A stretch of 64,000 bases of DNA, taken from NCBI RefSeq assembly GCF_014904745.1, contig NZ_JACZCS010000001.1:124001-188000 (forward strand), in the 5' to 3' direction. This DNA comes from Oricola nitratireducens (GTDB lineage Bacteria > Pseudomonadota > Alphaproteobacteria > Rhizobiales > Rhizobiaceae). Shown here one piece after another: positions 1-64,000 of the stretch. Both the position numbers and the translations under genes were made by a program. The notes beneath the pieces are model-generated. The model was not told where the DNA came from and did no database searches. It worked only from the letters and a program-made list of their open reading frames with translations. Position 1 is the first letter of the stretch. Every line of letters begins with the position of its first letter.

Positions 1-117
1 CTGAACCGGCGGGCGCGATGCGCGGCGGACCGGCTCGCGTTTCAGGGCGCCGTCCGCTCAGCGAAGAGGTACCGACCGGACGGCTTGCGCGGAATTCCCC
101 GATATTTGCGGGAGGAA

Positions 118-447
118 CTAGCCCGCCGGCTTGAAGTGGGACGCCAATTGCCCCGCCTTCTTCTGGGCGGCGGTGAATTCCGCGCTGGTATAGGCACGGA
201 TCGTCTTGAGATTGGAAACGGTGCCCGACGCCCCTGCGACCATGAGCGCGGGGACGATGTCGGCACTGTCCGGGCCCTCGACGACCATCATGAAATCATT
301 GTCGCCGCTGGTCAGGAAATAGGACTCAAGCTTCGCGCCCGCCGCTTCGACAAGAGGCCGGGTCGAGGCCTCACGGTCGGAGGGATTGGCAATCATCCCC
401 TTCATCGCTGCGGACGTATAATTTCCCGTGATAATGAAACGCGGCAT
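118..447 (-). CDS. GYD domain protein
   Basis: This encodes a small cytoplasmic protein of 109 residues that resembles the GYD family, a compact alpha/beta fold related to dimeric ferredoxin-like barrels. The N-terminus MPRFIITGNYTSAAMKGM and the central segment with LESYFLTSGDNDFMMVVEGP match the usual pattern of the family. The ATG at 447 is preceded by a strong GGGAGGA ribosome site, which is why I prefer it to a longer frame that begins 28 codons upstream. The biochemical role of the family is not established. It stands alone, divergent from the DUF1294 gene, and its leader holds a GC-rich hairpin at 466-484. Confidence 0.8.
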   Translation of the reverse strand: MPRFIITGNYTSAAMKGMIANPSDREASTRPLVEAAGAKLESYFLTSGDNDFMMVVEGPDSADIVPALMVAGASGTVSNLKTIRAYTSAEFTAAQKKAGQLASHFKPAG

Positions 448-753
448 GTTTAATCCTCCCGTGTCCCCGGCGTTCGGCGCCGGGAGCATTTTTCTCGTTC
501 CGCGTGATTGCGGAACTCGGAATCCTATCACGACCGATCTGGTTTACCTAACGGAAGACCAGGCATGCCAAACGCCGGGTCGGCGGAAGTCATCCGCATG
601 CCCGGCCAGTTCAAGCCGTATCACATTCACTCAATGTTCGAGTACGTCACGGTCGACGGCGGGGGCAAGAAACCGAACCTCCGGAAGGCCCTTGGCTGCG
701 GCCGGCCAATCGCCGATCCTGGGGCGCAAATCTGTAACAGGCACCGGCCAACA
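448..753. other. 306-bp intergenic region with two hairpins
   Basis: I see no convincing gene here. It separates divergent genes. Two inverted repeats are visible. CCCGGCG/CGCCGGG at 466-484 has a five-base loop and is followed by five T residues on the plus strand. GTTCCGC/GCGGAAC at 497-516 has a six-base loop. Either could be a leader hairpin or an operator for the GYD gene. An open frame running through from 508 looks like chance upstream extension of the DUF1294 gene. Confidence 0.4.
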
Positions 754-1089
754 ATGGAATTTCCCGATCCTGCCGAACCGTGGGGATTAGCCGCAGCAGC
801 GCTACTGTGCGTCAATCTTTTCGCATTCGGAGCTTTCGCCTGGGACAAGGCGGCAGCGCGGCGTGGCGCCTGGCGAATCCGCGAAAGCACCCTGCTCGGA
901 CTTGCATTGGCCGGCGGCATATTCGGCGCGCTCGCGGGCCAAAGGCTGTTGCGCCACAAGACGCGCAAGGAGCCTTTCCGCACCAAGCTCTATTCGATCG
1001 CGGGGCTGCAGGCGGCCATCGCCCTCCTGCTCGCAGTGCCGCAGAGCCGGACCTGGATTTTCGAGACCGTCGCCCGCGCGGCGGGTTAG
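754..1089 (+). CDS. DUF1294 family membrane protein
   Basis: The product has 111 residues and matches the DUF1294 family of small inner-membrane proteins of unknown function. Diagnostic features are the NLFAFGAFAWDKAAAR segment near residue 25, a WRI-E pair, the GGIFGALAGQRLLRHKTRK stretch, and a third hydrophobic helix near the C-terminus. Three transmembrane segments are expected. I placed the start at the ATG at 754 because the family begins just before the first helix. The ribosome site there is weak, so the start is less certain than the identity. It converges with the cytochrome gene. Confidence 0.8.
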   Translation: MEFPDPAEPWGLAAAALLCVNLFAFGAFAWDKAAARRGAWRIRESTLLGLALAGGIFGALAGQRLLRHKTRKEPFRTKLYSIAGLQAAIALLLAVPQSRTWIFETVARAAG

Positions 1090-1133
1090 ATCATGCCGGC
1101 GCCCGACATCCGAGCAGAAAGGGTCGCGGCCTT

Positions 1134-1454
1134 TCAGCTGTTTTCCAGCGACCGGATATAGGCAACAAGGGCATCCAGATTCGCCTTCATCATGTATTCG
1201 TGGAATTCCGGCATCAGGACGCTATGGCCCGGATTCAGGATCCGCATGCGAATGATGTCAGGGTCCATGTAGATGGCAATGGCTTTAAAGCTCGGCGGAA
1301 AAAGCTTGAATGCGCCGCCTGGCGCAATGTTGTGGCACTGACTGCAGTTCGCCTCGGCGAGTGATTTACCCAACCCCACATCGCCACTGTCTTGTGCGTG
1401 AGCAACCGATGTCAGGCACATAACCGCTGCCAAAGCCGATACAAATCTAACCAT
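1134..1454 (-). CDS. Small periplasmic c-type cytochrome
   Basis: The 106-residue precursor has an N-terminal Sec signal peptide ending near AHA-Q at residue 20, one haem-attachment motif CSQCH near residue 40, and a Met in VLMPEF near residue 80 as the likely sixth iron ligand. It is therefore a class I monohaem cytochrome c exported to the periplasm, where it would carry electrons to an oxidase or reductase. The redox partner is not apparent from its neighbours. A GGGAGGA-type ribosome site precedes the ATG. An FNR/FixK-like palindrome at 1521-1540 suggests induction when oxygen is low. Confidence 0.88.
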   Translation of the reverse strand: MVRFVSALAAVMCLTSVAHAQDSGDVGLGKSLAEANCSQCHNIAPGGAFKLFPPSFKAIAIYMDPDIIRMRILNPGHSVLMPEFHEYMMKANLDALVAYIRSLENS

Positions 1455-1501
1455 TCCATCCTCCCGTTTTGTGCGCTGTTCTTGCTGGCAACGGAAGAAT
1501 T

Positions 1502-1513
1502 GGTAAATTTACC
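1502..1513. promoter_or_regulatory. 12-bp perfect palindrome in the cytochrome promoter region
   Basis: GGTAAATTTACC is perfectly self-complementary and lies between the FNR-like box and the cytochrome start, about where the core promoter should be. It may be an operator for a second regulator. I cannot name the regulator. Confidence 0.4.
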
Positions 1514-1520
1514 CTAGAGG

Positions 1521-1540
1521 TCATTGACCGCCATCAATGA
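1521..1540 (-). promoter_or_regulatory. FNR/FixK-type binding box
   Basis: The sequence TCATTGACCGCCATCAATGA has perfect 7-bp arms around a six-base spacer. Its core TTGA-N6-TCAA is the consensus for FNR, FnrL and FixK in alphaproteobacteria. Its centre lies about 76 bp upstream of the cytochrome c start codon, compatible with activation from near position -41 of a promoter. The Dabb gene on the other side ends by 1592 and reads away, so the cytochrome gene is the only sensible target. Confidence 0.72.
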
Positions 1541-1591
1541 CGTGGCGCAGCGTTCGCCAAGTCATCCTGACCGCTCGACAGGCGAAATATC

Positions 1592-1903
1592 TTACTCCGT
1601 CTCCAGATCGGCGACGAAGATACCCTCATAACCGCCCTTGCAGGCAGCGATCAGCATCGAACCGGCGCGGACATGGACTGGATGTTCCTCATAGGCGAGG
1701 TGGGCATCGCGGTCCTCGAAGACGGCGACAAAACCGAAGTGATAGTCCGGCGACTTGCCCTCGTAATCCATGTTCGGACCCCAGGACAATTCGACCATGC
1801 CGTCGATCTCGTCGACGAGGCCCGAGAGCAACTCCATCGCCTCCTCGACCGGCCGCATCTGCAGCGGCGAATGCAGGGAGAGGAAGACGCAGTGCTGGAT
1901 CAT
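1592..1903 (-). CDS. Dabb (stress-responsive A/B barrel) protein
   Basis: This 103-residue protein begins MIQHCVFLSL and has the alternating strand/helix pattern of the Dabb family, small dimeric barrels found in bacteria and plants. The last third contains HPVHVRAGSMLIAACKGGY, with a conserved histidine. The ATG at 1903 follows a CCGGAG ribosome site and lies 23 bp beyond the LacI stop codon. It is thus the last gene of the long catabolic operon. Related barrels act as cyclases or monooxygenase-like enzymes, but this one may simply bind an intermediate. Confidence 0.78.
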   Translation of the reverse strand: MIQHCVFLSLHSPLQMRPVEEAMELLSGLVDEIDGMVELSWGPNMDYEGKSPDYHFGFVAVFEDRDAHLAYEEHPVHVRAGSMLIAACKGGYEGIFVADLETE

Positions 1904-1926
1904 GGTTTTCTCCGGAGGATGGCGGT

Positions 1927-2934
1927 TCAAAGGCCGAGGCTGGACTGGCGGGCAACGAGCCCAACGCTGGCGAAATCCTTTTCGGGCGGCCGTTTGCCGG
2001 TTTCCAGCCATTCAAGCATGGTTGCCGCGGAGCGCCGTCCGAAGCTGCCGACGTCGCAACGCACCGAGGACAACTGCGGATAGACCAGCGCGCATTCCTC
2101 GATGTCGTCGAAACCGACGAGGCGGAAATCGCTGCCCACCTCGACGCCGCATTGGGCAAAGCCCGACAGCATGCCGAGGGCGGCGAGATCGTTAAAACAG
2201 ACGGCGGCATCGATATCCGGATGGTCACGCGCGAGCGTCAGCGCGATGTCGCGGCCGAAGCCGCGCGACGGGCGGCCGTGGAAGGTCACCGGCTCGATGC
2301 CGTGTTCGGCCATGACCGCCAGATAGCCCGACATGCGCTCGGCCGTGACGGGCCGGTCCTGCAGCCCGCCGACAAAGGCGATGTGCCGGGCGCCGAGATC
2401 GACGAGATGGCGCGCCGCCAGCCGGCCGCCGGTCGCGTAATCGAGCGAGGCGAAGGGAAAGAGGTCGGTGCGTTCGTCGATCATGCGCAGGACCTGCAAC
2501 GCCGGGATGCCGGCGCGTTCGATCCGCGTGAAGATCGCGCCGTCGTCGCCATAAGCGGGCGAGATAACGAGCGCGGAGACGCCATGCTCGATCATCGAGC
2601 CGATCACCTGCGCCTGGATCTGCTGATCCTCATCGGTGTTTGCGATGACGGTGGCGAAGCCGTGGCTGGCGAAGGTCATCTGCGCGCTGGTGGCGAATTC
2701 GGTGAAGAAGGGGTTGCGCAGGTCGTTGATGACGAGGCCGATCAGTCCGACATCGGCGCCGCGCAGGTTCGCCGCCGAGCGGTTGTAGACATAGTTCAGT
2801 TCTGCCATCGAGCGCTCGACGGTCTCGCGCGTCTCCTTCCTGACCAGCGGGCTGTTCTGCAGGACGAGCGAAACCGTCGACTTCGACACGCCGGCGTGGC
2901 GCGCGACATCAACGATGGTCGGCCGCTTGTTCAT
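1927..2934 (-). CDS. LacI-family transcriptional regulator
   Basis: The 335-residue protein has a LacI-type helix-turn-helix at residues 4-25 (TIVDVARHAGVSKSTVSLVL), the hinge helix near NRSAANLRG, and a periplasmic-binding-protein-like effector domain from about residue 60 (GLIGLVINDLRNPFF). It lies 12 bp after the DUF993 gene as the penultimate gene of the catabolic operon, so it probably represses its own operon. The natural targets are the two CG-centred palindromes at 17111-17126 and 17146-17159. The effector is not predictable beyond a sugar or sugar-like compound. Confidence 0.93.
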   Translation of the reverse strand: MNKRPTIVDVARHAGVSKSTVSLVLQNSPLVRKETRETVERSMAELNYVYNRSAANLRGADVGLIGLVINDLRNPFFTEFATSAQMTFASHGFATVIANTDEDQQIQAQVIGSMIEHGVSALVISPAYGDDGAIFTRIERAGIPALQVLRMIDERTDLFPFASLDYATGGRLAARHLVDLGARHIAFVGGLQDRPVTAERMSGYLAVMAEHGIEPVTFHGRPSRGFGRDIALTLARDHPDIDAAVCFNDLAALGMLSGFAQCGVEVGSDFRLVGFDDIEECALVYPQLSSVRCDVGSFGRRSAATMLEWLETGKRPPEKDFASVGLVARQSSLGL

Positions 2935-2946
2935 TGTCGTTGGCCC

Positions 2947-4110
2947 TCAGCCCATTCCGTGCAGGCGCAGAAGCGTCGTCATGCGCTCCACCGCCAGATC
3001 GGGCTGCGTCAGCAGCCGCGCCTTGTCGGCGAGACGGAACACCTCGGCATAATGGGTGATTTCGCGCGAGGATTGGAAGCCTCCCGGCATGATGAAGTGG
3101 CTTTGTGCGCCGTTTAGCCACGCCATGAAGGCGATGCCCGCCTTGTAGAAGCGCGTCGGCGCCTTGAAGATCTCGCGCGACAGCGGAACCGTCGGCGCGA
3201 AAAGCGCGTGATAGGTTGCCATGTCGCCCTTCGCCAGCGCCTCGAGCGCCTGGCTCGCCGCCGGCGCGATCGCCGCGAAGATGCCGAGCAGGGCATGGGA
3301 ATAGTGGCTGCCGTCACCGGCGATCAGGTCGGCATAGTTGAAGTCGTCGCCGGTATAGAGGCGGACGCCTTCCGGCAGTCGCGCGCGGAAGGCTTCCTCG
3401 TGGGCCTGATCGAGCAGCGATATCTTGATGCCGTCGACCTTGGCCGGGTTGGCCTGAATGATCGCCAGCACGGCGTCCGAGGCTTTCGCCACGTCGGTCG
3501 AGCCCCAGTAGCCGGACAGCGCCGGATCGAACATGTCGCCAAGCCAGTGCAGGATGACGGGTTCGGCGGCCTGGCCGATTAGCATGCCGTAGACACGGGC
3601 ATAGGTTTCCGCATCGGCGCCCATCGCCGGAAAGGCGCGCGAGGCCATGAGGATGACCTGCCCGCCGGCCGCCTCGATGGCCTCCATCTGCTCCGAATAG
3701 GCGGCGATCAGCGCCGCTTCGTCCTTGAGGTCCGATAGCTCGACGTGATCGGTTCCCGCGCCGCAGGCGACACGGGGTTTCAGCGGATGGCCTTTCGCAT
3801 CGCGCATGGTGCGCTCGATGAGTTCCTTCGCCGTCAGCCAGTCGACGCCCATGCCGCGCTGGGCTGTGTCCATCGCCTCGGCGAGACCGAGACCCTGGTC
3901 CCACAGCCAGTGGCGGAAGCGCAGCGTGTTGTCCCAGTCGACCGCCGGGCGGCCTCCGGCCCAGGGATCGCGCTCGGCGAGCGGGTCCGACACGACATGC
4001 GCGGCGGCAAAGGCGGTCCGTGTCAGCGGCACGGCGGGCGCGCGCGGGACGAGCGCATCGCCGCTCGGCGTATAGTCTTCGAGGGTTCCGGCATAGGTTG
4101 GCAGGCGCAT
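2947..4110 (-). CDS. DUF993 protein, aldolase-like (dihydrodipicolinate synthase superfamily)
   Basis: The 387-residue product matches DUF993, a group of predicted TIM-barrel proteins distantly related to dihydrodipicolinate synthase. The segment GIKISLLD near residue 230 puts a lysine where class I aldolases of this superfamily form a Schiff base, and YTGDDFNY follows at the next strand. The chemistry has not been established to my knowledge. Four bases separate it from the GMC gene upstream, so it is cotranscribed. In this operon it is the best candidate for a carbon-carbon bond cleaving step, which is inference. Confidence 0.82.
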   Translation of the reverse strand: MRLPTYAGTLEDYTPSGDALVPRAPAVPLTRTAFAAAHVVSDPLAERDPWAGGRPAVDWDNTLRFRHWLWDQGLGLAEAMDTAQRGMGVDWLTAKELIERTMRDAKGHPLKPRVACGAGTDHVELSDLKDEAALIAAYSEQMEAIEAAGGQVILMASRAFPAMGADAETYARVYGMLIGQAAEPVILHWLGDMFDPALSGYWGSTDVAKASDAVLAIIQANPAKVDGIKISLLDQAHEEAFRARLPEGVRLYTGDDFNYADLIAGDGSHYSHALLGIFAAIAPAASQALEALAKGDMATYHALFAPTVPLSREIFKAPTRFYKAGIAFMAWLNGAQSHFIMPGGFQSSREITHYAEVFRLADKARLLTQPDLAVERMTTLLRLHGMG

Positions 4111-4113
4111 GGT

Positions 4114-5700
4114 TCAGGCCCCGTGATCAGCGCGGATCATGTCGGCGGCTTTCTCGCCGATCATGATCGCAGCGGCATTGGTGTTGGAGGAAATGACGGT
4201 CGGCATGATCGAGGCGTCGGCGACGCGCAGTCCCTCGATGCCGTTGAAGCGCAGGCGGGTGTCGACCACTGCGGCATCGTCAGGACCCATCCGGCAGGTG
4301 CCGGCGGCATGGTGCGACGTTTTCGAATGCTCGCAGATGAAGGCGAAATAGTCCTCGTCGCTTTTCACGCCGGGCCCGGGCAGGCGCTCGGCCTTGATGA
4401 AGGGCTTGAGCGGCGCCTGCGCCAGGATCCTCTGCGCAAGCTTCAGCCCCTCGATGGAAAGTTCGCGGTCGCGCGGGTCGGCGAGGTAGTTCGGGTCGAT
4501 CAGCGGCGCGGCGGACGGATCGGCACTTTGCAGCCGGACCGAGCCACGAGAGCGCGGGCGCAGGTAACAGGCGTTGAGCGTCACGCCGCCATCGGGCATT
4601 GCGGCGACGCCGGACTCGATGCCGGTGCCGAGGCCGAGATGGAGCTGGACGTCAGGCGAACGCGCCTCCGGATCGGCGTACCAGAAGCCGCCCGTCTCGA
4701 AGAGCGAAGACGCGACGGGGCCGCGCTTCGTCAGCAAATACTGGATGCCTGCCACGGCGGACCATAGCGGCTTCGCGTAGCGGTCGTAGGTATGCGGTCC
4801 GGTGACCTCGCAGATCGCGTAGAGGTCGAGATGGTCCTGCAGGTTCGAACCGACTTGCGGCTGATCGAAGACGACGGGAATGCCGAGGTCGGACAAGTGA
4901 TCCGCCGGGCCGATACCGGAAAGCTGAAGGATGCGCGGCGAACCGATGGCGCCGGAAGACAGGATCACTTCCGACGATGCCGTCAGCCGTGTGCAGTCGG
5001 TCAGCTCGACACCGACGGCGCGCCCGTTCTCGACAACGATGCGGCGAACCTGCGCCCCGGTGCGCACCGTCAGGTTCTTCCGGCCCCGGTTCGGCGCGAG
5101 ATAGGCCATCGCCGCCGACGAGCGTCGGGCATTGCGCTGGGTGAGCTGGTAAAAACAGACGCCGTCCTGCTTTTCGCCGGTCACGTCCTTGTTGCGCGGG
5201 ATACCGAGTTTCGCGGCGGCCTCGAAATAGGCCTCGCAGATCGGCAGCGGCGCACGCGGCTGCGACACGCCGAGCGGCCCGCCCTTGCCGTGATATTTGT
5301 CGTCATATGTATCGTTGTCCTCGGCTTTCCTGAAAAAGGGCAGCACATCTTCGTAGCCCCAGCCGTCGCAGCCCATCTGCCGCCACTCGTCGTAATCGAG
5401 CGCGTTACCGCGGGTGTAGATCTGCGCGTTGATCGCCGATCCGCCGCCGATCACCTTGGCCTGGGTGTAGCGGAAGACACGATTGTTCATGTGGCGCTGC
5501 GGCACGGTGGACCAGCCCCACGAGCCGATGCCCTTGGTCATTTTCGCGAAACCTGCGGGCAGATGATAGAACGGATGCCAGTCGCGGCCGCCGGCTTCGA
5601 GAAGGAGGACTTTCGCGGCCGGATTCTCGGACAGCCGCGCGGCGAGAACACAACCGGCCGAGCCGCCGCCGATGATGATGAAGTCGTAGGTCTCAGCCAT
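4114..5700 (-). CDS. GMC-family FAD-dependent dehydrogenase, choline dehydrogenase-like
   Basis: The 528-residue protein starts with the Rossmann motif IIIGGGSAGCVLAARLSE and has the second GMC signature KVIGGGSAINAQIYTRG near residue 85. The C-terminal domain carries SHHAAGTCRMG near residue 470 and SNTNAAAIMIGEKAADMI at the end, supplying the catalytic His and the Asn. It should oxidise a primary alcohol to an aldehyde with FAD, passing electrons to the quinone pool or oxygen. The length is normal for the AlkJ/BetA group. The exact alcohol is unknown. Confidence 0.9.
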   Translation of the reverse strand: MAETYDFIIIGGGSAGCVLAARLSENPAAKVLLLEAGGRDWHPFYHLPAGFAKMTKGIGSWGWSTVPQRHMNNRVFRYTQAKVIGGGSAINAQIYTRGNALDYDEWRQMGCDGWGYEDVLPFFRKAEDNDTYDDKYHGKGGPLGVSQPRAPLPICEAYFEAAAKLGIPRNKDVTGEKQDGVCFYQLTQRNARRSSAAMAYLAPNRGRKNLTVRTGAQVRRIVVENGRAVGVELTDCTRLTASSEVILSSGAIGSPRILQLSGIGPADHLSDLGIPVVFDQPQVGSNLQDHLDLYAICEVTGPHTYDRYAKPLWSAVAGIQYLLTKRGPVASSLFETGGFWYADPEARSPDVQLHLGLGTGIESGVAAMPDGGVTLNACYLRPRSRGSVRLQSADPSAAPLIDPNYLADPRDRELSIEGLKLAQRILAQAPLKPFIKAERLPGPGVKSDEDYFAFICEHSKTSHHAAGTCRMGPDDAAVVDTRLRFNGIEGLRVADASIMPTVISSNTNAAAIMIGEKAADMIRADHGA

Positions 5701-5712
5701 TGCCGTTGATCC

Positions 5713-6471
5713 TCACAGCCGCGATATCGACAAGCCGCCGTCGACCGGTATGACCGCACCGTTGGCAAAGGCCATCTGTCCGGTGGCGAGCGGAACGACG
5801 ACCGAGCCGATATCGGAAGGCTGGCCCCAGCGCCCGGCCGGCACCAATCCGCCCTCGATGCGCGCGGTGTATTTGTCCTTGACGCCCGCCGTCATGCCGG
5901 TCTCGATGATGCCGGGGCGCAGTTCGAAGACGCCGATGCCGAGCGGCGCGAGCCTCACGGCGAAGAGCTCCGCCATCATCGCCGCGCCGGCCTTGGAGAT
6001 GCAGTACTCGGCGCGCTCGATCGAAACCATGGCTGCGCTGACGGAGGTGACGAAGACGATGGAGCGATATGTACCGGTCTCGCGTGCAGCCATGCGCTTC
6101 GCCGTCTCCTGGGCGAGGAAGAAGGCGCCGCGCAGATTGACGTCGAGGACGAAGTCGAAGTTCTCCGGCGCGATATCGAGCATGTCGCCGCGCACCTTCG
6201 CCGGGACGCCGGCGTTGGACACGAGGCAATCGACCGCGCCGAGATCGGCTTCGACGGAGTCGAGCAGAGCGGGGACATTTTCGATCTCCCGAAGATCGTG
6301 GCAGTAGTAGCGCGCGTCCGCTCCCAGTCGTTGCAGAGCCGAAACGACTCCTGCATCATCGGGCGTGCTGCGCGACGCGAGGGCGACGGAGAAGCCGGCT
6401 TCGACCAGCGCCTCGGCGATGCCGAGACCGATGCCCTGCTGGCCCCCGGTGATGAGTGCGACCGGCTTCAT
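5713..6471 (-). CDS. Short-chain dehydrogenase/reductase
   Basis: This 252-residue enzyme is a classical SDR: the cofactor motif TGGQQGIGLGIA at residues 8-19, NAG near residue 90, a catalytic serine in VTSVSA and the YCISK catalytic pair near residue 160. It ends IPVDGGL like most family members. The motif suggests an NAD(P)-dependent alcohol or ketone dehydrogenase. The ATG at 6471 overlaps the stop codon of the GMC gene upstream by four bases (ATGA), indicating translational coupling. In the operon it would interconvert a hydroxyl and a keto group. Confidence 0.9.
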   Translation of the reverse strand: MKPVALITGGQQGIGLGIAEALVEAGFSVALASRSTPDDAGVVSALQRLGADARYYCHDLREIENVPALLDSVEADLGAVDCLVSNAGVPAKVRGDMLDIAPENFDFVLDVNLRGAFFLAQETAKRMAARETGTYRSIVFVTSVSAAMVSIERAEYCISKAGAAMMAELFAVRLAPLGIGVFELRPGIIETGMTAGVKDKYTARIEGGLVPAGRWGQPSDIGSVVVPLATGQMAFANGAVIPVDGGLSISRL

Positions 6472-7952
6472 GCGGTAAGATCCTTCCTGATTGTGTCGGC
6501 GGCGCGCAGCGCCATGGCGGCGACGGTCAGCGCCGGATTGACGGCGGCCGATGTCGGCAGGCAGGCGGCGTCGGCGACAAAGAGATTGGGGTGATCCCAA
6601 GTGCGGCACTCGGGATCGAGCGCCGAAGACGACGGATCGGAGCCGATGCGGACCGTGCCGCACTGGTGCGACGGCACCCGGCCGTCGAAAAGGCGGGAGA
6701 GCACGACCGGGAAGCCGGCGGCACGCATCGTCGCCTTGATCCTTGCGACAAGGCGATTGTGGGCGACCATGTTGGAGCGACGCCAGATCAGCTGGATATC
6801 CGATCCGTTCAGGACGATGCGGCTTTCCGGATCCGGAATGTCCTCGGAGATGGCGTAGAGATCGATGGCATGGCCGGATATGTAGCCGGCTACAGGTTTC
6901 GGCAGAAACTTGACATTGGCCCGCAGGATGTCAGGCACGACACGGCCAAGCAGCTGGATATTGCCGAGCGGCGGGCCGCCCTCGCCGTCGGATAAATACC
7001 AGTCATTGATGCCGAAGGTCTTCTGGTAGACAGAATCGTTGCGGAAGCGCGGATCGAAGGCAATCAGCGCGCTGGCATTGTGGTTCATGAAGCAGCGGCC
7101 GACCTGATCGGACGTATTGGCGAGACCGGAGGCCAACAGCAGCACCGCCGACTGGACGGCGCCGGCGCAAAGCGCGACGACGCGCGGCGTCAGGCTATGC
7201 GTCTCGCCGTCCTTCTCGTAGACAACCTCGGTCACGCGTTTGCCGTCGGGACCGGTCTTCAGGTGGGTGACGCGGGCATTGGTGACGAGTTCGACATTGT
7301 CATGCGCGAGCGCCTCGGCGAGGCCGCAGGTCTCGGCGTCCATCTTGCCGGATCGGGTATCGGGATAACCGTCCCAGCCGGTCATGCCGCCTTTCAGCCA
7401 GCGGTCGATATCGATGCCGAGCGGCAGGGTGAAGGGATGGACGCCGGCCTTTTGCAGACGGGCGCGCACCGTTGCGATCGCGGGTTCGTCGGGGACCGGC
7501 GGAAAGGGGAGCGGGCCGGCATGTTCGGGCTCGGTCGGGTCGGAGACGACGTCGCCATGCACCCGGTAAAGCGCCTCGGCCTTGTCGTACCAGGGCGCGA
7601 GTTCGTCATAGGAAAACGGCCAGGCCGGCGAGACACCCTCGGCGTGCTGCATCTCGGCGAAATCCTGCGCCCGGTAGCGGATCAGAACCGCGCCATAGAG
7701 CTTGGTATTGCCGCCGACGTGATAATAGTTGCCGGGCGAAAAACGCCTGCCGGCTTCGTCAAGCCAAGTCTCGTCGGAGAGGAAGGCGCTATTGCGGAAG
7801 ATCCGGTTCGGATCGCGCGCCGGAGCGTCGTCGGGGATTTGGCGGCCACGCTCGAGGATGACGATGCGCGCGCCCGTCGGCGCGAGGCCGGCGGCGAGCG
7901 TCGCGCCGCCCATGCCGCTGCCGATGACGACGATTTCCGGGGAAGAGTGCAT
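6468..7952 (-). CDS. Second GMC oxidoreductase, sugar/glucoside dehydrogenase type
   Basis: The 494-residue flavoprotein begins with IVVIGSGMGGATLAAGLA and contains the GNTKLYGAVLIRYRAQDF region of the more divergent GMC branch that includes pyranose oxidases and glucoside 3-dehydrogenases. VPSHQCGTVRIGSDP near residue 425 carries the catalytic His, and SAAVNPALTVAAMALR the closing motif. It differs clearly from the choline dehydrogenase-like GMC enzyme of the same operon, so the two probably oxidise different positions or intermediates. I see no signal peptide, so a cytoplasmic location is likely. Confidence 0.85.
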   Translation of the reverse strand: MHSSPEIVVIGSGMGGATLAAGLAPTGARIVILERGRQIPDDAPARDPNRIFRNSAFLSDETWLDEAGRRFSPGNYYHVGGNTKLYGAVLIRYRAQDFAEMQHAEGVSPAWPFSYDELAPWYDKAEALYRVHGDVVSDPTEPEHAGPLPFPPVPDEPAIATVRARLQKAGVHPFTLPLGIDIDRWLKGGMTGWDGYPDTRSGKMDAETCGLAEALAHDNVELVTNARVTHLKTGPDGKRVTEVVYEKDGETHSLTPRVVALCAGAVQSAVLLLASGLANTSDQVGRCFMNHNASALIAFDPRFRNDSVYQKTFGINDWYLSDGEGGPPLGNIQLLGRVVPDILRANVKFLPKPVAGYISGHAIDLYAISEDIPDPESRIVLNGSDIQLIWRRSNMVAHNRLVARIKATMRAAGFPVVLSRLFDGRVPSHQCGTVRIGSDPSSSALDPECRTWDHPNLFVADAACLPTSAAVNPALTVAAMALRAADTIRKDLTA

Positions 7953-7958
7953 GGACGG

Positions 7959-9071
<1,113 letters not shown>

Positions 9072-9075
9072 GGTC

Positions 9076-9957
9076 TTACCCTTTCACGCTGCCGGCCATC
9101 AGGCCGCGCACGAAGTAGCGGCCGGCGACGATATAGACGATCAATGTCGGCAGGGCCGCCATGATCGCGCCGGCGAAATGGACGTTGTATTCCTTCACGC
9201 CCGTCGAGGACTGGACGAGATTGTTGAGCGCCACCGTCATCGGCTGGCTGTCGTAATCCGAGAAGCTCGCGCCGAAGAGGAAGTCGTTCCAGATATTGGT
9301 GAACTGCCAGATGATGCAGACGACGGCGATCGGCCCCGAGGACGGCAGCATGATGCGCCGGAAGATGGTGAAGAAGCCGGCGCCGTCGATCATCGCCGCG
9401 CGCACCAGTTCGGTCGGGAACTGCTGGTAGTAGTTGCGGAAATAGAGGGTCGAAAAGCCGATGCCGTAGACGAGATGGACGAAGATCAGACCGGGCACGG
9501 TGCCGGCAAGGCCCATCAGGCCGAGCATGCGCGCCATCGGGATCAGCACCATCTGGAACGGTATGAAGCAGCCGAACAGCAGCAGGCCGAAGACGACCGT
9601 GTCGCCGGTGAAGCGCCACTTGGTCAGCACGTATCCGTTCAGCGCGCCGAGCACGGTGGAGATCGCGACAGCCGGGACGACCATCAGGATCGAATTGAGG
9701 AAATAGGGTTTCAGGCCGGTCGCCGCGACGCCGATCTGCGCCGTCGACCAGGCGCTCCTCCACGGCGCGAGCGTCCATTCGTGCGGCAGGGACATCATGC
9801 CGCCGGCCTGGATCTCGGAAAGCGGTTTCAGCGAGTTGACCACCATCACGTAGAGCGGCAGCAGGTAATAGATGCAGAACAGGGCGAGCAGCGTGTAGAT
9901 CACGAAGCGGGCGCCGCCGCCGGTGCGGATGACGTTTGCGGAAGCGTTGGTCGCCAT
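9076..9957 (-). CDS. Sugar ABC transporter permease, MalG type
   Basis: The 293-residue inner-membrane protein is the second permease of the CUT1 importer. It has about six hydrophobic helices, and the EAA loop occurs as VRAAMIDGAGFFTIFRRIML around residue 190, where the ATPase docks. The ATG at 9957 overlaps the stop codon of the first permease by one base (TGATG), so the two are translationally coupled. A longer upstream open frame overlaps the other permease and is not real. Confidence 0.93.
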   Translation of the reverse strand: MATNASANVIRTGGGARFVIYTLLALFCIYYLLPLYVMVVNSLKPLSEIQAGGMMSLPHEWTLAPWRSAWSTAQIGVAATGLKPYFLNSILMVVPAVAISTVLGALNGYVLTKWRFTGDTVVFGLLLFGCFIPFQMVLIPMARMLGLMGLAGTVPGLIFVHLVYGIGFSTLYFRNYYQQFPTELVRAAMIDGAGFFTIFRRIMLPSSGPIAVVCIIWQFTNIWNDFLFGASFSDYDSQPMTVALNNLVQSSTGVKEYNVHFAGAIMAALPTLIVYIVAGRYFVRGLMAGSVKG

Positions 9958-10853
9958 CACTTCTTCTCCCTGAGTTCGGACCAGATATACGGCACCATGA
10001 TCGCGGCGATCGACATCAGCATGATCGTCGCCGAGGCGGCGCCGATGCCCATCTGGTTGCGGGTGAAGGTGTAGGAATACATGAAGGTCGCGGGCAGTTC
10101 CGTCGCGGTGCCGGGGCCGCCGCCGGTCAGCGCGATGACGAGGTCGTAGGACTTGATCGCCATGTGAGCGAGGACCACGAAGGCCGACATGAAGGCCGGG
10201 CGCAATTGCGGAATGACGATGCGGCGGTAGAGCGACCAGTTGGACGCGCCGTCGATCTGCGCCGCCTTGAGGACCTCGTTGTCGATGCCGCGCAGGCCGG
10301 CGAGAAACATCGCCATGACGAAGCCCGAGGTCTGCCAGACGGCGGCGATGACGATGGTGTAGATCGCCATGTGGCTGTCCTTGATCCACTCGAAGGTGAA
10401 GCTCTCCCAGCCCCAGGAGCGCACGACCGCCTGCAGGCCGATGCCCGGGTCAAGGAACCATTTCCAGGCGGTGCCGGTGACGATGAAGGACAGCGCCATC
10501 GGATAGAGATAGATCGTGCGGATGAAGCCTTCGGCGCGGATCTTCTGGTCGAGCAGGATCGCAAGCGCGAGGCCGAGCACGCAGCAGATGACGATGTAGA
10601 GCGATCCGAAGATCAGCAGGTTGTCGATGGCGATGCCCCAGGCCCGCACCGAGAACAATCGTGAATAATTCTGCCAGCCGACGAGGCCGTAGCTCGGCAG
10701 GATGCGACTGTCGGTGAACGACAGGTAGAAGGTGAAGAGAATGAAGCCGTAGACGAAGACCAGCACGATCGCGAGGCTGGGACTCAGCACGATCTTCGGC
10801 AGGGCATCGCGCAGCCAGTCATTGCCGGAGCGGCGTGTTGCGGTCATTGACAT
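9957..10853 (-). CDS. Sugar ABC transporter permease, MalF type
   Basis: The 298-residue first permease of the importer has six predicted membrane helices and an EAA loop at LKAAQIDGASNWSLYRRIVI near residue 210. The ATG at 10853 follows an AGGAAG ribosome site. It sits downstream of the binding protein gene and is separated from it by a strong hairpin (10871-10894), which probably lowers expression of the membrane components relative to the binding protein. Confidence 0.93.
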   Translation of the reverse strand: MSMTATRRSGNDWLRDALPKIVLSPSLAIVLVFVYGFILFTFYLSFTDSRILPSYGLVGWQNYSRLFSVRAWGIAIDNLLIFGSLYIVICCVLGLALAILLDQKIRAEGFIRTIYLYPMALSFIVTGTAWKWFLDPGIGLQAVVRSWGWESFTFEWIKDSHMAIYTIVIAAVWQTSGFVMAMFLAGLRGIDNEVLKAAQIDGASNWSLYRRIVIPQLRPAFMSAFVVLAHMAIKSYDLVIALTGGGPGTATELPATFMYSYTFTRNQMGIGAASATIMLMSIAAIMVPYIWSELREKK

Positions 10854-10870
10854 CGGACTTCCTCCCGAAC

Positions 10871-10894
10871 GGGGAGAGCGCGAACGCTCTCCCC
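10871..10894 (-). other. Intercistronic hairpin between binding protein and permease genes
   Basis: GGGGAGAGCG, the tetraloop CGAA and CGCTCTCCCC form a perfect 10-bp stem. It starts about 18 bp after the stop codon of the substrate-binding protein and lies before the first permease. No T-run follows on the minus strand, so it is more likely an mRNA-stabilising or partial-attenuation element than a full terminator. Such elements commonly give binding proteins their excess over permeases. Confidence 0.65.
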
Positions 10895-10911
10895 CACTTT
10901 ATGCCAGGATA

Positions 10912-12162
10912 TTATTGGGCCAGCGCGACGGCGTTGACCATTTCCTTCACGGCGGTGTCGGAATCGTACTCACCGTTGAAGTGCGCGGTGATCACATCAT
11001 ACATCGCGTTCTTCACCGAGGCCGGATTGGCGTGGCCATGCGCCATGGATCCGAACAGGTTGCCCGATTCGGAGGCGGCGGCCAGATCCTTCATGCCCTG
11101 CTTGCCGCAGGCGTCGAAAGCCTCGTCGGAGACGTCGATGCGCGCCGGTACCGACCCCTTGACGACGTTGAAGGCCGACTGGAAGGACGGCGACAGGATC
11201 GCCTTGGCGAGCGCAGCCTGTTCAGGGGAGACCGTGTCGCCCTGCTTGAACATCGCGAACTGGTCGGAGTTGAAGGTGACCTGTTTCTGCGTTCCGGGGA
11301 AGCGGAAGCACAGGAAGTCCTCGCCCGGCTTCTTGCCGGCATTGAGGAATTCGCCCTTCGCCCAGTCGCCCATGAACTGGAAGGCGGCGTCGCCCTTGAT
11401 CACCATCGCCGAGGCGAGGTTCCAGTCGCGGCCGGAGAAGTTGTCGTCGACGAAGGAACGGATTACCGACATGCGGTCGAAGACCTGCTTCATCGTGTCG
11501 GAGCCGAGCGCGTCCGGGTTCAGGTCGATGAAGGCCGACTTGTAGAATTCCGGTCCGCCGGTCGACATGGCGACGGCGTCGAAGATCGTCGCGTCCTGCC
11601 AGGCCTGGCCGCCATGGGCGACCGCGATCTTGCCGGAATCCTTGACCTTCTGCATGGCCGCGACCAGTTCGTCCCAGGTGGTCGGCTGGGCGATGCCGAG
11701 CTCGTCGAGAATGCCCTTGTTGGCCCAGACCCAGTTGGTCGAGTGGACGTTGACCGGGGCGGCGACCCACTTTCCGTCATATTTGGAGAATTTCTGCAGC
11801 GCTGCCGGCACGACGGCGTCCCAGCCCTCGGCCGACGCGATGTCGTTCAGGTTGGCGAGTGCGCCTTCCTTGGCCCAGTCGGTGATGTCGAAGCCGAGCA
11901 TCTGCACGGCGGTCGGGGCGTTGCCGGCAGTGACGCGGGCACGCAGCACGGTCATCGCCTGGGTGCCGCCGCCGCCTGCGACCGGCATGTCCTGCCAGCC
12001 AATGCCCTGTTTTTCGAGATCCTGCTTGAGCACGTTGAGCGCCGCGGCCTCGCCGCCGGACGTCCACCAGTGCAGGACTTCGACGTCGCCGGCATGGGCG
12101 AAGCTCGCGGATGCGGCCAGAATGGCGGCCGCCGCGATGGTCTTTCCGATAATCGAACGCAT
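10912..12162 (-). CDS. Sugar ABC transporter substrate-binding protein (glucose/mannose type)
   Basis: The 416-residue precursor has a Sec signal peptide (residues 1-24, ending SFAHA-G) and begins its mature part with [16 protein letters not shown], typical of CUT1 binding proteins of the glucose/mannose GtsA group. [18 protein letters not shown] near residue 60 fits the same group. It acts in the periplasm and delivers its ligand to the two permeases. An AGGAGGA-type ribosome site precedes the start. The real ligand may differ from glucose, since the downstream enzymes are not those of ordinary glucose metabolism. Confidence 0.92.
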
Positions 12163-12193
12163 GGGGTTTCCTCCTCGGTTTGCGTTGTCGTCC

Positions 12194-12220
12194 GCTGACC
12201 CGGTTTAAAAAGCGGTCAGC
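12194..12220 (-). other. Inverted repeat at the aldehyde dehydrogenase stop codon
   Basis: GCTGACC and GGTCAGC form a 7-bp stem around a 13-base A/T-rich loop, spanning the stop codon of the aldehyde dehydrogenase gene and part of the 53-bp gap before the binding protein gene. No T-run follows it in the direction of transcription. It could modulate readthrough into the transporter genes, but the evidence is weak. Confidence 0.35.
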
Positions 12221-13757
12221 GTTTGCGGACCCAAGGCGCGCGCGTGCGGCCGATCCGCATCGCCACGGTCTTCACCTCGAGAAATTCATCCAGGCCGTAA
12301 GGCCCGATCTCGCGTCCCTGACCGGATTGCTTCATCCCGCCGAAAGTCAGTTCGGGAAATCCGTCCATCCAGGTGTTCGTCCAGACGGTGCCGGCCTGCG
12401 CGCGGCGGGCGAAATCCAGACATGTATGGATATTCTCACTCCAGACACCGGCCGAGAGGCCGTAGGATGCGTCGTTCGCCAGCGCGATGGCTTCATCGGC
12501 TGTCCTGAAGGTGAGCACCGACAGGACCGGCCCGAAGACCTCCTCGCGGGCGATCGCCATCTCCGGCCGTACTCCGGCGATCACGGTCGGCTCGTAGAAC
12601 TGCCCGTCGAGACCGGGTACCGACAGGATGCCGCCGCCAAGGCGGACATTGGCGCCGTCGGCGACCGCCTGACGGACACAGGCGTCGATCTTCGCCTGGT
12701 GCTCGGGCGTGACGATGGCGCCGACCTGGGTCTCGGGATCGAGCGGATCACCGAAAGCAACCTGGCGGGACAATTCGACGACACGGGCGACGAAGTCGTC
12801 CGCGATGTCCTCGTGCACGATGATGCGGCTGGAAGAATTGCAGCACTGGCCGACGTTGAAATAGACGCCGAAGGTGACGGCGTCCGCGGCGTTTTCCAGA
12901 TCCGCGTCCGGGAAGATCACCTGCGGGTTCTTGCCGCCCAGTTCCAGCGCGACCTTCTTGAGCGTTGCCGAGGCAGCGGCGGTGATCGACTTGCCGACCG
13001 CCGTGGAACCGGTGAACGTCACCATGTCCACATCGGGATGCGTGGTCATCAGGCTGCCGACCGGCTGGCCGTATCCCAGTACGATGTTGACGACGCCCGC
13101 CGGCAGGCCGGCCTCGATCAGCAATTCGCCCATCATGACGGTCGTCGCCGACGTCATCTCCGACGGCTTGATGACGCAGGTGCATCCCGCGGCAAGCGCG
13201 AAGGGCAGCTTCTGGCTCAGAATCCAGAACGGGAAGTTCCACGGCGTGATGATCGAGACGACGCCGATCGGTTCCTTCAACACGACGCCGAGCATGTCCT
13301 CGCCGAGCGTGTTGTGGCTGTCGCCATGCAGGGTGCGGGCCAGCGACGCTGCGTATCGCCAGAGATCCGCCGCGCCCGCGACTTCGCCGCGCGATTGCGT
13401 GATCGGCTTGCCGCTTTCAAGCGTTTCGAGCAGCGCCATGCGCTCGACGTCGCGTTCGATCAGGTCGGCGACCCTGAGCATGACCGAAGCGCGTTGCTTG
13501 CCGGAAATGCGGCTCCACACACCGCTGTCGAAAGCGGAACGCGCCGCTGCGATCGCGGCATTCGTCTCTGCCTCCCCGCCCTTCGCGGAGCGGCTGACGA
13601 GGACGCCATGGGCCGGCGAATGACGCTCGAAGGTCTCGCCGTTTGCGCTGCCCTGCCATGCGCCGCCGATCAGATGGCGGACGCGGAACGGTTCGGCGGG
13701 AATCCCGATGGCATCGGTTGCAGCAATGAGAGTGAGGTCGTGCGTCGTCATGGTCAT
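12216..13757 (-). CDS. NAD(P)-dependent aldehyde dehydrogenase
   Basis: The 513-residue protein is a standard ALDH. It has PWNFPFW near residue 165, the cofactor segment FTGSTAVGKSI near residue 245, the general base glutamate in ALELGGKNPQ near 268, and the catalytic cysteine in NVGQCCNSSSR near 300. It oxidises an aldehyde to the acid. The start at 13757 overlaps the upstream enoyl-CoA hydratase stop codon (ATGA). Its place beside a CoA-transferase suggests that it makes an acid which is then activated to a CoA thioester, which is inference. Confidence 0.93.
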   Translation of the reverse strand: MTMTTHDLTLIAATDAIGIPAEPFRVRHLIGGAWQGSANGETFERHSPAHGVLVSRSAKGGEAETNAAIAAARSAFDSGVWSRISGKQRASVMLRVADLIERDVERMALLETLESGKPITQSRGEVAGAADLWRYAASLARTLHGDSHNTLGEDMLGVVLKEPIGVVSIITPWNFPFWILSQKLPFALAAGCTCVIKPSEMTSATTVMMGELLIEAGLPAGVVNIVLGYGQPVGSLMTTHPDVDMVTFTGSTAVGKSITAAASATLKKVALELGGKNPQVIFPDADLENAADAVTFGVYFNVGQCCNSSSRIIVHEDIADDFVARVVELSRQVAFGDPLDPETQVGAIVTPEHQAKIDACVRQAVADGANVRLGGGILSVPGLDGQFYEPTVIAGVRPEMAIAREEVFGPVLSVLTFRTADEAIALANDASYGLSAGVWSENIHTCLDFARRAQAGTVWTNTWMDGFPELTFGGMKQSGQGREIGPYGLDEFLEVKTVAMRIGRTRAPWVRKR

Positions 13758-14521
13758 TTGCCCGAAAAATCCGGTTTGCGTTTGGCGCGGAAGGCGGCGA
13801 CGCCCTCGGCCTTGTCGGCGCTCGCCGCGATCATGCCGCTGCCCAGCGCCTCGATCATCGCGGAACTGTCCTCGCCGACGGCGCCGTGGATCATGTATTT
13901 CGCCACCTCGGTGGCGCGCGGCGACTGGCCCAGCGCCTTCTCCGCGATGGCGCGGGCGGCGGCGGGGGCGTCGTCGGCGATCTCGGCGACGAAGCCGAGG
14001 GCCAGCGCGCGCTCGGCGGACAAACGGCGGCCGAACAGGGCCATTTCCTTCAGCACCGGCTCGGGCAACAGGCGGGCGAGACGCTGCGTGCCGGACCAAC
14101 CGGGCACGATGCCGACGCCGGCCTCGGGCAGCGCTAGCGTCGCGGCCGGCGCGATGACGCGGATGTCGCAGGCGGAAGCCAGCTCCAGCCCGCCGCCGAA
14201 GGCATGACCGGAGATCGCGGCAACCGTCGGCCTGGAAAGGCGTGCGAGACGGTCGAATATCCGGTGACCGTCCCGCACCCAATGCCTGGCGAAGTCAGCA
14301 GGAGGAAGGTCCGACCAGGCATTGATATCGGCGCCGGCGCAGAAGGCGCGGTCGCCCTCGGCGGTGACGATGACGGCGCGGATGGCGGGATCGCGCTCCA
14401 GTTCGGCGCAATGGGCATCAAGCGCCTCGAGCATCGGGATCGTCAGCGCGTTGAGCTTGCCCGGATTGTCGAGGCGCAGTTCGGCGACCGCGCCATCGCG
14501 GATGAGATGCAGCGCGCTCAT
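13754..14521 (-). CDS. Enoyl-CoA hydratase/isomerase family protein
   Basis: This 255-residue crotonase-fold protein has the oxyanion-hole segments AFCAGADINAWSDL near residue 60 and GHAFGGGLELASACDIRV near residue 105. The usual second glutamate position reads PEAGVGIVPGWSGTQRLARL, so hydratase-like chemistry is plausible. It overlaps both neighbours by four bases, between the CoA-transferase and aldehyde dehydrogenase genes. It would act on a CoA ester made by the transferase. The substrate is unknown. Confidence 0.9.
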   Translation of the reverse strand: MSALHLIRDGAVAELRLDNPGKLNALTIPMLEALDAHCAELERDPAIRAVIVTAEGDRAFCAGADINAWSDLPPADFARHWVRDGHRIFDRLARLSRPTVAAISGHAFGGGLELASACDIRVIAPAATLALPEAGVGIVPGWSGTQRLARLLPEPVLKEMALFGRRLSAERALALGFVAEIADDAPAAARAIAEKALGQSPRATEVAKYMIHGAVGEDSSAMIEALGSGMIAASADKAEGVAAFRAKRKPDFSGK

Positions 14522-16092
14522 AGCGTAAGCCCCATCTTACCTTCCGACAGGAGGGCGACCGGCATGCGGACCGCGTCGGGCGCGACGCGTACGCGACCCT
14601 GCGATGCGGCGACGATATCGGCCTCGGGATCGATTCCGGGCATGATCTCGGTGGCAACAAGGCCGTCGGCTTCGAGCCGGATGACGCAGCGTTCGGTGAC
14701 GTAGAGAATTTCCTGGCCGGTCTCGCGGGCGCGCTTGCCCGAGAAGGTGACGTGCTCGACGGCGTCGACCATCTTGGTGAACTTGCCGGGCTTGATGACG
14801 CGCAGGCTTTGCTCGGTCAGTTCGAGCTCGGCGCTGGCCTCGAACAGCCCGCCGAAGACGATCTTCTTCGCATGGGCGGTGATATCGACGAAGCCGCCGC
14901 AGCCCGCCGTCAGATAGGGTTTCTTGCCGAGCTTGGAGACGTTGACGTTGCCGTTGATGTCGACCTCGAGGAAAGACAGGAAGGAGACGTCGAAGCCGCC
15001 GCCCTGGAAATAGGTGAACTGGTTCGGCGACGGCATGAAGGCGTCGGCGTTGGACGCGCAGCCAAAGGCGAAGCCGGTCAGCGGCATGCCGCCGACTGCG
15101 CCCTGCTCGATCGCCCAGGTGACCGAGCCGGCATGGCCCTCCTCGAGGAGGACGCGCGGCACCATGGCGGAAATGCCGAAGCCGAGATTGGCCGTCTGGC
15201 CGGATTTCAGCTCCATCGCGGCGCGGCGCGCGATGACCTTTTCGATACCGCGCTCGGCGAGGTGGAAGCTCGACAGCGGCCGGATGATCTCGCCGGAGAT
15301 GGCGGGATCGTAGACGGTTTCCGTCGTCTGTTTCTGATCGGGATCGACGACGACGAGATCGACGAGGTGGCCCGGCACGCGCACGTCGTGCGGGCGCAGA
15401 GATCCGGCCGCGGTGACGCGCTTGACCTGGGCGATGACGAGGCCGCCATGATTGCGCACGGCAATCGCCTGGTCGAGGCCGCCGAGATAGGCGCCCTCGT
15501 GCTCATAGGTGAGATTGCCGCGCTCGTCGGCGGTGGTCGCGCGCAGGATCGCGACGTCCGGCACGATGTTGGGGAAATGCAGCCATGTCTCGCCGGCGAG
15601 TTCGACGCGCGCGACGATGGGCTTCGCGGCGGCGGCCGCATTCATGGCGCAGCCCTCGCGGACGGGATCGGCGAAGGTGTCGAGGCCTACCTTTGTCAGC
15701 ACGCCCGGCCGGCGGGCGGCGACGTCGCGATGCATGTCGAACATGATGCCGGACGGCACGTTGTAGGCGGCGACCCGGTCCTCGACGATCATGCGCCAGA
15801 TCTCGGGCATGGGCAGCGAAGACGGGCCGCTCGGATAGGAGCCGCCGATGATCGTCGAGAGCAGGCCGTCCCTGGCGATGTGATCGACGCCCTTGATGCC
15901 GTACATGTCGCCGGCGGCGATCGGGTGCAGCGTCGTTAGGTTCCTCGGATGGCCTTCGCGCTCGAAGCGCGCACCGATGGCTTCCAGAACCTTGTCCGGG
16001 CAGCCGAGGCCGGAGGAGGAGGACACGGAAACGACCGCATCATCGGCAATGCGCGCGACGGCGTCCCCGGCGGTGACGATCTTCGAGACCAT
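14518..16092 (-). CDS. Class I CoA-transferase, fused two-domain type
   Basis: The 524-residue protein is a single-chain fusion of the two halves of a family I CoA-transferase, like propionate CoA-transferase and YdiF. The N-terminal half begins with VSVSSSSGLGCPDKVLEAIG. In the C-terminal half, TWAIEQGAVGGMPLTG around residue 330 holds the glutamate that normally forms the covalent acyl anhydride. It would move CoA from acetyl-CoA or another donor to a carboxylate. It lies three bases after the reductase gene and heads a four-gene run with overlapping ends. Confidence 0.9.
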   Translation of the reverse strand: MVSKIVTAGDAVARIADDAVVSVSSSSGLGCPDKVLEAIGARFEREGHPRNLTTLHPIAAGDMYGIKGVDHIARDGLLSTIIGGSYPSGPSSLPMPEIWRMIVEDRVAAYNVPSGIMFDMHRDVAARRPGVLTKVGLDTFADPVREGCAMNAAAAAKPIVARVELAGETWLHFPNIVPDVAILRATTADERGNLTYEHEGAYLGGLDQAIAVRNHGGLVIAQVKRVTAAGSLRPHDVRVPGHLVDLVVVDPDQKQTTETVYDPAISGEIIRPLSSFHLAERGIEKVIARRAAMELKSGQTANLGFGISAMVPRVLLEEGHAGSVTWAIEQGAVGGMPLTGFAFGCASNADAFMPSPNQFTYFQGGGFDVSFLSFLEVDINGNVNVSKLGKKPYLTAGCGGFVDITAHAKKIVFGGLFEASAELELTEQSLRVIKPGKFTKMVDAVEHVTFSGKRARETGQEILYVTERCVIRLEADGLVATEIMPGIDPEADIVAASQGRVRVAPDAVRMPVALLSEGKMGLTL

Positions 16093-16095
16093 TGG

Positions 16096-17097
16096 TCAAA
16101 GGCCTCCGTAATCGACGGTGACGGCGCGGCCGGTCTGGGCGGCCTCGCGAACGGCAAGCGCCACGGCAAGCGACTTGACGCCGTCGACTCCATCGGCCGA
16201 GGGCCTGCCGTTTCCGGCGACCGCATCGGCGAATAGCGACAGGGAGCGGGCATAGAGATCGTGTTCCGGGAAGGCGACCGCATGGCGTCCGTCGCCGTTG
16301 ATCAGTTCGACTTCGCCGACGGGGCGCTGGGTCATGACGTTGCGCGCGAAGACAGAACCCTCGGACCCGTGGACCTCGATGCCGGTGCCGGCGAAGGGAT
16401 GGGTGAAGCTTTCATGTGTCTGGACCATCACGCCCGACGGCATCGTCCAGGCCGACATGACGCTGTCCTCGACGCCCTCGCCCATACCGGACGCCCCCGC
16501 CCTGGCGACAACCGTCTCCGGATCCTCGCCAAGATAGAAGCGAACCGTGTCGGCGTCATGGACCGTGATGTCGGGAATCACGCCGCCGCCGGCGGATGCA
16601 TCGTTGATGCGCCAGCCCTGCAGATGCGCAGGCAGATGGACGGCATGGAAGACGCGCACCGAGAGGATGCGGCCGAGACGGCCGGAAGCGATGAGGTCGC
16701 GGACGGCCAGATGCGAACCGGCATTGCGCAGATGATGGTTGGTGGCGAAGACGACGCCCTTTTCTTCGGCGACGCGGACCATCTCGACCGCATCGGCCAG
16801 CGTCATTGCCAGCGGTTTCTCGCAGAGAACATGCTTGCCGGCCGCGATCGCCGCCATGGCCTGAGGGAAATGCTTCTCGTTGGTCGTCGAGATATAGACC
16901 GCGCCGATAGCCGGATCGGAGAGAAGCGCGTCGAGGTCTGTCATGCTCTCGGGAATTTCATGCTTTGCGGCATAATCGGCGCCGCGGGTCGCGCTGGAGC
17001 TCATGACGGACCTGATCGTGTGGCCCGGCTGCGCGCGGATCGCGCCGATCACATGTTCGGATGCGATGGTACTTGCACCGATAAGTCCCCACTGCAT
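16096..17097 (-). CDS. Gfo/Idh/MocA oxidoreductase, 1,5-anhydro-D-fructose reductase-like
   Basis: The 333-residue protein is the first gene of the catabolic operon. The N-terminus MQWGLIGASTIASEHVIGAI, the EKPLAMTL motif near residue 93, TNHHLRNAGSH near residue 115 and the HLQGWRI segment resemble, as I remember it, the NADPH-dependent 1,5-anhydro-D-fructose reductase of Sinorhizobium morelense, also about 333 residues. That is a recalled match, not a search result. The ATG at 17097 follows a strong AGGAGGA site at the usual distance. A role in reducing or oxidising a cyclic sugar ketone is plausible. Confidence 0.85.
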   Translation of the reverse strand: MQWGLIGASTIASEHVIGAIRAQPGHTIRSVMSSSATRGADYAAKHEIPESMTDLDALLSDPAIGAVYISTTNEKHFPQAMAAIAAGKHVLCEKPLAMTLADAVEMVRVAEEKGVVFATNHHLRNAGSHLAVRDLIASGRLGRILSVRVFHAVHLPAHLQGWRINDASAGGGVIPDITVHDADTVRFYLGEDPETVVARAGASGMGEGVEDSVMSAWTMPSGVMVQTHESFTHPFAGTGIEVHGSEGSVFARNVMTQRPVGEVELINGDGRHAVAFPEHDLYARSLSLFADAVAGNGRPSADGVDGVKSLAVALAVREAAQTGRAVTVDYGGL

Positions 17098-17110
17098 CCG
17101 TGTCCTCCTT

Positions 17111-17126
17111 TTTGGCACGTTCCAAA
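17111..17126 (-). promoter_or_regulatory. LacI-type operator, proximal
   Basis: TTTGGCACGTTCCAAA is a 16-bp palindrome with one mismatched pair and the central CG typical of LacI-family sites. It lies immediately upstream of the ribosome site of the first operon gene. It shares the half-site TTGGAA with the distal operator, 34 bp away centre to centre. Confidence 0.7.
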
Positions 17127-17145
17127 TTTGTTTTACAGCGATTTA

Positions 17146-17159
17146 TTGGATCGTTCCAA
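17146..17159 (-). promoter_or_regulatory. LacI-type operator, distal, inside the promoter
   Basis: TTGGATCGTTCCAA is a 14-bp palindrome with one mismatched pair, centred on CG. It falls in the spacer downstream of a TTGACT -35 element (minus strand, 17163-17168), so a bound repressor would block RNA polymerase. No clear -10 hexamer is visible, only TAAATC at the expected distance. Confidence 0.7.
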
Positions 17160-17162
17160 ACG

Positions 17163-17168
17163 AGTCAA
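17163..17168 (-). promoter_or_regulatory. Putative -35 element of the catabolic operon
   Basis: On the minus strand this reads TTGACT, five of six bases of the sigma-70 -35 consensus. The -10 region 17 bp further (TAAATC) is a poor match. The distal LacI operator fills the spacer, the normal arrangement for repression. Confidence 0.45.
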
Positions 17169-17312
17169 GCGGATTCTTGGCGAGAACGGCATTCCCGCTT
17201 CCGGAACGGCTGGCCCGGCCGCGTGCGCGCATTGATGTCGCATGAAAACCACTGTTGCCGAATTGCCACGCACCGGCCTGATTCGTCCGACCCCCCTTTG
17301 CCCGGGAGCGGC

Positions 17313-17517
17313 TTGTGGTAGATTGGAACTCAAGGAATATCCCAAGATTTTGGGGGTCGGGTAGATTTAGTTTTCGCTTCCGTAATTTTTGAAACGTCCA
17401 TGTTCGACGACGGCGAAGCCTACGCCGGTACGGAAGATTTGAAGCACGATTACTGATCGGTTGGACGGGCCAATCGGCAACCGGGAATCCCGGGCTCTCG
17501 AGCCCGGGATTTTCGTT
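17313..17517 (+). ncRNA. Candidate small transcript with strong terminator (may encode an 18-residue peptide)
   Basis: This plus-strand stretch lies in the 440-bp gap between two minus-strand genes and ends in a strong intrinsic terminator that no annotated plus-strand gene explains. A weak promoter-like pair (TTGTGG at 17313, AATATC at 17336) precedes a small CCCAA/TTGGG hairpin at 17341-17354. A short frame at 17400-17456 would encode MFDDGEAYAGTEDLKHDY without an obvious ribosome site. The likeliest explanation is a small RNA of about 170 nucleotides or a tiny gene. I do not recognise an RNA family. Confidence 0.4.
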
Positions 17518-17519
17518 TT
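17487..17519 (+). terminator. Rho-independent terminator
   Basis: ATCCCGGGCT and AGCCCGGGAT pair perfectly around a CTCG loop at 17487-17510 and are followed by TTTCGTTTT on the plus strand. The minus strand has no T-run after the stem, so it mainly stops plus-strand transcription entering from the left, although it may also help end the DASS transporter transcript. Confidence 0.8.
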
Positions 17520-17537
17520 CCGATCAGGCTGTTGCCG

Positions 17538-19331
17538 TCAAACGAGCGGCCAGACCCTGGGAATGACGAACATCGCGGTCGCGAAGGTGGTCAGGTCAAG
17601 CAGAAAGCCAAGCCGCAGGAAGTCAGTGAACCGGTAGCCGCCGGCATTATAGACCAGCGTATTGGTCTGGTAGCCGATCGGCGTCATGAAGCTGGCGCTT
17701 GCCGCGATCATCACCGCGACGACGAAGGGGCGCGGATCGAGCCCGAGCGAATGCGCGAGCCCAACGGCGACCGGCGTAACGATGACGGCGACGGCATTGT
17801 TGGTGACGATCTCGGTCAGCACCGTCGCCAGGACATAGACGGCGGCGAGCGCCACCAGCGGCGAAAACTCCGCCAGCAGCGGCGTGACATAATCGACAAG
17901 GATCACCACCAGCCGGGTCTCCTGCATCGCCACCCCGATCGACAGCATGGCGAAGATCAGGCCGAGAATGCGCCAGTCGACGGACTGTACCGCCTCCTCG
18001 ACCTCGACGCAGCGCAGAACCAGCACGAGCACGGCGCCGATCAACGCGAGCGCGGCGATCGGCATGACGTTGAAGGCGGCGCCGACGACGACAGCGCCGG
18101 TGATGATGATCGCGGCCGGCGCCTTGGAGCGGCGGAAGCCGCGCTCGGACGGCTCGGCGACATTGACGAGATTGTTGTCCTCGGCGAAGCGGGCGAGATC
18201 CTCCGGCGCGCCTTCGACCAGAAGCGTGTCGCCGACTTCCAGCGGCGTCTTTTCGAATCGGTCGGCCATGTTCATGCCGCCGCGGTGCAGCGCCATCGGG
18301 TAGACGCCGTAGCGCCGCCACAGGCGCAGATGCCGGAGCGTCCGGTTCAGCACCCGCGCGCCGGGGCCGATCAGGATTTCGACCACCTCGGAGGAGCGCG
18401 CCGCGGTCTGCTGCAAGTGGCTGGCGGCGCCGAGCGTCAGTTCGCCCTCCTCCTTCATCGACAGGATTTCGGCAATCGGCGTGCGCAGCACGAGGATATC
18501 GCCGGCCTCGAGCACCGTGTGATCGAGTTCGCGCCGCAGCGAGACGTCGCCGCGGATGACGTCGACGAGGCGGCGGTCGGGCCGGTTGAAGACGGGGATG
18601 GAACGCACCGGAGCGCCGATATGCGGCGAGTTGGTTTCGATCACGGCCTGGACAATGAATTTGCGCCCAGACGTCACCGCCGAGATGCTGCTTGCCGTCT
18701 CGCGATCGGGCAACAGCTTGCGGCCGAGCATCATCGCGGTGATGCCGGCAAGAGTCGATACGATGCCGACAGGGGCGATTTCGAGGATGTGAAAGGGCGC
18801 GATGCCGAGATCGCGGGCGACGCCGTCGACGAGCAGGTTGGTCGAGGTGCCGATCAGCGTGCAGGTGCCGCCGAGAATGGCGGCATAGGAAAGCGGTATC
18901 AGGATGCGCGACGGCGATTCGCCCATCTCGCGCGCCATCGAGGTGGCGACCGGGATCATCAGCATGACCAGCGGCGTGTTGTTCATGACCGCCGAGGCGA
19001 CCGCGACCGCGATCAGAAAGGCTGCATAAGCGACCATCGGCGAGGTGCGTGCATGCGCCGTCACGATGCGGGCGAAATATTCGACGGCGCCGGTGCGGAT
19101 CAGCGCCGCCGACAGCACGAACATCGCGGCGATCGTCGCAGGCGCGCTCGACGACAAAACGCCGAGCACGTCGGAGATGTCGAGAATGCCGACCACCAGA
19201 AGCAGGGCGACGGCGACGCCGGCGGTGATTTCCGGCGGCCGCCACTCGGCGACGAAGGCGATCAGCATCGCCACGATGACCAGCGCGACGACTGCCGGCG
19301 CCAGAGAGCCAAGATCCAGACTAGAAATCAC
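17538..19331 (-). CDS. DASS/SLC13-type transporter with two internal RCK_C (TrkA-C) domains
   Basis: This 597-residue inner-membrane protein has two bundles of hydrophobic helices separated by a soluble section of about 200 residues (residues 205-410) that contains two RCK_C-like repeats. The sodium-binding signatures are NNTPLVMLMIP near residue 117 and TNNAVAVIVTPVA near residue 520. Proteins of this architecture carry sulfate or di- and tricarboxylates with sodium. The substrate cannot be decided here. It stands 18 bp after slyX, which may be cotranscribed. Confidence 0.88.
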   Translation of the reverse strand: MISSLDLGSLAPAVVALVIVAMLIAFVAEWRPPEITAGVAVALLLVVGILDISDVLGVLSSSAPATIAAMFVLSAALIRTGAVEYFARIVTAHARTSPMVAYAAFLIAVAVASAVMNNTPLVMLMIPVATSMAREMGESPSRILIPLSYAAILGGTCTLIGTSTNLLVDGVARDLGIAPFHILEIAPVGIVSTLAGITAMMLGRKLLPDRETASSISAVTSGRKFIVQAVIETNSPHIGAPVRSIPVFNRPDRRLVDVIRGDVSLRRELDHTVLEAGDILVLRTPIAEILSMKEEGELTLGAASHLQQTAARSSEVVEILIGPGARVLNRTLRHLRLWRRYGVYPMALHRGGMNMADRFEKTPLEVGDTLLVEGAPEDLARFAEDNNLVNVAEPSERGFRRSKAPAAIIITGAVVVGAAFNVMPIAALALIGAVLVLVLRCVEVEEAVQSVDWRILGLIFAMLSIGVAMQETRLVVILVDYVTPLLAEFSPLVALAAVYVLATVLTEIVTNNAVAVIVTPVAVGLAHSLGLDPRPFVVAVMIAASASFMTPIGYQTNTLVYNAGGYRFTDFLRLGFLLDLTTFATAMFVIPRVWPLV

Positions 19332-19349
19332 GAAGGCGGTATCCTCGAC

Positions 19350-19562
19350 CTACCAATGCGGCGGTTTGGTTACGGGAATGTCGGCCTGCACTTGTTCCTC
19401 GACGGCCTGAAACCGTTTGATCAGCGCCTCGACCAGCCGCTCCAGGCGCTCGATCTCCTTGGCCTGGCGGACGACGGTCTCATTCAGGTCTTCGAGCAGG
19501 CGCGCCTGATGGGCGGCCATGATTTCGAGTTCGTCGAAGCGATCGTCGGCGCCATTCGCCAT
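19350..19562 (-). CDS. slyX: SlyX family protein
   Basis: The 70-residue protein is an amphipathic coiled coil: FDELEIMAAHQARLLEDLNE followed by a regular heptad region to about residue 55. It ends in the PPHW signature of the SlyX family. The function of SlyX is unknown. It precedes the transporter gene by 18 bp. Confidence 0.9.
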   Translation of the reverse strand: MANGADDRFDELEIMAAHQARLLEDLNETVVRQAKEIERLERLVEALIKRFQAVEEQVQADIPVTKPPHW

Positions 19563-19759
19563 GCCAGTCTCCCTGCGGTTGGGTAACAGTCTAGCGGCGG
19601 CGAAGGGTTCCGAAAAGGCACAAGCTTTGCGTACGGGGAACCATAACGGGCAAAGCCTTCATTTCGCGGCTGGATAAACGGAAATGCCATGCTAGTTTCG
19701 GCCCCTTGTTTGGATTTGCATGCCGGGGGCGGCCCATCCCCCGCGAAAGGAATGCCCGG

Positions 19760-20161
19760 ATGACGGTACTCGACCAGCTCTTCGACGCCGCGCGCACGGC
19801 GATGGCAAAGACCCATTCGCCCTATTCCAAATTCCCGGTCGGCGCGGCGATCCTGACCGAGGAGGGGAAGATATTCACCGGTGCGAATATCGAGGTGGTC
19901 AGCTTCCCGGAAGGCTGGTGCGCGGAGACGACGGCGCTGTCGCATTACGTCATGGGCGGCGGCGGCCGGATCACCGATATCTGCGTGACGGCGGAAAAGC
20001 TGGACGAATGCACGCCCTGCGGCGGCTGCCGGCAGCGGCTGGCCGAATTCGCGCCGGCGGATGCCCGCGTCCACCTGACCGACCAGCGGGGCATCACCAA
20101 GACGATCAGCATGGCCGAGTTGCTGCCGCTCGGCTTCAAGACGGAGATACTTTCACAATGA
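19760..20161 (+). CDS. cdd: Cytidine deaminase
   Basis: The 133-residue enzyme deaminates cytidine and deoxycytidine to uridine and deoxyuridine. SPYSKFPVGAAI near residue 17, the zinc/catalytic CAET at residue 54 and PCGGCRQRL near residue 88 are the full set of the small, tetrameric Cdd type with three cysteine zinc ligands. The ATG at 19760 follows an AAAGGA ribosome site. Its stop codon overlaps the start of the next gene (ATGA), so it opens a pyrimidine/purine nucleoside salvage operon. Confidence 0.95.
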   Translation: MTVLDQLFDAARTAMAKTHSPYSKFPVGAAILTEEGKIFTGANIEVVSFPEGWCAETTALSHYVMGGGGRITDICVTAEKLDECTPCGGCRQRLAEFAPADARVHLTDQRGITKTISMAELLPLGFKTEILSQ

Positions 20162-20955
20162 AGACGGCGAGCGATGTCATCGTGGAAGCGTTGAACGGGC
20201 TGGTTCCGCGCGTCGCGCTGGTGCTGGGCTCCGGACTCGGCGGCCTCGTCGACGCGGTCGAGGACCCGGTGCGCGTCTCCTATTCGAAACTGCCGGGATT
20301 TCCGGAAAGCGGCGTCAGCGGCCATGCCGGCGAAGTCGTCGCCGGCACGATCGGCGGCAAGCCGGTGCTGCTGCTGTCGGGCCGGGTGCACTACTACGAG
20401 AAGGGCGACGCGGCGGCGATGCGGCCGGTGCTGGAGGTTCTCAAGGGGCTCGGCATCGAGAAGCTGATCCTGACCAATGCGGCGGGATCGCTGCGCGAAG
20501 AACTCGCGCCCGGTTCGGTGATGCTGATCGAGGACCACATCAATTTCTCCGGCACCAATCCGCTGATCGGCGAGGAGGACGACGCGCGTTTCGTCGGCAT
20601 GACGAGCGCCTATGATTCCGGGCTGCGCGAGACGATCTCCAAGGCGGCCGAGGCCGAGGGCATTGCCCTCGACGCGGGCGTTTACATGTGGTTTTCCGGG
20701 CCGTCCTTCGAAACGCCGGCCGAAATCCGCATGGCGCGCATCATGGGCGCGGACGCGGTCGGCATGTCGACGGTGCCGGAAGTCATTCTCGGCCGGTTCC
20801 TCGGCCTTGCCTGCGCGGCCTGTTCGGTGATTACCAATTACGGAGCCGGGATGACCGGCGGAGAATTGTCGCACGCCGAGACCAAGGACATGGCGCCCAT
20901 CGGCGGCAAGAAACTGCAAGCGATCCTGACGCGCGCGATCGCCGACATGCAATAA
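20158..20955 (+). CDS. punA: Purine nucleoside phosphorylase
   Basis: The 265-residue protein is a trimeric-type purine nucleoside phosphorylase. LGSGLGGLVDAVEDP near residue 23 is the phosphate-binding loop, SGRVHYYEKGD follows near residue 73, and ITNYGAGMTGG near residue 230 holds the base-recognition region. It cleaves inosine and guanosine (or their deoxy forms) with phosphate. The start overlaps cdd by four bases and the next gene follows within 17 bp. Confidence 0.93.
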   Translation: MKTASDVIVEALNGLVPRVALVLGSGLGGLVDAVEDPVRVSYSKLPGFPESGVSGHAGEVVAGTIGGKPVLLLSGRVHYYEKGDAAAMRPVLEVLKGLGIEKLILTNAAGSLREELAPGSVMLIEDHINFSGTNPLIGEEDDARFVGMTSAYDSGLRETISKAAEAEGIALDAGVYMWFSGPSFETPAEIRMARIMGADAVGMSTVPEVILGRFLGLACAACSVITNYGAGMTGGELSHAETKDMAPIGGKKLQAILTRAIADMQ

Positions 20956-20972
20956 CCCCCTGGAGTAGTCCC

Positions 20973-21743
20973 TTGGCTTCACAAAAAGAGATCGCCAGCC
21001 GGGCCCTCGGCCTGATCGACCTGACCAATCTGAACGACGACTGCACGCCGGAGGCGATCGACGCCTTGTGCGCGCAGGCGGTAACCTCATTCGGCGACAC
21101 GGCGGCGATCTGCATCTGGCCGCGTTTCGTCGCGCAGGCGCGCAAGATCTTCGGGCCGGACAGCGCCGTGAAGATCGCGACGGTGGTGAATTTCCCGTCG
21201 GGCGACGGCGGCGAACGGGACGTGCTGCACGAAACCAAGGATGCGATCGCCGCGGGCGCCGACGAGATCGACCTCGTCATGCCCTATCGCGCGCTCGCCG
21301 CCGGGGACACCGAAGCGGCGCGCTCGATGATCGCGACGATCCGCGCCGCGACCGAGGGCGTGGCGCGGCTGAAGGTCATCATCGAAGCCGGCGAACTCGG
21401 CGATCCGGCGCTGATCGAGGCGGCATCGCAGATGGCGCTGGAGGAAGGCGCGGATTTCATCAAGACCTCGACCGGGAAAGTCGCCGTCAACGCAACGCCG
21501 GAAACAGCGCGGATCATGCTGACGGTGCTGAAGACGTTCGGCGACCCGGCGCGCGGTTTCAAGCCGGCGGGCGGCATCCGCACGGTCGAGGAAGCGGGCC
21601 AGTATCTGGCGCTTGCCGACGAGATCATGGGCAAGGACTGGGTGTCGCCGAAAACCTTCCGCTTCGGCGCGTCGAGCCTGCTCGGCAACGTGCTGGCGAC
21701 ACTTTCGGGCGACACGCCGGCCGAGCCGGCATCGGGATACTGA
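20973..21743 (+). CDS. deoC: Deoxyribose-phosphate aldolase (TTG start)
   Basis: The 256-residue enzyme splits deoxyribose 5-phosphate into glyceraldehyde 3-phosphate and acetaldehyde, draining the sugar made by the phosphorylases. The Schiff-base lysine lies in GADFIKTSTGKVAVN near residue 167, and KPAGGIRTVEEA near residue 200 holds a second active-site lysine. No ATG or GTG exists at a sensible place. A TTG at 20973 sits seven bases after GGAG and is the only well-placed start. Confidence 0.94.
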   Translation: MASQKEIASRALGLIDLTNLNDDCTPEAIDALCAQAVTSFGDTAAICIWPRFVAQARKIFGPDSAVKIATVVNFPSGDGGERDVLHETKDAIAAGADEIDLVMPYRALAAGDTEAARSMIATIRAATEGVARLKVIIEAGELGDPALIEAASQMALEEGADFIKTSTGKVAVNATPETARIMLTVLKTFGDPARGFKPAGGIRTVEEAGQYLALADEIMGKDWVSPKTFRFGASSLLGNVLATLSGDTPAEPASGY

Positions 21744-21746
21744 CCC

Positions 21747-23060
21747 GTGCTGCCACAGGAATTCATCCGGCAAAAACGCGACGGCGGTACGCTCTCCACC
21801 GAGACGATCGCGGAATTCGTGCGCGGTATCACCGACGCCTCGGTGACCGACGCGCAGATCTCGGCCTTCGCGATGGCGGTCTACTTCAACGGCCTGAACG
21901 CCGACGAGACCGTGGCGCTGACGCTCGCCATGCGCGATTCCGGCGACGTGCTGGAATGGCCGGAAATCGAACGGCCGATCTGCGACAAGCATTCGACCGG
22001 CGGGGTCGGCGACAACGTCTCGCTGATGCTGGCGCCGATCGCAACAGCCTGCGGGCTGGCGGTGCCGATGATCTCGGGACGCGGCCTCGGCCATACCGGC
22101 GGCACGCTCGACAAGATGGATTCGATCCCCGGCTACACGACGCAGCCCGATAACGCGCTGTTCCGCAAGACCGTGGACGAGATCGGCTGCGCGATCATTG
22201 GCCAGACGGCGGATCTCGCGCCGGCCGACAAGCGCTTCTACGGCGTGCGCGACGTGACGGCGACGGTGGAGAGCATCCAGCTGATTACCGCGTCGATCCT
22301 GTCGAAGAAGCTCGCCGCCGGGCTCGGTTCGCTGGTGCTCGACGTGAAGTTCGGCAACGGCGCCTTCATGGCGGATTTCGACAAGGCGAAGGAACTGGCG
22401 CAGACGCTGGTGCGGGTCGCCAACGGAGCCGGCACGAAGACGACGGCGCTGATGACCGACATGAACGAGCCGCTGGCATCGGCGGCGGGCAACGCCGTCG
22501 AGGTGAAGAACGCGGTTGAATTCCTGACCGGCAGGCACCGCGACCCGCGGCTCGAGACCGTGACGCTGGCGCTCGCAGCCGAGATGCTGGTGGTATCGGG
22601 GATCGATGACGATCCGGCCATCGCGCTGGGGCGGGCGCGCGAGGCGCTGGAGACCGGCCGCGCGGCCGAGATTTTCGGCAGGATGGTGTATAGGCTGGGC
22701 GGTCCGGCCGATTTCGTCGAGAATTACGACAACCACCTCGCCAGCGCACCGCTGACGGCAAGCGTCGAGGCGCCGCGCGACGGCCATGTCACGGCGATCC
22801 GGACGCGGGCGATCGGCGTCGCGGTGGTGGAACTGGGCGGCGGACGGCGCAAGCGCGAGGACGAGATCGACCACGCGGTCGGCATCACCGGCCTGCAGCC
22901 GGTCGGCACGAGCATCGCGAAAGGCGATCCGCTGGCTCTGGTCCATGCGCGCGATGAAGCAACGCTGGAGGCCGCCCGCGAGGCGGTGCTGGCGGCCTAT
23001 GACATCGCGGACGAGAAACCGGAGATCAGGAAACCGGTCGCCGAACGGATTCCCGGATAA
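21747..23060 (+). CDS. deoA: Thymidine phosphorylase (GTG start)
   Basis: This 437-residue enzyme phosphorolyses thymidine and deoxyuridine to the base and deoxyribose 1-phosphate. The family signature is DKHSTGGVGDNVSLMLAPI near residue 83, with SGRGLGHTGGTLDKMDSI near residue 110. Length and domain order (small helical domain, phosphate-binding alpha/beta domain, C-terminal barrel-sandwich domain) are normal. The GTG at 21747 lies three bases after the deoC stop codon, so it is the last gene of the salvage operon. Confidence 0.95.
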   Translation: MLPQEFIRQKRDGGTLSTETIAEFVRGITDASVTDAQISAFAMAVYFNGLNADETVALTLAMRDSGDVLEWPEIERPICDKHSTGGVGDNVSLMLAPIATACGLAVPMISGRGLGHTGGTLDKMDSIPGYTTQPDNALFRKTVDEIGCAIIGQTADLAPADKRFYGVRDVTATVESIQLITASILSKKLAAGLGSLVLDVKFGNGAFMADFDKAKELAQTLVRVANGAGTKTTALMTDMNEPLASAAGNAVEVKNAVEFLTGRHRDPRLETVTLALAAEMLVVSGIDDDPAIALGRAREALETGRAAEIFGRMVYRLGGPADFVENYDNHLASAPLTASVEAPRDGHVTAIRTRAIGVAVVELGGGRRKREDEIDHAVGITGLQPVGTSIAKGDPLALVHARDEATLEAAREAVLAAYDIADEKPEIRKPVAERIPG

Positions 23061-23066
23061 GCGGGA

Positions 23067-23609
23067 TCAAAGCTTCATCACCAGCGTGCCGTTGGAAAAT
23101 TCGAAATTGCGCAGGCGCTTGAGGAAGCTCATGCCGATCAGCACGATGTTGAGCGAATCGTCTTCCATGACCATCGCCTCGACATTGCGCACGCGGATCG
23201 TGCCGATGCGCACCTCGTCGACGATGACACGGGCTGCCATGACGACGCCGTTGGCGGTGCTGATCTTGTAGACGAACTCGTTCGGCGCGACCTGGATGCC
23301 GGCGCGGCGCGCTTCCGAGCGGTTCATGGCGATGGTGGTCGCGCCGGTGTCGACGACACCGGTGACACGGCGCGAATTGACGCTGAATTCCGCGATGTAG
23401 TGGCCGCGGGCATCGGCGCGCAGGCGCTCGGTGCCGGAATAGATGCGCGTCGGCTGCTGCGCGACCGCCTCGCTCGCCTGGCGCGATTCGAGCTTGTCCT
23501 TGACGACGGTCGCCGCCGTATCGACGAATTGCGGATTGTCGTTCAGGAACGCCACCGCGGTCAGCGCGGAGAACGATACCGAAACCACCATGATCAAATA
23601 ACGCAGCAT
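23067..23609 (-). CDS. Retropepsin-like aspartic protease, membrane-anchored
   Basis: The 180-residue protein starts with a hydrophobic segment (LRYLIMVVSVSFSALTAVAF) that probably anchors it facing the periplasm. The single protease domain has the catalytic triad GVVDTGATTIAMN near residue 87 and IVLIGMSFLKRL near the C-terminus, matching the clan AA single-domain bacterial retropepsins. It should act as a homodimer. Targets are unknown. It converges with deoA. The ATG at 23609 was chosen because it stands directly before the membrane segment. Confidence 0.85.
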   Translation of the reverse strand: MLRYLIMVVSVSFSALTAVAFLNDNPQFVDTAATVVKDKLESRQASEAVAQQPTRIYSGTERLRADARGHYIAEFSVNSRRVTGVVDTGATTIAMNRSEARRAGIQVAPNEFVYKISTANGVVMAARVIVDEVRIGTIRVRNVEAMVMEDDSLNIVLIGMSFLKRLRNFEFSNGTLVMKL

Positions 23610-23741
23610 GAGGCAGCCTTTCCAGCGGGCGAAATAGTCGCACAAACCGGTGTGGCGGGCGTTAAATGCGCGGGCCAAATCGGCGGCGCGGTTAGCGAGG
23701 CGTGAAGGGTTTCGCTAAAATTGTAACGGGCGGGGCGTCGT

Positions 23742-25775
23742 TCACACGCAATCGCGCGGGATCGTGACATTCCAGTTGCGGGAATAGACGCGGTTGCCGT
23801 TTTCGTAGGCGTCGAGATCGGCGTTGATGCGGAACTCCGTTTCCGTCGATGTCAGGACCGTGTGGGCGACGGTGCGCACCGACCAGTCGCCGCGCTTGAG
23901 ACCGCGGATCAGCCGCGTTTCGCCCTTCGGCGACAGGAAATCGTCGTTGTAGGAGGAATACCACTCGAAGGCGCGGTTCTCGACCTCGAGGTCGATGTCT
24001 TCCAGATAGACCTTGCCGTTGTCATTGATGACTTCGAGCGTGGACTTGTCGCTGGCAAGGTCGCGATGGAGCAGCCAATTGTGGTGGCCGGGCTCGACAT
24101 GGCGGCGCGGCGCCGGCGCCGCGCCCTCCGGCGCCTCGAGTTCCCGCAAATGTTCGTCCTCCGCCCGGCGGCCACGCACGGGCAGATCGACGAAGCTCGA
24201 TCCGGCACGGATCGTCAGGCGCACCGGCGACGGCGACGGCCAGGCGAGCGGCCAGTAGGAGGTCGAGATCGAAACGCGGATGCGATGGCCCCGCGGAAAG
24301 ACCTGCGCCGCATCGTTGAGCTTTACCCGGACACGACAGAATTCGCCGGGCACCATGGCCTCCGGCCGCTCGCGCGAATTGCGGTGCGTCAGGTTGAGGA
24401 GGCCGTAGGTGACACGCGCCACCTTGTCGTCGGGCGCGACATCGGACAGACGCACCGCGACCATGGCGAGCGGCTTGTCGCTGGCGACGTCGAGTTCGAC
24501 CACCGTCGCGCCGAGGATTTCGAGCGGATCGTCGAGCGGATCGCTTTCGAAGACGAGCGCGCCGCCATCCTCCTGGCGCTGATCATGGGCGAGATCCGGG
24601 CCGGCGGCATAGGAACACCATTTGCCGGCAAACAATCCGACGGTGAGCGGCGACTGGATCGTCACCGGCACCTGCTCGACCTCCGCATCGGCCGGTTCGA
24701 GGCCATGTTCGGCGAGCCGGAACCTGCGCGGCGAAACGTTTTTCGACGGCCAGTCCGGTTCGCCGACCCAGCGGCCCGGCCGGTGGGTATAGCTGGTCGT
24801 CGGCGGAACGCTGTCCTGCATCCAGACGCGCAGCATCGGTTCGTCCATCACGCCGGTGTCGATATCCTTCAGCCAGGTATCCCACCAGCGCACGGTCTCC
24901 TGCAAGAAACCGATCGCCGGACCGGGCACGGCGATGTGGGGATATTTGTGGCTCCAAGGCCCGACCAGCCCCTTGCGCGGAACGCGCAAGTATTCCAGCA
25001 GGCGAAAGACGGCGTTGGAATAGCCGTCGGTCCAGCCGGACACCGCCATGACCGGACACTGGACAGCGGCGTAGTCCTCGGCGACGGAGCCGTGCTTCCA
25101 GTAATCGTCACGGCGCTGGTGACGCAACCATGTCTCCAGCCACAGGCCGCTTCCCTCCAGCCTTTGCCGCCACATGTCGCGCCAGCGGTCGCCGACGACC
25201 GCCGGGTCCGGCGGCAGAGAATTGTAAGAGAACATCACCGAGGACCAGGACAGGTTGTCGCCGAGAAGGCAGCCGCCCATGTGGTGGATGTCGTCGGAAT
25301 AGCGGTCGTCGGTGGAGCACAGCGAGATGACGCCGGCCAGCGCAGGCGGACGGAGCGCGGCGACCTGCAGGCCGTTGAAGCCGCCCCAGGATATCCCGAT
25401 CATGCCGACCTTGCCGGTGCACCAGTCCTGGGCCGCCAGCCATTCGATGATATCGCAACCGTCCTGCAGCTCCTGGGCGAGATATTCGTCGGTCAGGACG
25501 CCGTCGGAATCGCCGCTGCCGCGCAGATCGACGCGGACGCAGGCATAGCCGTGACCGGCGACGTAAGGATGCATGACGGAATCGCGATGGCGGGTGAAAT
25601 CGCGCTTGCGGTAGGGAATGTATTCAAGGACGGCTGGGACCGGCGCGGTTTCGGCATCCTCCGGCAGCCATATCCGGGCAGCGAGCCGGGCGCCGTCGCG
25701 CATCGGAATGAAAACATTCTCGATGCTGCGCACCTTGCGTGGAAAATCCGTTCGAATGCGCGGTTCCGCAGTCAT
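23742..25775 (-). CDS. CocE/NonD-family alpha/beta hydrolase
   Basis: The 677-residue protein belongs to the S15 peptidase-like group that includes cocaine esterase and alpha-amino acid ester hydrolases. The nucleophile serine is in GMIGISWGGFNG near residue 130. The acid and histidine are in VSGWTDGYSNA and VGPWSHKYPH, around residues 255-285. The last 350 residues form the jelly-roll domain, and the length exceeds the usual 550-620. I see no signal peptide. It overlaps the upstream ATP-grasp gene by four bases, so the two are coupled. Confidence 0.9.
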   Translation of the reverse strand: MTAEPRIRTDFPRKVRSIENVFIPMRDGARLAARIWLPEDAETAPVPAVLEYIPYRKRDFTRHRDSVMHPYVAGHGYACVRVDLRGSGDSDGVLTDEYLAQELQDGCDIIEWLAAQDWCTGKVGMIGISWGGFNGLQVAALRPPALAGVISLCSTDDRYSDDIHHMGGCLLGDNLSWSSVMFSYNSLPPDPAVVGDRWRDMWRQRLEGSGLWLETWLRHQRRDDYWKHGSVAEDYAAVQCPVMAVSGWTDGYSNAVFRLLEYLRVPRKGLVGPWSHKYPHIAVPGPAIGFLQETVRWWDTWLKDIDTGVMDEPMLRVWMQDSVPPTTSYTHRPGRWVGEPDWPSKNVSPRRFRLAEHGLEPADAEVEQVPVTIQSPLTVGLFAGKWCSYAAGPDLAHDQRQEDGGALVFESDPLDDPLEILGATVVELDVASDKPLAMVAVRLSDVAPDDKVARVTYGLLNLTHRNSRERPEAMVPGEFCRVRVKLNDAAQVFPRGHRIRVSISTSYWPLAWPSPSPVRLTIRAGSSFVDLPVRGRRAEDEHLRELEAPEGAAPAPRRHVEPGHHNWLLHRDLASDKSTLEVINDNGKVYLEDIDLEVENRAFEWYSSYNDDFLSPKGETRLIRGLKRGDWSVRTVAHTVLTSTETEFRINADLDAYENGNRVYSRNWNVTIPRDCV

Positions 25776-27088
25776 GCCCAGGCCTCTCCGTCCTTTTCGA
25801 ACCGGATGTCCATAGCATCCATGATCGCGTGAAAATCGTCGCGCAGCGCGGCGCGGGTATTGGCGCCGATGAAGATCGCGGCCAGTTCGTAACTGTAGGC
25901 GTCGTGATGAGGCATGTCGCCGAGACGCATGCCGTCCTGCAGATGCAACTGGATCTCCGCGCCCGGGAACCGGCTTTCTATCGCGCTGATTTCTTCCGAC
26001 GCCGGCGCGTGCGCGACCTTCACCTCGTCATGGTGGCCATAGAGGCGCGGCATGAATTTCGCGGCATAGCGGAAGCGGCCGCGCTTCGCCGGATAATCCG
26101 GGCGCTTGCCGAGCGCGACGTCGATCATCACCTCCTTGTGCGGCACGCCCTCGACCTTGTCGAAGAGCGGGCTGTGCGACTTGGATATGCGAGCATTAAT
26201 CTCGAGCAGCGCCAAGCTGTCGTCTTCCTCGCGATAGAAAAACTCCATGTTGAAGGGCGTGTTGTCGAGACCGACGGCGCGGATCACGGCAGTCGCGGAT
26301 TCCTTCATGCGCTTCTGGACGCATTGCGGCAGGCTCGACGGATATTCGTAGCGCTCGAGGCTGGAATGGTTGGGTCCACGGATCGAATCGACGATGCCGT
26401 AGATCTCGATGTCGCCCTCGAAGGCATAACCCTCCAGCGTGCACTGACGGCCATGCGAGATGATCTCCTCGGCAATGCATTTCGTGCCGTCGACGGCGGC
26501 AATCTCGTCGGGCAGGTCCGCGTAACCCATGATCACGTCGAGCGGTTCGGAAAAGCGATAAATGCCGGCGCGGACCTTCGTCAGCGCGAATTCGAGCTCG
26601 GCGCGATTGCCGATCCGAAATCCGAACAGCGACGAATGCGCCTTCACCGGCTTGATCCAGAACGGGTAGTCGAGACCGAGTTTGCCGGCGGCCTTGTCGT
26701 CGAACGGATCGACCAGTTCGAAGCGGGGCACTTCGTCGGGAACCACTTTCGCCTGTTCGATCCGGGCCCAGTATTTGTGCTCGCAGCGCAGCACGCTTTC
26801 GAGCGAGGGGCCGCGCAGGCCGAATTCCTCGCGCAGGATCGGCATCATCAGGACGGTCGGAAAATCCCAGTAGCCGACAATCGCATCGACCGGCCCGGGA
26901 AACGCCTTCAGCGTGTGGCGCGCCTTGTCGAGAAGGGCCTCCATGTCGAAGCGCCCGGCGGTTGCGATTTCTTCGTAGTCGAGCAGGCCGTGAAAGGCGT
27001 AGTCATCCGCATGGCGCACGGAGCGCAGCAATTTCAGATTGAACGGATCGAGCCCGACGACGAAGATGTTCTTTTTTCCGGCTTCCAT
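25772..27088 (-). CDS. ATP-grasp enzyme, substrate unknown
   Basis: The 438-residue protein has the layout of an ATP-grasp carboxylate-amine ligase. It has an N-terminal alpha/beta domain (FVVGLDPFNLKLLRSV), a central ATP-binding part with FWIKPVKAHSSLFGFRIG near residue 160, and the magnesium-binding LALLEINARISKSHSPLFDK near residue 300. Such enzymes make amide bonds through acyl phosphates. Coupling to the CocE-like hydrolase gene suggests that one makes and the other cuts an amide or ester, which is inference. It follows no known pathway gene. Confidence 0.85.
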   Translation of the reverse strand: MEAGKKNIFVVGLDPFNLKLLRSVRHADDYAFHGLLDYEEIATAGRFDMEALLDKARHTLKAFPGPVDAIVGYWDFPTVLMMPILREEFGLRGPSLESVLRCEHKYWARIEQAKVVPDEVPRFELVDPFDDKAAGKLGLDYPFWIKPVKAHSSLFGFRIGNRAELEFALTKVRAGIYRFSEPLDVIMGYADLPDEIAAVDGTKCIAEEIISHGRQCTLEGYAFEGDIEIYGIVDSIRGPNHSSLERYEYPSSLPQCVQKRMKESATAVIRAVGLDNTPFNMEFFYREEDDSLALLEINARISKSHSPLFDKVEGVPHKEVMIDVALGKRPDYPAKRGRFRYAAKFMPRLYGHHDEVKVAHAPASEEISAIESRFPGAEIQLHLQDGMRLGDMPHHDAYSYELAAIFIGANTRAALRDDFHAIMDAMDIRFEKDGEAWA

Positions 27089-27169
27089 GTTCCAAGGCGG
27101 TTCGTTACGGTGCGATCGCCGCCAAGCCTAGGACAGGGAAAGCCGAGACTCAACGCGGCCGGAAGCGAT

Positions 27170-27799
27170 CTATTTCGTGCCGTACATGCGGTCGCCGGCA
27201 TCGCCGAGGCCGGGGACGATATAGCCCTTGTCGTTGAGCTTCTCGTCGATCGCCGCGGTGAAGAGCGGCACGTCGGGATGCGCCTTGGTGAACTTCGCGA
27301 TGCCTTCCGGCGCGGCGAGCAGGCAGACGAAGCGCAAGTCCCTGGCGCCGCGCTCCTTCAGCTTCTGGACGGCGGCGATGGCGGAATTTGCGGTCGCCAG
27401 CATCGGATCGACGACGATGATCAGGCGGTCGGGGAGGTTCTCGGGCGCCTTGAAGTAGTATTCGACCGGCTCCAGCGTCTCGTGGTCGCGGTAGAGGCCG
27501 ATATGGGCGACGCGGGCCGAGGGAACCAGATCGAGCATGCCTTCAAGCAAGCCATTGCCGGCACGCAGGATGGAAGCGAAGACCAGCTTCTTTCCCTCAA
27601 GGACAGGCGACTCCATCTCCGCCAGCGGCGTCTCGATGGTTTCCATCGTCATCGGCAATTCGCGCGTCACCTCGTAGCAGAGCAGAAGCGAGATCTCGCG
27701 CAAAAGCCGGCGGAAGCCGGCGGTCGAGGTCTCCTGCTTGCGCATGAAGGTGAGCTTGTGTTGCACGAGCGGGTGATCGACGACGGTTACGCTGTCCAT
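27170..27799 (-). CDS. upp: Uracil phosphoribosyltransferase
   Basis: The 209-residue enzyme joins uracil and PRPP to UMP. It starts [20 protein letters not shown] and has the PRPP loop [15 protein letters not shown] near residue 130 and the [19 protein letters not shown]-terminus. The length is exactly typical. It complements the uracil released by thymidine phosphorylase acting on deoxyuridine. The ATG at 27799 was chosen on family length, and the longer frame upstream is not coding. Confidence 0.96.
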
Positions 27800-27899
27800 G
27801 GGATGCCTCTTTGACTGTGTGGCGGACACAGTAGCGGGCGGCGGGGGGCGGGAAAAGCCGTCGCCGCGCAAACCCGCACTCTTTCCATAGCCAGTATCG

Positions 27900-28862
27900 T
27901 CAGGAGAGCCGTGCGAGGAGGGCGGCCCGCGTCGCCTCGTCGACGAAGGCGGCTTCGATGGCTGTGCGTGTGACGCCGAGAAGCGCCGCCTCGTCCATGC
28001 CGAAGTGTTCTTCGGCGATCTCATATTCGCGCGCCAGCGAGGTGTGGAAGAAGGGTGGATCGTCCGACGACAGCGTCACCCTGATGCCGGCATCGCGCAA
28101 TTTCGGGAAGGGGTGCTCGTCATAGGACGGGAAGACCGAGAGCGCGATGTTGGAGCCGGGGCAGACTTCCAGCACGACGCCCTCGTCGGCAAGCCGCGCG
28201 ACCAGCGCCGGATCCTCGATGGCGCGCACGCCGTGGCCGATGCGCGCCGGCTTCAGCCAGTCGAGCGCATCGCGGACGCTCTGCGCCCCGACCAGCTCGC
28301 CGGCATGGACGGTGATGGCGAGACCGGCGTCGCGGGCGATGTCAAAGGCGCGGGCGAAATCCTTCGGGTGATACGTGCGCTCGTCGCCGGCCATGCCGAA
28401 GCCGGTGACGAGCGGGTGCGGATTTTCGGCGACCCAGCGCGACGCCCTTTCGACGCCTTCCGGGCCCTCGTGGCGCAAACCGGTCGCGATCATGCGCGAT
28501 TCGATGCCGTGTTTCTCGCGGGCGCGGCGCATGCCCTCGGCGAGGCCGGCGACATAGGCGTCAGGCGTCAGGCCGGCATGGATCGCGTGGTCGGTGGAGA
28601 TGAAGAATTCCGAATAGATGGCGCCCTGGGAGGCAAGGTCGGCCAGATAGGTCTCGGCGAGCAGCGCGTAATCGTCCTCGTTGCGAAACAGCATCGAGGC
28701 GACGTCGTAGCAATGCAGAAAGGAGGTGAAATCGGACCAGACATAGGAGCCGTCGCGAATGATGACGGAGACGTCGGCGCCATATTTCGCCGCCTGGGCC
28801 TCGACCAGAGCAGGACTGGCCGCGCCTTCGATATGACAGTGGATTTCCGCTTTCAGGACCAT
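27900..28862 (-). CDS. add: Adenosine deaminase
   Basis: The 320-residue enzyme converts adenosine to inosine. The zinc ligands are in EIHCHIEGA at the N-terminus, in ITVHAGEL near residue 190 and in SSDDPPFF near residue 270. The ATG at 28862 is preceded by a GGAGT-like site, and the family normally begins right here. It supplies inosine to the purine nucleoside phosphorylase at 20158. It is divergent from ubiE across 130 bp. Confidence 0.92.
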
Positions 28863-28993
28863 GGATGACGACTCCGGCAGTGAAGGGGAGACCTCCGTGA
28901 CACGATGGCACGGCTTGCGCAATGGCCCCGTTTGACGGCATAGGCTAGGCTCGAAACGAAACCGGCAACGCCATCACCAGACGGACGGGACCC

Positions 28994-29770
28994 ATGTCGC
29001 AATCCAGAACCACCGCAGGCAGCGCGATGAAGACGTCGTTCGGCTTTGCCGATGTGGGCGAAGGCGAAAAGCAGGGCCGCGTCAACGACGTGTTCCACAA
29101 GGTGGCGCAGCGCTACGACGTGATGAACGACCTGATGTCGGCGGGCATGCACCGGGTCTGGAAAGACGCGATGGTGACATCGCTCAACCCGCCGAAGCGC
29201 GGCCGCTGGCGCTCGCTCGATGTCGCCGGCGGCACCGGCGACATCGCGTTCCGTATCGTCGAGGCGTCGCGCCGCAATGCCGACGTCACCGTGCTCGACA
29301 TCAACGGCTCGATGCTGGAAGTCGGCCGCGACCGGGCGGTCAAGCGCGGCATCGCGGACAATCTCACATTCGTCGAGGCGAATGCCGAGGACCTGCCCTT
29401 CGAGGACAATTCCTTCGACGCCTATACGATCGCCTTCGGCATCCGCAACGTGCCGGACATCCCGAAGGCACTCGGAGAGGCCTGGCGGGTGCTGAAACGC
29501 GGCGGGCGCTTCCTGTGCCTGGAATTTTCCGAGGTCGACGCGCCGCTCCTGGAGACCATTTACGAAAAGTGGTCGTTCAACGCGATCCCGCGTATCGGCC
29601 AGATGGTGACCGGCGACGGCGAACCCTATCGCTACCTGGTGGAATCGATCGCCAAGTTCCCGAACCAGGAGAATTTCGCGCAAATGATCCGCAATGCCGG
29701 TTTCGGCCGCGTGACCTACACGAATTATACCGGCGGGATCGCCGCGCTGCATTCCGGCTGGAAGCTCTGA
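28994..29770 (+). CDS. ubiE: Ubiquinone biosynthesis C-methyltransferase UbiE
   Basis: The 258-residue SAM-dependent methyltransferase adds the C-methyl group in ubiquinone synthesis. The SAM motif is [14 protein letters not shown] near residue 77, preceded by the family signature around [34 protein letters not shown] is the normal C-terminus. The gene is followed by ubiB after four bases, the standard alphaproteobacterial pair. Confidence 0.96.
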
Positions 29771-29774
29771 TTTC

Positions 29775-31352
29775 ATGAACCGAACCATGGCCACACTCCG
29801 GCTGATGCGCGCCGGCTGGGTGCTCGCCCGCGAGGGCGTGATCGCCGGCCTGCCCGCTCAAGGATTGACCGGCTCGGCGGCGACGGGACACCGCATCGCC
29901 ACGGCGCTGGCGCGGCGGCGCAGCCAGAAACTCGACAATGCCGAACGCATGTCGAAGGCGATCGCGCGGCTCGGGCCGTCATACGCCAAGCTGGGGCAGT
30001 TCCTCGCGACGCGTCCGGATGTGATCGGCCTCGACCTGGCGCTCGATCTTGCCCATCTGCAGGACCGGATGGAAAGTTTCCCGAAGGCCGACGCGATGAC
30101 GCGCATCGAGGATTCGCTGGGCAAGCCGGTCAGCGAATTGTTCGAGGAAATCGGCGAGCCGGTCGCCGCCGCATCGATCGCGCAGGTGCATCAGGCGACG
30201 GTGCGTGACGAGACCGGCGAGACGCACAAGGTCGCGGTCAAGGTGATCCGGCCGGGTGTGCGGCGGCGTTTCGCGCGCGACCTCGATGCCTTCTTCCTGT
30301 TCGCGCAGTTGCAGGAAAAGCACATTCCGGCCTCGCGGCGACTCAGGCCCGTGGCGATCGCCGAGACTCTGGCGCAGACGACGAAGATCGAGATGGATCT
30401 GCGCCTCGAGGCCGCCGCGCTCGCCGAATTGCGCGAGAATACGCAGGACGATCCGGGTTTCCGGGTGCCAAAAGTCGACTGGCAGCGCACCGGGCGCGAC
30501 GTGCTGACGCTGGAATGGGTCGACGGGATCAAGATGTCCGAAATCGACGCGCTGCGCGAAGCGGGCCACGACCTGAACAAGCTCGCAGACACGGTGGTGC
30601 AGAGCTTCCTGCGCCACGCCATGCGCGACGGCTTCTTCCATGCCGACATGCATCCCGGCAACCTGTTCGTCGATCCGAAGGGCGATATCGTCGCCGTCGA
30701 TCTCGGCATTGCCGGGCGGATCGGGCTGAAGGAGCGGCGGTTCCTGGCCGAGATCCTGTACGGCTTCATCAAGCGCGACTTCCGGCGCGTCGCGCAGGTG
30801 CATTTCGAGGCCGGCTACGTGCCGCCGCATCACGACATCGAGGCCTTCGCGCAGGCGATCCGGGCCATCGGCGAGCCGATCCACGGCCAGCCGGCCGAGA
30901 CGATCTCGATGGCGAACCTCCTGACGCTGCTGTTCGAGGTCACCGACATTTTCGACATGCAGACGCGGCCGGAATTGCTGCTGCTGCAAAAAACCATGGT
31001 GGTGGTCGAGGGCAATGCCCGCGCGCTCAATCCGCGCTTCAACATGTGGAAGGCGTCGGAGCCGGTCGTCGGCGAATGGATCGCGCGCAACCTCGGACCG
31101 GCGGCGATCCTGACCGACGCGCGCAGCGGGCTGGAATCACTCGGCCGCCTCGCCCGCGCGCTGCCGGAACTGGCCGACCGCACCGAGAAACTGTCGCTGG
31201 AAATCGAGGAGATGGCCGAAACCGGCATGAAGCTCGATCCCGGCACGGTCGACGCCATCGGCAAGGCGGAGGCGCGCGAATCGCGCTCAGGTCGCGTGGC
31301 GCTCTGGATCATCGCCGCGGCGGCGGTCTGGATTGCCTGGCAGCTGAGCTGA
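29775..31352 (+). CDS. ubiB: UbiB, ABC1/ADCK-type atypical kinase for ubiquinone synthesis
   Basis: The 525-residue protein belongs to the UbiB/COQ8 family, membrane-associated atypical kinases or ATPases needed for ubiquinone synthesis. The KxGQ motif is in YAKLGQFLATRPD near residue 75, the Ala-rich loop in AAASIAQVHQA near residue 133, and the metal-binding D in IVAVDLGIAGRIG near residue 310. The C-terminus holds a hydrophobic helix. It ends 58 bp before the HTH-CoaBC gene. Confidence 0.95.
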   Translation: MNRTMATLRLMRAGWVLAREGVIAGLPAQGLTGSAATGHRIATALARRRSQKLDNAERMSKAIARLGPSYAKLGQFLATRPDVIGLDLALDLAHLQDRMESFPKADAMTRIEDSLGKPVSELFEEIGEPVAAASIAQVHQATVRDETGETHKVAVKVIRPGVRRRFARDLDAFFLFAQLQEKHIPASRRLRPVAIAETLAQTTKIEMDLRLEAAALAELRENTQDDPGFRVPKVDWQRTGRDVLTLEWVDGIKMSEIDALREAGHDLNKLADTVVQSFLRHAMRDGFFHADMHPGNLFVDPKGDIVAVDLGIAGRIGLKERRFLAEILYGFIKRDFRRVAQVHFEAGYVPPHHDIEAFAQAIRAIGEPIHGQPAETISMANLLTLLFEVTDIFDMQTRPELLLLQKTMVVVEGNARALNPRFNMWKASEPVVGEWIARNLGPAAILTDARSGLESLGRLARALPELADRTEKLSLEIEEMAETGMKLDPGTVDAIGKAEARESRSGRVALWIIAAAAVWIAWQLS

Positions 31353-31378
31353 AGCTTTACGCGAGCCGGGCAATATGA

Positions 31379-31390
31379 TTGGATAATTCC
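31379..31390 (+). promoter_or_regulatory. Putative operator 1 upstream of the HTH-CoaBC gene
   Basis: TTGGATAATTCC is one of two 12-bp direct repeats. Extended by two bases, it has arms TTGGA/TCCAA. It lies in the 58-bp gap between ubiB and the fusion gene, and its centre is 19 bp from that of operator 2. Confidence 0.5.
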
Positions 31391-31397
31391 AACTAAA

Positions 31398-31409
31398 TTG
31401 GAATATTCC
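31398..31409 (+). promoter_or_regulatory. Putative operator 2, abutting the HTH-CoaBC start codon
   Basis: TTGGAATATTCC contains the perfect palindrome GGAATATTCC and ends two bases before the ATG at 31411. It also contains the only GGA that could serve as a ribosome site. Binding here would block both transcription and start-codon access. Confidence 0.5.
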
Positions 31410-31410
31410 C

Positions 31411-32886
31411 ATGTCCGAGATCGGAAAATTCGTCGAAGAACGGCTTTTCAAGCTGAACAAGCGCCCAATTACGGCGGCGACCGAAGCCGGGTTGGAGCGA
31501 TCCTATCTGCGCGACCTGATTGTCGGCAAGAAGCAGACGATCCGCTCCGACATGGTGGAAAAGGTCGCCGAAGCGATCGGCGCAACGCCGCAACAGCTGA
31601 TCGCGCTGCAATCGGGCGGCGAGGCCGAGGCATCGCCGAACCCCGCAGCACCCGGGCAAAGCCCGGTCGACGGCAAGCGGATCCTGCTGATCATCGGCGG
31701 CGGCATCGCGGCCTACAAATGCCTCGACCTGATCCGGCGGCTGCGCGAGCGCGGCGCAAACATACGGCCGGTGATGACAAAGGCGGCGACGGAATTCGTG
31801 ACGCCGCTCTCGGTCGGCGCGCTTGCCGCCGGCAAGGTGTTCACCGAACTGTTCGACCGCGAGGACGAGCAGGATGTCGGCCATATCCGCCTGGCGCGCG
31901 AGACGGATCTGATCGTCGTCGCGCCGGCGACGGCGGACCTGATGGCCAAGATGGCGGCGGGACTCGCCAACGACCTCGCCTCGACGATCCTGCTGGCGGC
32001 CGGCAGCCCGGTGCTGCTCGCCCCGGCGATGAACCCGCATATGTGGAACCACGCCGCGACGACGCGGAACCGGCAAACTCTCGCGGCGGACGGGATCCGT
32101 TTCGTCGGACCGAATGCCGGCGAAATGGCAGAGGCCGGCGAGGCGGGCAAGGGCCGGATGGCGGAGCCGCTGGAGATCGTCGCGGCGATCGAGGCAATTC
32201 TTGACGTCGCGCCCAAACCGTTATCCGGCAAAAGGATTGTCGTGACGTCGGGGCCGACGCATGAGCCGATCGACCCGGTGCGCTATATCGCCAACCGGTC
32301 TTCGGGCAAGCAGGGCCATGCGATCGCGGCGGCGCTGGCGCGGCTCGGCGCCGACGTCCGGCTTGTCTCCGGGCCGGTGACGATCGCCGATCCGTCCGGC
32401 GTAACCGTGACGCATGTCGAGACGGCGCGGCAGATGAAAGAGGCCGTCGAAAGCCTGCTGCCGGCGGACGCGGCGATCTTCGCCGCCGCTGTCGCCGACT
32501 GGCGAGCCGCGACCGAAGCCGGCGAAAAGATGAAGAAGGAAGGCGGCAAGGGGCCTTCCGCGCTGCCGCTGACCGAGAATCCGGACATCCTCGCCGGTAT
32601 TGGCAATCATGAAAGCCTGCGCCCCGGTCTCGTCATCGGCTTTGCCGCCGAGACCGAGAAGCTGATCGAGCACGGCACGGCGAAGCTGAAACGCAAGGGC
32701 GCGGATTACATCGTCGCCAATGACGTGTCGCCGGACAGCGGCATCGGCGGAACCGGCGTGATGGGCGGCGACCGCAACCGGATCACGCTGCTGTCGCGCG
32801 ACGGCGCCGACCCATGGCCGGAGATGAGCAAGGACGAGGTGGCGGCGAAGCTCGCAGCGCTAGTTGCGGAGCGGCTGGCGGAATGA
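31411..32886 (+). CDS. coaBC: CoaBC with an N-terminal helix-turn-helix domain
   Basis: The 491-residue protein makes 4'-phosphopantetheine from phosphopantothenate and cysteine. The decarboxylase (CoaC) half starts at residue 87 (DGKRILLIIGGGIAAYK) and contains LLAPAMNPHMWNH near residue 205. The ligase (CoaB) half has SGPTHEPIDPVRYIANRSS near residue 277 and AAVADWRA near residue 360. Residues 1-65 are an additional XRE/LexA-like DNA-binding domain (PITAATEAGLERSYLRDLIV), joined by an Ala/Pro linker. No start codon lies between residue 48 and the CoaC domain, so the fusion is not an annotation artefact. A typical CoaBC has about 400 residues. Confidence 0.9.
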   Translation: MSEIGKFVEERLFKLNKRPITAATEAGLERSYLRDLIVGKKQTIRSDMVEKVAEAIGATPQQLIALQSGGEAEASPNPAAPGQSPVDGKRILLIIGGGIAAYKCLDLIRRLRERGANIRPVMTKAATEFVTPLSVGALAAGKVFTELFDREDEQDVGHIRLARETDLIVVAPATADLMAKMAAGLANDLASTILLAAGSPVLLAPAMNPHMWNHAATTRNRQTLAADGIRFVGPNAGEMAEAGEAGKGRMAEPLEIVAAIEAILDVAPKPLSGKRIVVTSGPTHEPIDPVRYIANRSSGKQGHAIAAALARLGADVRLVSGPVTIADPSGVTVTHVETARQMKEAVESLLPADAAIFAAAVADWRAATEAGEKMKKEGGKGPSALPLTENPDILAGIGNHESLRPGLVIGFAAETEKLIEHGTAKLKRKGADYIVANDVSPDSGIGGTGVMGGDRNRITLLSRDGADPWPEMSKDEVAAKLAALVAERLAE

Positions 32887-32892
32887 ACGCGG

Positions 32893-33687
32893 TCAGGCGG
32901 CCCTTGCGGCCTTTTCGATGCAGAAGGGCGTGAGCGACAGGTTGCCGTCCTCGACCGTGACGAAGCTCGACGGCGGGACCGGCTGCCATTGGCGGCTCGC
33001 ATCCTCGAAGGGTTCCGACACCAGACAGATGGACCGGCAAGATTCGAGTTTCGCCCAGAACAGGGTCGGGGCGTGTTCGTCGCTCGCATAGCGGATGGCA
33101 AACAGGCGACGGCCGCAGGAGAAGGCCGCGGTGAACCGGATAAAGGGCGTCACGCCCCTTTTGCGCGCCTCGTCTCCGACGAAACGGATCGTGCGGGCGA
33201 AGGCGGCCTGCGGGTCCTTGTCGAGGCCGAATTGCAGCGCCAGCAGAAACAGGATCTCCGAATCCGTCGAGCCGGTGCGGGCGTTGTAGAGCGTATCGTC
33301 GAGCGCCAGTTCGAGCGGACGGCGCAAGACGGCGAAATCGCCTATCTGGCCGTTATGCATGAACGACCAGTTGCCCATGACGAAGGGGTGGCAGTTGACC
33401 CGGCTGGTCTCGCCGATGGTCGAGGCGCGGACATGGGCGAGGAACAGGCCGGAACGGATCTGGCGGGCGAGGCTTTCGAGATTGCGGTCGGCCCAGGCGG
33501 GCAGGATGTCGCGATAAAGGCCGGGCTCGTCGCGGTCGCCGTACCAGGCCACTCCGAAACCGTCGCCATTGATTGGCGTTTTGGCCTGGCGGGCATGATG
33601 CGACTGCTCGATCAACGAATGGGCCGGCGAGAGGATCAGATCCTCCAGATAGACGGGATCGCCGCTATAGGCGGCCCAGCGACACAT
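32893..33687 (-). CDS. Class II glutamine amidotransferase, EgtC/YafJ-like
   Basis: The 264-residue protein begins MCRWAAYSG, placing the catalytic cysteine at position 2 after methionine removal. GDGFGVAWYGDRDEPGLYRD near residue 40 and HVRASTIGETSRVNCHPF near residue 85 are the substrate-side motifs of this branch. It hydrolyses a glutamine or gamma-glutamyl amide. EgtC in ergothioneine synthesis is the best known relative, but no ergothioneine gene is adjacent, so the substrate is open. It is two bases from the DUF6356 gene and converges with coaBC. Confidence 0.88.
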   Translation of the reverse strand: MCRWAAYSGDPVYLEDLILSPAHSLIEQSHHARQAKTPINGDGFGVAWYGDRDEPGLYRDILPAWADRNLESLARQIRSGLFLAHVRASTIGETSRVNCHPFVMGNWSFMHNGQIGDFAVLRRPLELALDDTLYNARTGSTDSEILFLLALQFGLDKDPQAAFARTIRFVGDEARKRGVTPFIRFTAAFSCGRRLFAIRYASDEHAPTLFWAKLESCRSICLVSEPFEDASRQWQPVPPSSFVTVEDGNLSLTPFCIEKAARAA

Positions 33688-33689
33688 GC

Positions 33690-33911
33690 TCAGTTGGCCC
33701 CGAAGCGATTATGGATGCGGTGGTGCATCCGATTGATCGCCGACGAAGCAGTGCGCTCGAACAGGAAGGGCAGGACGGCATGGACGGCCGCCGCCGTCGC
33801 GGCCAGGAACAGCGTGCCGGCGAACCAGCCGGCGAAGCGCATATGCTCGAAATAGGTCTCGTCCACCGACGCCGGATGATCGAGAAAGAGTTTTGCAACC
33901 TGTTCGCGCAT
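33690..33911 (-). CDS. DUF6356 family small membrane protein
   Basis: The 73-residue protein starts MREQVAKLFLDHPASVDETYFEHM and has one hydrophobic helix (GTLFLAATAAAVHAVLPFLF), ending in a His/Arg-rich tail. This matches a small family I know from rhizobia as DUF6356. No function is known. It is the first gene of a two-gene minus-strand unit with the amidotransferase, and divergent from the Lrp gene. Confidence 0.75.
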   Translation of the reverse strand: MREQVAKLFLDHPASVDETYFEHMRFAGWFAGTLFLAATAAAVHAVLPFLFERTASSAINRMHHRIHNRFGAN

Positions 33912-34012
33912 GTTCGCCTCCGTTTCCAACGGGCCGGACCTTAACCGCGATGCTAGGCGATCGTTTCCCAATTTTTCGTTTATTTTTTCGATTTTTGGGA
34001 TAATTTCCCGAC

Positions 34013-34480
34013 ATGACAGATATCGATGCGACAGACTGCCGGATTCTTGCCATCCTGCAACGCGATTCGTCCGTTTCCATGGAGGAACTGTCGGAACAGG
34101 TGAACCTGTCACGCAATGCCTGCTGGCGGCGCGTGAAGAACATGGAAGCGGCCGGCGTGATCCGCGGCCATGCCGCGATCCTCGATGCCGAGAAGCTCGG
34201 CTGCGGGCTCGCCGCGCTGGTGTTCATCCGGGCGGCGAACCACGATCCGGACTGGCTCGAGAAATTCCGCCGCGCGGTCGCAACGATCCCGCATGTGGTC
34301 GAGGCCTACCGGATGAGCGGCGATCTCGACTACATGCTGAAGGTGCAGGTCGCCGACATGCGCGCCTATGACCGGTTCTACCAGAAACTGATCCGCACCG
34401 TGCCGCTGGCCGACGTCTCGGCCTCCTTCGTGATGGAGGAGATCAAGGAAAACCGCGGCCTGCCGCTCGAGCCGGTATGA
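34013..34480 (+). CDS. Lrp/AsnC-family transcriptional regulator
   Basis: The 155-residue regulator has the AsnC helix-turn-helix at residues 5-55 (DATDCRILAILQRDSSVSME, then NLSRNACWRRVKNMEAAGVI) and the C-terminal RAM ligand-binding domain. It probably responds to an amino acid and controls itself or a neighbour. The 101-bp gap to the divergent DUF6356 gene is the likely operator region. The target is not clear from the neighbourhood. Confidence 0.93.
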   Translation: MTDIDATDCRILAILQRDSSVSMEELSEQVNLSRNACWRRVKNMEAAGVIRGHAAILDAEKLGCGLAALVFIRAANHDPDWLEKFRRAVATIPHVVEAYRMSGDLDYMLKVQVADMRAYDRFYQKLIRTVPLADVSASFVMEEIKENRGLPLEPV

Positions 34481-34577
34481 CAGAAGTCTTCAGGCGGTGA
34501 ACAATGCGTCTCCGGCGTGCGAAATTGTGAACGTGCCGTCCGGCGCCCTATCTATGCGTCAACGAAGGAGACGACCC

Positions 34578-35495
34578 ATGTCCATACGACCCGTCAAGCA
34601 TATCTCCGGCACGCAGACCACGATGGAAGGCGCGGGCGTCAAGCTCGAGCGCGTCTTCGGGTTCGGCGACCCGTCGATGACCGATCCGTTCCTGATGATG
34701 GACGATTTCCGCAACGATCGCCCGGAAGACTACAAGGCCGGTTTTCCCTGGCACCCGCATCGCGGCATCGAGACGATCACCTATGTGCTCGAAGGCTCCG
34801 TCGACCATGCCGACAGCCTCGGCAATGCCGGCACGCTCGGGCCGGGCAGCGTTCAGTGGATGACGGCCGGTTCCGGCATCATGCACCAGGAAATGCCGAA
34901 AGGCGACTTCAGGGGGCGGATGCACGGCTTCCAGCTGTGGGCGAACCTGCCGTCGAGCCTGAAGATGACCACGCCGCGCTACCAGGATATCGGCGCGACC
35001 GACATTCCCGAAGTCGTCGACGATGACGGCACGCGGGTGCGCGTCGTGGTCGGCGAATTCTGGGGCAAGCGCGGCCCCGTCGACGGCGTCGCCGCCGATC
35101 CGCAATATCTCGACATCTCGGTTCCGGCGAACACGCGCAAGGTGTTCAAGGTGGACGCCTACCGCTCGACCTTCGCCTATATCTTCCAGGGCTCGGCGTC
35201 GTTCCGCGACGCGTCGAAACCGTTCGGCGTGCTGGTCGAAAAGGAGGTCGACGGCGAGGAAGTCCATATCCGCGACATGTCGGGCAACCGGACGCTCGTC
35301 GTCTTCGACACCGGCGACAAGATCGTCGTCCAGTCGGGCGAGCAGGGCGTGCGTTTCCTGCTGGTCTCGGGCGCGCCGATCAAGGAACCGGTCGCCTGGC
35401 ACGGGCCGATCGTGATGAACACGCGCGAGGAGCTGGTGCAGGCATTCGACGACCTGCGTAGCGGCAATTTCATCCGCGAGGGCGCGACGCTGTAA
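34578..35495 (+). CDS. Pirin family protein
   Basis: The 305-residue bicupin has the iron-binding motif FPWHPHRGIETITYVLEGSV near residue 58 and PGSVQWMTAGSGIMHQEMP near residue 98. The C-terminal cupin (KEPVAWHGPIVMNTREE) completes the fold. Bacterial pirins are reported as quercetinases or redox-sensing regulators; which applies here is unknown. The ATG at 34578 follows an AAGGAG ribosome site and was preferred to a longer frame. Confidence 0.93.
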   Translation: MSIRPVKHISGTQTTMEGAGVKLERVFGFGDPSMTDPFLMMDDFRNDRPEDYKAGFPWHPHRGIETITYVLEGSVDHADSLGNAGTLGPGSVQWMTAGSGIMHQEMPKGDFRGRMHGFQLWANLPSSLKMTTPRYQDIGATDIPEVVDDDGTRVRVVVGEFWGKRGPVDGVAADPQYLDISVPANTRKVFKVDAYRSTFAYIFQGSASFRDASKPFGVLVEKEVDGEEVHIRDMSGNRTLVVFDTGDKIVVQSGEQGVRFLLVSGAPIKEPVAWHGPIVMNTREELVQAFDDLRSGNFIREGATL

Positions 35496-35610
35496 CTGCC
35501 CGACCGCCCGTCCCGCCAATACCGGAGATCCTGCCGGCATTGGCGCAGGCCGCATCGACAATCCGTGCGCCAGTGCTATCTTCCACCGACCATTCGGATG
35601 AGGTGTGAAG

Positions 35611-36207
35611 ATGGCGCGTTCCGTTCTCGAAGACCTGCAGACGCGCCTGAGCGCCGCCCGAAAAGAGGTCGAAGCGGAAATGGAGACGCAACTCGCCGAA
35701 CAACGCGAGCGTTTCCGCTACAGCCTGCAGCGCGGCAAGGTACGTTTTGAACGCGATGTCCGCGAATTGCAGCGCCGCTATCGTGTCGGTCTGCTGAAAT
35801 ACATCGTCGGGGCCAGGCTCGGCTATATTCTGTCAGCCCCGGTCATCTACGGGTTGATCGTGCCGCTGGTCTTCCTCGATCTGGCGGTGACGATCTACCA
35901 GCACATCTGCTTCAGGATCTACAAGATCCCGCTTGTGCGGCGGAGGAACCATATCATCGTGGACCGCCAGCATCTCGCCTATCTCAACGGTATCGAGAAA
36001 CTGAATTGCGTCTATTGCGGCTACGCCAACGGCCTGATCGCCTACGCGCGGGAAATCGCCGGGCGGACCGAACAATTCTGGTGCCCGATCAAGCATGCGC
36101 GCCGCAGCGCCGATCCGCACGATCATGTCGACGCCTTCTTCGATTACGGCGATGCGGAAGCCTATCGCTCCAGCCTCGAGGATCTGCGCGGGCAGTGGAA
36201 AATCTGA
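35611..36207 (+). CDS. Conserved protein with coiled coil, membrane helix and Cys motif
   Basis: The 198-residue protein is not one I can name. Residues 1-60 are a highly charged coiled coil. Residues 70-100 form a hydrophobic stretch of one or two helices (ILSAPVIYGLIVPLVFLDLA). The C-terminal part has LNCVYCGYANGLIAYAREIA near residue 135 and FWCPIKHARR near residue 163, giving a CxxC plus Cys/His set that may bind metal. Similar proteins occur in rhizobia as conserved hypotheticals. The ATG at 35611 follows GAGG, and a GTG six bases upstream is possible. Confidence 0.75.
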   Translation: MARSVLEDLQTRLSAARKEVEAEMETQLAEQRERFRYSLQRGKVRFERDVRELQRRYRVGLLKYIVGARLGYILSAPVIYGLIVPLVFLDLAVTIYQHICFRIYKIPLVRRRNHIIVDRQHLAYLNGIEKLNCVYCGYANGLIAYAREIAGRTEQFWCPIKHARRSADPHDHVDAFFDYGDAEAYRSSLEDLRGQWKI

Positions 36208-36239
36208 GGCGAAGACAAGAGGCCGGTACGATGCCGTGC

Positions 36240-37424
36240 CTAGACCGCTTGTCCCGCGGCCCAGCCGGACGACCACGCCCACTGGAAATTGTAGCCACCG
36301 AGCCAGCCGGTGACATCGACGGCCTCACCGATGAAATAGAGGCCGGGAACTGATTTCGCTTCCATCGTTTTCTGGTCGAGCCCGCCGGTATCGACGCCGC
36401 CGAGCGTGACCTCCGCCGTGCGGTAGCCCTCCGAGCCGGACGGCTTGACCTGCCAGCGATTGACCGCTTCGGCCAGACGGCGCAGGACGGCATCGTTCTT
36501 GTCCGCAAGCGGGCCGGCAATGCCGGCCTCGGCGGTCACGAATTGCGCCAATGCCTTCGGCAGCGTTCGGGCAAGGACGGTTTGCGCTTCCTGCCTGCCG
36601 GCCTGCCGGCGCGCCCCGCGCAGGGCCGCGAACATGTCGGCTCCGGGGGCGAGATCGACGCTTATCGCGTCGCCTTCGCGCCAATAGTTGGAGATTTGCA
36701 GGATGGCCGGTCCCGACAGGCCGCGATGGGTGAACAGCAGCGCCTCGTCGAAAGCGGTCTTGCCGCAACCGACGCGCGCCTTTGTGCTGACGCCGGCCAG
36801 AGGCCTGATGCGTTCCAGCAGATGCGGCTCAAATGTCAGCGGCACGAGGCCCGGCCGGGTTTCGGTGACGGCGAGACCGAACTGTTCGGCAACGCGGTAG
36901 GCAAAACCTGTCGCGCCCATTTTCGGGATCGACTTGCCGCCTGTCGCGATCACCAGTGACGAACAGGCCACCGGCCCCGATGACAGGCGGACGTCGAAAC
37001 CGGTCCCGGTCCGCTCGATCCCCTCGACGGCGGCGCCAAGTTCCAGCGTCCCGCCCGTTTCGGCAAGATCGTCGGTGAGCATCGTCACGATCTGCGTCGC
37101 CGACCCGTCGCAGAACAACTGGCCCAGCGTCTTTTCGTGAAAAGCGATGCCGCGCGCCTCGACCCGCGCCACGAAATCGGCGGCGGTAAACCGCTTCAGG
37201 GCCGAAATGCAGAAATGCGGATTGGCCGACAGGAACTGCTTCGGCGATGCATGGATGTTGGTGAAATTGCAGCGGCCGCCGCCGGAAATTCGGATCTTCT
37301 CGCCGGGAGCCCGGGCATGGTCGACAACCAGCACAGACCGGCCGCGCCGGCCCGCTTCCGCCGCGCAGAACAGGCCGGCGGCGCCGGCGCCCAGAATGAC
37401 AACATCGAAGCGGCGAAGGTTCAT
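36240..37424 (-). CDS. NAD(P)/FAD-dependent oxidoreductase, YhiN/HI0933 family
   Basis: The 394-residue flavoprotein begins VVILGAGAAGLFCAAEAGRR, with the family signature KIRISGGGRCNFTN near residue 43 and ATGGKSIPKMGATGFAYRVA near residue 165. The C-terminus ends in the typical YFIGEAVDVTGWLGGYNFQ segment. Its cellular reaction is not established. It is transcribed away from the peroxiredoxin terminator, and no partner gene is adjacent. Confidence 0.9.
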   Translation of the reverse strand: MNLRRFDVVILGAGAAGLFCAAEAGRRGRSVLVVDHARAPGEKIRISGGGRCNFTNIHASPKQFLSANPHFCISALKRFTAADFVARVEARGIAFHEKTLGQLFCDGSATQIVTMLTDDLAETGGTLELGAAVEGIERTGTGFDVRLSSGPVACSSLVIATGGKSIPKMGATGFAYRVAEQFGLAVTETRPGLVPLTFEPHLLERIRPLAGVSTKARVGCGKTAFDEALLFTHRGLSGPAILQISNYWREGDAISVDLAPGADMFAALRGARRQAGRQEAQTVLARTLPKALAQFVTAEAGIAGPLADKNDAVLRRLAEAVNRWQVKPSGSEGYRTAEVTLGGVDTGGLDQKTMEAKSVPGLYFIGEAVDVTGWLGGYNFQWAWSSGWAAGQAV

Positions 37425-37468
37425 CCCGTCCCTTTAGACTGAATTTGCCGCACCGTCAGACGCGGACA

Positions 37469-37498
37469 CAAAAAAACCGGCGGATCGCTCCGCCGGTT
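37469..37498 (-). terminator. Rho-independent terminator of the peroxiredoxin gene
   Basis: AACCGGCGGA and TCCGCCGGTT form a 10-bp stem with a TCGC loop at 37475-37498. Read on the minus strand it is followed by a run of seven T residues (the A-run at 37470-37476), directly after the peroxiredoxin stop codon at 37522. This is a strong intrinsic terminator. Confidence 0.88.
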
Positions 37499-37521
37499 CG
37501 TTTTCCAGTCAGCAGTCCGGA

Positions 37522-38178
37522 TCAGGCGGCCGGCTGCTTGGTCTTGCGCAGATAGGGCAGGATCGTGTCGATCTCGCCGAACTTTTCCTTCGCCTCGTTG
37601 TCGTTGAGCGACAGGGCGACGATGACGTCCTCGCCCGGCTTCCAGTCGGCCGGAGTCGCGATCGGCGTGCCGTCGGTCGCCTGGATGGCATCGAGCGCGC
37701 GCAGCACTTCGGCGAAGTTGCGGCCGACCGACATCGGATAGGTCATCGACAGGCGCAGCTTCTTGTCCGGACCGATGATGAAGACCGAGCGCACGGCCGC
37801 GGTGTCGGCGGCGGTACGGCCATCCGGCAGGTAGGCTTCGGCCGGAAGCATGTCGTAGAGCTTGGCGACCTTGAGGCTCTTGTCGTCAATGATCGGGAAC
37901 TTGGCCGGCAGGCCGGCATAGGATTCGATGTCGCTTTTCCAGCGCATGTGATCGTCGACGTCGTCGACGGAAATGCCGATCACCTTGGTGTTGCGCTTGG
38001 TCCACTCGTCATCGAGGCGGGCGACGGCGCCGAACTCGGTGGTGCAGACCGGCGTGAAATCCTTCGGGTGGGAAAAGAGAATGGCGTAGGAATCGCCGAT
38101 CCAGTCGTGAAAGCTGATCGTGCCTTCGGTGGTCTCGGCGGTGAAATCCGGTACAATGTCATTGAGGCGGAGGCCCAT
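37522..38178 (-). CDS. 1-Cys peroxiredoxin (Prx6 type)
   Basis: The 218-residue enzyme reduces hydrogen and organic peroxides. The peroxidatic cysteine is in HPKDFTPVCTTEFGAV near residue 46. The long C-terminal domain without a second conserved resolving cysteine is typical of the Prx6 group. MGLRLNDIVPDF is the usual N-terminus, so I chose the ATG at 38178, seven bases after GGAG. A TTG two codons upstream is less likely. The gene is monocistronic with its own terminator. Confidence 0.94.
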   Translation of the reverse strand: MGLRLNDIVPDFTAETTEGTISFHDWIGDSYAILFSHPKDFTPVCTTEFGAVARLDDEWTKRNTKVIGISVDDVDDHMRWKSDIESYAGLPAKFPIIDDKSLKVAKLYDMLPAEAYLPDGRTAADTAAVRSVFIIGPDKKLRLSMTYPMSVGRNFAEVLRALDAIQATDGTPIATPADWKPGEDVIVALSLNDNEAKEKFGEIDTILPYLRKTKQPAA

Positions 38179-38333
38179 GTTCAATCTCCTGTTTTTGCAA
38201 ACGTAACGCGTCTTAGCGCGGCTTCTTAATACCGGCGTGACATAGTATTCCTGCCAGTGCCGTTAAATGGGAAGAATCTCCTTTTTGCCGCGTCACTTTG
38301 GCGCTCTTGCATCTCATTCAAGGGAATGCGGCC

Positions 38334-38408
38334 ATGTGTATCGACGGACAGTGCCATTGCGGCGGAATCGCCCTGCCGCGGAAGAAAACGATCCGGGCCG
38401 CACTATAA
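38334..38408 (+). pseudogene. N-terminal fragment of a GFA-family gene
   Basis: A 24-codon frame from the ATG at 38334 reads MCIDGQCHCGGIAL and then stops after ten further codons. The CHCG motif is the N-terminal zinc site of the glutathione-dependent formaldehyde-activating (GFA) family, whose members are about 120-150 residues. An AGGGA ribosome site precedes it. I see no rest of the gene here, so it looks like a relic cut by whatever brought in the next two genes. An intact tiny peptide cannot be excluded. Confidence 0.45.
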
Positions 38409-38425
38409 GTGCCGGGAACAAACGC

Positions 38426-39769
38426 ATGAAGACAAGCAATCCCTTTGCCCGTGGCGGCTTCATCCGAGCGGCGACGAAGCCGTGGCGCCGGGAGGCCGCG
38501 CGCCGGCTGGACATTGGCTTTTTCAGCGCACTCTCCCGCCTGAACCGCCCGTTTTGCCGCGGCCGCTTCATCGCGATCACTGGAAGCTCCGCCAAGACGA
38601 CGACGGCAAGCCTGCTTGGACATGTCCTCTCGGGGCACGGCCGGGTTAGATCGCAATTCGTGAAAAACACGATCGAAACCACATCCAGGACGGTCGCCAG
38701 CGCCCGCTGGAAGGACGATTATGTCGTCATAGAGGCCGGAACGTCGGGAAAAGGCAGAATTGCCGAGATCGCGCGCGTCATACGTCCGGATGTGGCGATC
38801 GTGACTCTGATAGGGCTGGACCACTATTCGGCGTTCCGCACCCGCGAGGCGGTGGCCGAGGAAAAAGCCAGCCTTGTCGCCGCCCTGCGAAAAGACGGGC
38901 TCGCGGTGTTGAACGCCGACGACGATTTCGTGCGCCGCATGGCCGGGTCGACCGAGGCGCGCAGCGTCACCTACGGCCGGGCGGAAGACGCCGATTTCCG
39001 CGTCACTTCAGTGATATACGAGTTCCCCGGACCGCTTGACATGGAAATCGCCTGGCAGGGTCGCACCCAGAAACTGTCGATACCGCTGGCGGGCGAGCAT
39101 TTCGCGGTTGCCGTCGCGGCCGCCTTCGCCGCGGCGATCGAACTTGGAGTGGCCCCGCAGACAATCGCCGAACGAATGTCCAGTTTCGAGCCGGTCTTCA
39201 ACCGCTGTCACGTGTACAGGACGGAAGGGGGGCCGACATTCCTGCTCGACGCCGTCAAGTCTCCCCTTGGCACCCTCGGTCTCGCCATTGACGTCGTGGC
39301 GCGGGCCAATGTCACGAAGAAGCGGATCGTTCTCGGACACCTGGCCGACTATGCGGGCAGTTCGAGGCCGGCGTACCGGAAGGCCTATCGCATGGCGCGG
39401 GAAGCGGCCGATCAGGTCATCTTCACCGGCCCGGCATCGCACCGGTCGGGAGCGAGCGAGGAAGACCGAGCCAGCGAACGTTTCCTGGAACTCGCCGACG
39501 CCCGGAGCGTGTACGAATATCTTCGCAGCTCGGCCGGCGAAGACGAGCTGGTTCTCCTGAAGGGATCGGCGAGAGACCATCTGGAACGCGTGGCGCTTGC
39601 CTACAGCCATGACGTGAAATGCTGGGCCCAGGGCTGCGGTTTCACGATTGGCTGCCGCGAATGCGGCATGTACGAGTACCCGCTGGAGGAACATGCCAGA
39701 ATCAGGCGACGGAAGAGGCGCGAAAATTGGAAAAGACATTTCCTATTTCCCGTCCGCGGCCCAAATTAG
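38426..39769 (+). CDS. Mur ligase-like ATP-dependent enzyme (MurF-related)
   Basis: The 447-residue protein has the three-part Mur ligase layout. FIAITGSSAKTTTASLLGHV near residue 45 is the P-loop, with SSAK replacing the usual TNGK. VIEAGTSGKGRIAEI near residue 100 and TLIGLDHYSAF follow as in MurF, and LLKGSARDHLERV lies near the C-terminus. Where MurF has its aspartate-rich substrate loop, it reads DAVKSPLGTLG. The tail has C-x4-C-x5-C-x2-C, perhaps a zinc site. It probably ligates an amino acid or peptide to a glycan other than the cell-wall precursor. The start at 38426 avoids overlap with the GFA relic. Confidence 0.8.
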   Translation: MKTSNPFARGGFIRAATKPWRREAARRLDIGFFSALSRLNRPFCRGRFIAITGSSAKTTTASLLGHVLSGHGRVRSQFVKNTIETTSRTVASARWKDDYVVIEAGTSGKGRIAEIARVIRPDVAIVTLIGLDHYSAFRTREAVAEEKASLVAALRKDGLAVLNADDDFVRRMAGSTEARSVTYGRAEDADFRVTSVIYEFPGPLDMEIAWQGRTQKLSIPLAGEHFAVAVAAAFAAAIELGVAPQTIAERMSSFEPVFNRCHVYRTEGGPTFLLDAVKSPLGTLGLAIDVVARANVTKKRIVLGHLADYAGSSRPAYRKAYRMAREAADQVIFTGPASHRSGASEEDRASERFLELADARSVYEYLRSSAGEDELVLLKGSARDHLERVALAYSHDVKCWAQGCGFTIGCRECGMYEYPLEEHARIRRRKRRENWKRHFLFPVRGPN

Positions 39770-39822
39770 GATATCGACAAATCGCTCGCGAATGAAAATT
39801 GCCAGCGAACAGGAGAATTCCG

Positions 39823-40539
39823 TTGCGCATTGCGAAGAGGCTGGGCCACATCTGGATCGGACCGAAAGAAGCGCCGGTCGAGTGGATGCGGACGTGGACA
39901 GACCTGCATCCCGACTGGGAATACACGTTTTACGACAATGCCTGGCTCGCGGCGGCGGATTTGGAGACGCGGCCCCAGATCGACGAATACATCCGGCGCG
40001 GCTGGTATCACGGCGCGGCCGACCTCATGCGCTACGAAATCCTTTATCATCACGGCGGCTATCTGGCCGGCTCGGACAGTGTCTGTATCGCACCTGTCGA
40101 TGAGTTGTTCGAAGACGAGGGGACGATCTACACGGTCTATGAAAACGAGTTTCTGCGCGGCCAAATGGTGGCGCCGATCGTCGCCGCGGTACCCCACCAC
40201 CCGTTCCTGCGGCTGTTGATCGACGATCTCAAACAGGTGAAGCCGCGGGATCTCGACTATCCGTGGCGACAAACCGGAAATCTGTTCGTTTCCGAGATGA
40301 TCGAAAAGCACAATCCCGACATCGTCATCTGGCCTTCGTACACGCTGATTCCCGAGCATTTTACGGGCCGGAAATACACCGGCGAGGGCAAGGTCTACGC
40401 GCACCAGATGTTCGGCGAAACCACCGGCCGCTATAAGGCAGCGACGTGGAAAGCCAAGCTTCTCGAACGCCAGCGGGCGCTTTATGCCTCGATGGCGCGC
40501 AAGCGGCTGCGGGCCGCGGGAAGACTCAAAAAGCTCTAA
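39823..40539 (+). CDS. GT32-like glycosyltransferase with altered DXD motif (TTG start)
   Basis: The 238-residue protein resembles the capsular polysaccharide/OCH1-type GT32 family: GHIWIGPKEAPVEWM near the N-terminus, then AADLMRYEILYHHGGYLAG near residue 70. Family members usually have an Asp-x-Asp followed by SV at this point. Here it reads AGSDSVC, so the first Asp is lost. There is no suitable ATG. A TTG at 39823 lies seven bases after AGGAG. It follows the MurF-like gene by 53 bp and probably acts with it on a surface glycan. Confidence 0.78.
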   Translation: MRIAKRLGHIWIGPKEAPVEWMRTWTDLHPDWEYTFYDNAWLAAADLETRPQIDEYIRRGWYHGAADLMRYEILYHHGGYLAGSDSVCIAPVDELFEDEGTIYTVYENEFLRGQMVAPIVAAVPHHPFLRLLIDDLKQVKPRDLDYPWRQTGNLFVSEMIEKHNPDIVIWPSYTLIPEHFTGRKYTGEGKVYAHQMFGETTGRYKAATWKAKLLERQRALYASMARKRLRAAGRLKKL

Positions 40540-40544
40540 GCGGT

Positions 40545-42134
40545 CTATGCCGCAGCGCGGATCTGGTAATCCTTGATCTCGTCGAAGACCATACCCGGCG
40601 CGCGGTCGGCCTCGTAATTCAGCGAGAAGCCGTTTTCGGCGAGGAAGACCGGATCGCCGTCGAGATCGCGGGCGATGGCGGCACGGTGCTTGCCCATGAA
40701 GGCGTCGAGCTGGGCGCGGTCATCATGCGAAATCCAGCGGCAGACGCTGAAACGGGCGGCCTCGAAATCGACCGGCAGACCGTATTCCTGCTTCAGCCGT
40801 TCCTTGAGCACGTCGAGCTGCAGCGCGCCGACGACGCCGACGATGGCCGGCGAGCCGTCCTCGGGCACGAAGAGCTGGACCACGCCCTCCTCGGCCATCT
40901 GTTGCAGCGCCTCCTTCAGCTTCTTGGCCTTCATGGCGTCGCCGAGACGGACGCGGCGCAGGATCTCCGGCGCGAAGTTCGGCACGCCGCGGAACAGCAG
41001 GTCCTCGCCCTCGGTCAGCGTGTCACCGATGCGCAGCGTGCCGTGATTCGGGATGCCGACCACGTCGCCGGCGACCGCGTTGTCGGCCAGCTGGCGCTGG
41101 TGGGCGAAGAAGAACATCGGCGCCGACAGCGTCATCAGTTTGCCGGTGCGCACGAGCTTGGCCTTCATGCCGCGGTTGAGCGAACCGGAGCAGACGCGCA
41201 CGAAAGCGATGCGGTCGCGGTGGTTCGGATCCATATTGGCCTGGATCTTGAAGACGAAGGCGGTCAGCGCCGGCTCGGTCGCCTCGATGACGCGCTTGTC
41301 GCTCTCCTGGGCACGCGGGCTCGGCGCGTAATCACCGAGCGCCTCGATCAGGTCGCGCACGCCGTAATTCTTCAGGGCCGAGCCGAAATAGACCGGCGTC
41401 AGATGGCCTTCGAGAAAGGCCTCGCGGTCAAAGGGGCGGCAGGCCTCCTGCGCCAGCGAGGCTTCCTCGATGAAAGCGTCGCGCTCGTTTTCCGGCAGCA
41501 TGCCGGAGACGGCGTCGGATTCCGGGCCGTTGACCTCGACCGGTTCGAGCTGCGCATCGTCACGGCGCATGGTGCCGGCGGCCATGTTCCAGGTGCCGGA
41601 GAATGTCTTGGCGCGGCCGATCGGCCAGGTGACGGGCGCGGTGTCGAGGGCGAGCTTCTGCTCGATCTCGTCGAGAATCTCGAAGGGATCGCGGCTCTCG
41701 CGGTCCATCTTGTTGATGAAGGTGACGATCGGGATGTCGCGCAGGCGGCAGACCTCGAACAGCTTCAGCGTGCGCGGCTCGATGCCCTTGGCGGCGTCGA
41801 TGACCATCACCGCTGCGTCGACGGCGGTCAGCGTGCGGTAAGTGTCATCGGAAAAGTCCTCATGGCCCGGCGTGTCGAGCAGGTTGAAGACATGGCCGCC
41901 ATATTCGAAGGTCATCACCGACGTGACGACGGAGATGCCGCGTTCCCGCTCGATCTTCATCCAGTCGGAGCGGGACTGGACGCGGTTGCGCTTCGCCTTG
42001 ACCTCGCCGGCAAGCTGGATCGCGCCGCCGAACAGCAGCAGCTTTTCGGTCAGTGTGGTCTTGCCCGCGTCGGGGTGCGAAATGATCGCGAATGTACGGC
42101 GGCGCGCGACGGCGTCCTTGAGTGTCTCGGCCAT
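40545..42134 (-). CDS. prfC: Peptide chain release factor 3
   Basis: The 529-residue GTPase recycles release factors RF1 and RF2 at the ribosome. ISHPDAGKTTLTEKLLLFGG near residue 18 is the P-loop, DTPGHEDFS near residue 85 is G3 and INKMDRESRDPFE near residue 138 is G4. The length equals that of the Escherichia coli protein. I use the ATG at 42134; another at 42146 would add four residues. It converges with the glycosyltransferase gene, leaving five bases. Confidence 0.95.
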   Translation of the reverse strand: MAETLKDAVARRRTFAIISHPDAGKTTLTEKLLLFGGAIQLAGEVKAKRNRVQSRSDWMKIERERGISVVTSVMTFEYGGHVFNLLDTPGHEDFSDDTYRTLTAVDAAVMVIDAAKGIEPRTLKLFEVCRLRDIPIVTFINKMDRESRDPFEILDEIEQKLALDTAPVTWPIGRAKTFSGTWNMAAGTMRRDDAQLEPVEVNGPESDAVSGMLPENERDAFIEEASLAQEACRPFDREAFLEGHLTPVYFGSALKNYGVRDLIEALGDYAPSPRAQESDKRVIEATEPALTAFVFKIQANMDPNHRDRIAFVRVCSGSLNRGMKAKLVRTGKLMTLSAPMFFFAHQRQLADNAVAGDVVGIPNHGTLRIGDTLTEGEDLLFRGVPNFAPEILRRVRLGDAMKAKKLKEALQQMAEEGVVQLFVPEDGSPAIVGVVGALQLDVLKERLKQEYGLPVDFEAARFSVCRWISHDDRAQLDAFMGKHRAAIARDLDGDPVFLAENGFSLNYEADRAPGMVFDEIKDYQIRAAA

Positions 42135-42205
42135 AGAACTGTCCATGAAAACGTGCCGCGCTTCTGGCAGGCGCAAGGGCGGCTGTCAAACGGTGCGGAT
42201 ATACG

Positions 42206-42215
42206 TTGATATCAA
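42206..42215. promoter_or_regulatory. 10-bp palindrome between prfC and the VOC genes
   Basis: TTGATATCAA is perfectly self-complementary and lies 79 bp upstream of the first VOC gene. It may be an operator for the VOC pair. It lacks the four-base spacer of an FNR box. Confidence 0.3.
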
Positions 42216-42293
42216 TCTAATTTCAGGATATGGTTCTCGCGACACCTGTCACAGCCCTCGAACAACGATCAGCACGTGCCGAAAGGAGCCCTC

Positions 42294-42716
42294 ATGGAAC
42301 CGACCGTCTACCTCTACTTCAACGGCAATTGCCTCGAAGCAATGACGTCCTACGCCGAGGCGCTTGGCGGAGAGATCACCGGCGTGTTCAAGAACGGCGA
42401 CGCGCCGAATCCGGAAAGCCGCATGCCTGGCGGGGACGACCTCGTGATGAACATGAACATGCGGCTCGGAACCGCCAATGTCATGGCATCGGACGCGCCG
42501 GGCGAGTGGTACAAAAAGCCTCAGGGATTTTCGGTCTCCATCGCGCCGGAAAGCCCCGAAGATTTCGACCGCATTTACACCGCACTAGCGAAAGACGCGC
42601 AATCGGTGTCGATGGCGCCTGCTGAAACCTTCTGGGCGGAACGCTTCGCCATGTTCACCGACCGGTTCGGCACGCCCTGGATGCTGAACTACACCGGCTC
42701 GAAGGCAATGGGCTGA
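42294..42716 (+). CDS. VOC/PhnB-like protein, first of a pair
   Basis: The 140-residue protein begins MEPTVYLYFNGNCLEAMTSY, the normal N-terminus of the PhnB/YjdN-like VOC group, and ends ERFAMFTDRFGTPWMLNYTG, which is its signature. VOC proteins are dimeric metal-binding enzymes of varied function, and no activity is known for this group. An AAAGGAG ribosome site precedes the ATG. The second VOC gene follows after 29 bp. Confidence 0.9.
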   Translation: MEPTVYLYFNGNCLEAMTSYAEALGGEITGVFKNGDAPNPESRMPGGDDLVMNMNMRLGTANVMASDAPGEWYKKPQGFSVSIAPESPEDFDRIYTALAKDAQSVSMAPAETFWAERFAMFTDRFGTPWMLNYTGSKAMG

Positions 42717-42745
42717 GCGCCCGCGCGGGACGAGGAGGAGAGAGC

Positions 42746-43216
42746 ATGAGCGCCAAGGTGAAAACCTGCCTGTGGTTCGACACCCAGGCACTACCGGCGG
42801 CCGAGTTCTATTGCTCGCTGCTGCCGGATTCCGAGATCACCGAGGTCGGGCGTTATCCCGAAAGCGCGACCATGGCGGAGCCAGGTTCGGTACTGATGGT
42901 CGAGTTCACGCTTGCCGGCACGCCCTACCAGGCGCTGAACGGCGGGCCGCATTATCAGCTCAGCGAAGCGGTTTCGATCTCGGTGCGAACGCAAGACCAG
43001 GAAGAGACCGACCGGCTGTGGAACGCGCTCATCGCCGAAGGCGGGGCTGAAAGCCAATGCGGATGGTGCAAGGACCGGTTCGGCCTTTCCTGGCAGATCG
43101 TGCCGCAGCGTTCCGCAGAGCTGCTTTCCGGGCCTCAGGCACAAAAAGTGTGGCCGGCGCTGATGACGATGCGCAGGATCGACATCGCCGCGCTGGAGGC
43201 CGCCGCGGCGGCGTGA
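42746..43216 (+). CDS. VOC/PhnB-like protein, second of a pair
   Basis: The 156-residue protein is a relative of the so-called 3-demethylubiquinone-9 3-methyltransferase VOC family. KTCLWFDTQALPAAEFYCSL is the N-terminal metal-site region and CGWCKDRFGLSWQIVPQ near residue 108 is the family signature. The methyltransferase name is a legacy and should not be taken as a function. It starts after a GAGGAG site and is probably cotranscribed with the first VOC gene. Confidence 0.88.
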   Translation: MSAKVKTCLWFDTQALPAAEFYCSLLPDSEITEVGRYPESATMAEPGSVLMVEFTLAGTPYQALNGGPHYQLSEAVSISVRTQDQEETDRLWNALIAEGGAESQCGWCKDRFGLSWQIVPQRSAELLSGPQAQKVWPALMTMRRIDIAALEAAAAA

Positions 43217-43340
43217 ACGAGCCCCCGCCGGCAAAACCCCGCCGGCAACGATACAGTTTGTATACATGACGCCAGGAATCCCCCGGAAAATGGCGGATGT
43301 CCGCTTGCGCAAGGGAATGCGACACGCCATTTAACCGGCC

Positions 43341-43811
43341 ATGGAAAAACCCGCCGATACCCCCCGCCTCACCCTGATCCGCCTGCCGCATGGCGAGGGC
43401 CTGCCGTTGCCCGGCTACGAGAGTGCCGAGGCCGCCGGCATGGACCTGCGCGCCGCCGTCGCCGACGATGCGCCGCTGACACTCGCCCCGGGCGCGCGGG
43501 CGCTGGTGCCGACCGGTTTCGTCTTCGAGATCCCGTCCGGCCACGAAGGCCAGGTCAGGCCGCGTTCGGGCCTCGCCTTCAAGCACGGCATCACCTGCCT
43601 CAACACGCCCGGCACGATCGACGCCGACTATCGCGGCGAGGTGCAGGTCCTGCTGATCAATCACGACACGGAGGCCTTCGAGATCACCCGCGGCATGCGG
43701 ATCGCGCAGATGGTGATCGCGCCGGTGATACAGGTCCGCGTGGCGGAGGGCGATCTTGCCTCCGAGACGGCGCGCGGCGCGGGCGGCTTCGGCTCGACGG
43801 GGACGCACTGA
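43341..43811 (+). CDS. dut: dUTP diphosphatase
   Basis: The 156-residue trimeric enzyme hydrolyses dUTP to dUMP, keeping uracil out of DNA. The five family motifs are present, among them [21 protein letters not shown] near residue 74, [17 protein letters not shown] near residue 92 and the C-terminal [10 protein letters not shown]. It is followed within two bases by the HAD gene. In many alphaproteobacteria dut is near coaBC; here 10 kb separates them. Confidence 0.96.
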
Positions 43812-43812
43812 C

Positions 43813-44472
43813 ATGGCCCCGCCCGAACTCGTCATCTTCGATTGCGACGGCGTGCTGGTCGACACGGAATCGATCGCCAACAGGCGGCTTTCGGAAATCC
43901 TCGCCGAACACGACCTGGCGCTGTCGATGGAGGAATGCCGGCAACGCTTCATGGGCCGTTCGATGGCGAGCATCCCGGCGCTGGTCATGGCCGAGGACGG
44001 GATCGATCTCGGGACCGATTTCGCCGAACGCTGGTACCGCGAACTGCCGGGCATGTTCGCCAACGGTGTCGAAGCGATCCCATTCGTGCGGGAAGTGATC
44101 CTCCTGTTGCAGATGATCGACACGCCCTATTGCGTCGCTTCCTCGGCCAAGGTCGAGAAGATGCACATCACGCTCGGTTCCTCCGGCCTGCTGCCGCTGC
44201 TCGGCGACGTGCTGTTCAGCGCCAGCATGGTTGAGAAGGGCAAGCCGGCACCCGATCTCTTCCTGCATGCCGCGCGGACGATGAACCATACGCCGGAACG
44301 CTGCACCGTGATCGAGGACAGTGTCGCCGGCGCGATCGCCGGCCGGGCGGCGGGCATGCGGGTTCTGGGCTATGCGGCCGATCCGCTCACCGATGCGCAA
44401 GGGCTTGCGGAAGCCGGCGCACAGGTGTTCGATGACATGCGGGCGCTTCCCGCCCTGCTCGGGCTCTTGTGA
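43813..44472 (+). CDS. HAD-family phosphatase/phosphoglucomutase-like hydrolase
   Basis: The 219-residue protein has the HAD nucleophile motif VIFDCDGVLVDTES near residue 8, motif II around PYCVASSAK near residue 105, the lysine of EKGKPAPDLF near residue 140 and motif IV VIEDSVAGAIAG near residue 165. A helical cap follows the first motif, as in the beta-phosphoglucomutase/GPH subgroup. The substrate is likely a phosphosugar. It starts two bases after dut and ends 15 bp before the exporter gene. Confidence 0.9.
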   Translation: MAPPELVIFDCDGVLVDTESIANRRLSEILAEHDLALSMEECRQRFMGRSMASIPALVMAEDGIDLGTDFAERWYRELPGMFANGVEAIPFVREVILLLQMIDTPYCVASSAKVEKMHITLGSSGLLPLLGDVLFSASMVEKGKPAPDLFLHAARTMNHTPERCTVIEDSVAGAIAGRAAGMRVLGYAADPLTDAQGLAEAGAQVFDDMRALPALLGLL

Positions 44473-44487
44473 CGTGATTTTGTTGCC

Positions 44488-45105
44488 ATGACTTTTACCG
44501 GATTTCTCACCTATGCGCTGGCGCTCGGCATCGCGGCGGCGATTCCCGGCCCCGGCGTGATCGCGCTGGTGGCGCGCGCGCTCGGCTCCGGCTTCCGGCC
44601 GACCCTGCCGATGCTGTTCGGCCTGGCGCTGGGCGACATCGTCTACCTGGCCTTCGCCGTGCTCGGCCTCGCCTATGTCGCATCGACCTTCGGCACGGTC
44701 TTCATCGTCATCAAATATCTCGGCGCCGCCTATCTCGTCTGGATGGCGATCTCCTTCTGGCGCGCCGGCATCACCACCGAGAAGGTCTCGGGCGAAGCCG
44801 CGGGCAGCCCGTTCTCCGCCTTCCTCGCCGGTTTCATGGTGACGCTCGGCAACCCGAAGGTGATCGTGTTCTACCTGGCGCTGCTGCCGACCTTCCTCGA
44901 TCTCTCGTCGGTGACGCCGGTCGATTTCCTGCTGCTGATCGTCCTGACCTTTATGGTGCTGATCGCGGTGCTGATGCCCTATGTCGGTCTCGCCGGCCGG
45001 GCGCGGCACATGCTGCAGTCGCCGAAGGCGCTGAAGATCCTCAACCGGACCGCGGCGACCTTCCTCGCCGGCGCGGCAGCGGCGATCGCCTCGCGGACCA
45101 CCTGA
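44488..45105 (+). CDS. LysE/RhtB-family amino acid exporter
   Basis: The 205-residue inner-membrane protein has about six hydrophobic helices and the family N-terminus with AAAIPGPGVIALVARALGSG near residue 15. LAGFMVTLGNPKVIVFYLALLPTF around residue 115 is the second family signature, cited here as the LGNPK core. It probably exports an amino acid or derivative. It is the third gene of a run with dut and the HAD gene. Confidence 0.9.
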   Translation: MTFTGFLTYALALGIAAAIPGPGVIALVARALGSGFRPTLPMLFGLALGDIVYLAFAVLGLAYVASTFGTVFIVIKYLGAAYLVWMAISFWRAGITTEKVSGEAAGSPFSAFLAGFMVTLGNPKVIVFYLALLPTFLDLSSVTPVDFLLLIVLTFMVLIAVLMPYVGLAGRARHMLQSPKALKILNRTAATFLAGAAAAIASRTT

Positions 45106-45635
45106 CCTGAAGGCGCACTTCATCGGGGCCGCAGATCGTTTTCATAATTCGTCCATGTCAAAGAACCCGGGCAAAGCCCGTAAGCGCGGCTGCGCGCCGG
45201 CGACGTTTTGCCGCCCATGCGGAGGCGTTCACGCGCAGCGGGAACTGCCGTGAGCTCGAATATGTGGAAGACGGGCGGCCGCAGGATCGCTCTGTCTAAT
45301 TGTGTATGTGCGATCTTACGACCGCCCGTTCGGTGGTCTTGCGACCGGACTCACCAGCCCGGATCCATCCGGAACTGCGCGCCCGCTGCCGCCCTGCCGT
45401 GGGGGCTCATCACCCAGCGACGCACCTCTGCGCCACCCGACAGGCACCGTCCCTCTCCCGGATGGTCGGTTCTAGACCCGGCTTCCCGAAAGGGCACGTA
45501 GAAGGATACCGGAGCCCGTGAAAGGTTGGATAAGGAAAGCGAAGATTTTTTACGGCCGGGTTCGCTTCGCGGCTGCCCTCATCTCCCATTATCCTCGGGT
45601 CATGCCCGGGATAACGTCCTGCGATCCACAGCCAG
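45106..45635. other. 530-bp gene-poor region between convergent genes
   Basis: No convincing gene is visible between the LysE exporter and comM. It contains a short CGGGC/GCCCG hairpin at 45168-45180, a central GC-rich part (45200-45500) that I compared by eye with RNase P RNA, tmRNA and signal recognition particle RNA without finding their conserved motifs, and a palindromic repeat at 45590-45613. An open frame at 45208-45501 has no recognisable product. It could hold an unknown small RNA or decayed sequence. Confidence 0.4.
45590..45613. repeat. REP-like palindromic element
   Basis: TATCC-T-CGGGT, the loop CAT and GCCCG-GGATA form an almost perfect hairpin with one bulged T. Elements of this form (a tcatgcccggg-type core) are common dispersed intergenic palindromes in alphaproteobacterial chromosomes. 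Only one copy is seen in this window. Confidence 0.5.
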
Positions 45636-47168
45636 TCACGCCGCCGACGCCAGCCGTTCTCCCGCGATACGATAGGAAATCGCCTCGGCGACGTGGATGC
45701 GGCCGGTCTGCGCCGCGCCATCGAGATCGGCGAGGGTGCGCGCGACCTTCATGATGCGGTGATAGGCGCGGGCGGAAAACTTCATCTGGTCGGCGGCGTT
45801 GCTGAGCAGTTCGAGCCCGCCGGCATCGACATCGGCGACCTGTTCGATCAAGGCCGTCGGGCAATGGGCGTTGGTGGTGACGCCCTTGATGCCGAGCGCC
45901 GCATAGCGTTCCGTCTGGATGAGGCGCGCGGCGGCGACGCGCCTGGCGACGGAGGCGCTCGTCTCACCGGGACGCGAGCGGATCAGGTCGCCCGGCATGA
46001 CGGCCGGCACCTCGACACGCAGATCGATCCTGTCCATCAGCGGACCGGAGATACGCGCCTGATAGTCAGCCTGGCAGCGCGGACCGCGCGCACAGGTGTG
46101 GCCCGGCTCGCCGGCCATGCCGCAGCGGCACGGGTTCATCGCCGCGACCAGCTGGATACGCGCCGGATAGGAAACGCGGTGATTGGCGCGGGCGATGACG
46201 CATTCGCCGGTTTCCAGCGGCTGGCGCAGCGCATCGAGCGCCTGCGGGGTGAATTCCGGGAACTCGTCAAGAAAGAGCACGCCGTTATGGGCGAGCGATA
46301 CCTCGCCCGGCTTCACGCGCAGGCCGCCGCCGACCATCGCCGCCATGGAGGCCGAGTGATGCGGCGCGCGGAAGGGCCGGCGGTCCGACAGCTTGCCGCC
46401 GGCAAGATGGCCGGCGACCGAGGCGATCATCGAGACGTCGAGCAGTTCGGCAGGCGAGAGCGGCGGCAGGATCGAGGGCAGGCGCTGCGCCAGCATGGAC
46501 TTTCCCGAGCCGGGCGGGCCGACCATCAGAAGATTGTGCCCGCCGGCAGCGGCGACCTCGAGGGCGCGCTTGGCCGTCTCCTGACCCTTGATGTCGGAGA
46601 GATCGGGCAGGTTCGCGGGCAGTTCGCGGCGCGCCGGTTGCGGCCGCGACAACACCTGCGTGCCGCGGAAATGATTGGCGAGCGAGATCAGGCTGGCGGG
46701 CGCGATGATGTCGACCTCCTCGCCGGCCCAGGCGGCCTCGGGGCCGCAGTCGCGCGGGCAGATCAGGCCCTTGCCTTGCGCGTTGGCCGCGATCGCCGCG
46801 GGCAGGACGCCGGCAACCGGCGCAATGGTGCCGTCGAGCGAGAGTTCGCCGAGCACCGAATAGCCGGACAGCGCGTCGGCCGGCACGGCGCCGAGCGCCG
46901 CCATCAGGCCGAGCGCGATCGGCAGGTCAAAATGCGAGCCTTCCTTGGGCAGGTCGGCGGGCGCCAGATTGACGGTGACCTTCTTGGGCGGCATCGACAG
47001 GCCGGAAGCATGCAACGCCGACTGGACCCGCTCGCGGCTCTCGGCGACCGCCTTGTCGGGCAGGCCGACGATATGCATGTTCACCTTGCCGGGCGCGACC
47101 ATGACCTGGACATCGACCGGCACGGCCTCGATGCCCTGGAACGATACTGTCGAAATGCGCGAAACCAT
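45636..47168 (-). CDS. comM: ComM/YifB-family Mg-chelatase-like AAA ATPase
   Basis: The 510-residue protein has the N-terminal ChlI-like domain (IVGLPDKAVAESRERVQSAL near residue 35), the P-loop GPPGSGKSMLAQRLP near residue 217, Walker B around LFLDEFPEF near residue 300 and a C-terminal domain with conserved cysteines. ComM is a hexameric helicase that drives branch migration during integration of foreign DNA in natural transformation. In related genomes it normally follows gshB directly; here an insertion separates them. Confidence 0.93.
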   Translation of the reverse strand: MVSRISTVSFQGIEAVPVDVQVMVAPGKVNMHIVGLPDKAVAESRERVQSALHASGLSMPPKKVTVNLAPADLPKEGSHFDLPIALGLMAALGAVPADALSGYSVLGELSLDGTIAPVAGVLPAAIAANAQGKGLICPRDCGPEAAWAGEEVDIIAPASLISLANHFRGTQVLSRPQPARRELPANLPDLSDIKGQETAKRALEVAAAGGHNLLMVGPPGSGKSMLAQRLPSILPPLSPAELLDVSMIASVAGHLAGGKLSDRRPFRAPHHSASMAAMVGGGLRVKPGEVSLAHNGVLFLDEFPEFTPQALDALRQPLETGECVIARANHRVSYPARIQLVAAMNPCRCGMAGEPGHTCARGPRCQADYQARISGPLMDRIDLRVEVPAVMPGDLIRSRPGETSASVARRVAAARLIQTERYAALGIKGVTTNAHCPTALIEQVADVDAGGLELLSNAADQMKFSARAYHRIMKVARTLADLDGAAQTGRIHVAEAISYRIAGERLASAA

Positions 47169-47310
47169 GAGCCTGCCCCCGCTGGATGGGGCTATTAAGA
47201 CTCAGAAAACGGAACAAGACAAGAACAAATTTGCAACCTTTGCACGCAACGCGTGATTCCGGGTTGTGCCCGGTTGCAGCCGTGGAACAAAAGGTTAAGG
47301 CGCGAGCGTC

Positions 47311-47353
47311 AGCGCTTCGCCTCGACCGCATCCCAGAACAAAGCGGCGATGTC
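47311..47353 (-). repeat. Displaced original 3' end of gshB (left direct repeat, putative att site)
   Basis: These 43 bases match 48592-48634 at 41 positions. Read on the minus strand they encode [14 protein letters not shown] followed by TGA, exactly the end of GshB. Both differences are synonymous (GTC/GTG and GAT/GAC), and the stop codon differs (TGA here, TAA in the live gene). This is therefore a severed gshB tail that lies where gshB should end before comM. Confidence 0.85.
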
Positions 47354-47414
47354 TGTAATTATCGACAATTCAATCGATATCTATAAAAAGTACCTCTCGC
47401 TAAAAAGGGGTTAG

Positions 47415-48557
47415 ATGATGAATGCTTCACGTCTTCGGGGCCTGCTTGACCACTTAATAGAGCTAAATTCGCGTCATCGGATCGCGAAATTATTATCGGC
47501 GGCTCACGGCCAACTCAGCAATCTCGCGGGTGAGCCGAGCAATGCATCTCATCAACAGGCATTGGTTGCATCAATTGTGAGTCTGGAAAATGCAGAAAGC
47601 GAAATGCTTTCCGAACTTACGCCCGCGCAGTTAGATTTCTTGGACGAACTGGATGGCCATACCTACTTCGATGGATCCATCGCTGATTTCATTCGAGAAA
47701 TTTTATCTGAAAATCCCGCCACACCTTCAGTCGCGCGCGACAAATTAGGTGAGTTTCAGACTGAACGAAATACATACCTCGAAAACATCACGAAGTTACG
47801 CGACTCGATGGAGCAACTGGGCATTGTTTCCGAGCCGTTGGAAGAGGGTCAAGCTGAGGTTGGTTTCTTAATACCGAGAGAAGTTTTCGAAAGCGAATTG
47901 AACAAGCTAATCGCTGAGTTGCGGATTCTGCGAAGAATGGTCAGGGCGTTTTCTGAGGCCTCAACGGGTGGCGCAGAAGAGATCGAAGTCCGTAGCATCT
48001 CAACATCAGATCCGTTGTTTTTCTTTGGACTTGGCGTCCCCACTATAATTGCAATCGGAAAAGCGACCACATGGGCGCTGAGTACTTGGAAGCAGGTTGA
48101 AGAAATCCGAAAGATTCGCGCGGAAACAGAGCACGTAAATGCGCTGAAAGACGGAGAAGTGGCGAAAATCCTTGACGCAAAAATCACGGAAACAATTGAA
48201 GCGGAAGTTAAAAAAGAGGCTGATAGAATTGCGAAGGCTTCACCCACTGATGGAGCTCGTAAGAATGAGCAGCGAACTGACCTCGAGTGGACGCTCAAAT
48301 CGCTTCTTGCCCACATTGAACGAGGTGTCACGATAGATATTCGCTTGGCGAAACCATCTATGGAAGTAAACGAGGAAGGTGAACCGAGGGAGCCGCCTGA
48401 AGCCTACCAAACACTTCAAAAGCTCACCACCGAACTTATTTTCCCACCTATTGGCGAAAGCGAACCGATCCTACAAATCCCGGCGCCGCCTGGTGATGAC
48501 AACACAAGCAGCAGAAATGCATCAACGCGAAGAAGGCGCCCTACCGCAAAGGAATAG
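47415..48557 (+). CDS. Unrecognised 380-residue protein on the gshB insertion
   Basis: I do not recognise the family with confidence. Residues 1-130 are predicted mainly helical, 155-180 form an amphipathic Leu/Arg-rich helix (ELNKLIAELRILRRMVRAFS), and one hydrophobic segment at 199-220 (DPLFFFGLGVPTIIAIGKAT) could span the membrane. A charged coiled coil follows at 225-275, and the tail is Arg/Lys-rich (residues 374-380). The layout suggests a membrane-anchored oligomer with a soluble sensor part. Codon use is AT-richer than all neighbours. A GGGG ribosome site fits either ATG 47415 or 47418. A TATAAA -10 box at about 47388 may drive it. Confidence 0.8.
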   Translation: MMNASRLRGLLDHLIELNSRHRIAKLLSAAHGQLSNLAGEPSNASHQQALVASIVSLENAESEMLSELTPAQLDFLDELDGHTYFDGSIADFIREILSENPATPSVARDKLGEFQTERNTYLENITKLRDSMEQLGIVSEPLEEGQAEVGFLIPREVFESELNKLIAELRILRRMVRAFSEASTGGAEEIEVRSISTSDPLFFFGLGVPTIIAIGKATTWALSTWKQVEEIRKIRAETEHVNALKDGEVAKILDAKITETIEAEVKKEADRIAKASPTDGARKNEQRTDLEWTLKSLLAHIERGVTIDIRLAKPSMEVNEEGEPREPPEAYQTLQKLTTELIFPPIGESEPILQIPAPPGDDNTSSRNASTRRRRPTAKE

Positions 48558-48564
48558 GCCACCG

Positions 48565-48591
48565 GGCGATTAGTTAAGCGCCATTTTTTTT
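48565..48591 (+). terminator. Weak terminator-like sequence after the insertion gene
   Basis: A short GGCG/CGCC stem with an A/T-rich loop is followed by eight T residues on the plus strand, just before the right direct repeat. The stem is only four pairs, so termination may be inefficient. Confidence 0.4.
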
Positions 48592-49528
48592 AGCGCTTCG
48601 CCTCCACCGCGTCCCAGAACAAAGCGGCGATGTCGGCGCCGCCGAAGTTCTTCACCTCACGGATGCCGGTGGGAGACGTGACGTTGATTTCCGTCATCAA
48701 TCCGCCGATGACGTCGATGCCGACCAGGATGAACCCGCGTTCGCGCAATGACGGGCCGATGCGCTCGCAGATCTCCAGCTCGCGCGCGGTCATCTCGGTC
48801 GCCAGCGCCTTGCCGCCGACATGCATGTTGGAGCGGGCGTCGTTCTCGTCGGGGACACGGTTGATGGCGCCGACGGGCTTGCCGTCGATCAGGATAATGC
48901 GCTTGTCGCCGCCGCGCACGTCGTCGAGATAGCGCTGGACGATGATCGGCTCGCGCGTCAACTGGCCGAACATCTCCATCAGCGAGGTCAGGTTGCGGTC
49001 GCCGTCGCGCAGGTGGAACACGCCGGCCCCGCCATTGCCGTAGATCGGCTTGAGGATGATGTCGCCGAACTCGCGGCGGAAATCCCAGATCTCCTCGATG
49101 TCCTTGGTGATCATCGTTTCCGGCATCAGGTCGGCGAACTCGGTGACGAAGATCTTCTCCGGCGAATTGCGCACCCAGGCCGGATCGTTGACGACCAGCG
49201 TCTTCGGGTGGATGCGCTCGAGCAGATGCGTCGTGGTGATGTAGTTCATGTCGAAGGGCGGATCCTGGCGCAGCAGCACCACGTCCATTTCCGACAGGTC
49301 GGTACGCGCCGCGGCGCCGAGGGCGTAATGATCGCCCTGCACGTCGCGCACGGTCAGCGGTTCGATGCGGGCACTGACGGCGCCGTTGCGCATGGTCAGG
49401 CGATCCGGCGTGTAATGGAAAAGTTCGTGGCCGCGCGCCTGCGCCTCCAGACACATGGCGAAGGTCGAATCGCCGGCAATCCGGACAGTTGAGATATGGT
49501 CCATCTGGACGGCGACCTTGAGAGCCAT
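48590..49528 (-). CDS. gshB: Glutathione synthetase
   Basis: The 312-residue ATP-grasp enzyme joins gamma-glutamylcysteine and glycine. [20 protein letters not shown] near residue 85, [12 protein letters not shown] near residue 160 and [12 protein letters not shown] near residue 285 are the normal active-site motifs. The last 14 codons and the TAA stop lie in the right direct repeat and probably came with the insertion, which keeps the protein intact. The upstream neighbour is yraN, the standard order. Confidence 0.96.
48592..48634 (-). repeat. Right direct repeat forming the current gshB 3' end (putative att site)
   Basis: This copy is the functional end of gshB, with the TAA stop at 48590-48592. 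It matches 47311-47353 at 41 of 43 bases, including a shared run of 23 identical bases at the inner side where recombination could have occurred. Confidence 0.85.
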
Positions 49529-49586
49529 GATTTCGTTCCCGTTGAAAACCGACCGCTTAAGTGGCGGGTTCGGAGCGGAAAATCAA

Positions 49587-49973
49587 TCAGGGATAAATCG
49601 CGATGACGTGAACCGGCCAGCGGCGGGGCAATACTGCGACCAGATCGAAGCGCATGGACAGGCGGGCATGGTCCGGCTGGCGCGACAGCCAGATGTCCGC
49701 GGCAGCCTCGATGCGGCGCAGCGCCGCCGGGGTGACGGCGTCCATCGCCTGCGTGAGCGTCGGGCGCGCCTTGACCTCGACAATGGCGACGAGATCGCCG
49801 CGCCGGGCGATCAGGTCGATCTCGCCGGCAGGGGTCTTGAAACGGCGGGCGAGGATGCGGAAACCCTTGAGGCGGAGCGCCCAGGCGGCAAGGATCTCGC
49901 CGCGATGGCCGAGGCCATAGGCGGCGCGGCGCTTTTGTTTCGCCGGCTCACGGCTCATTGCTCGTCTTGCCAT
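49587..49973 (-). CDS. YraN/UPF0102 family nuclease-like protein
   Basis: The 128-residue protein has the restriction-endonuclease-like core [20 protein letters not shown], near residues 50-70, preceded by [17 protein letters not shown]. These are the PD-(D/E)xK nuclease positions. Its role is unsettled and may relate to Holliday junctions or DNA uptake. I prefer the ATG at 49973 because it follows AAGGG, although this overlaps rsmI by 26 bases. The place between rsmI and gshB is conserved. Confidence 0.92.
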
Positions 49974-50862
49974 CGCCGCCCTTCAGCTCCAGCAGGCGGG
50001 CATAGAGATCGGCCTTGGACAGGCCGGTCGAGCCGGCCGCCTCGCGGGCGGCGCGGGAAACCGGCATGGTTTCGAGCAGGTCGCGCAACAGCGCGTCAAC
50101 GCGTTCCGGCGTCCATTCGGCATGGTCGTCCGGCGCGGGCGCGATCAGCAGAACGATCTCTCCCTTGATCGTTTCGGATGCGAACTGATCCATGACCTCC
50201 AATGACGGACCGGTCCGGATCGTCTCGAAACGCTTGGTCAGTTCGCGCGCGACCGTGACCATGCGTTCCGGGCCGAAGACGTCGGCAATGGCGGCGAGCG
50301 CGGCTTTCAGGCGGGCGGGCGATTCGAAAGCGATCAGCGTCGAGGGGACATGCGCCAATTCGGCAAGGCGGGCGCGGCGCGCGGCGTCCCTGGCCGGCAG
50401 GAAGCCGATGAAGCGAAAGTCGTCGCTCGGCATGCCGGAAGCGGCGAGCGCGGCAAGCGGCGCCGAGGCGCCGGGGATCGGGATGACTCGGAGTCCTTCC
50501 TCGCGCGCGGTCCTGACGAGACGGAAGCCGGGATCGGAGACGAGCGGCGTGCCGGCGTCGGAAACGAGCGCCACCGTCTTGCCTTCCTTCAAGGCAGCGA
50601 TCAGCCTCGGGCCAGCGCTGTCTGCATTATGCTCGTGATATGCGACCGGCCTGGCGCGGATGCCGTAGCGGTCGAGCAGGCGGCGGGTGATACGGGTGTC
50701 CTCGCAGGCGAGCACGTCGCAGGCGGCAAGCGTCTCCAGCGCGCGGATGGTGATGTCACCCAGATTGCCGATCGGCGTGGCGACGATATAGAGGCCGGGC
50801 TCAAGCGGCGGCGCGGTCAGCTGATGACCGCCGATCAGGAAAGTACGGTCGTCCGCGCTCAT
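49948..50862 (-). CDS. rsmI: 16S rRNA (cytidine(1402)-2'-O)-methyltransferase
   Basis: The 304-residue SAM-dependent enzyme 2'-O-methylates C1402 of 16S r[23 protein letters not shown] near residue 23 and [15 protein letters not shown] near residue 55 are the tetrapyrrole-methylase-fold motifs, with [12 protein letters not shown] near residue 100. It overlaps hemW by four bases on one side and yraN by 26 bases on the other, so the genes are tightly coupled. Confidence 0.95.
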
Positions 50863-52061
50863 GCCGCCAACTCCGCGACAAGCGCGTTGAGGACAAGGCG
50901 GCCGCTTTGCGTCGCGCGGATGCGGCTGTTGGCAACCGGTTCGACCAGCTTCTCCTCCTGCAGCATGGCGAGGCGGGCGGGATCGAAGCTGCGGCCCGAC
51001 AGCGCCTCGTAGCGCGCCACATCGATGCCCTCGACAAGCCGCAGGCCCATCAGCAGCATCTCGTCGCCCTGCGCTTCAGCGTCCAGGCTTTCCTCCTCGA
51101 CAATGCCATGGCCGGTTTCGGTGACTTTTTCGGCCCATGTCTCCGGAACGCGCTCGGCGATGGTGACGCGTTTCTTGCCGTCCTCGACGCAGAAACGGCC
51201 ATGTGCGCCGGGGCCGGTTCCGACATAGTCGCCATAGCGCCAATAGGTGAGGTTGTGGCGCGATTCCGCGCCAGGGACGGCATGGTTGGAGATTTCGTAA
51301 GCCGGCAAACCGAGCTCAGCGGTCACGGTATTGGTGAGTTCGTAGAGATCGGCGGCGCGATCCGCATCGGGAATGCCAATCTTTCCGGCCTCGAACAGCG
51401 CCTTGAACGGCGTGCCGTCCTCGATGGTCAACTGGTAGAGCGAGAGATGGTCGGCGGCATGGCCGATCGCCGCGCGCAATTCGGCCTCCCATGCCTCGAG
51501 CGTCTGGCCGGGGCGGACATAGATCAGGTCGAAGGAGAGGCGCGGGAAGGTGTCGCGCGCCATGGCGATGGCTTTTAAAGCCTCCTCGGTATTGTGCAGC
51601 CGGCCAAGGAATTTCAAGTCGGCATCGTTCAGCGCCTGGACGCCGAGCGACAGGCGGTTGACGCCGGCGGCGCGATAGCCGGCAAAACGTACTGCATCGG
51701 CGGAAGACGGGTTGGCCTCCATCGTGATCTCGATGCCGGCGGGCAAGGTCCAGAGCCCGTCCGCCGTCTCCAGCAGGGCGCCCACGGTTTCCGGCCGCAT
51801 CAGCGACGGCGTGCCGCCGCCGATGAAGACGCTCGTCACGTCACGCGGACCGGTCCAGCCGCGCATGGTTTCCATCTCGCGGCGAAAGGCCTCGACGAAG
51901 CGGGCCTGATCGACCGGCTGATGGCGGACATGGGAGTTGAAGTCGCAATAGGGGCACTTGGCCGCGCAGAACGGCCAGTGGATATAGACGCCGAAACCCG
52001 GCGACCCGTCGTCGCCGTTTACACGGGATGTCTTCGCCCTATGCAACGCCGAGGCATTCAT
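50859..52061 (-). CDS. hemW: HemW radical SAM heme chaperone
   Basis: The 400-residue protein has the radical-SAM cluster motif [10 protein letters not shown] near residue 33 with the additional cysteine of this branch, and the GGGTPSLM motif near residue 75. It was long annotated as coproporphyrinogen III oxidase-like, but it lacks that enzyme's extra N-terminal residues and is regarded as a heme chaperone. Its start overlaps the rdgB coding end by 23 bases, and it is the only ATG upstream of the cluster motif. Confidence 0.92.
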
Positions 52062-52689
52062 GGGCGAATGTCCGGAAAGCGCGGGCGCGGTGCGACAGTG
52101 CCTGCGCGTCGCCCGGCTTCCAGCCGTGTTTCTGTTCGGCGGTCATCTCGCCGAAGGTGATGTCGTAGCCGTCCGGTTTGAAGACCGGATCATAGCCGAA
52201 ACCGAGCGTGCCGCGCGGCGGCCAGACCAGCGCGCCCTCGACCTCACCGCGGAAAAATTCGACGTGTCCGTCCGGGAAAGCGAGGCACAATACCGAGACG
52301 AAGCGGGCGGTGCGGTTCTTCGGATCGGACGCGCCCTTTTCGGCCAGCTTCTCCTCGACATTGCGCATCGCCATCGCGAAATCGCGGCTGCCGTCCGGCA
52401 GTTCAGCCCAGTCGGCGGTGTAGACGCCGGGCTGGCCGTCAAGCGCGTCGACACAGATGCCGCTGTCGTCGGAGAGCGCGGGAAGGCCGGTCGCCTGCAT
52501 GGCGGCCACGGCCTTGGTCTTCGCGTTTTCCTCGAAGGTGGTACCGTGCTCGGGCGGCTCGGCAAGGCCGAGTTCGCCGGCCGAGGTGACCTCGAAGCCG
52601 AAGGGTCCGATCAGATCGCGCATCTCGCGCAGTTTGCCGGCATTGTGCGTGGCGAGCACAAGTTTTCCCGGTTCGAGCTTGCGTGTCAT
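52039..52689 (-). CDS. rdgB: RdgB/HAM1-type non-canonical purine NTP pyrophosphatase
   Basis: The 216-residue enzyme removes dITP, ITP and XTP from the nucleotide pool. [17 protein letters not shown] near residue 12 and [14 protein letters not shown] near residue 70 hold the nucleotide and metal sites, and [12 protein letters not shown] near residue 155 is the third motif. It overlaps the VOC gene upstream by four bases and hemW downstream, continuing the conserved rph-rdgB-hemW order. Confidence 0.95.
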
Positions 52690-53099
52690 TCCAGTCCCCA
52701 GAGTTTCGGCTCGGCGATTTCGAGGCTGTTGCCGTCGGGATCGCGGAAATAGATCGATCGGGCGCCGTTCGGCCAGCGGAAATCGGCCTCGATTGCGACG
52801 CCCTTGTCCTCAAGCTGCCGCCGCCATTCGGTCATGTATTCGGCACCGACCCTGAAACAGACATGGCCGGGGCCGGTGGCGCCGTGGGGCGGCACCGGCA
52901 TGGCGGGATTTCCGGGCGGTTTGGATGTCTCCCCGGCCACGAACAGCAAGAGCATGCCCCGGCCACAGCGGAAGAAGACATGCCGTCCCTCGACCTGCAC
53001 CACCCGTTCCAGTCCGAGCACGCCGGCATAGAAGCGCTCCGCAATGTCCAGATCGGCGACGTAGAGTGCCGTTTCAAGGACGCCTTCCGGATGCAACAT
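52686..53099 (-). CDS. VOC/glyoxalase-fold protein between rph and rdgB
   Basis: The 137-residue protein has two beta-alpha-beta-beta-beta units, starting [20 protein letters not shown] and ending [18 protein letters not shown], as in fosfomycin-resistance and glyoxalase-like VOC proteins. The DPDGN loop near the end supplies a metal ligand. The substrate is unknown. It lies between rph and rdgB with a six-base gap and a four-base overlap. Confidence 0.88.
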
Positions 53100-53105
53100 G
53101 GCCGT

Positions 53106-53828
53106 TCAGGCCCCGACGGCCTGTTTCTGCAGTTCGACGATCTGGGCGATGGCCGCATGCGCCTGGTCGAACAGGGCGTTGAACTCGTCGCGGCTGAACG
53201 GAGCGCCCTCACCCGTACCCTGGATTTCGACGATGCCGCCGGAACCGGTCATAACGAAATTGGCGTCGGTCTCGGCCTGCGAATCCTCGGCGTAGTCGAG
53301 GTCGGTGACCGGCGTGCCCTGATAGACGCCGCAAGAAACCGCGGCGACGTGATCCTTGAGAACGCGGGTCTTGGAGGCCATCTGGCGCTGGTGCATCCAG
53401 TCGAGGCAGTCGTGCAGCGCGATCCAGCCGCCGGTGATCGAAGCGGTGCGGGTGCCGCCATCGGCCTGGATGACGTCGCAGTCGATGGTGATCTGGCGCT
53501 CGCCGAGCGCCTCAAGATCGACGACGGCGCGCATGGAGCGGCCGATCAGGCGCTGGATTTCCAGCGTGCGGCCGCCCTGCTTGCCGGCGGACGCCTCGCG
53601 GCGCATGCGGTCGCCGGTCGAACGCGGCAACATGCCGTATTCGGCGGTCACCCAGCCGCGGCCGGAATTACGCATCCAGCCGGGCACGCGCTCCTCGAGA
53701 CTGGCCGTGCAAAGCACATGCGTATCGCCGAACTTGACGAGGCAGGACCCCTCGGCATGTTTCGAGACACCGCGCTCGAAAGATATGGTACGCATCTGGT
53801 CGGGCATGCGTCCGGACGGTCTTGCCAT
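53106..53828 (-). CDS. rph: Ribonuclease PH
   Basis: The 240-residue phosphorolytic exonuclease trims tRNA 3' ends. It begins [20 protein letters not shown] and contains RRSTGDRM-like phosphate-binding residues near position 70 ([20 protein letters not shown]) and [14 protein letters not shown] near residue 125. All are normal. It is divergent from hrcA, the standard arrangement in this group. Confidence 0.95.
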
Positions 53829-53893
53829 GGATAAACCTCGCTTAATCGAATTTCGGTTCTTCTAGGCCGCTATGGAAGCCGGCGGCAATATGT

Positions 53894-53921
53894 TTGTTTG
53901 CAGGCAAGCACATTATATATG
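53894..53921 (+). promoter_or_regulatory. Putative hrcA promoter
   Basis: TTGTTT and TATATG with a 16-base spacer lie 32 bp upstream of the hrcA start in the 124-bp divergent gap from rph. The match is fair. I see no CIRCE element (TTAGCACTC-N9-GAGTGCTAA) here. Confidence 0.4.
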
Positions 53922-53952
53922 ATTAGAAGAAACCAGGTTTCGGCCGACGACA

Positions 53953-55023
53953 ATGCTGTCCAGTAACGAAATAAACTCCGAACTCGACGAACGGTCGCGC
54001 GATATCTTCCGGCTGATCGTCGACAGCTATCTGCAGGAAGGCGAGCCGCTGGGTTCGCGGACCCTGTCGAAAAAGCTGCCGATGTCGCTCTCGCCCGCCT
54101 CTGTGCGCAACGTGATGAGCGATCTGGAAGCGCTCGGGCTGATTTATTCGCCGCATGTCTCGGCCGGGCGGCTGCCGACCGAGCAGGGGCTGCGCTTCTT
54201 CGTCGACGCCTTCATGGACACCGGCGAAGTCAGCGACAACGAACGCGAACTGATCGAATCACAGATCCAGCGCGACAACGCGCCGAAATCGGTCGAGAAG
54301 CTCCTGACCGACGCCAGCCAGATGCTGTCCGGGCTGTCGCGCGGCGCGGGCCTCGTCCTGACCTCCAAGCGCGAGGGCATCCTCAAGCATATCGAGTTCA
54401 TCCGGCTGGAGGAAAAGAAGGCGCTCGCAGTGCTGGTATGGGAATCCGGCGAGGTGGAAAACCGCGTCATCGACCTGCCGGCCGGCACCACGGCGTCGCA
54501 GCTGTCGCAGGCGGCCAACTATCTGAACCATTACGGCCGAGACCGCAGCCTCAACGAGGCGCGCCGAGTGATCGAGGAGCGGCAGACGGCGCTGAAATCC
54601 GAGGTCGACGCGGTCAGCGCCGACCTGATTGCGCGCGGGCTCGCGGTGTGGTCGGGCAGCGAAGAGGGCCAGCCGGCGCAACTGATCGTACGCGGCCGCT
54701 CCAACCTGCTCGAGGACGTGCAGGACAAGGAGCAGATCGAACGGCTGAAACTGTTGTTCGACGAGCTGGAGCGCAAGGACGAGATCATCCGCATGCTCGA
54801 CCTGACCGAGACCGGTTCGGGCGTGAAGATCTTCATCGGCTCCGAAAACCGGCTGTTTTCGCTGTCGGGGTCGTCGCTGGTCGTCGCGCCATATCGCGAC
54901 TCCAGCCGCAACGTGGTCGGCGCGATCGGCATCATCGGGCCAACGCGGCTCAATTATGCGCGTATCGTGCCCGTGGTAGACTATACGGCACAGCTGATCG
55001 GCAAACTGATGGAGAGGGGTTAG
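53953..55023 (+). CDS. hrcA: Heat-inducible transcription repressor HrcA
   Basis: The 356-residue repressor controls the groE or dnaK operons through CIRCE. The N-terminal winged helix (EPLGSRTLSKKLPMSLSPAS near residue 33) and VGAIGIIGPTRLNYARIVPV near the C-terminus are typical. The grpE gene follows after 88 bp, the usual pair. No CIRCE was seen at its own promoter. Confidence 0.95.
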   Translation: MLSSNEINSELDERSRDIFRLIVDSYLQEGEPLGSRTLSKKLPMSLSPASVRNVMSDLEALGLIYSPHVSAGRLPTEQGLRFFVDAFMDTGEVSDNERELIESQIQRDNAPKSVEKLLTDASQMLSGLSRGAGLVLTSKREGILKHIEFIRLEEKKALAVLVWESGEVENRVIDLPAGTTASQLSQAANYLNHYGRDRSLNEARRVIEERQTALKSEVDAVSADLIARGLAVWSGSEEGQPAQLIVRGRSNLLEDVQDKEQIERLKLLFDELERKDEIIRMLDLTETGSGVKIFIGSENRLFSLSGSSLVVAPYRDSSRNVVGAIGIIGPTRLNYARIVPVVDYTAQLIGKLMERG

Positions 55024-55111
55024 GCGAATCCACGCCCTGCCCTTGATTTTTAACGATCAAACCTCGATATCGCCGTCAAACGATTTCCCATACGAATATG
55101 GATGACATGAG

Positions 55112-55849
55112 ATGGCTGACGAAAAAAAGACGGCTGAAGACATCGCGCGCACAACCACCAACCCCAGGGACCGGGATGCGCTGAAGCGCGCCGCCGACGA
55201 AATCCTGAAGAAGGGTGGAAAGGCAAGCGCCGGCGAGAAATCCGCCTGGGCGAATGGCGACCAGCAATATTCAAGCGACGACGAGGCCACCGCGGACGAA
55301 GAAGCGCTGGTGATCGAGAAGGAGATCGTCGATCTCCAGTCGGAAAACACCGACATGAAGGACCGGCTGCTGCGGCTCGCCGCCGACATGGAGAACCTGC
55401 GCCGGCGCACGGAACGCGAGGTCAAGGACGCACGGGCGTTCGCGATCTCCAATTTCGCCCGCGACATGCTCGGCGTCGCCGACAATCTGCGCCGGGCGCT
55501 CGACCACGTGACGGAAGAGCAGCGCGCCGCCGCCGACGAGACGTTGAAGACCCTGCTGGAAGGCGTCGAACTGACCGAACGCTCCATGCACTCGACCATG
55601 GAACGCCACGGCGTCCGGAAACTCGAGCCGGACGGCCAGAAATTCGATCCGAACTTCCACCAGGCGATGTTCGAAGTGCCCAATCCCGAGGTGCCGAACA
55701 ACACGGTCGTCCAGGTCGTGCAGGCCGGTTACCAGATCGGCGACCGCGTGCTGCGTCCGGCAATGGTCGGCGTCGCAAAGGGCGGCCCGAAGCAGACCGC
55801 CGAGGCCGAGCCCGGCGCGCCCACTCCGGAATCCGAAAAGGACGCCTGA
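55112..55849 (+). CDS. grpE: GrpE nucleotide exchange factor
   Basis: The 245-residue protein is the exchange factor for DnaK. A long N-terminal coiled coil spans residues 70-120 ([20 protein letters not shown]), followed by [10 protein letters not shown] and the beta-wing domain with [20 protein letters not shown] near residue 175 and [20 protein letters not shown]. Its length is at the upper end because of an acidic, disordered N-terminal 60 residues. Confidence 0.95.
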
Positions 55850-55950
55850 CACGTTTTCCGCCGGTGCGCGCTGTGTGCGAATGCACAGCGGCGCGGCCGC
55901 CGATCCGGAAGAATGGCTGCATGAACTGGCACCATCTTCCGGAGCAGGAC

Positions 55951-56520
55951 ATGACCAGGATTATCCGACTTCTCGCAGCCGCCGCAGTATTTATGGGCAT
56001 GGGTTTCACGGCCCAGGCGGCAGACAACGACTATATCAGCGCCGCGCCGCCGGTTTACAGCTGGCAAGGCTTCTATGCCGGCGTACAGCTCGGCGGCGGC
56101 AATTTCCACGTCTCCAACGGCAACAGCGACACCGCCGCGGTCGGCGGCGTGCATGCCGGATATCTGTGGCAGAACGGACAGTTCGTCTTCGGTCCCGAAT
56201 TCGATGTCGACGCAGCCGGCTGGACGATCGGATCGACACATATGGACGCCGTCGCGCATGCCAAGTTCCGGGCGGGTATCGCGATCGACCGCGCGCTTTT
56301 CACCGGCACGATCGGATACGGCCACGCCTGGGCGTCGAATGGAAGTTCGAAAGGAGATGACGGCGGCCTCGTTGCCGGCGCGGGCATCGATTTCGCGGCA
56401 ACCGACCGCGTCATCGTCGGCGCGGACTACCTCTATCACCATATCGATGCGTTCAATCCCGGCACCGTCGATACCGATTCCCACACGGTGCGGGCACGGT
56501 TGAGCTTCAAGTTCAACTGA
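55951..56520 (+). CDS. Outer-membrane beta-barrel protein, Omp25/Omp31-like
   Basis: The 189-residue precursor has a signal peptide (residues 1-26, ending AQA-A) and a mature part with alternating hydrophobic residues. SWQGFYAGVQLGGGNFHVSN near residue 38 is the usual opening strand, and VRARLSFKFN the closing strand with terminal phenylalanine. Eight strands fit the length. The ATG at 55951 follows GGAG. It may be a structural surface protein. It is followed by a strong terminator. Confidence 0.9.
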   Translation: MTRIIRLLAAAAVFMGMGFTAQAADNDYISAAPPVYSWQGFYAGVQLGGGNFHVSNGNSDTAAVGGVHAGYLWQNGQFVFGPEFDVDAAGWTIGSTHMDAVAHAKFRAGIAIDRALFTGTIGYGHAWASNGSSKGDDGGLVAGAGIDFAATDRVIVGADYLYHHIDAFNPGTVDTDSHTVRARLSFKFN

Positions 56521-56540
56521 GCGGGCGATCTGAAGGAAGA

Positions 56541-56566
56541 AAGGGCCGGAAATCCGGCCCTTTTCG
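56541..56566. terminator. Terminator shared by convergent genes
   Basis: AAGGGCCGGA and TCCGGCCCTT pair perfectly around an AA loop at 56541-56562, followed by TTCG on the plus strand. It lies between the outer-membrane protein gene and the adenosine kinase gene and could serve both, mainly the former. Confidence 0.78.
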
Positions 56567-56568
56567 TG

Positions 56569-57567
56569 TCAGCCCTTCAACCGGCCGGCGTCGATCGCCG
56601 CCTGGCGCAACGAGACCTGCGGGCGCGGGCCGATCTGCTGGATGACGATGGACGCGGCGATCGAGCCCAGATGGGCGCAGTCCTCCAGCGAGCGGCCTGC
56701 CGTATAGCCGAACAGGAAGCCCGCGGCATAGAGATCGCCGGCACCGGTGGAATCGACCAGTTCGTTGATCTCGTGCGCCGATACGCTGGCGGTTTCGTTG
56801 CCGCGCATGGCGACCGAGCCCTTTTCCGAGCGGGTCACGATGGCAAGCTTGCAATCCTCGCGCATCGCCGCGATGGCGGTCTCGAAATCCGCCGTCTGGT
56901 AGAGCGATTTCGCCTCGTCCTCGTTGGCGAAGACGATATCGACCGTGCCGGAACGCATCAGGTCGAGGAACTCGTCGCGATAGCGGTCGACGCAGAACGG
57001 GTCGGACAGCGTCATCGACATCTCGCGGCCATTGGCATGGGCAATCTCAGACGCTTTTCGAATCGCGTCCTTGGCGCGCGGCGGATCCCACAGATAGCCC
57101 TCGAAGAAGGTGACCTTGGAGCCGGCGACCTTGTCTTCCTCGATGTCCTCGGGGCCGAGTTCGACGCAGGCGCCGAGATAGGTGTTCATCGAGCGCTCGC
57201 CGTCCGGCGTCACGAAGATCATCGAGCGCGCGGTGGGCGGAAAACCGTTCAGCGGACGGGTGTCGAAAGCGACGCCCTGGGCGCGGATATCGTGGCGATA
57301 GATACCGCCGAGATGATCCTCGCAGACCTTGCCGAAATAGGCGGCGCGCGCGCCGAAGCTGGCGACGCCCGCGGCCGTGTTGCCGGCGCTGCCGCCCGAG
57401 GCTTCCACCGCCGGGCCCATGCGATCGTAGAGCAGTTCGGCGCGCTCGGCGTCGATCAGGTTCATTGCACCCTTGATGATGTCGTTTTCGTGCAGAAAAT
57501 CGTCTTCGGCACGCGCGATGATGTCGACAATGGCGTTGCCGATGCAAAGGACGTCAAATTCGGACAT
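56569..57567 (-). CDS. Adenosine kinase, PfkB family
   Basis: The 332-residue carbohydrate-kinase-fold enzyme has the N-terminal GNAIVDIIARAEDDFL, SGGSAGNTAAGVASFG near residue 58 and the catalytic DSTGAGDLYAAGFLFGYTAG near residue 270, with Asp as base. It is of the alphaproteobacterial type annotated as adenosine kinase, phosphorylating adenosine to AMP. With add and punA it gives two routes for adenosine. Other PfkB substrates are possible. Confidence 0.88.
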   Translation of the reverse strand: MSEFDVLCIGNAIVDIIARAEDDFLHENDIIKGAMNLIDAERAELLYDRMGPAVEASGGSAGNTAAGVASFGARAAYFGKVCEDHLGGIYRHDIRAQGVAFDTRPLNGFPPTARSMIFVTPDGERSMNTYLGACVELGPEDIEEDKVAGSKVTFFEGYLWDPPRAKDAIRKASEIAHANGREMSMTLSDPFCVDRYRDEFLDLMRSGTVDIVFANEDEAKSLYQTADFETAIAAMREDCKLAIVTRSEKGSVAMRGNETASVSAHEINELVDSTGAGDLYAAGFLFGYTAGRSLEDCAHLGSIAASIVIQQIGPRPQVSLRQAAIDAGRLKG

Positions 57568-57683
57568 GGGTTCCCCGGAAGTTTCGTTCTTTCGGCGTTT
57601 AGCCTCTCAGAACCCGCTTGAGAAGGCCGGGCGATGAAAAGACGCATCTTGCGAATCGGCGCAGGCATCGCCATCTCCTTCGC

Positions 57684-58430
57684 ATGATCTTTTCCTCCGC
57701 GACGAAAGCACTGCGCTCGCTGGCCGATCCGGGCATGCGTGGCGTGTTCTGGAAAACGCTCGGGCTGACCATTCTGGCGCTGGTTGCGGCATGGTTCGCG
57801 ATTTCCTCGGGCTTTACCCATCTGGCGCTGCCGTGGGTGGAAAACCTGTTCCAGTTCGATTTCAAGCTGCCGCAATGGACCGGCTGGATCTCGTTTTTCG
57901 CCCTCGTCGCGGCCGGCGCGGGACTGGCGGCGGCGCTTGCCTTCCTGCTCGGCCCGGTCAGCGCGCTGATCGCCGGCATCTTTCTCGACGACGCGGCCGA
58001 CAGCCTCGAAAAGTCGGAATATCCGGACGATCCTCCCGGAAAAGCGATGCCGATCGCCGAAGGCATCTGGCTTGCGGCCAAGTTCACGGGCGTCGTCATC
58101 CTCGGCAATATCGTGGCGCTGATCCTGCTGCTCGTTCCGGGGATCAACCTCGTCGCCTTCTTCGTCGTCAACGGCTACCTGCTGGGGCGCGAATTCTTCG
58201 AATTCGCCGCACTGCGGTTTGCCGGTGAAGAGCATGTGCGCATGCTGCGCTCGAAATATGCCGGTACGATCTTCGGCGCGGGGCTGGTGATCGCGGCGTT
58301 CCTCGCCGTGCCTCTCCTCAACATCCTGACGCCGCTCTTCGGCGCGGCGCTGATGGTGCATCTGCACAAGGCGATCCAGGCGCGTGAAGCGTCACGTACA
58401 AGGGCCTATTCGCAACGCCAGCCGGCCTGA
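57684..58430 (+). CDS. EI24/CysZ-type membrane protein
   Basis: The 248-residue inner-membrane protein belongs to the EI24 domain family that includes the sulfate permease CysZ. It has four main hydrophobic helices, among them LGLTILALVAAWFAISSGF near residue 25 and ILGNIVALILLLVPGINLVA near residue 140. LLGREFFEFAALR after the third helix is conserved. The function here could be sulfate uptake, or unknown. The ribosome site before the ATG at 57684 is weak. Confidence 0.82.
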   Translation: MIFSSATKALRSLADPGMRGVFWKTLGLTILALVAAWFAISSGFTHLALPWVENLFQFDFKLPQWTGWISFFALVAAGAGLAAALAFLLGPVSALIAGIFLDDAADSLEKSEYPDDPPGKAMPIAEGIWLAAKFTGVVILGNIVALILLLVPGINLVAFFVVNGYLLGREFFEFAALRFAGEEHVRMLRSKYAGTIFGAGLVIAAFLAVPLLNILTPLFGAALMVHLHKAIQAREASRTRAYSQRQPA

Positions 58431-58439
58431 CCTGTTTTC

Positions 58440-59228
58440 CTAGCCAATCACCTGCTGCGGCAGCTCGACCAGCGGCGCAGGAATATCGGTGGTCTTTTCC
58501 TTCGACTTGCAGATATCGGCGATGACGCAGGCCTCGCATTCGGGCTTGCGCGCCTTGCAGCAATAACGCCCGTGCAGGATCAGCCAGTGGTGGGCGTGGA
58601 AGAGATACTCGTCCGGGATCACCCGCATCAGCGTCGCCTCGACCTCGTCCGGCGTCTTGCCCGGCGCGAGGCCGATGCGGTTGGCGATGCGGAAGATATG
58701 GGTGTCGACGGCCATGGTCGGGATGCCGAAGGCCATCGACATGACCACATTGGCGGTCTTGCGGCCGACGCCCGGCAGCGTGACCAGTTCCTCGCGGGTA
58801 CGCGGCACTTCGCCGCCGAACTCGTCGACCAGTTTCTGCGACAGGGCGATCACGTTCTTCGCCTTGTTGCGCCAGAGCCCGATGGTGCGGATATGGTCTC
58901 CGAGCTTCGTCTCGCCGAGCGCCAGCATTTTCTGCGGCGTGTCGGCGATCTTGAAGAGTTCCCTCGTCGCCTTGTTGACGCCGGCATCGGTCGCCTGCGC
59001 CGACAACGCGACGGCGACGACGAGCGTGAACGGATTGACATGGGCCAGTTCGCCCTTCGGCTCGGGCCGCTGCACCGAAAAACGGCGGAAGATCTCGTGG
59101 ATTTCGTCTTTTGTGTATTTCGTGCGCGCCGGCCGGCGCTTGCGCGGTTTCGGCCTGGCTTCCGACTTGGCTCCCGGCCCGGCTTTTCCGGCCGCCCCTG
59201 CGGCAATTTTGGACTTTGGCTTTTGCAT
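58440..59228 (-). CDS. nth: Endonuclease III
   Basis: The 262-residue glycosylase/AP lyase repairs oxidised pyrimidines. The helix-hairpin-helix LPGVGRKTANVVMSMAFG near residue 155, with catalytic lysine, is followed by the catalytic aspartate in AVDTHIFRIANRIGL. The iron-sulfur ligands C-x6-C-x2-C-x5-C are at the C-terminus (CKARKPECEACVIADIC). An N-terminal basic, Ala/Lys/Pro-rich tail of about 45 residues is longer than usual. The ATG at 59228 follows GGGGA. Confidence 0.95.
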   Translation of the reverse strand: MQKPKSKIAAGAAGKAGPGAKSEARPKPRKRRPARTKYTKDEIHEIFRRFSVQRPEPKGELAHVNPFTLVVAVALSAQATDAGVNKATRELFKIADTPQKMLALGETKLGDHIRTIGLWRNKAKNVIALSQKLVDEFGGEVPRTREELVTLPGVGRKTANVVMSMAFGIPTMAVDTHIFRIANRIGLAPGKTPDEVEATLMRVIPDEYLFHAHHWLILHGRYCCKARKPECEACVIADICKSKEKTTDIPAPLVELPQQVIG

Positions 59229-59250
59229 CCGTCCCCTATAATGACCCGTC

Positions 59251-59757
59251 ATGACCGACACAACGCATGAACATGGCGCCGACGAGGACCACGCGGAACG
59301 ACCCCTGTTTTCCGCGCTGCTGACACCGCACCGCTCGCTTTCCAGGAACGGATTCACGATCCTGATGATCATGGCGGGCGGCGTGCTGTTCGTGCAGGCG
59401 CTCTTCTTCTTCGTCACGGGCGCGTGGCCGATCGCCACCTTCTGCGGCCTCGACCTCGTCGCGCTCTATGTCGCCTTCAAGCTTAATTACCGAGCGGCGC
59501 GGGCGCATGAGGAAGTGCGCGTTTCGCGTTCGGAGCTCTTGATCCGCAAGATCAACCCGGCCGGACGGGCGACCGATCACCGCTACAACCCGTTCTGGGC
59601 CCGGTTCCAGGTCGACCGGCACAAGGAAATCGGCATCACCGCGATGCGGGTGACCGGCGAGGGGCGCACGACGCCGATCGGTTCGTTCCTCAATCCGGAC
59701 GACCGCGAAAGCTTCGCGGACGCGTTCAGCCACGCGCTGGCGGCCGCACGCCGATAG
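59251..59757 (+). CDS. DUF2244 integral membrane protein
   Basis: The 168-residue protein has two hydrophobic helices close together (LMIMAGGVLFVQALFFFV, then ATFCGLDLVALYVAFKL), and a soluble C-terminal part with NPFWARFQVDRHKEIGI near residue 115. This matches DUF2244, common in alphaproteobacteria and of unknown function. It is divergent from nth by 22 bp, leaving almost no separate promoter space. Confidence 0.9.
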   Translation: MTDTTHEHGADEDHAERPLFSALLTPHRSLSRNGFTILMIMAGGVLFVQALFFFVTGAWPIATFCGLDLVALYVAFKLNYRAARAHEEVRVSRSELLIRKINPAGRATDHRYNPFWARFQVDRHKEIGITAMRVTGEGRTTPIGSFLNPDDRESFADAFSHALAAARR

Positions 59758-59829
59758 ATCCGCACGGCAAGAATCGGGTGGCAGGGCCGTCATCTTCGTG
59801 ATGGAGTCCGCTAGCAAGAGGATTTCGCC

Positions 59830-60717
59830 ATGAATGCCATGACACAGCCGCAAACCGTCCTGACCGACGAAATCACCGCCGGCGCCGACTACGAGATCGT
59901 GCGCCGAGTGATCGAGGATATCTCCGAGAATTATCGCGACCAGCCGTCGCTGGAAGAGCTGGCGGCTTCCGTCGGGATGGAGCCGACGGCGCTGCAGAAA
60001 CTGTTCACCCGCTGGGCCGGGCTGTCGCCGAAGGGTTTTTTGCAGGCGGTCACGCTCGATCATGCGCGCCGGCTGCTCGCCAGCGACCTGCCGCTACTCG
60101 ACACGGCCTACGAAGTGGGCCTGTCCGGACCGGGCCGACTGCACGATCTGTTCGTGACGCATGAGGCAATGTCGCCCGGCGAATACAAGACGAAAGGCGC
60201 CGGCCTGACGCTGCGCTACGGCTTCCATGTCTGCCCGTTCGGGCTGGCGCTGGTGATGGTGACCGAACGCGGACTTGCGGGTCTCGCCTTTTGCGATCCG
60301 GGCGGCGAGCGCGCCGCTCTGGAAGACATGACGGGCCGCTGGCCGAATGCGTCCTATATCGAGGACATGAGCGCGACCGTGCCTTATGCGGCGCGGATCT
60401 TCGACCCGGCCAACTGGCGCGCCGACAAGCCGCTGCGCGTGGTGCTCATCGGCACGGATTTCCAGGTGTCGGTGTGGAACGCGCTCCTGAAGATCCCGAT
60501 GGGCAAGGCGCTCGCCTATTCCGATATCGCGACAAGGATCGGCAGGCCGGACGCGCCGCGCGCCGTCGGCGCGGCGGTCGGGGCCAATCCGATCTCCTTC
60601 GTGGTGCCGTGCCACCGCGCGGTCGGAAAATCCGGCGCGCTGACCGGCTATCACTGGGGCCTGACGCGCAAGCGGGCCATCCTCGGCTGGGAAGCCGGGC
60701 AGCTCTGCACGGACTGA
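59830..60717 (+). CDS. AraC-type HTH fused to methylated-DNA-cysteine methyltransferase
   Basis: The 295-residue protein has an AraC-like DNA-binding domain at residues 20-95 (LEELAASVGMEPTALQKLFT) and a C-terminal O6-alkylguanine-DNA alkyltransferase with the acceptor cysteine in FVVPCHRAVGKSG near residue 263. Unlike Escherichia coli Ada it lacks the N-terminal zinc domain with the phosphotriester-accepting cysteine, so it may repair without the usual Ada switch. It is a known arrangement in proteobacteria. Confidence 0.93.
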   Translation: MNAMTQPQTVLTDEITAGADYEIVRRVIEDISENYRDQPSLEELAASVGMEPTALQKLFTRWAGLSPKGFLQAVTLDHARRLLASDLPLLDTAYEVGLSGPGRLHDLFVTHEAMSPGEYKTKGAGLTLRYGFHVCPFGLALVMVTERGLAGLAFCDPGGERAALEDMTGRWPNASYIEDMSATVPYAARIFDPANWRADKPLRVVLIGTDFQVSVWNALLKIPMGKALAYSDIATRIGRPDAPRAVGAAVGANPISFVVPCHRAVGKSGALTGYHWGLTRKRAILGWEAGQLCTD

Positions 60718-60720
60718 ATC

Positions 60721-61362
60721 CTAGCTCGCGATCAGGCGAATGCCCGCATATCCGAAGACGGCGGCGAGCGCGCCCTCTATGTAGCGGCGCAATTTCAGGT
60801 ACTGGCGCATCATCACCCGGCTCGCGAAAATCACCGCATAGCCCTGAAAGACGACGATGCCCAGCAGGAAGCAGCCCGCCAGCGTAAACACAAGCGCCGC
60901 GCCGTTGCCGCCATCGGACTGCGTGATGCCGACAATGGCGATCCAGGCGAGGATCGCCTTCGGATTGGTCAGGTGCAAGAGCGCGCCACGCCTATAATAC
61001 TGCACAAGCGTCGCGGTCGGGGCCGCCGGGAGATCGCCGGAGCCGGCCGTCAGCATCGACCGCAAGGACTTCAACGCGAGCCACAGGAGATAGAGCCCGC
61101 CAGCAACCTTCAGGACGACGAGGCCGATGGCGAAAGCCCGGAGCCATGCCGACAGCCCTATGGCGGCAAGAAGCGCCCATGTCATGGAGCCGGTCAGCAC
61201 GCCGGCAGCGAACATCATCCCCGCCTTCCGGCCAGCCGCCATCGAGGTCGCCATGATGCCGAGAACCGCAGGCCCCGGGCTCGCTGTGGCGACGACGAAC
61301 GCCGTGAAGACCAGCGCCATGTGCGGCCAGTGCACGTGCAGCTGGGTTAGCAAGCCGTCCAC
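60721..61362 (-). CDS. LysE/RhtB-family exporter
   Basis: The 213-residue inner-membrane protein has ATASPGPAVLGIMATSMAAG near residue 25 and HLTNPKAILAWIAIVG near residue 130, the two family signatures. It has about six helices. It starts 12 bp after gpmA and ends close to the convergent HTH/alkyltransferase gene. The transported amino acid or homoserine-type compound is unknown. Confidence 0.9.
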   Translation of the reverse strand: MDGLLTQLHVHWPHMALVFTAFVVATASPGPAVLGIMATSMAAGRKAGMMFAAGVLTGSMTWALLAAIGLSAWLRAFAIGLVVLKVAGGLYLLWLALKSLRSMLTAGSGDLPAAPTATLVQYYRRGALLHLTNPKAILAWIAIVGITQSDGGNGAALVFTLAGCFLLGIVVFQGYAVIFASRVMMRQYLKLRRYIEGALAAVFGYAGIRLIAS

Positions 61363-61374
61363 CCTGGCCTGTCC

Positions 61375-62016
61375 TCAGTGCGCGCCGGACATGTCGCCGA
61401 GGATTTCCTTGGATGCGACGGTAGAATCGGGATTGAGCTTGTAGACCATCGGCACGCCGGTCGCGAGATTGAGCCTGGTGATCTCGTCGGAAGTCATGCG
61501 GTCGAGGATCATGACGAGGGCGCGCAGCGAGTTGCCGTGGGCGGCGACGAGCACCTTTTCGCCGCGCAGCACGCGCGGCAGGATTTCCATCATGTAATAG
61601 GGCCAGACGCGGGCGCCGGTATCCTTCAGGCTCTCGCCGTCGTCGCCGGGCGGCGGCACGTCGTAGGACCGGCGCCAGACATGGACCTGGTCCTCGCCCC
61701 ATTTGGCGCGGGCATCGTCCTTGTTGAGGCCGGCGAGATCGCCGTAATTGCGCTCGTTGAGCGCCTGGTCGTGGATCGTCTCCAGGTCCGGCTGGCCGAT
61801 GATGTCGAGAATGATCTGGCAGGTCTTCTCGGCACGCTTGAGGACCGAGGTGAAGGCAATGTCGAACTTGATGCCGTAATCCTTCAGCGCCTTCGCGCCC
61901 TCTTCCGCCTCCTCGATGCCGAGCTCGGTGAGACCGGGGTCGCGCCAGCCGGTGAAGAGATTGAGCTTGTTCCACTCGCTTTGGCCGTGGCGGACCAGAA
62001 CCATTGTACCGGACAT
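61375..62016 (-). CDS. gpmA: 2,3-bisphosphoglycerate-dependent phosphoglycerate mutase
   Basis: The 213-residue glycolytic enzyme interconverts 3- and 2-phosphoglycerate. [19 protein letters not shown] near residue 8 holds the phosphohistidine, and [12 protein letters not shown] near residue 155 the second catalytic histidine. The short form lacking C-terminal extra helices is usual in alphaproteobacteria. It follows dapB by 47 bp. Confidence 0.95.
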
Positions 62017-62063
62017 GAACGGGTTCCTCTTTGTCGGTCTTTCTTGTCGGTCTTGCGTCGTTG

Positions 62064-62879
62064 TTACCGGGCGAGGCCCAGCACGTCATACATGGAATAG
62101 AGGCCGGGTTCGCGGCCCTTTGCCCAGAGCGCGGCCTTGACCGCGCCGCGCGCGAAAATCATCCGGTCCTCGGCATGGTGGGAGAGCGTGACGCGCTCGC
62201 CCGGCCCCGCCAGAATGACGGAATGGTCGCCGACGACGGAGCCGCCGCGCAGGGTGGCGAAACCGATCGAGCCCGTCTGGCGGGCGCCGGTGTGGCCGTC
62301 GCGCACGCGCACGGCGTTCTTTTCGAGATCGATGCCGCGCCCCTTCGCGGCCGCGGCGCCGAGCATAAGCGCGGTGCCCGACGGCGCGTCGACCTTGTGG
62401 CGGTGATGCATTTCGAGGACTTCGAGATCCCAGTCGGCGGCTTCGAGCGCCCGCGCGGCTTCCTCGACCAGCACCGAGAGCAGGATGACGCCCATGCTCA
62501 TGTTGCCGGACTTGACGATGGCCGTCTTTTTCGCGGCCTCGGCGATGACGGCATCGTCGTCCGCCGACATGCCGGTGGTGCCGATGACGTGGACGATGCC
62601 ATTGTCGGCAGCATGGCCGGCGGTCACCACAGTCGCCGCCGGGGCGGTGAAGTCGAGGATCGCGTCGGCGGCGCCGAAGGCTTCGTCCATGCTGGCCGTC
62701 ACCGTCACGCCGTTGGGCTCAAGGCCTGCAAGAACGCCGCAATCGGCGCCGATCTGCGGCGATCCCTCGCGTTCGAGTCCGCCGGCAAGTTCGGCGCCGT
62801 CGGTTTCCGCGATGGCGCGGACGAGATTGCGGCCCATGCGGCCGCCTGCGCCGACAATGGCGATGCGCATCGTATCCAT
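62064..62879 (-). CDS. dapB: 4-hydroxy-tetrahydrodipicolinate reductase
   Basis: The 271-residue enzyme makes tetrahydrodipicolinate for lysine and diaminopimelate synthesis. [18 protein letters not shown] at the N-terminus binds NAD(P)H, and [19 protein letters not shown] near residue 155 is the catalytic signature. It precedes gpmA, an order I know from other rhizobia. Confidence 0.96.
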
Positions 62880-62884
62880 CGGTT

Positions 62885-64000
62885 CTATCCTGTCTTGCGA
62901 CGGCGCCGGCTGTTGTCCTTCGGTTCGGCCGGTGCAGCGTCTTCTTCCGGTTTAGCGGCCGGATTTTCAAGCAAATCCGGCGCGCGCTCGCCCTGGAGTG
63001 CGTAGAAGCGGGCATAAATCCCGCCCTTCTTGCGGATCAGCGAGGAATGGATTCCGGTTTCGACGACGCGTCCGGCCTCCATGACGATGATCTTGTCGGC
63101 GTCGACCACGGTGGACAGGCGGTGGGCGATGACGATCGTCGTGCGGCCCTTCATGACCCGGTCGAGCGCATCCTGGACGAGCTTTTCGGAATCGTTGTCG
63201 AGCGCCGATGTCGCCTCGTCGAGGAGCAGGATCGGCGCGTTGCGCACGATCGCGCGGGCGATCGACAGGCGCTGGCGCTGGCCGCCGGAAAGCGTGACAC
63301 CGTTCTCGCCGACCGGCGTGTCGTAGCCCTGCGGCTGGGCGAGGACGAAGTCCTCGGCATTGGCGAGGCGCGCGGCCTCCTCGGTTTCGGCGTCGGTCGC
63401 GTCCGGACGGCCATAGCGGATGTTGTCGCGGATCGATCCCTCGAAGAGGTAGGGCTGCTGCGAAACATAGGCGATGGCGCCGCGCAGCGACGCCTTGGTC
63501 ACCTGGCCGATGTCCTGCCCGTCGATGGCGATCATCCCGCCCGCCGGATCGTAGAAGCGCTGCAGAAGCCCGATCACGGTCGACTTGCCGGCGCCCGACG
63601 CCCCGACGATCGCCGTCGTCTTGCCGGGCTCGGCGACAAAGGACAGTTCGTGCAAAACCGGATTGCCTTCGTGATAGGCGAAATCGACGCGGTCGAATTC
63701 AATCCGGCCAGCCGAGACTTCCAGCTTTGACGCGCCGGGGACGTCACTCTGACGGACATCCATATCGAGCAGTTCATAGATCATGCGCGCATTGACCATG
63801 GCGCGCTCGAGGTTCACCTGCAGGCGCGCAAGCCGCTTGGCCGGTTCGTAGGCCAGCATCAGCGCGGTAATGAAAGAGAGAACCGAGCCCGGCGGCTGGT
63901 CAGCGTTGATGGCGCGAACACCGCCATAGGCAATGACGCCGGCAATGGCGAGGCCGGCCAGAATGTCGGAGAGCGGCGTGACGCGTTCGGAAATACTTGC
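62885..64000 (-). CDS. ABC exporter, MsbA-like, C-terminal part (truncated by the window)
   Basis: The final 371 residues of a half-size ABC exporter are present; the N-terminal membrane helices lie beyond position 64000. The last membrane helix is seen as [16 protein letters not shown]. The nucleotide-binding domain has Walker [15 protein letters not shown], the signature [16 protein letters not shown] and Walker [13 protein letters not shown]. The tail is rich in Ala/Pro/Lys. It resembles lipid A or multidrug exporters. It is five bases from dapB. Confidence 0.9.

Follow-up and report, generated by a model that had tools for sequence, protein, structure and literature searches.

We have found that the 3' end of the glutathione synthetase gene gshB of Oricola nitratireducens is duplicated around an AT-rich segment that carries a single gene of 380 amino acids (aa) and no recognized integrase. 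This arrangement is probably the product of site-specific recombination, by which a one-gene unit resembling a cis-mobilizable element (CIME) was placed at the gshB 3' end. The whole stretch of DNA that was analyzed, 64,000 nucleotides (C13:124001-188000), is referred to as the window; the features of the junction, in window coordinates, are as follows.

45636..47168, minus strand: comM (Mg-chelatase-like ATPase), the downstream neighbor, beyond the displaced gshB tail.
47169..47308, no strand: native gshB-comM spacer (comM leader), 140 bp, delimited by comparison with outgroup spacers.
47311..47353, minus strand: displaced native gshB tail (repeat 2), with a TGA stop at 47309-47311, followed by a gshB-comM spacer of ancestral type.
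47354..48591, no strand: inserted AT-rich segment, 1238 bp, G+C content 0.481, absent from the junctions of the outgroup and of G001 and G003.
47415..48557, plus strand: 380-aa ORF of an orphan family, the longest in the insert, convergent with gshB (from the ORF list; four relatives at 25-39% identity).
48590..49528, minus strand: gshB (glutathione synthetase), live copy, stop TAA (from the ORF list; Pfam GSH-S_N and GSH-S_ATP).
48592..48634, minus strand: live gshB tail, att-like repeat 1, a direct repeat with a score of 38 against a shuffle maximum of 12.

The two copies of the gshB tail are 43 bp each, are identical at 41 of 43 positions (95%), and lie 1281 bp apart, start to start. Both internal differences are synonymous (GAC/GAT and GTG/GTC), and the reading frame is intact in both copies; the stops differ, TAA in the live tail and TGA in the displaced one, and the protein end stays the same. 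The ungapped repeat score never exceeded 12 when 60 flank pairs were base shuffled, and same-strand repeated 20-mers in the 64-kb window occur only within this pair. The G+C content falls to 0.481 between the copies, whereas the window averages 0.643 (standard deviation, 0.035; 500-bp windows). The original prediction had proposed a second gshB end with an in-frame TGA 1.3 kb from the live end, differing from it by two synonymous bases and the stop codon, and an AT-richer segment between the two; all of these points agree with the measurements. The insert holds one sizeable ORF, which the shorter ORFs overlap, and is present once in its own genome (G000). Neither a terminator nor a promoter was supported for the ORF, and Rfam at gathering thresholds gave no matches in 46900-49600. 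As a separate observation, the interval 1251-1750 is the sole other 500-bp window in the 64 kb with a G+C content below 0.56.

Comparison with a neighboring genus indicates which tail is the older. In all five outgroup genomes (G311, G200, G259, G351, and G127), gshB has a single tail that ends in TGA and runs straight into the comM leader, where TTTGTTCC (TTTGCGTTCC in G127), CAACC-like words, and GTTCTT precede comM; the distance from the stop to GTTCTT is 65 to 76 bp. In the window, a spacer of the outgroup type stands behind the displaced tail and not behind the live one, with 82 bp to GTTCTTG. Because the outgroup-type comM leader comes after the displaced copy, this copy is the old, native gshB end, and the live end either arrived with the insert or was completed by it. 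The codons GCT TTG are common to both window tails and absent from the live tails of five congeners; therefore, the incoming tail would have come from a very close relative or been copied from the host. The stop codons add less. The live gshB ends in TGA in none of the six genomes of the genus (G000 to G005), unlike the five outgroup genomes and both displaced tails (those of the window and of G005); however, in ten further genomes from other genera of the family the stop is TGA in three, TAA in four, and TAG in three, and since it varies across the family, the stop codon alone says little.

The same junction is occupied repeatedly within the genus. In a sample of 61 genomes searched, 30 (including that of the window) were given as loci and comM was placed in 24, of which 18 had gshB-comM gaps of at most 212 bp, two had gaps of 314 and 426 bp, and four had gaps of 789 to 1421 bp. 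All four long gaps belong to the genus of the window, in four of its six genomes seen. Three different gene contents are found there: the 380-aa ORF (G000), a similar small protein in two genomes (G002 and G005), and an RDD protein (G004). The protein at the G002 and G005 junctions (L004 977-1453 and L006 2464-2973) is small, is hydrophobic by eye, and has no Pfam match. Behind its cargo, G005 retains a decayed displaced gshB tail that ends in TGA and agrees with the displaced tail of the window at 33 of 45 bases, against a maximum of 24 in 2000 shuffles; it lies 142 bp from comM (140 bp in the window) and is followed by the same spacer, the distance to GTTCTTG behind the displaced tails being 82 to 83 bp. 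In G002 and G004 the spacer is kept and no tail relic was found. The two remaining congeners, G001 and G003, have no insert and have merely 32 to 36 bp between the stop and the shared GTTCTTG; because this spacer is shorter than that behind the displaced tails, these junctions may have been emptied rather than never filled. The checks named in the original prediction turned out mostly favorable: an empty site with a single TGA-ending tail was seen in all five genomes of the neighboring genus, and the insert-free congeners have the shorter spacer and a stop other than TGA. The gshB tree resolves the genus only in part, and for this reason we have left the insertion events uncounted.

In the wider family, a tail pattern with at most two mismatches matched 80 of 151 genomes (a sample that left out G002, G004, and G005). 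In this pattern search, the 150 other genomes lacked a second tail. Fresh duplications of the gshB tail are rare, since G000 alone carries two tails among the matched family genomes. Twenty further regions were fetched, either because the gap seemed long or comM was unplaced or for comparison; the gap was short in nine and measured 584 to 3273 bp in 11, where other genes and no clear tail repeat were seen. Judged by eye, the contents of the long gaps are what we take to be a channel-like protein, a beta-lactamase-fold-like protein, IS-like transposases, and other genes. Because these gaps hold other genes without a clear tail repeat, the junction seems to take in DNA by other routes too, as ordinary insertions. 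Two apparent inserts were rejected, a 12.7-kb one in G243, where comM sequence lies 186 bp from gshB, and a 0.57-kb one in G092, where comM sequence lies within 154 bp of gshB; G243 (L032) also has a second, full-length comM place about 12.7 kb away. A 16-base similarity in the middle of the gap in L040 (E value, 0.008) was set aside.

The 380-aa ORF could not be assigned to a known family or fold. Its two matches in Pfam are far below the cutoff, and PADLOC, PHROGs, and NCBIfam gave nothing; the PADLOC scan thus places it in no known antiphage defense family. An AlphaFold2 model built on five sequences is mostly helical (mean pLDDT, 77.4), and Foldseek found no matches to it at an E value of ≤0.001 in the PDB and viral libraries. 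Two domain assignments for the ORF family were not used: CARD_2, found in one relative only (Pfam E value, 0.0025), and QatB, matched weakly in one of five members, not the window ORF (E values of 0.014 in PADLOC and 0.0069 in NCBIfam). Relatives are few. One of 393 other genomes of the family has one (G006, 36% identity), on a different contig from gshB; two of 296 other genomes in an order sample that overlaps the family sample have one (G621, 27%, and G592, 26%); and a metagenome-assembled genome named Kiloniellales (L056) has one at 39%. Two weak partial matches among 288 other genomes of the class were dropped from the ORF family, as was a partial match at 22% in Fulvivirga (L057), and no relatives were found in plasmids, phages, or viral contigs. 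With a relative in 1 of 393 family genomes, at 36% identity and not on the gshB contig, the insert does not have the appearance of long vertical descent, the finding that would have spoken against an insertion.

The ORF has a lower G+C content than its locus in all five cases: 0.49 against 0.64 in the window, 0.39 against 0.47 in L058, 0.51 against 0.61 in L059, 0.51 against 0.67 in L060, and 0.42 against 0.67 in L056. Flanking repeats are less uniform, two of the five loci being without one and one being borderline. No flanking repeat was found at L058 and L055; the borderline case, L056, has a repeat of 16 of 19 bases with a score of 11.5 against a shuffle maximum of 10.5, and was not used. 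The relative in G006 lies 306 bp from the 3' end of a tRNA-Leu gene, has no flanking repeat, and is about 0.8 kb from the end of its contig.

The relative in G621 lies between two perfect 16-bp repeats (L059 7257-7272 and 9988-10003), one of which consists of the last 14 bases of a tRNA-Ser(GCT) gene plus two bases. Besides the relative, a 164-aa ORF with no match in Pfam lies in the 2.7-kb segment between them. The edges score 16, and 60 shuffles did not exceed 10; when 3 kb of flank was compared blind with 3 kb, however, the 16-mer reached an E value of only 0.073, and the same comparison gave lower E values for L056 and L060 at positions other than their insert edges. A further copy of the last 14 bases of this tRNA-Ser is found nearby in opposite orientation. 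In congeners of G621, the matches of G978 and G967 begin exactly at the tRNA end, and the similarity of G963 passes it by 6 bp, or by 61 bp in a gapped comparison; the site in G963 and G978 is occupied by a different stretch of about 1.1 kb, and similarity on the far side starts again some 43 bp outward of the repeat. When five congener loci were compared with the whole G621 region, the segment L059 7273-9928 was unmatched except for 29 bases in one of them. This is the sole match seen between the two inserts, a 90% similarity of L087 3229-3257 (the G978 insert) to L059 8708-8736, beyond the end of the ORF relative. An empty tRNA-Ser site was not found among the congeners compared. In another congener, G971, about 145 bp separate this tRNA end from the start of a protein that combines Arm-DNA-bind_3, Phage_int_M, and Phage_integrase domains. 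Small accessory genes seem to gather at the tRNA-Ser end in this genus, as at a hotspot. As to what else lies there, G978 has a 273-aa ORF without a Pfam match (L087 2408-3229), and G963 (L086 576-1308) has an ORF with a UvrD tudor domain and another with a weak TIR-effector match (PADLOC E value, 1.4e-4).

An integrase was sought both within the window and beyond it. The genome has nine PF00589 places, none of them in the window; on its contig, the closest lie at distances of about 150 and 250 kb. The ORF was also considered as a recombinase itself and rejected, since the invariant columns of the five-sequence alignment hold no tyrosine and no resolvase or integrase model is among its matches. 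No integrase was thus detected in the insert, in agreement with the original prediction, and the ORF list, Pfam, and tblastn with the integrases of G000 and G971 revealed no remains of a mobility gene there; serine recombinases at the locus were covered solely through the Pfam/NCBIfam scan of the 380-aa ORF. The same tblastn queries gave no match in the loci of the four relatives; the neighbors of these relatives were otherwise judged from ORF lists with length cutoffs, and no integrase was recognized near them. Nor was a parent element found: no integrase-bearing element was seen at gshB in the junction regions examined, none of the viral contigs matched the exact gshB tail patterns, and BLAST of a 55-base tail query against phages gave no record with 80% cover and 18 partial matches with E values of 0.3 or worse. 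An element with a tyrosine recombinase that uses the gshB tail, which the original prediction had suggested looking for, was not recovered in any of these sets. In plasmids, 210 records match the gshB end, the best among the 20 listed being Shinella at 81% and Sinorhizobium at 78% (DNA).

We propose that a small nonautonomous unit, 1281 bp if circular and carrying one 380-aa gene, would have recombined site specifically at the gshB 3' end. Its att site would bear a gshB tail, so that gshB would receive a new end and the native tail would be pushed toward comM. The likely agent would be a tyrosine recombinase that either acted in trans from another element or entered together with the incoming DNA and disappeared shortly afterward. 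As cargo, the 380-aa gene is probably one of the accessory genes with which integration hotspots are typically filled; that it serves in phage defense is a guess. Site-specific recombination fits better than transposition or illegitimate joining because the copy on the insert side completes the gene, the native spacer stands behind the displaced copy, G005 has a decayed tail with other cargo, and a relative of the ORF sits at a tRNA end beside which a congener has an integrase. In this respect, the original proposal of integration at a gene 3' end, with the incoming DNA restoring gshB, is supported by the native spacer behind the displaced tail and by G005. The variation of the stop codon in the family and the modest blind E value of the G621 repeat slightly lower the odds of this explanation and of the broader cassette reading considered below.

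Three alternatives need to be weighed. The strongest, which we nevertheless consider doubtful, is decay in place, in which a full ICE, IME, or prophage at gshB was reduced to one gene and two att sites. This would be a classical CIME, which by definition has lost its integration and transfer genes and retains attL and attR, as set out in an extract of PMC5704250. An old event would also fit the absence of TGA from all six live tails of the genus, but the stop varies elsewhere in the family. The event looks young, however: the codons of the displaced tail remain intact, and GCT TTG is present in both copies and not in the live tails of the five congeners. Furthermore, the insert shows no detectable trace of a mobility gene, and each of the four inserts found in the genus is small. 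Because these four inserts are small and the displaced tail is intact, we lean toward a one-gene unit moved in trans rather than shrinkage in place.

It is improbable that foreign DNA was taken up and joined by homologous recombination at gshB and illegitimately at its other end; the other genes at the same junction in congeners could have been shuffled by interspecies exchange, but such uptake leaves unexplained both the second joint exactly at the tail copy and the tRNA-Ser repeat in G621. Least probable of all is an unknown transposition mechanism that duplicated 43 bp of the target, kept as a minor rival because the tail may be a copy of the host's own, which would give both copies the same unusual codons, and the first bases of the insert could complete the stop of the live copy; against it, target duplications are usually far shorter than 43 bp, no inverted repeat of at least 14 bp was found to pair the insert ends, the ORF has no transposase match in Pfam or NCBIfam, and the decayed tail with other cargo in G005 and the tRNA-Ser-end repeat around a relative point to fixed sites.

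By its observed content, the integrase-less unit that we favor resembles neither an insertion sequence or transposon, which would have a transposase and terminal inverted repeats, nor an ICE or IME, which would have an integrase of its own. It resembles a CIME in that no integration, conjugation, or other transfer genes were found in it and in that the 43-bp putative att repeat at a gene 3' end would correspond to attL and attR kept as direct repeats of the target. It differs from a CIME as described in that extract, since it is one gene in 1.28 kb with no sign of a parental ICE or IME, and its mobility is putative. Tyrosine-integrase islands at tRNA 3' ends are known as P4-type islands; the relative of the cargo that occupies a tRNA-Ser end, with a tyrosine integrase beside that end in a congener, is reminiscent of them, whereas the unit in the window is at gshB and has no integrase. 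Integron gene cassettes are one-gene mobile units that need a recombinase encoded elsewhere, and the unit shares with them a single gene without its own recombinase; it differs in that its repeat is a gene 3' end. The ssrA islands of Dehalococcoides provide a partial parallel: in the available portion of PMC3146451, cargo lies between direct repeats of a gene 3' end, with 20-bp repeats downstream of ssrA and a serine recombinase integration module (DsiB) in many islands, though not all. The cargo in the window likewise lies between direct repeats of a gene 3' end; unlike the islands with a module, no recombinase module was found at gshB in the window. In the literature searched, no paper joins gshB, an integrase, and an attachment site, and one cyanobacterial review brings together gshB, an integration site, and a genomic island. 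The kind of event is known, and gshB is a probable new addition to the list of integration sites; two things are unusual, the use of gshB as the target and a unit that consists of one orphan gene and leaves the displaced tail fully readable.

It can be speculated, although we regard it as unlikely, that the locus represents a hidden class of one-gene cassettes, equipped with a gene-end att site but with no recombinase, which borrow the integrases of resident islands and use the ends of protein genes such as gshB as well as those of tRNA genes, a cassette economy without an integron. Searches anchored on integrases would miss such units. In conclusion, the gshB locus of O. nitratireducens holds an integrase-less one-gene unit in which both gene-end repeats can still be read, and because one distant relative of its ORF lies inside a repeat of a tRNA-Ser end, it provides a testable case of whether single genes move by borrowing the integrases of other elements.
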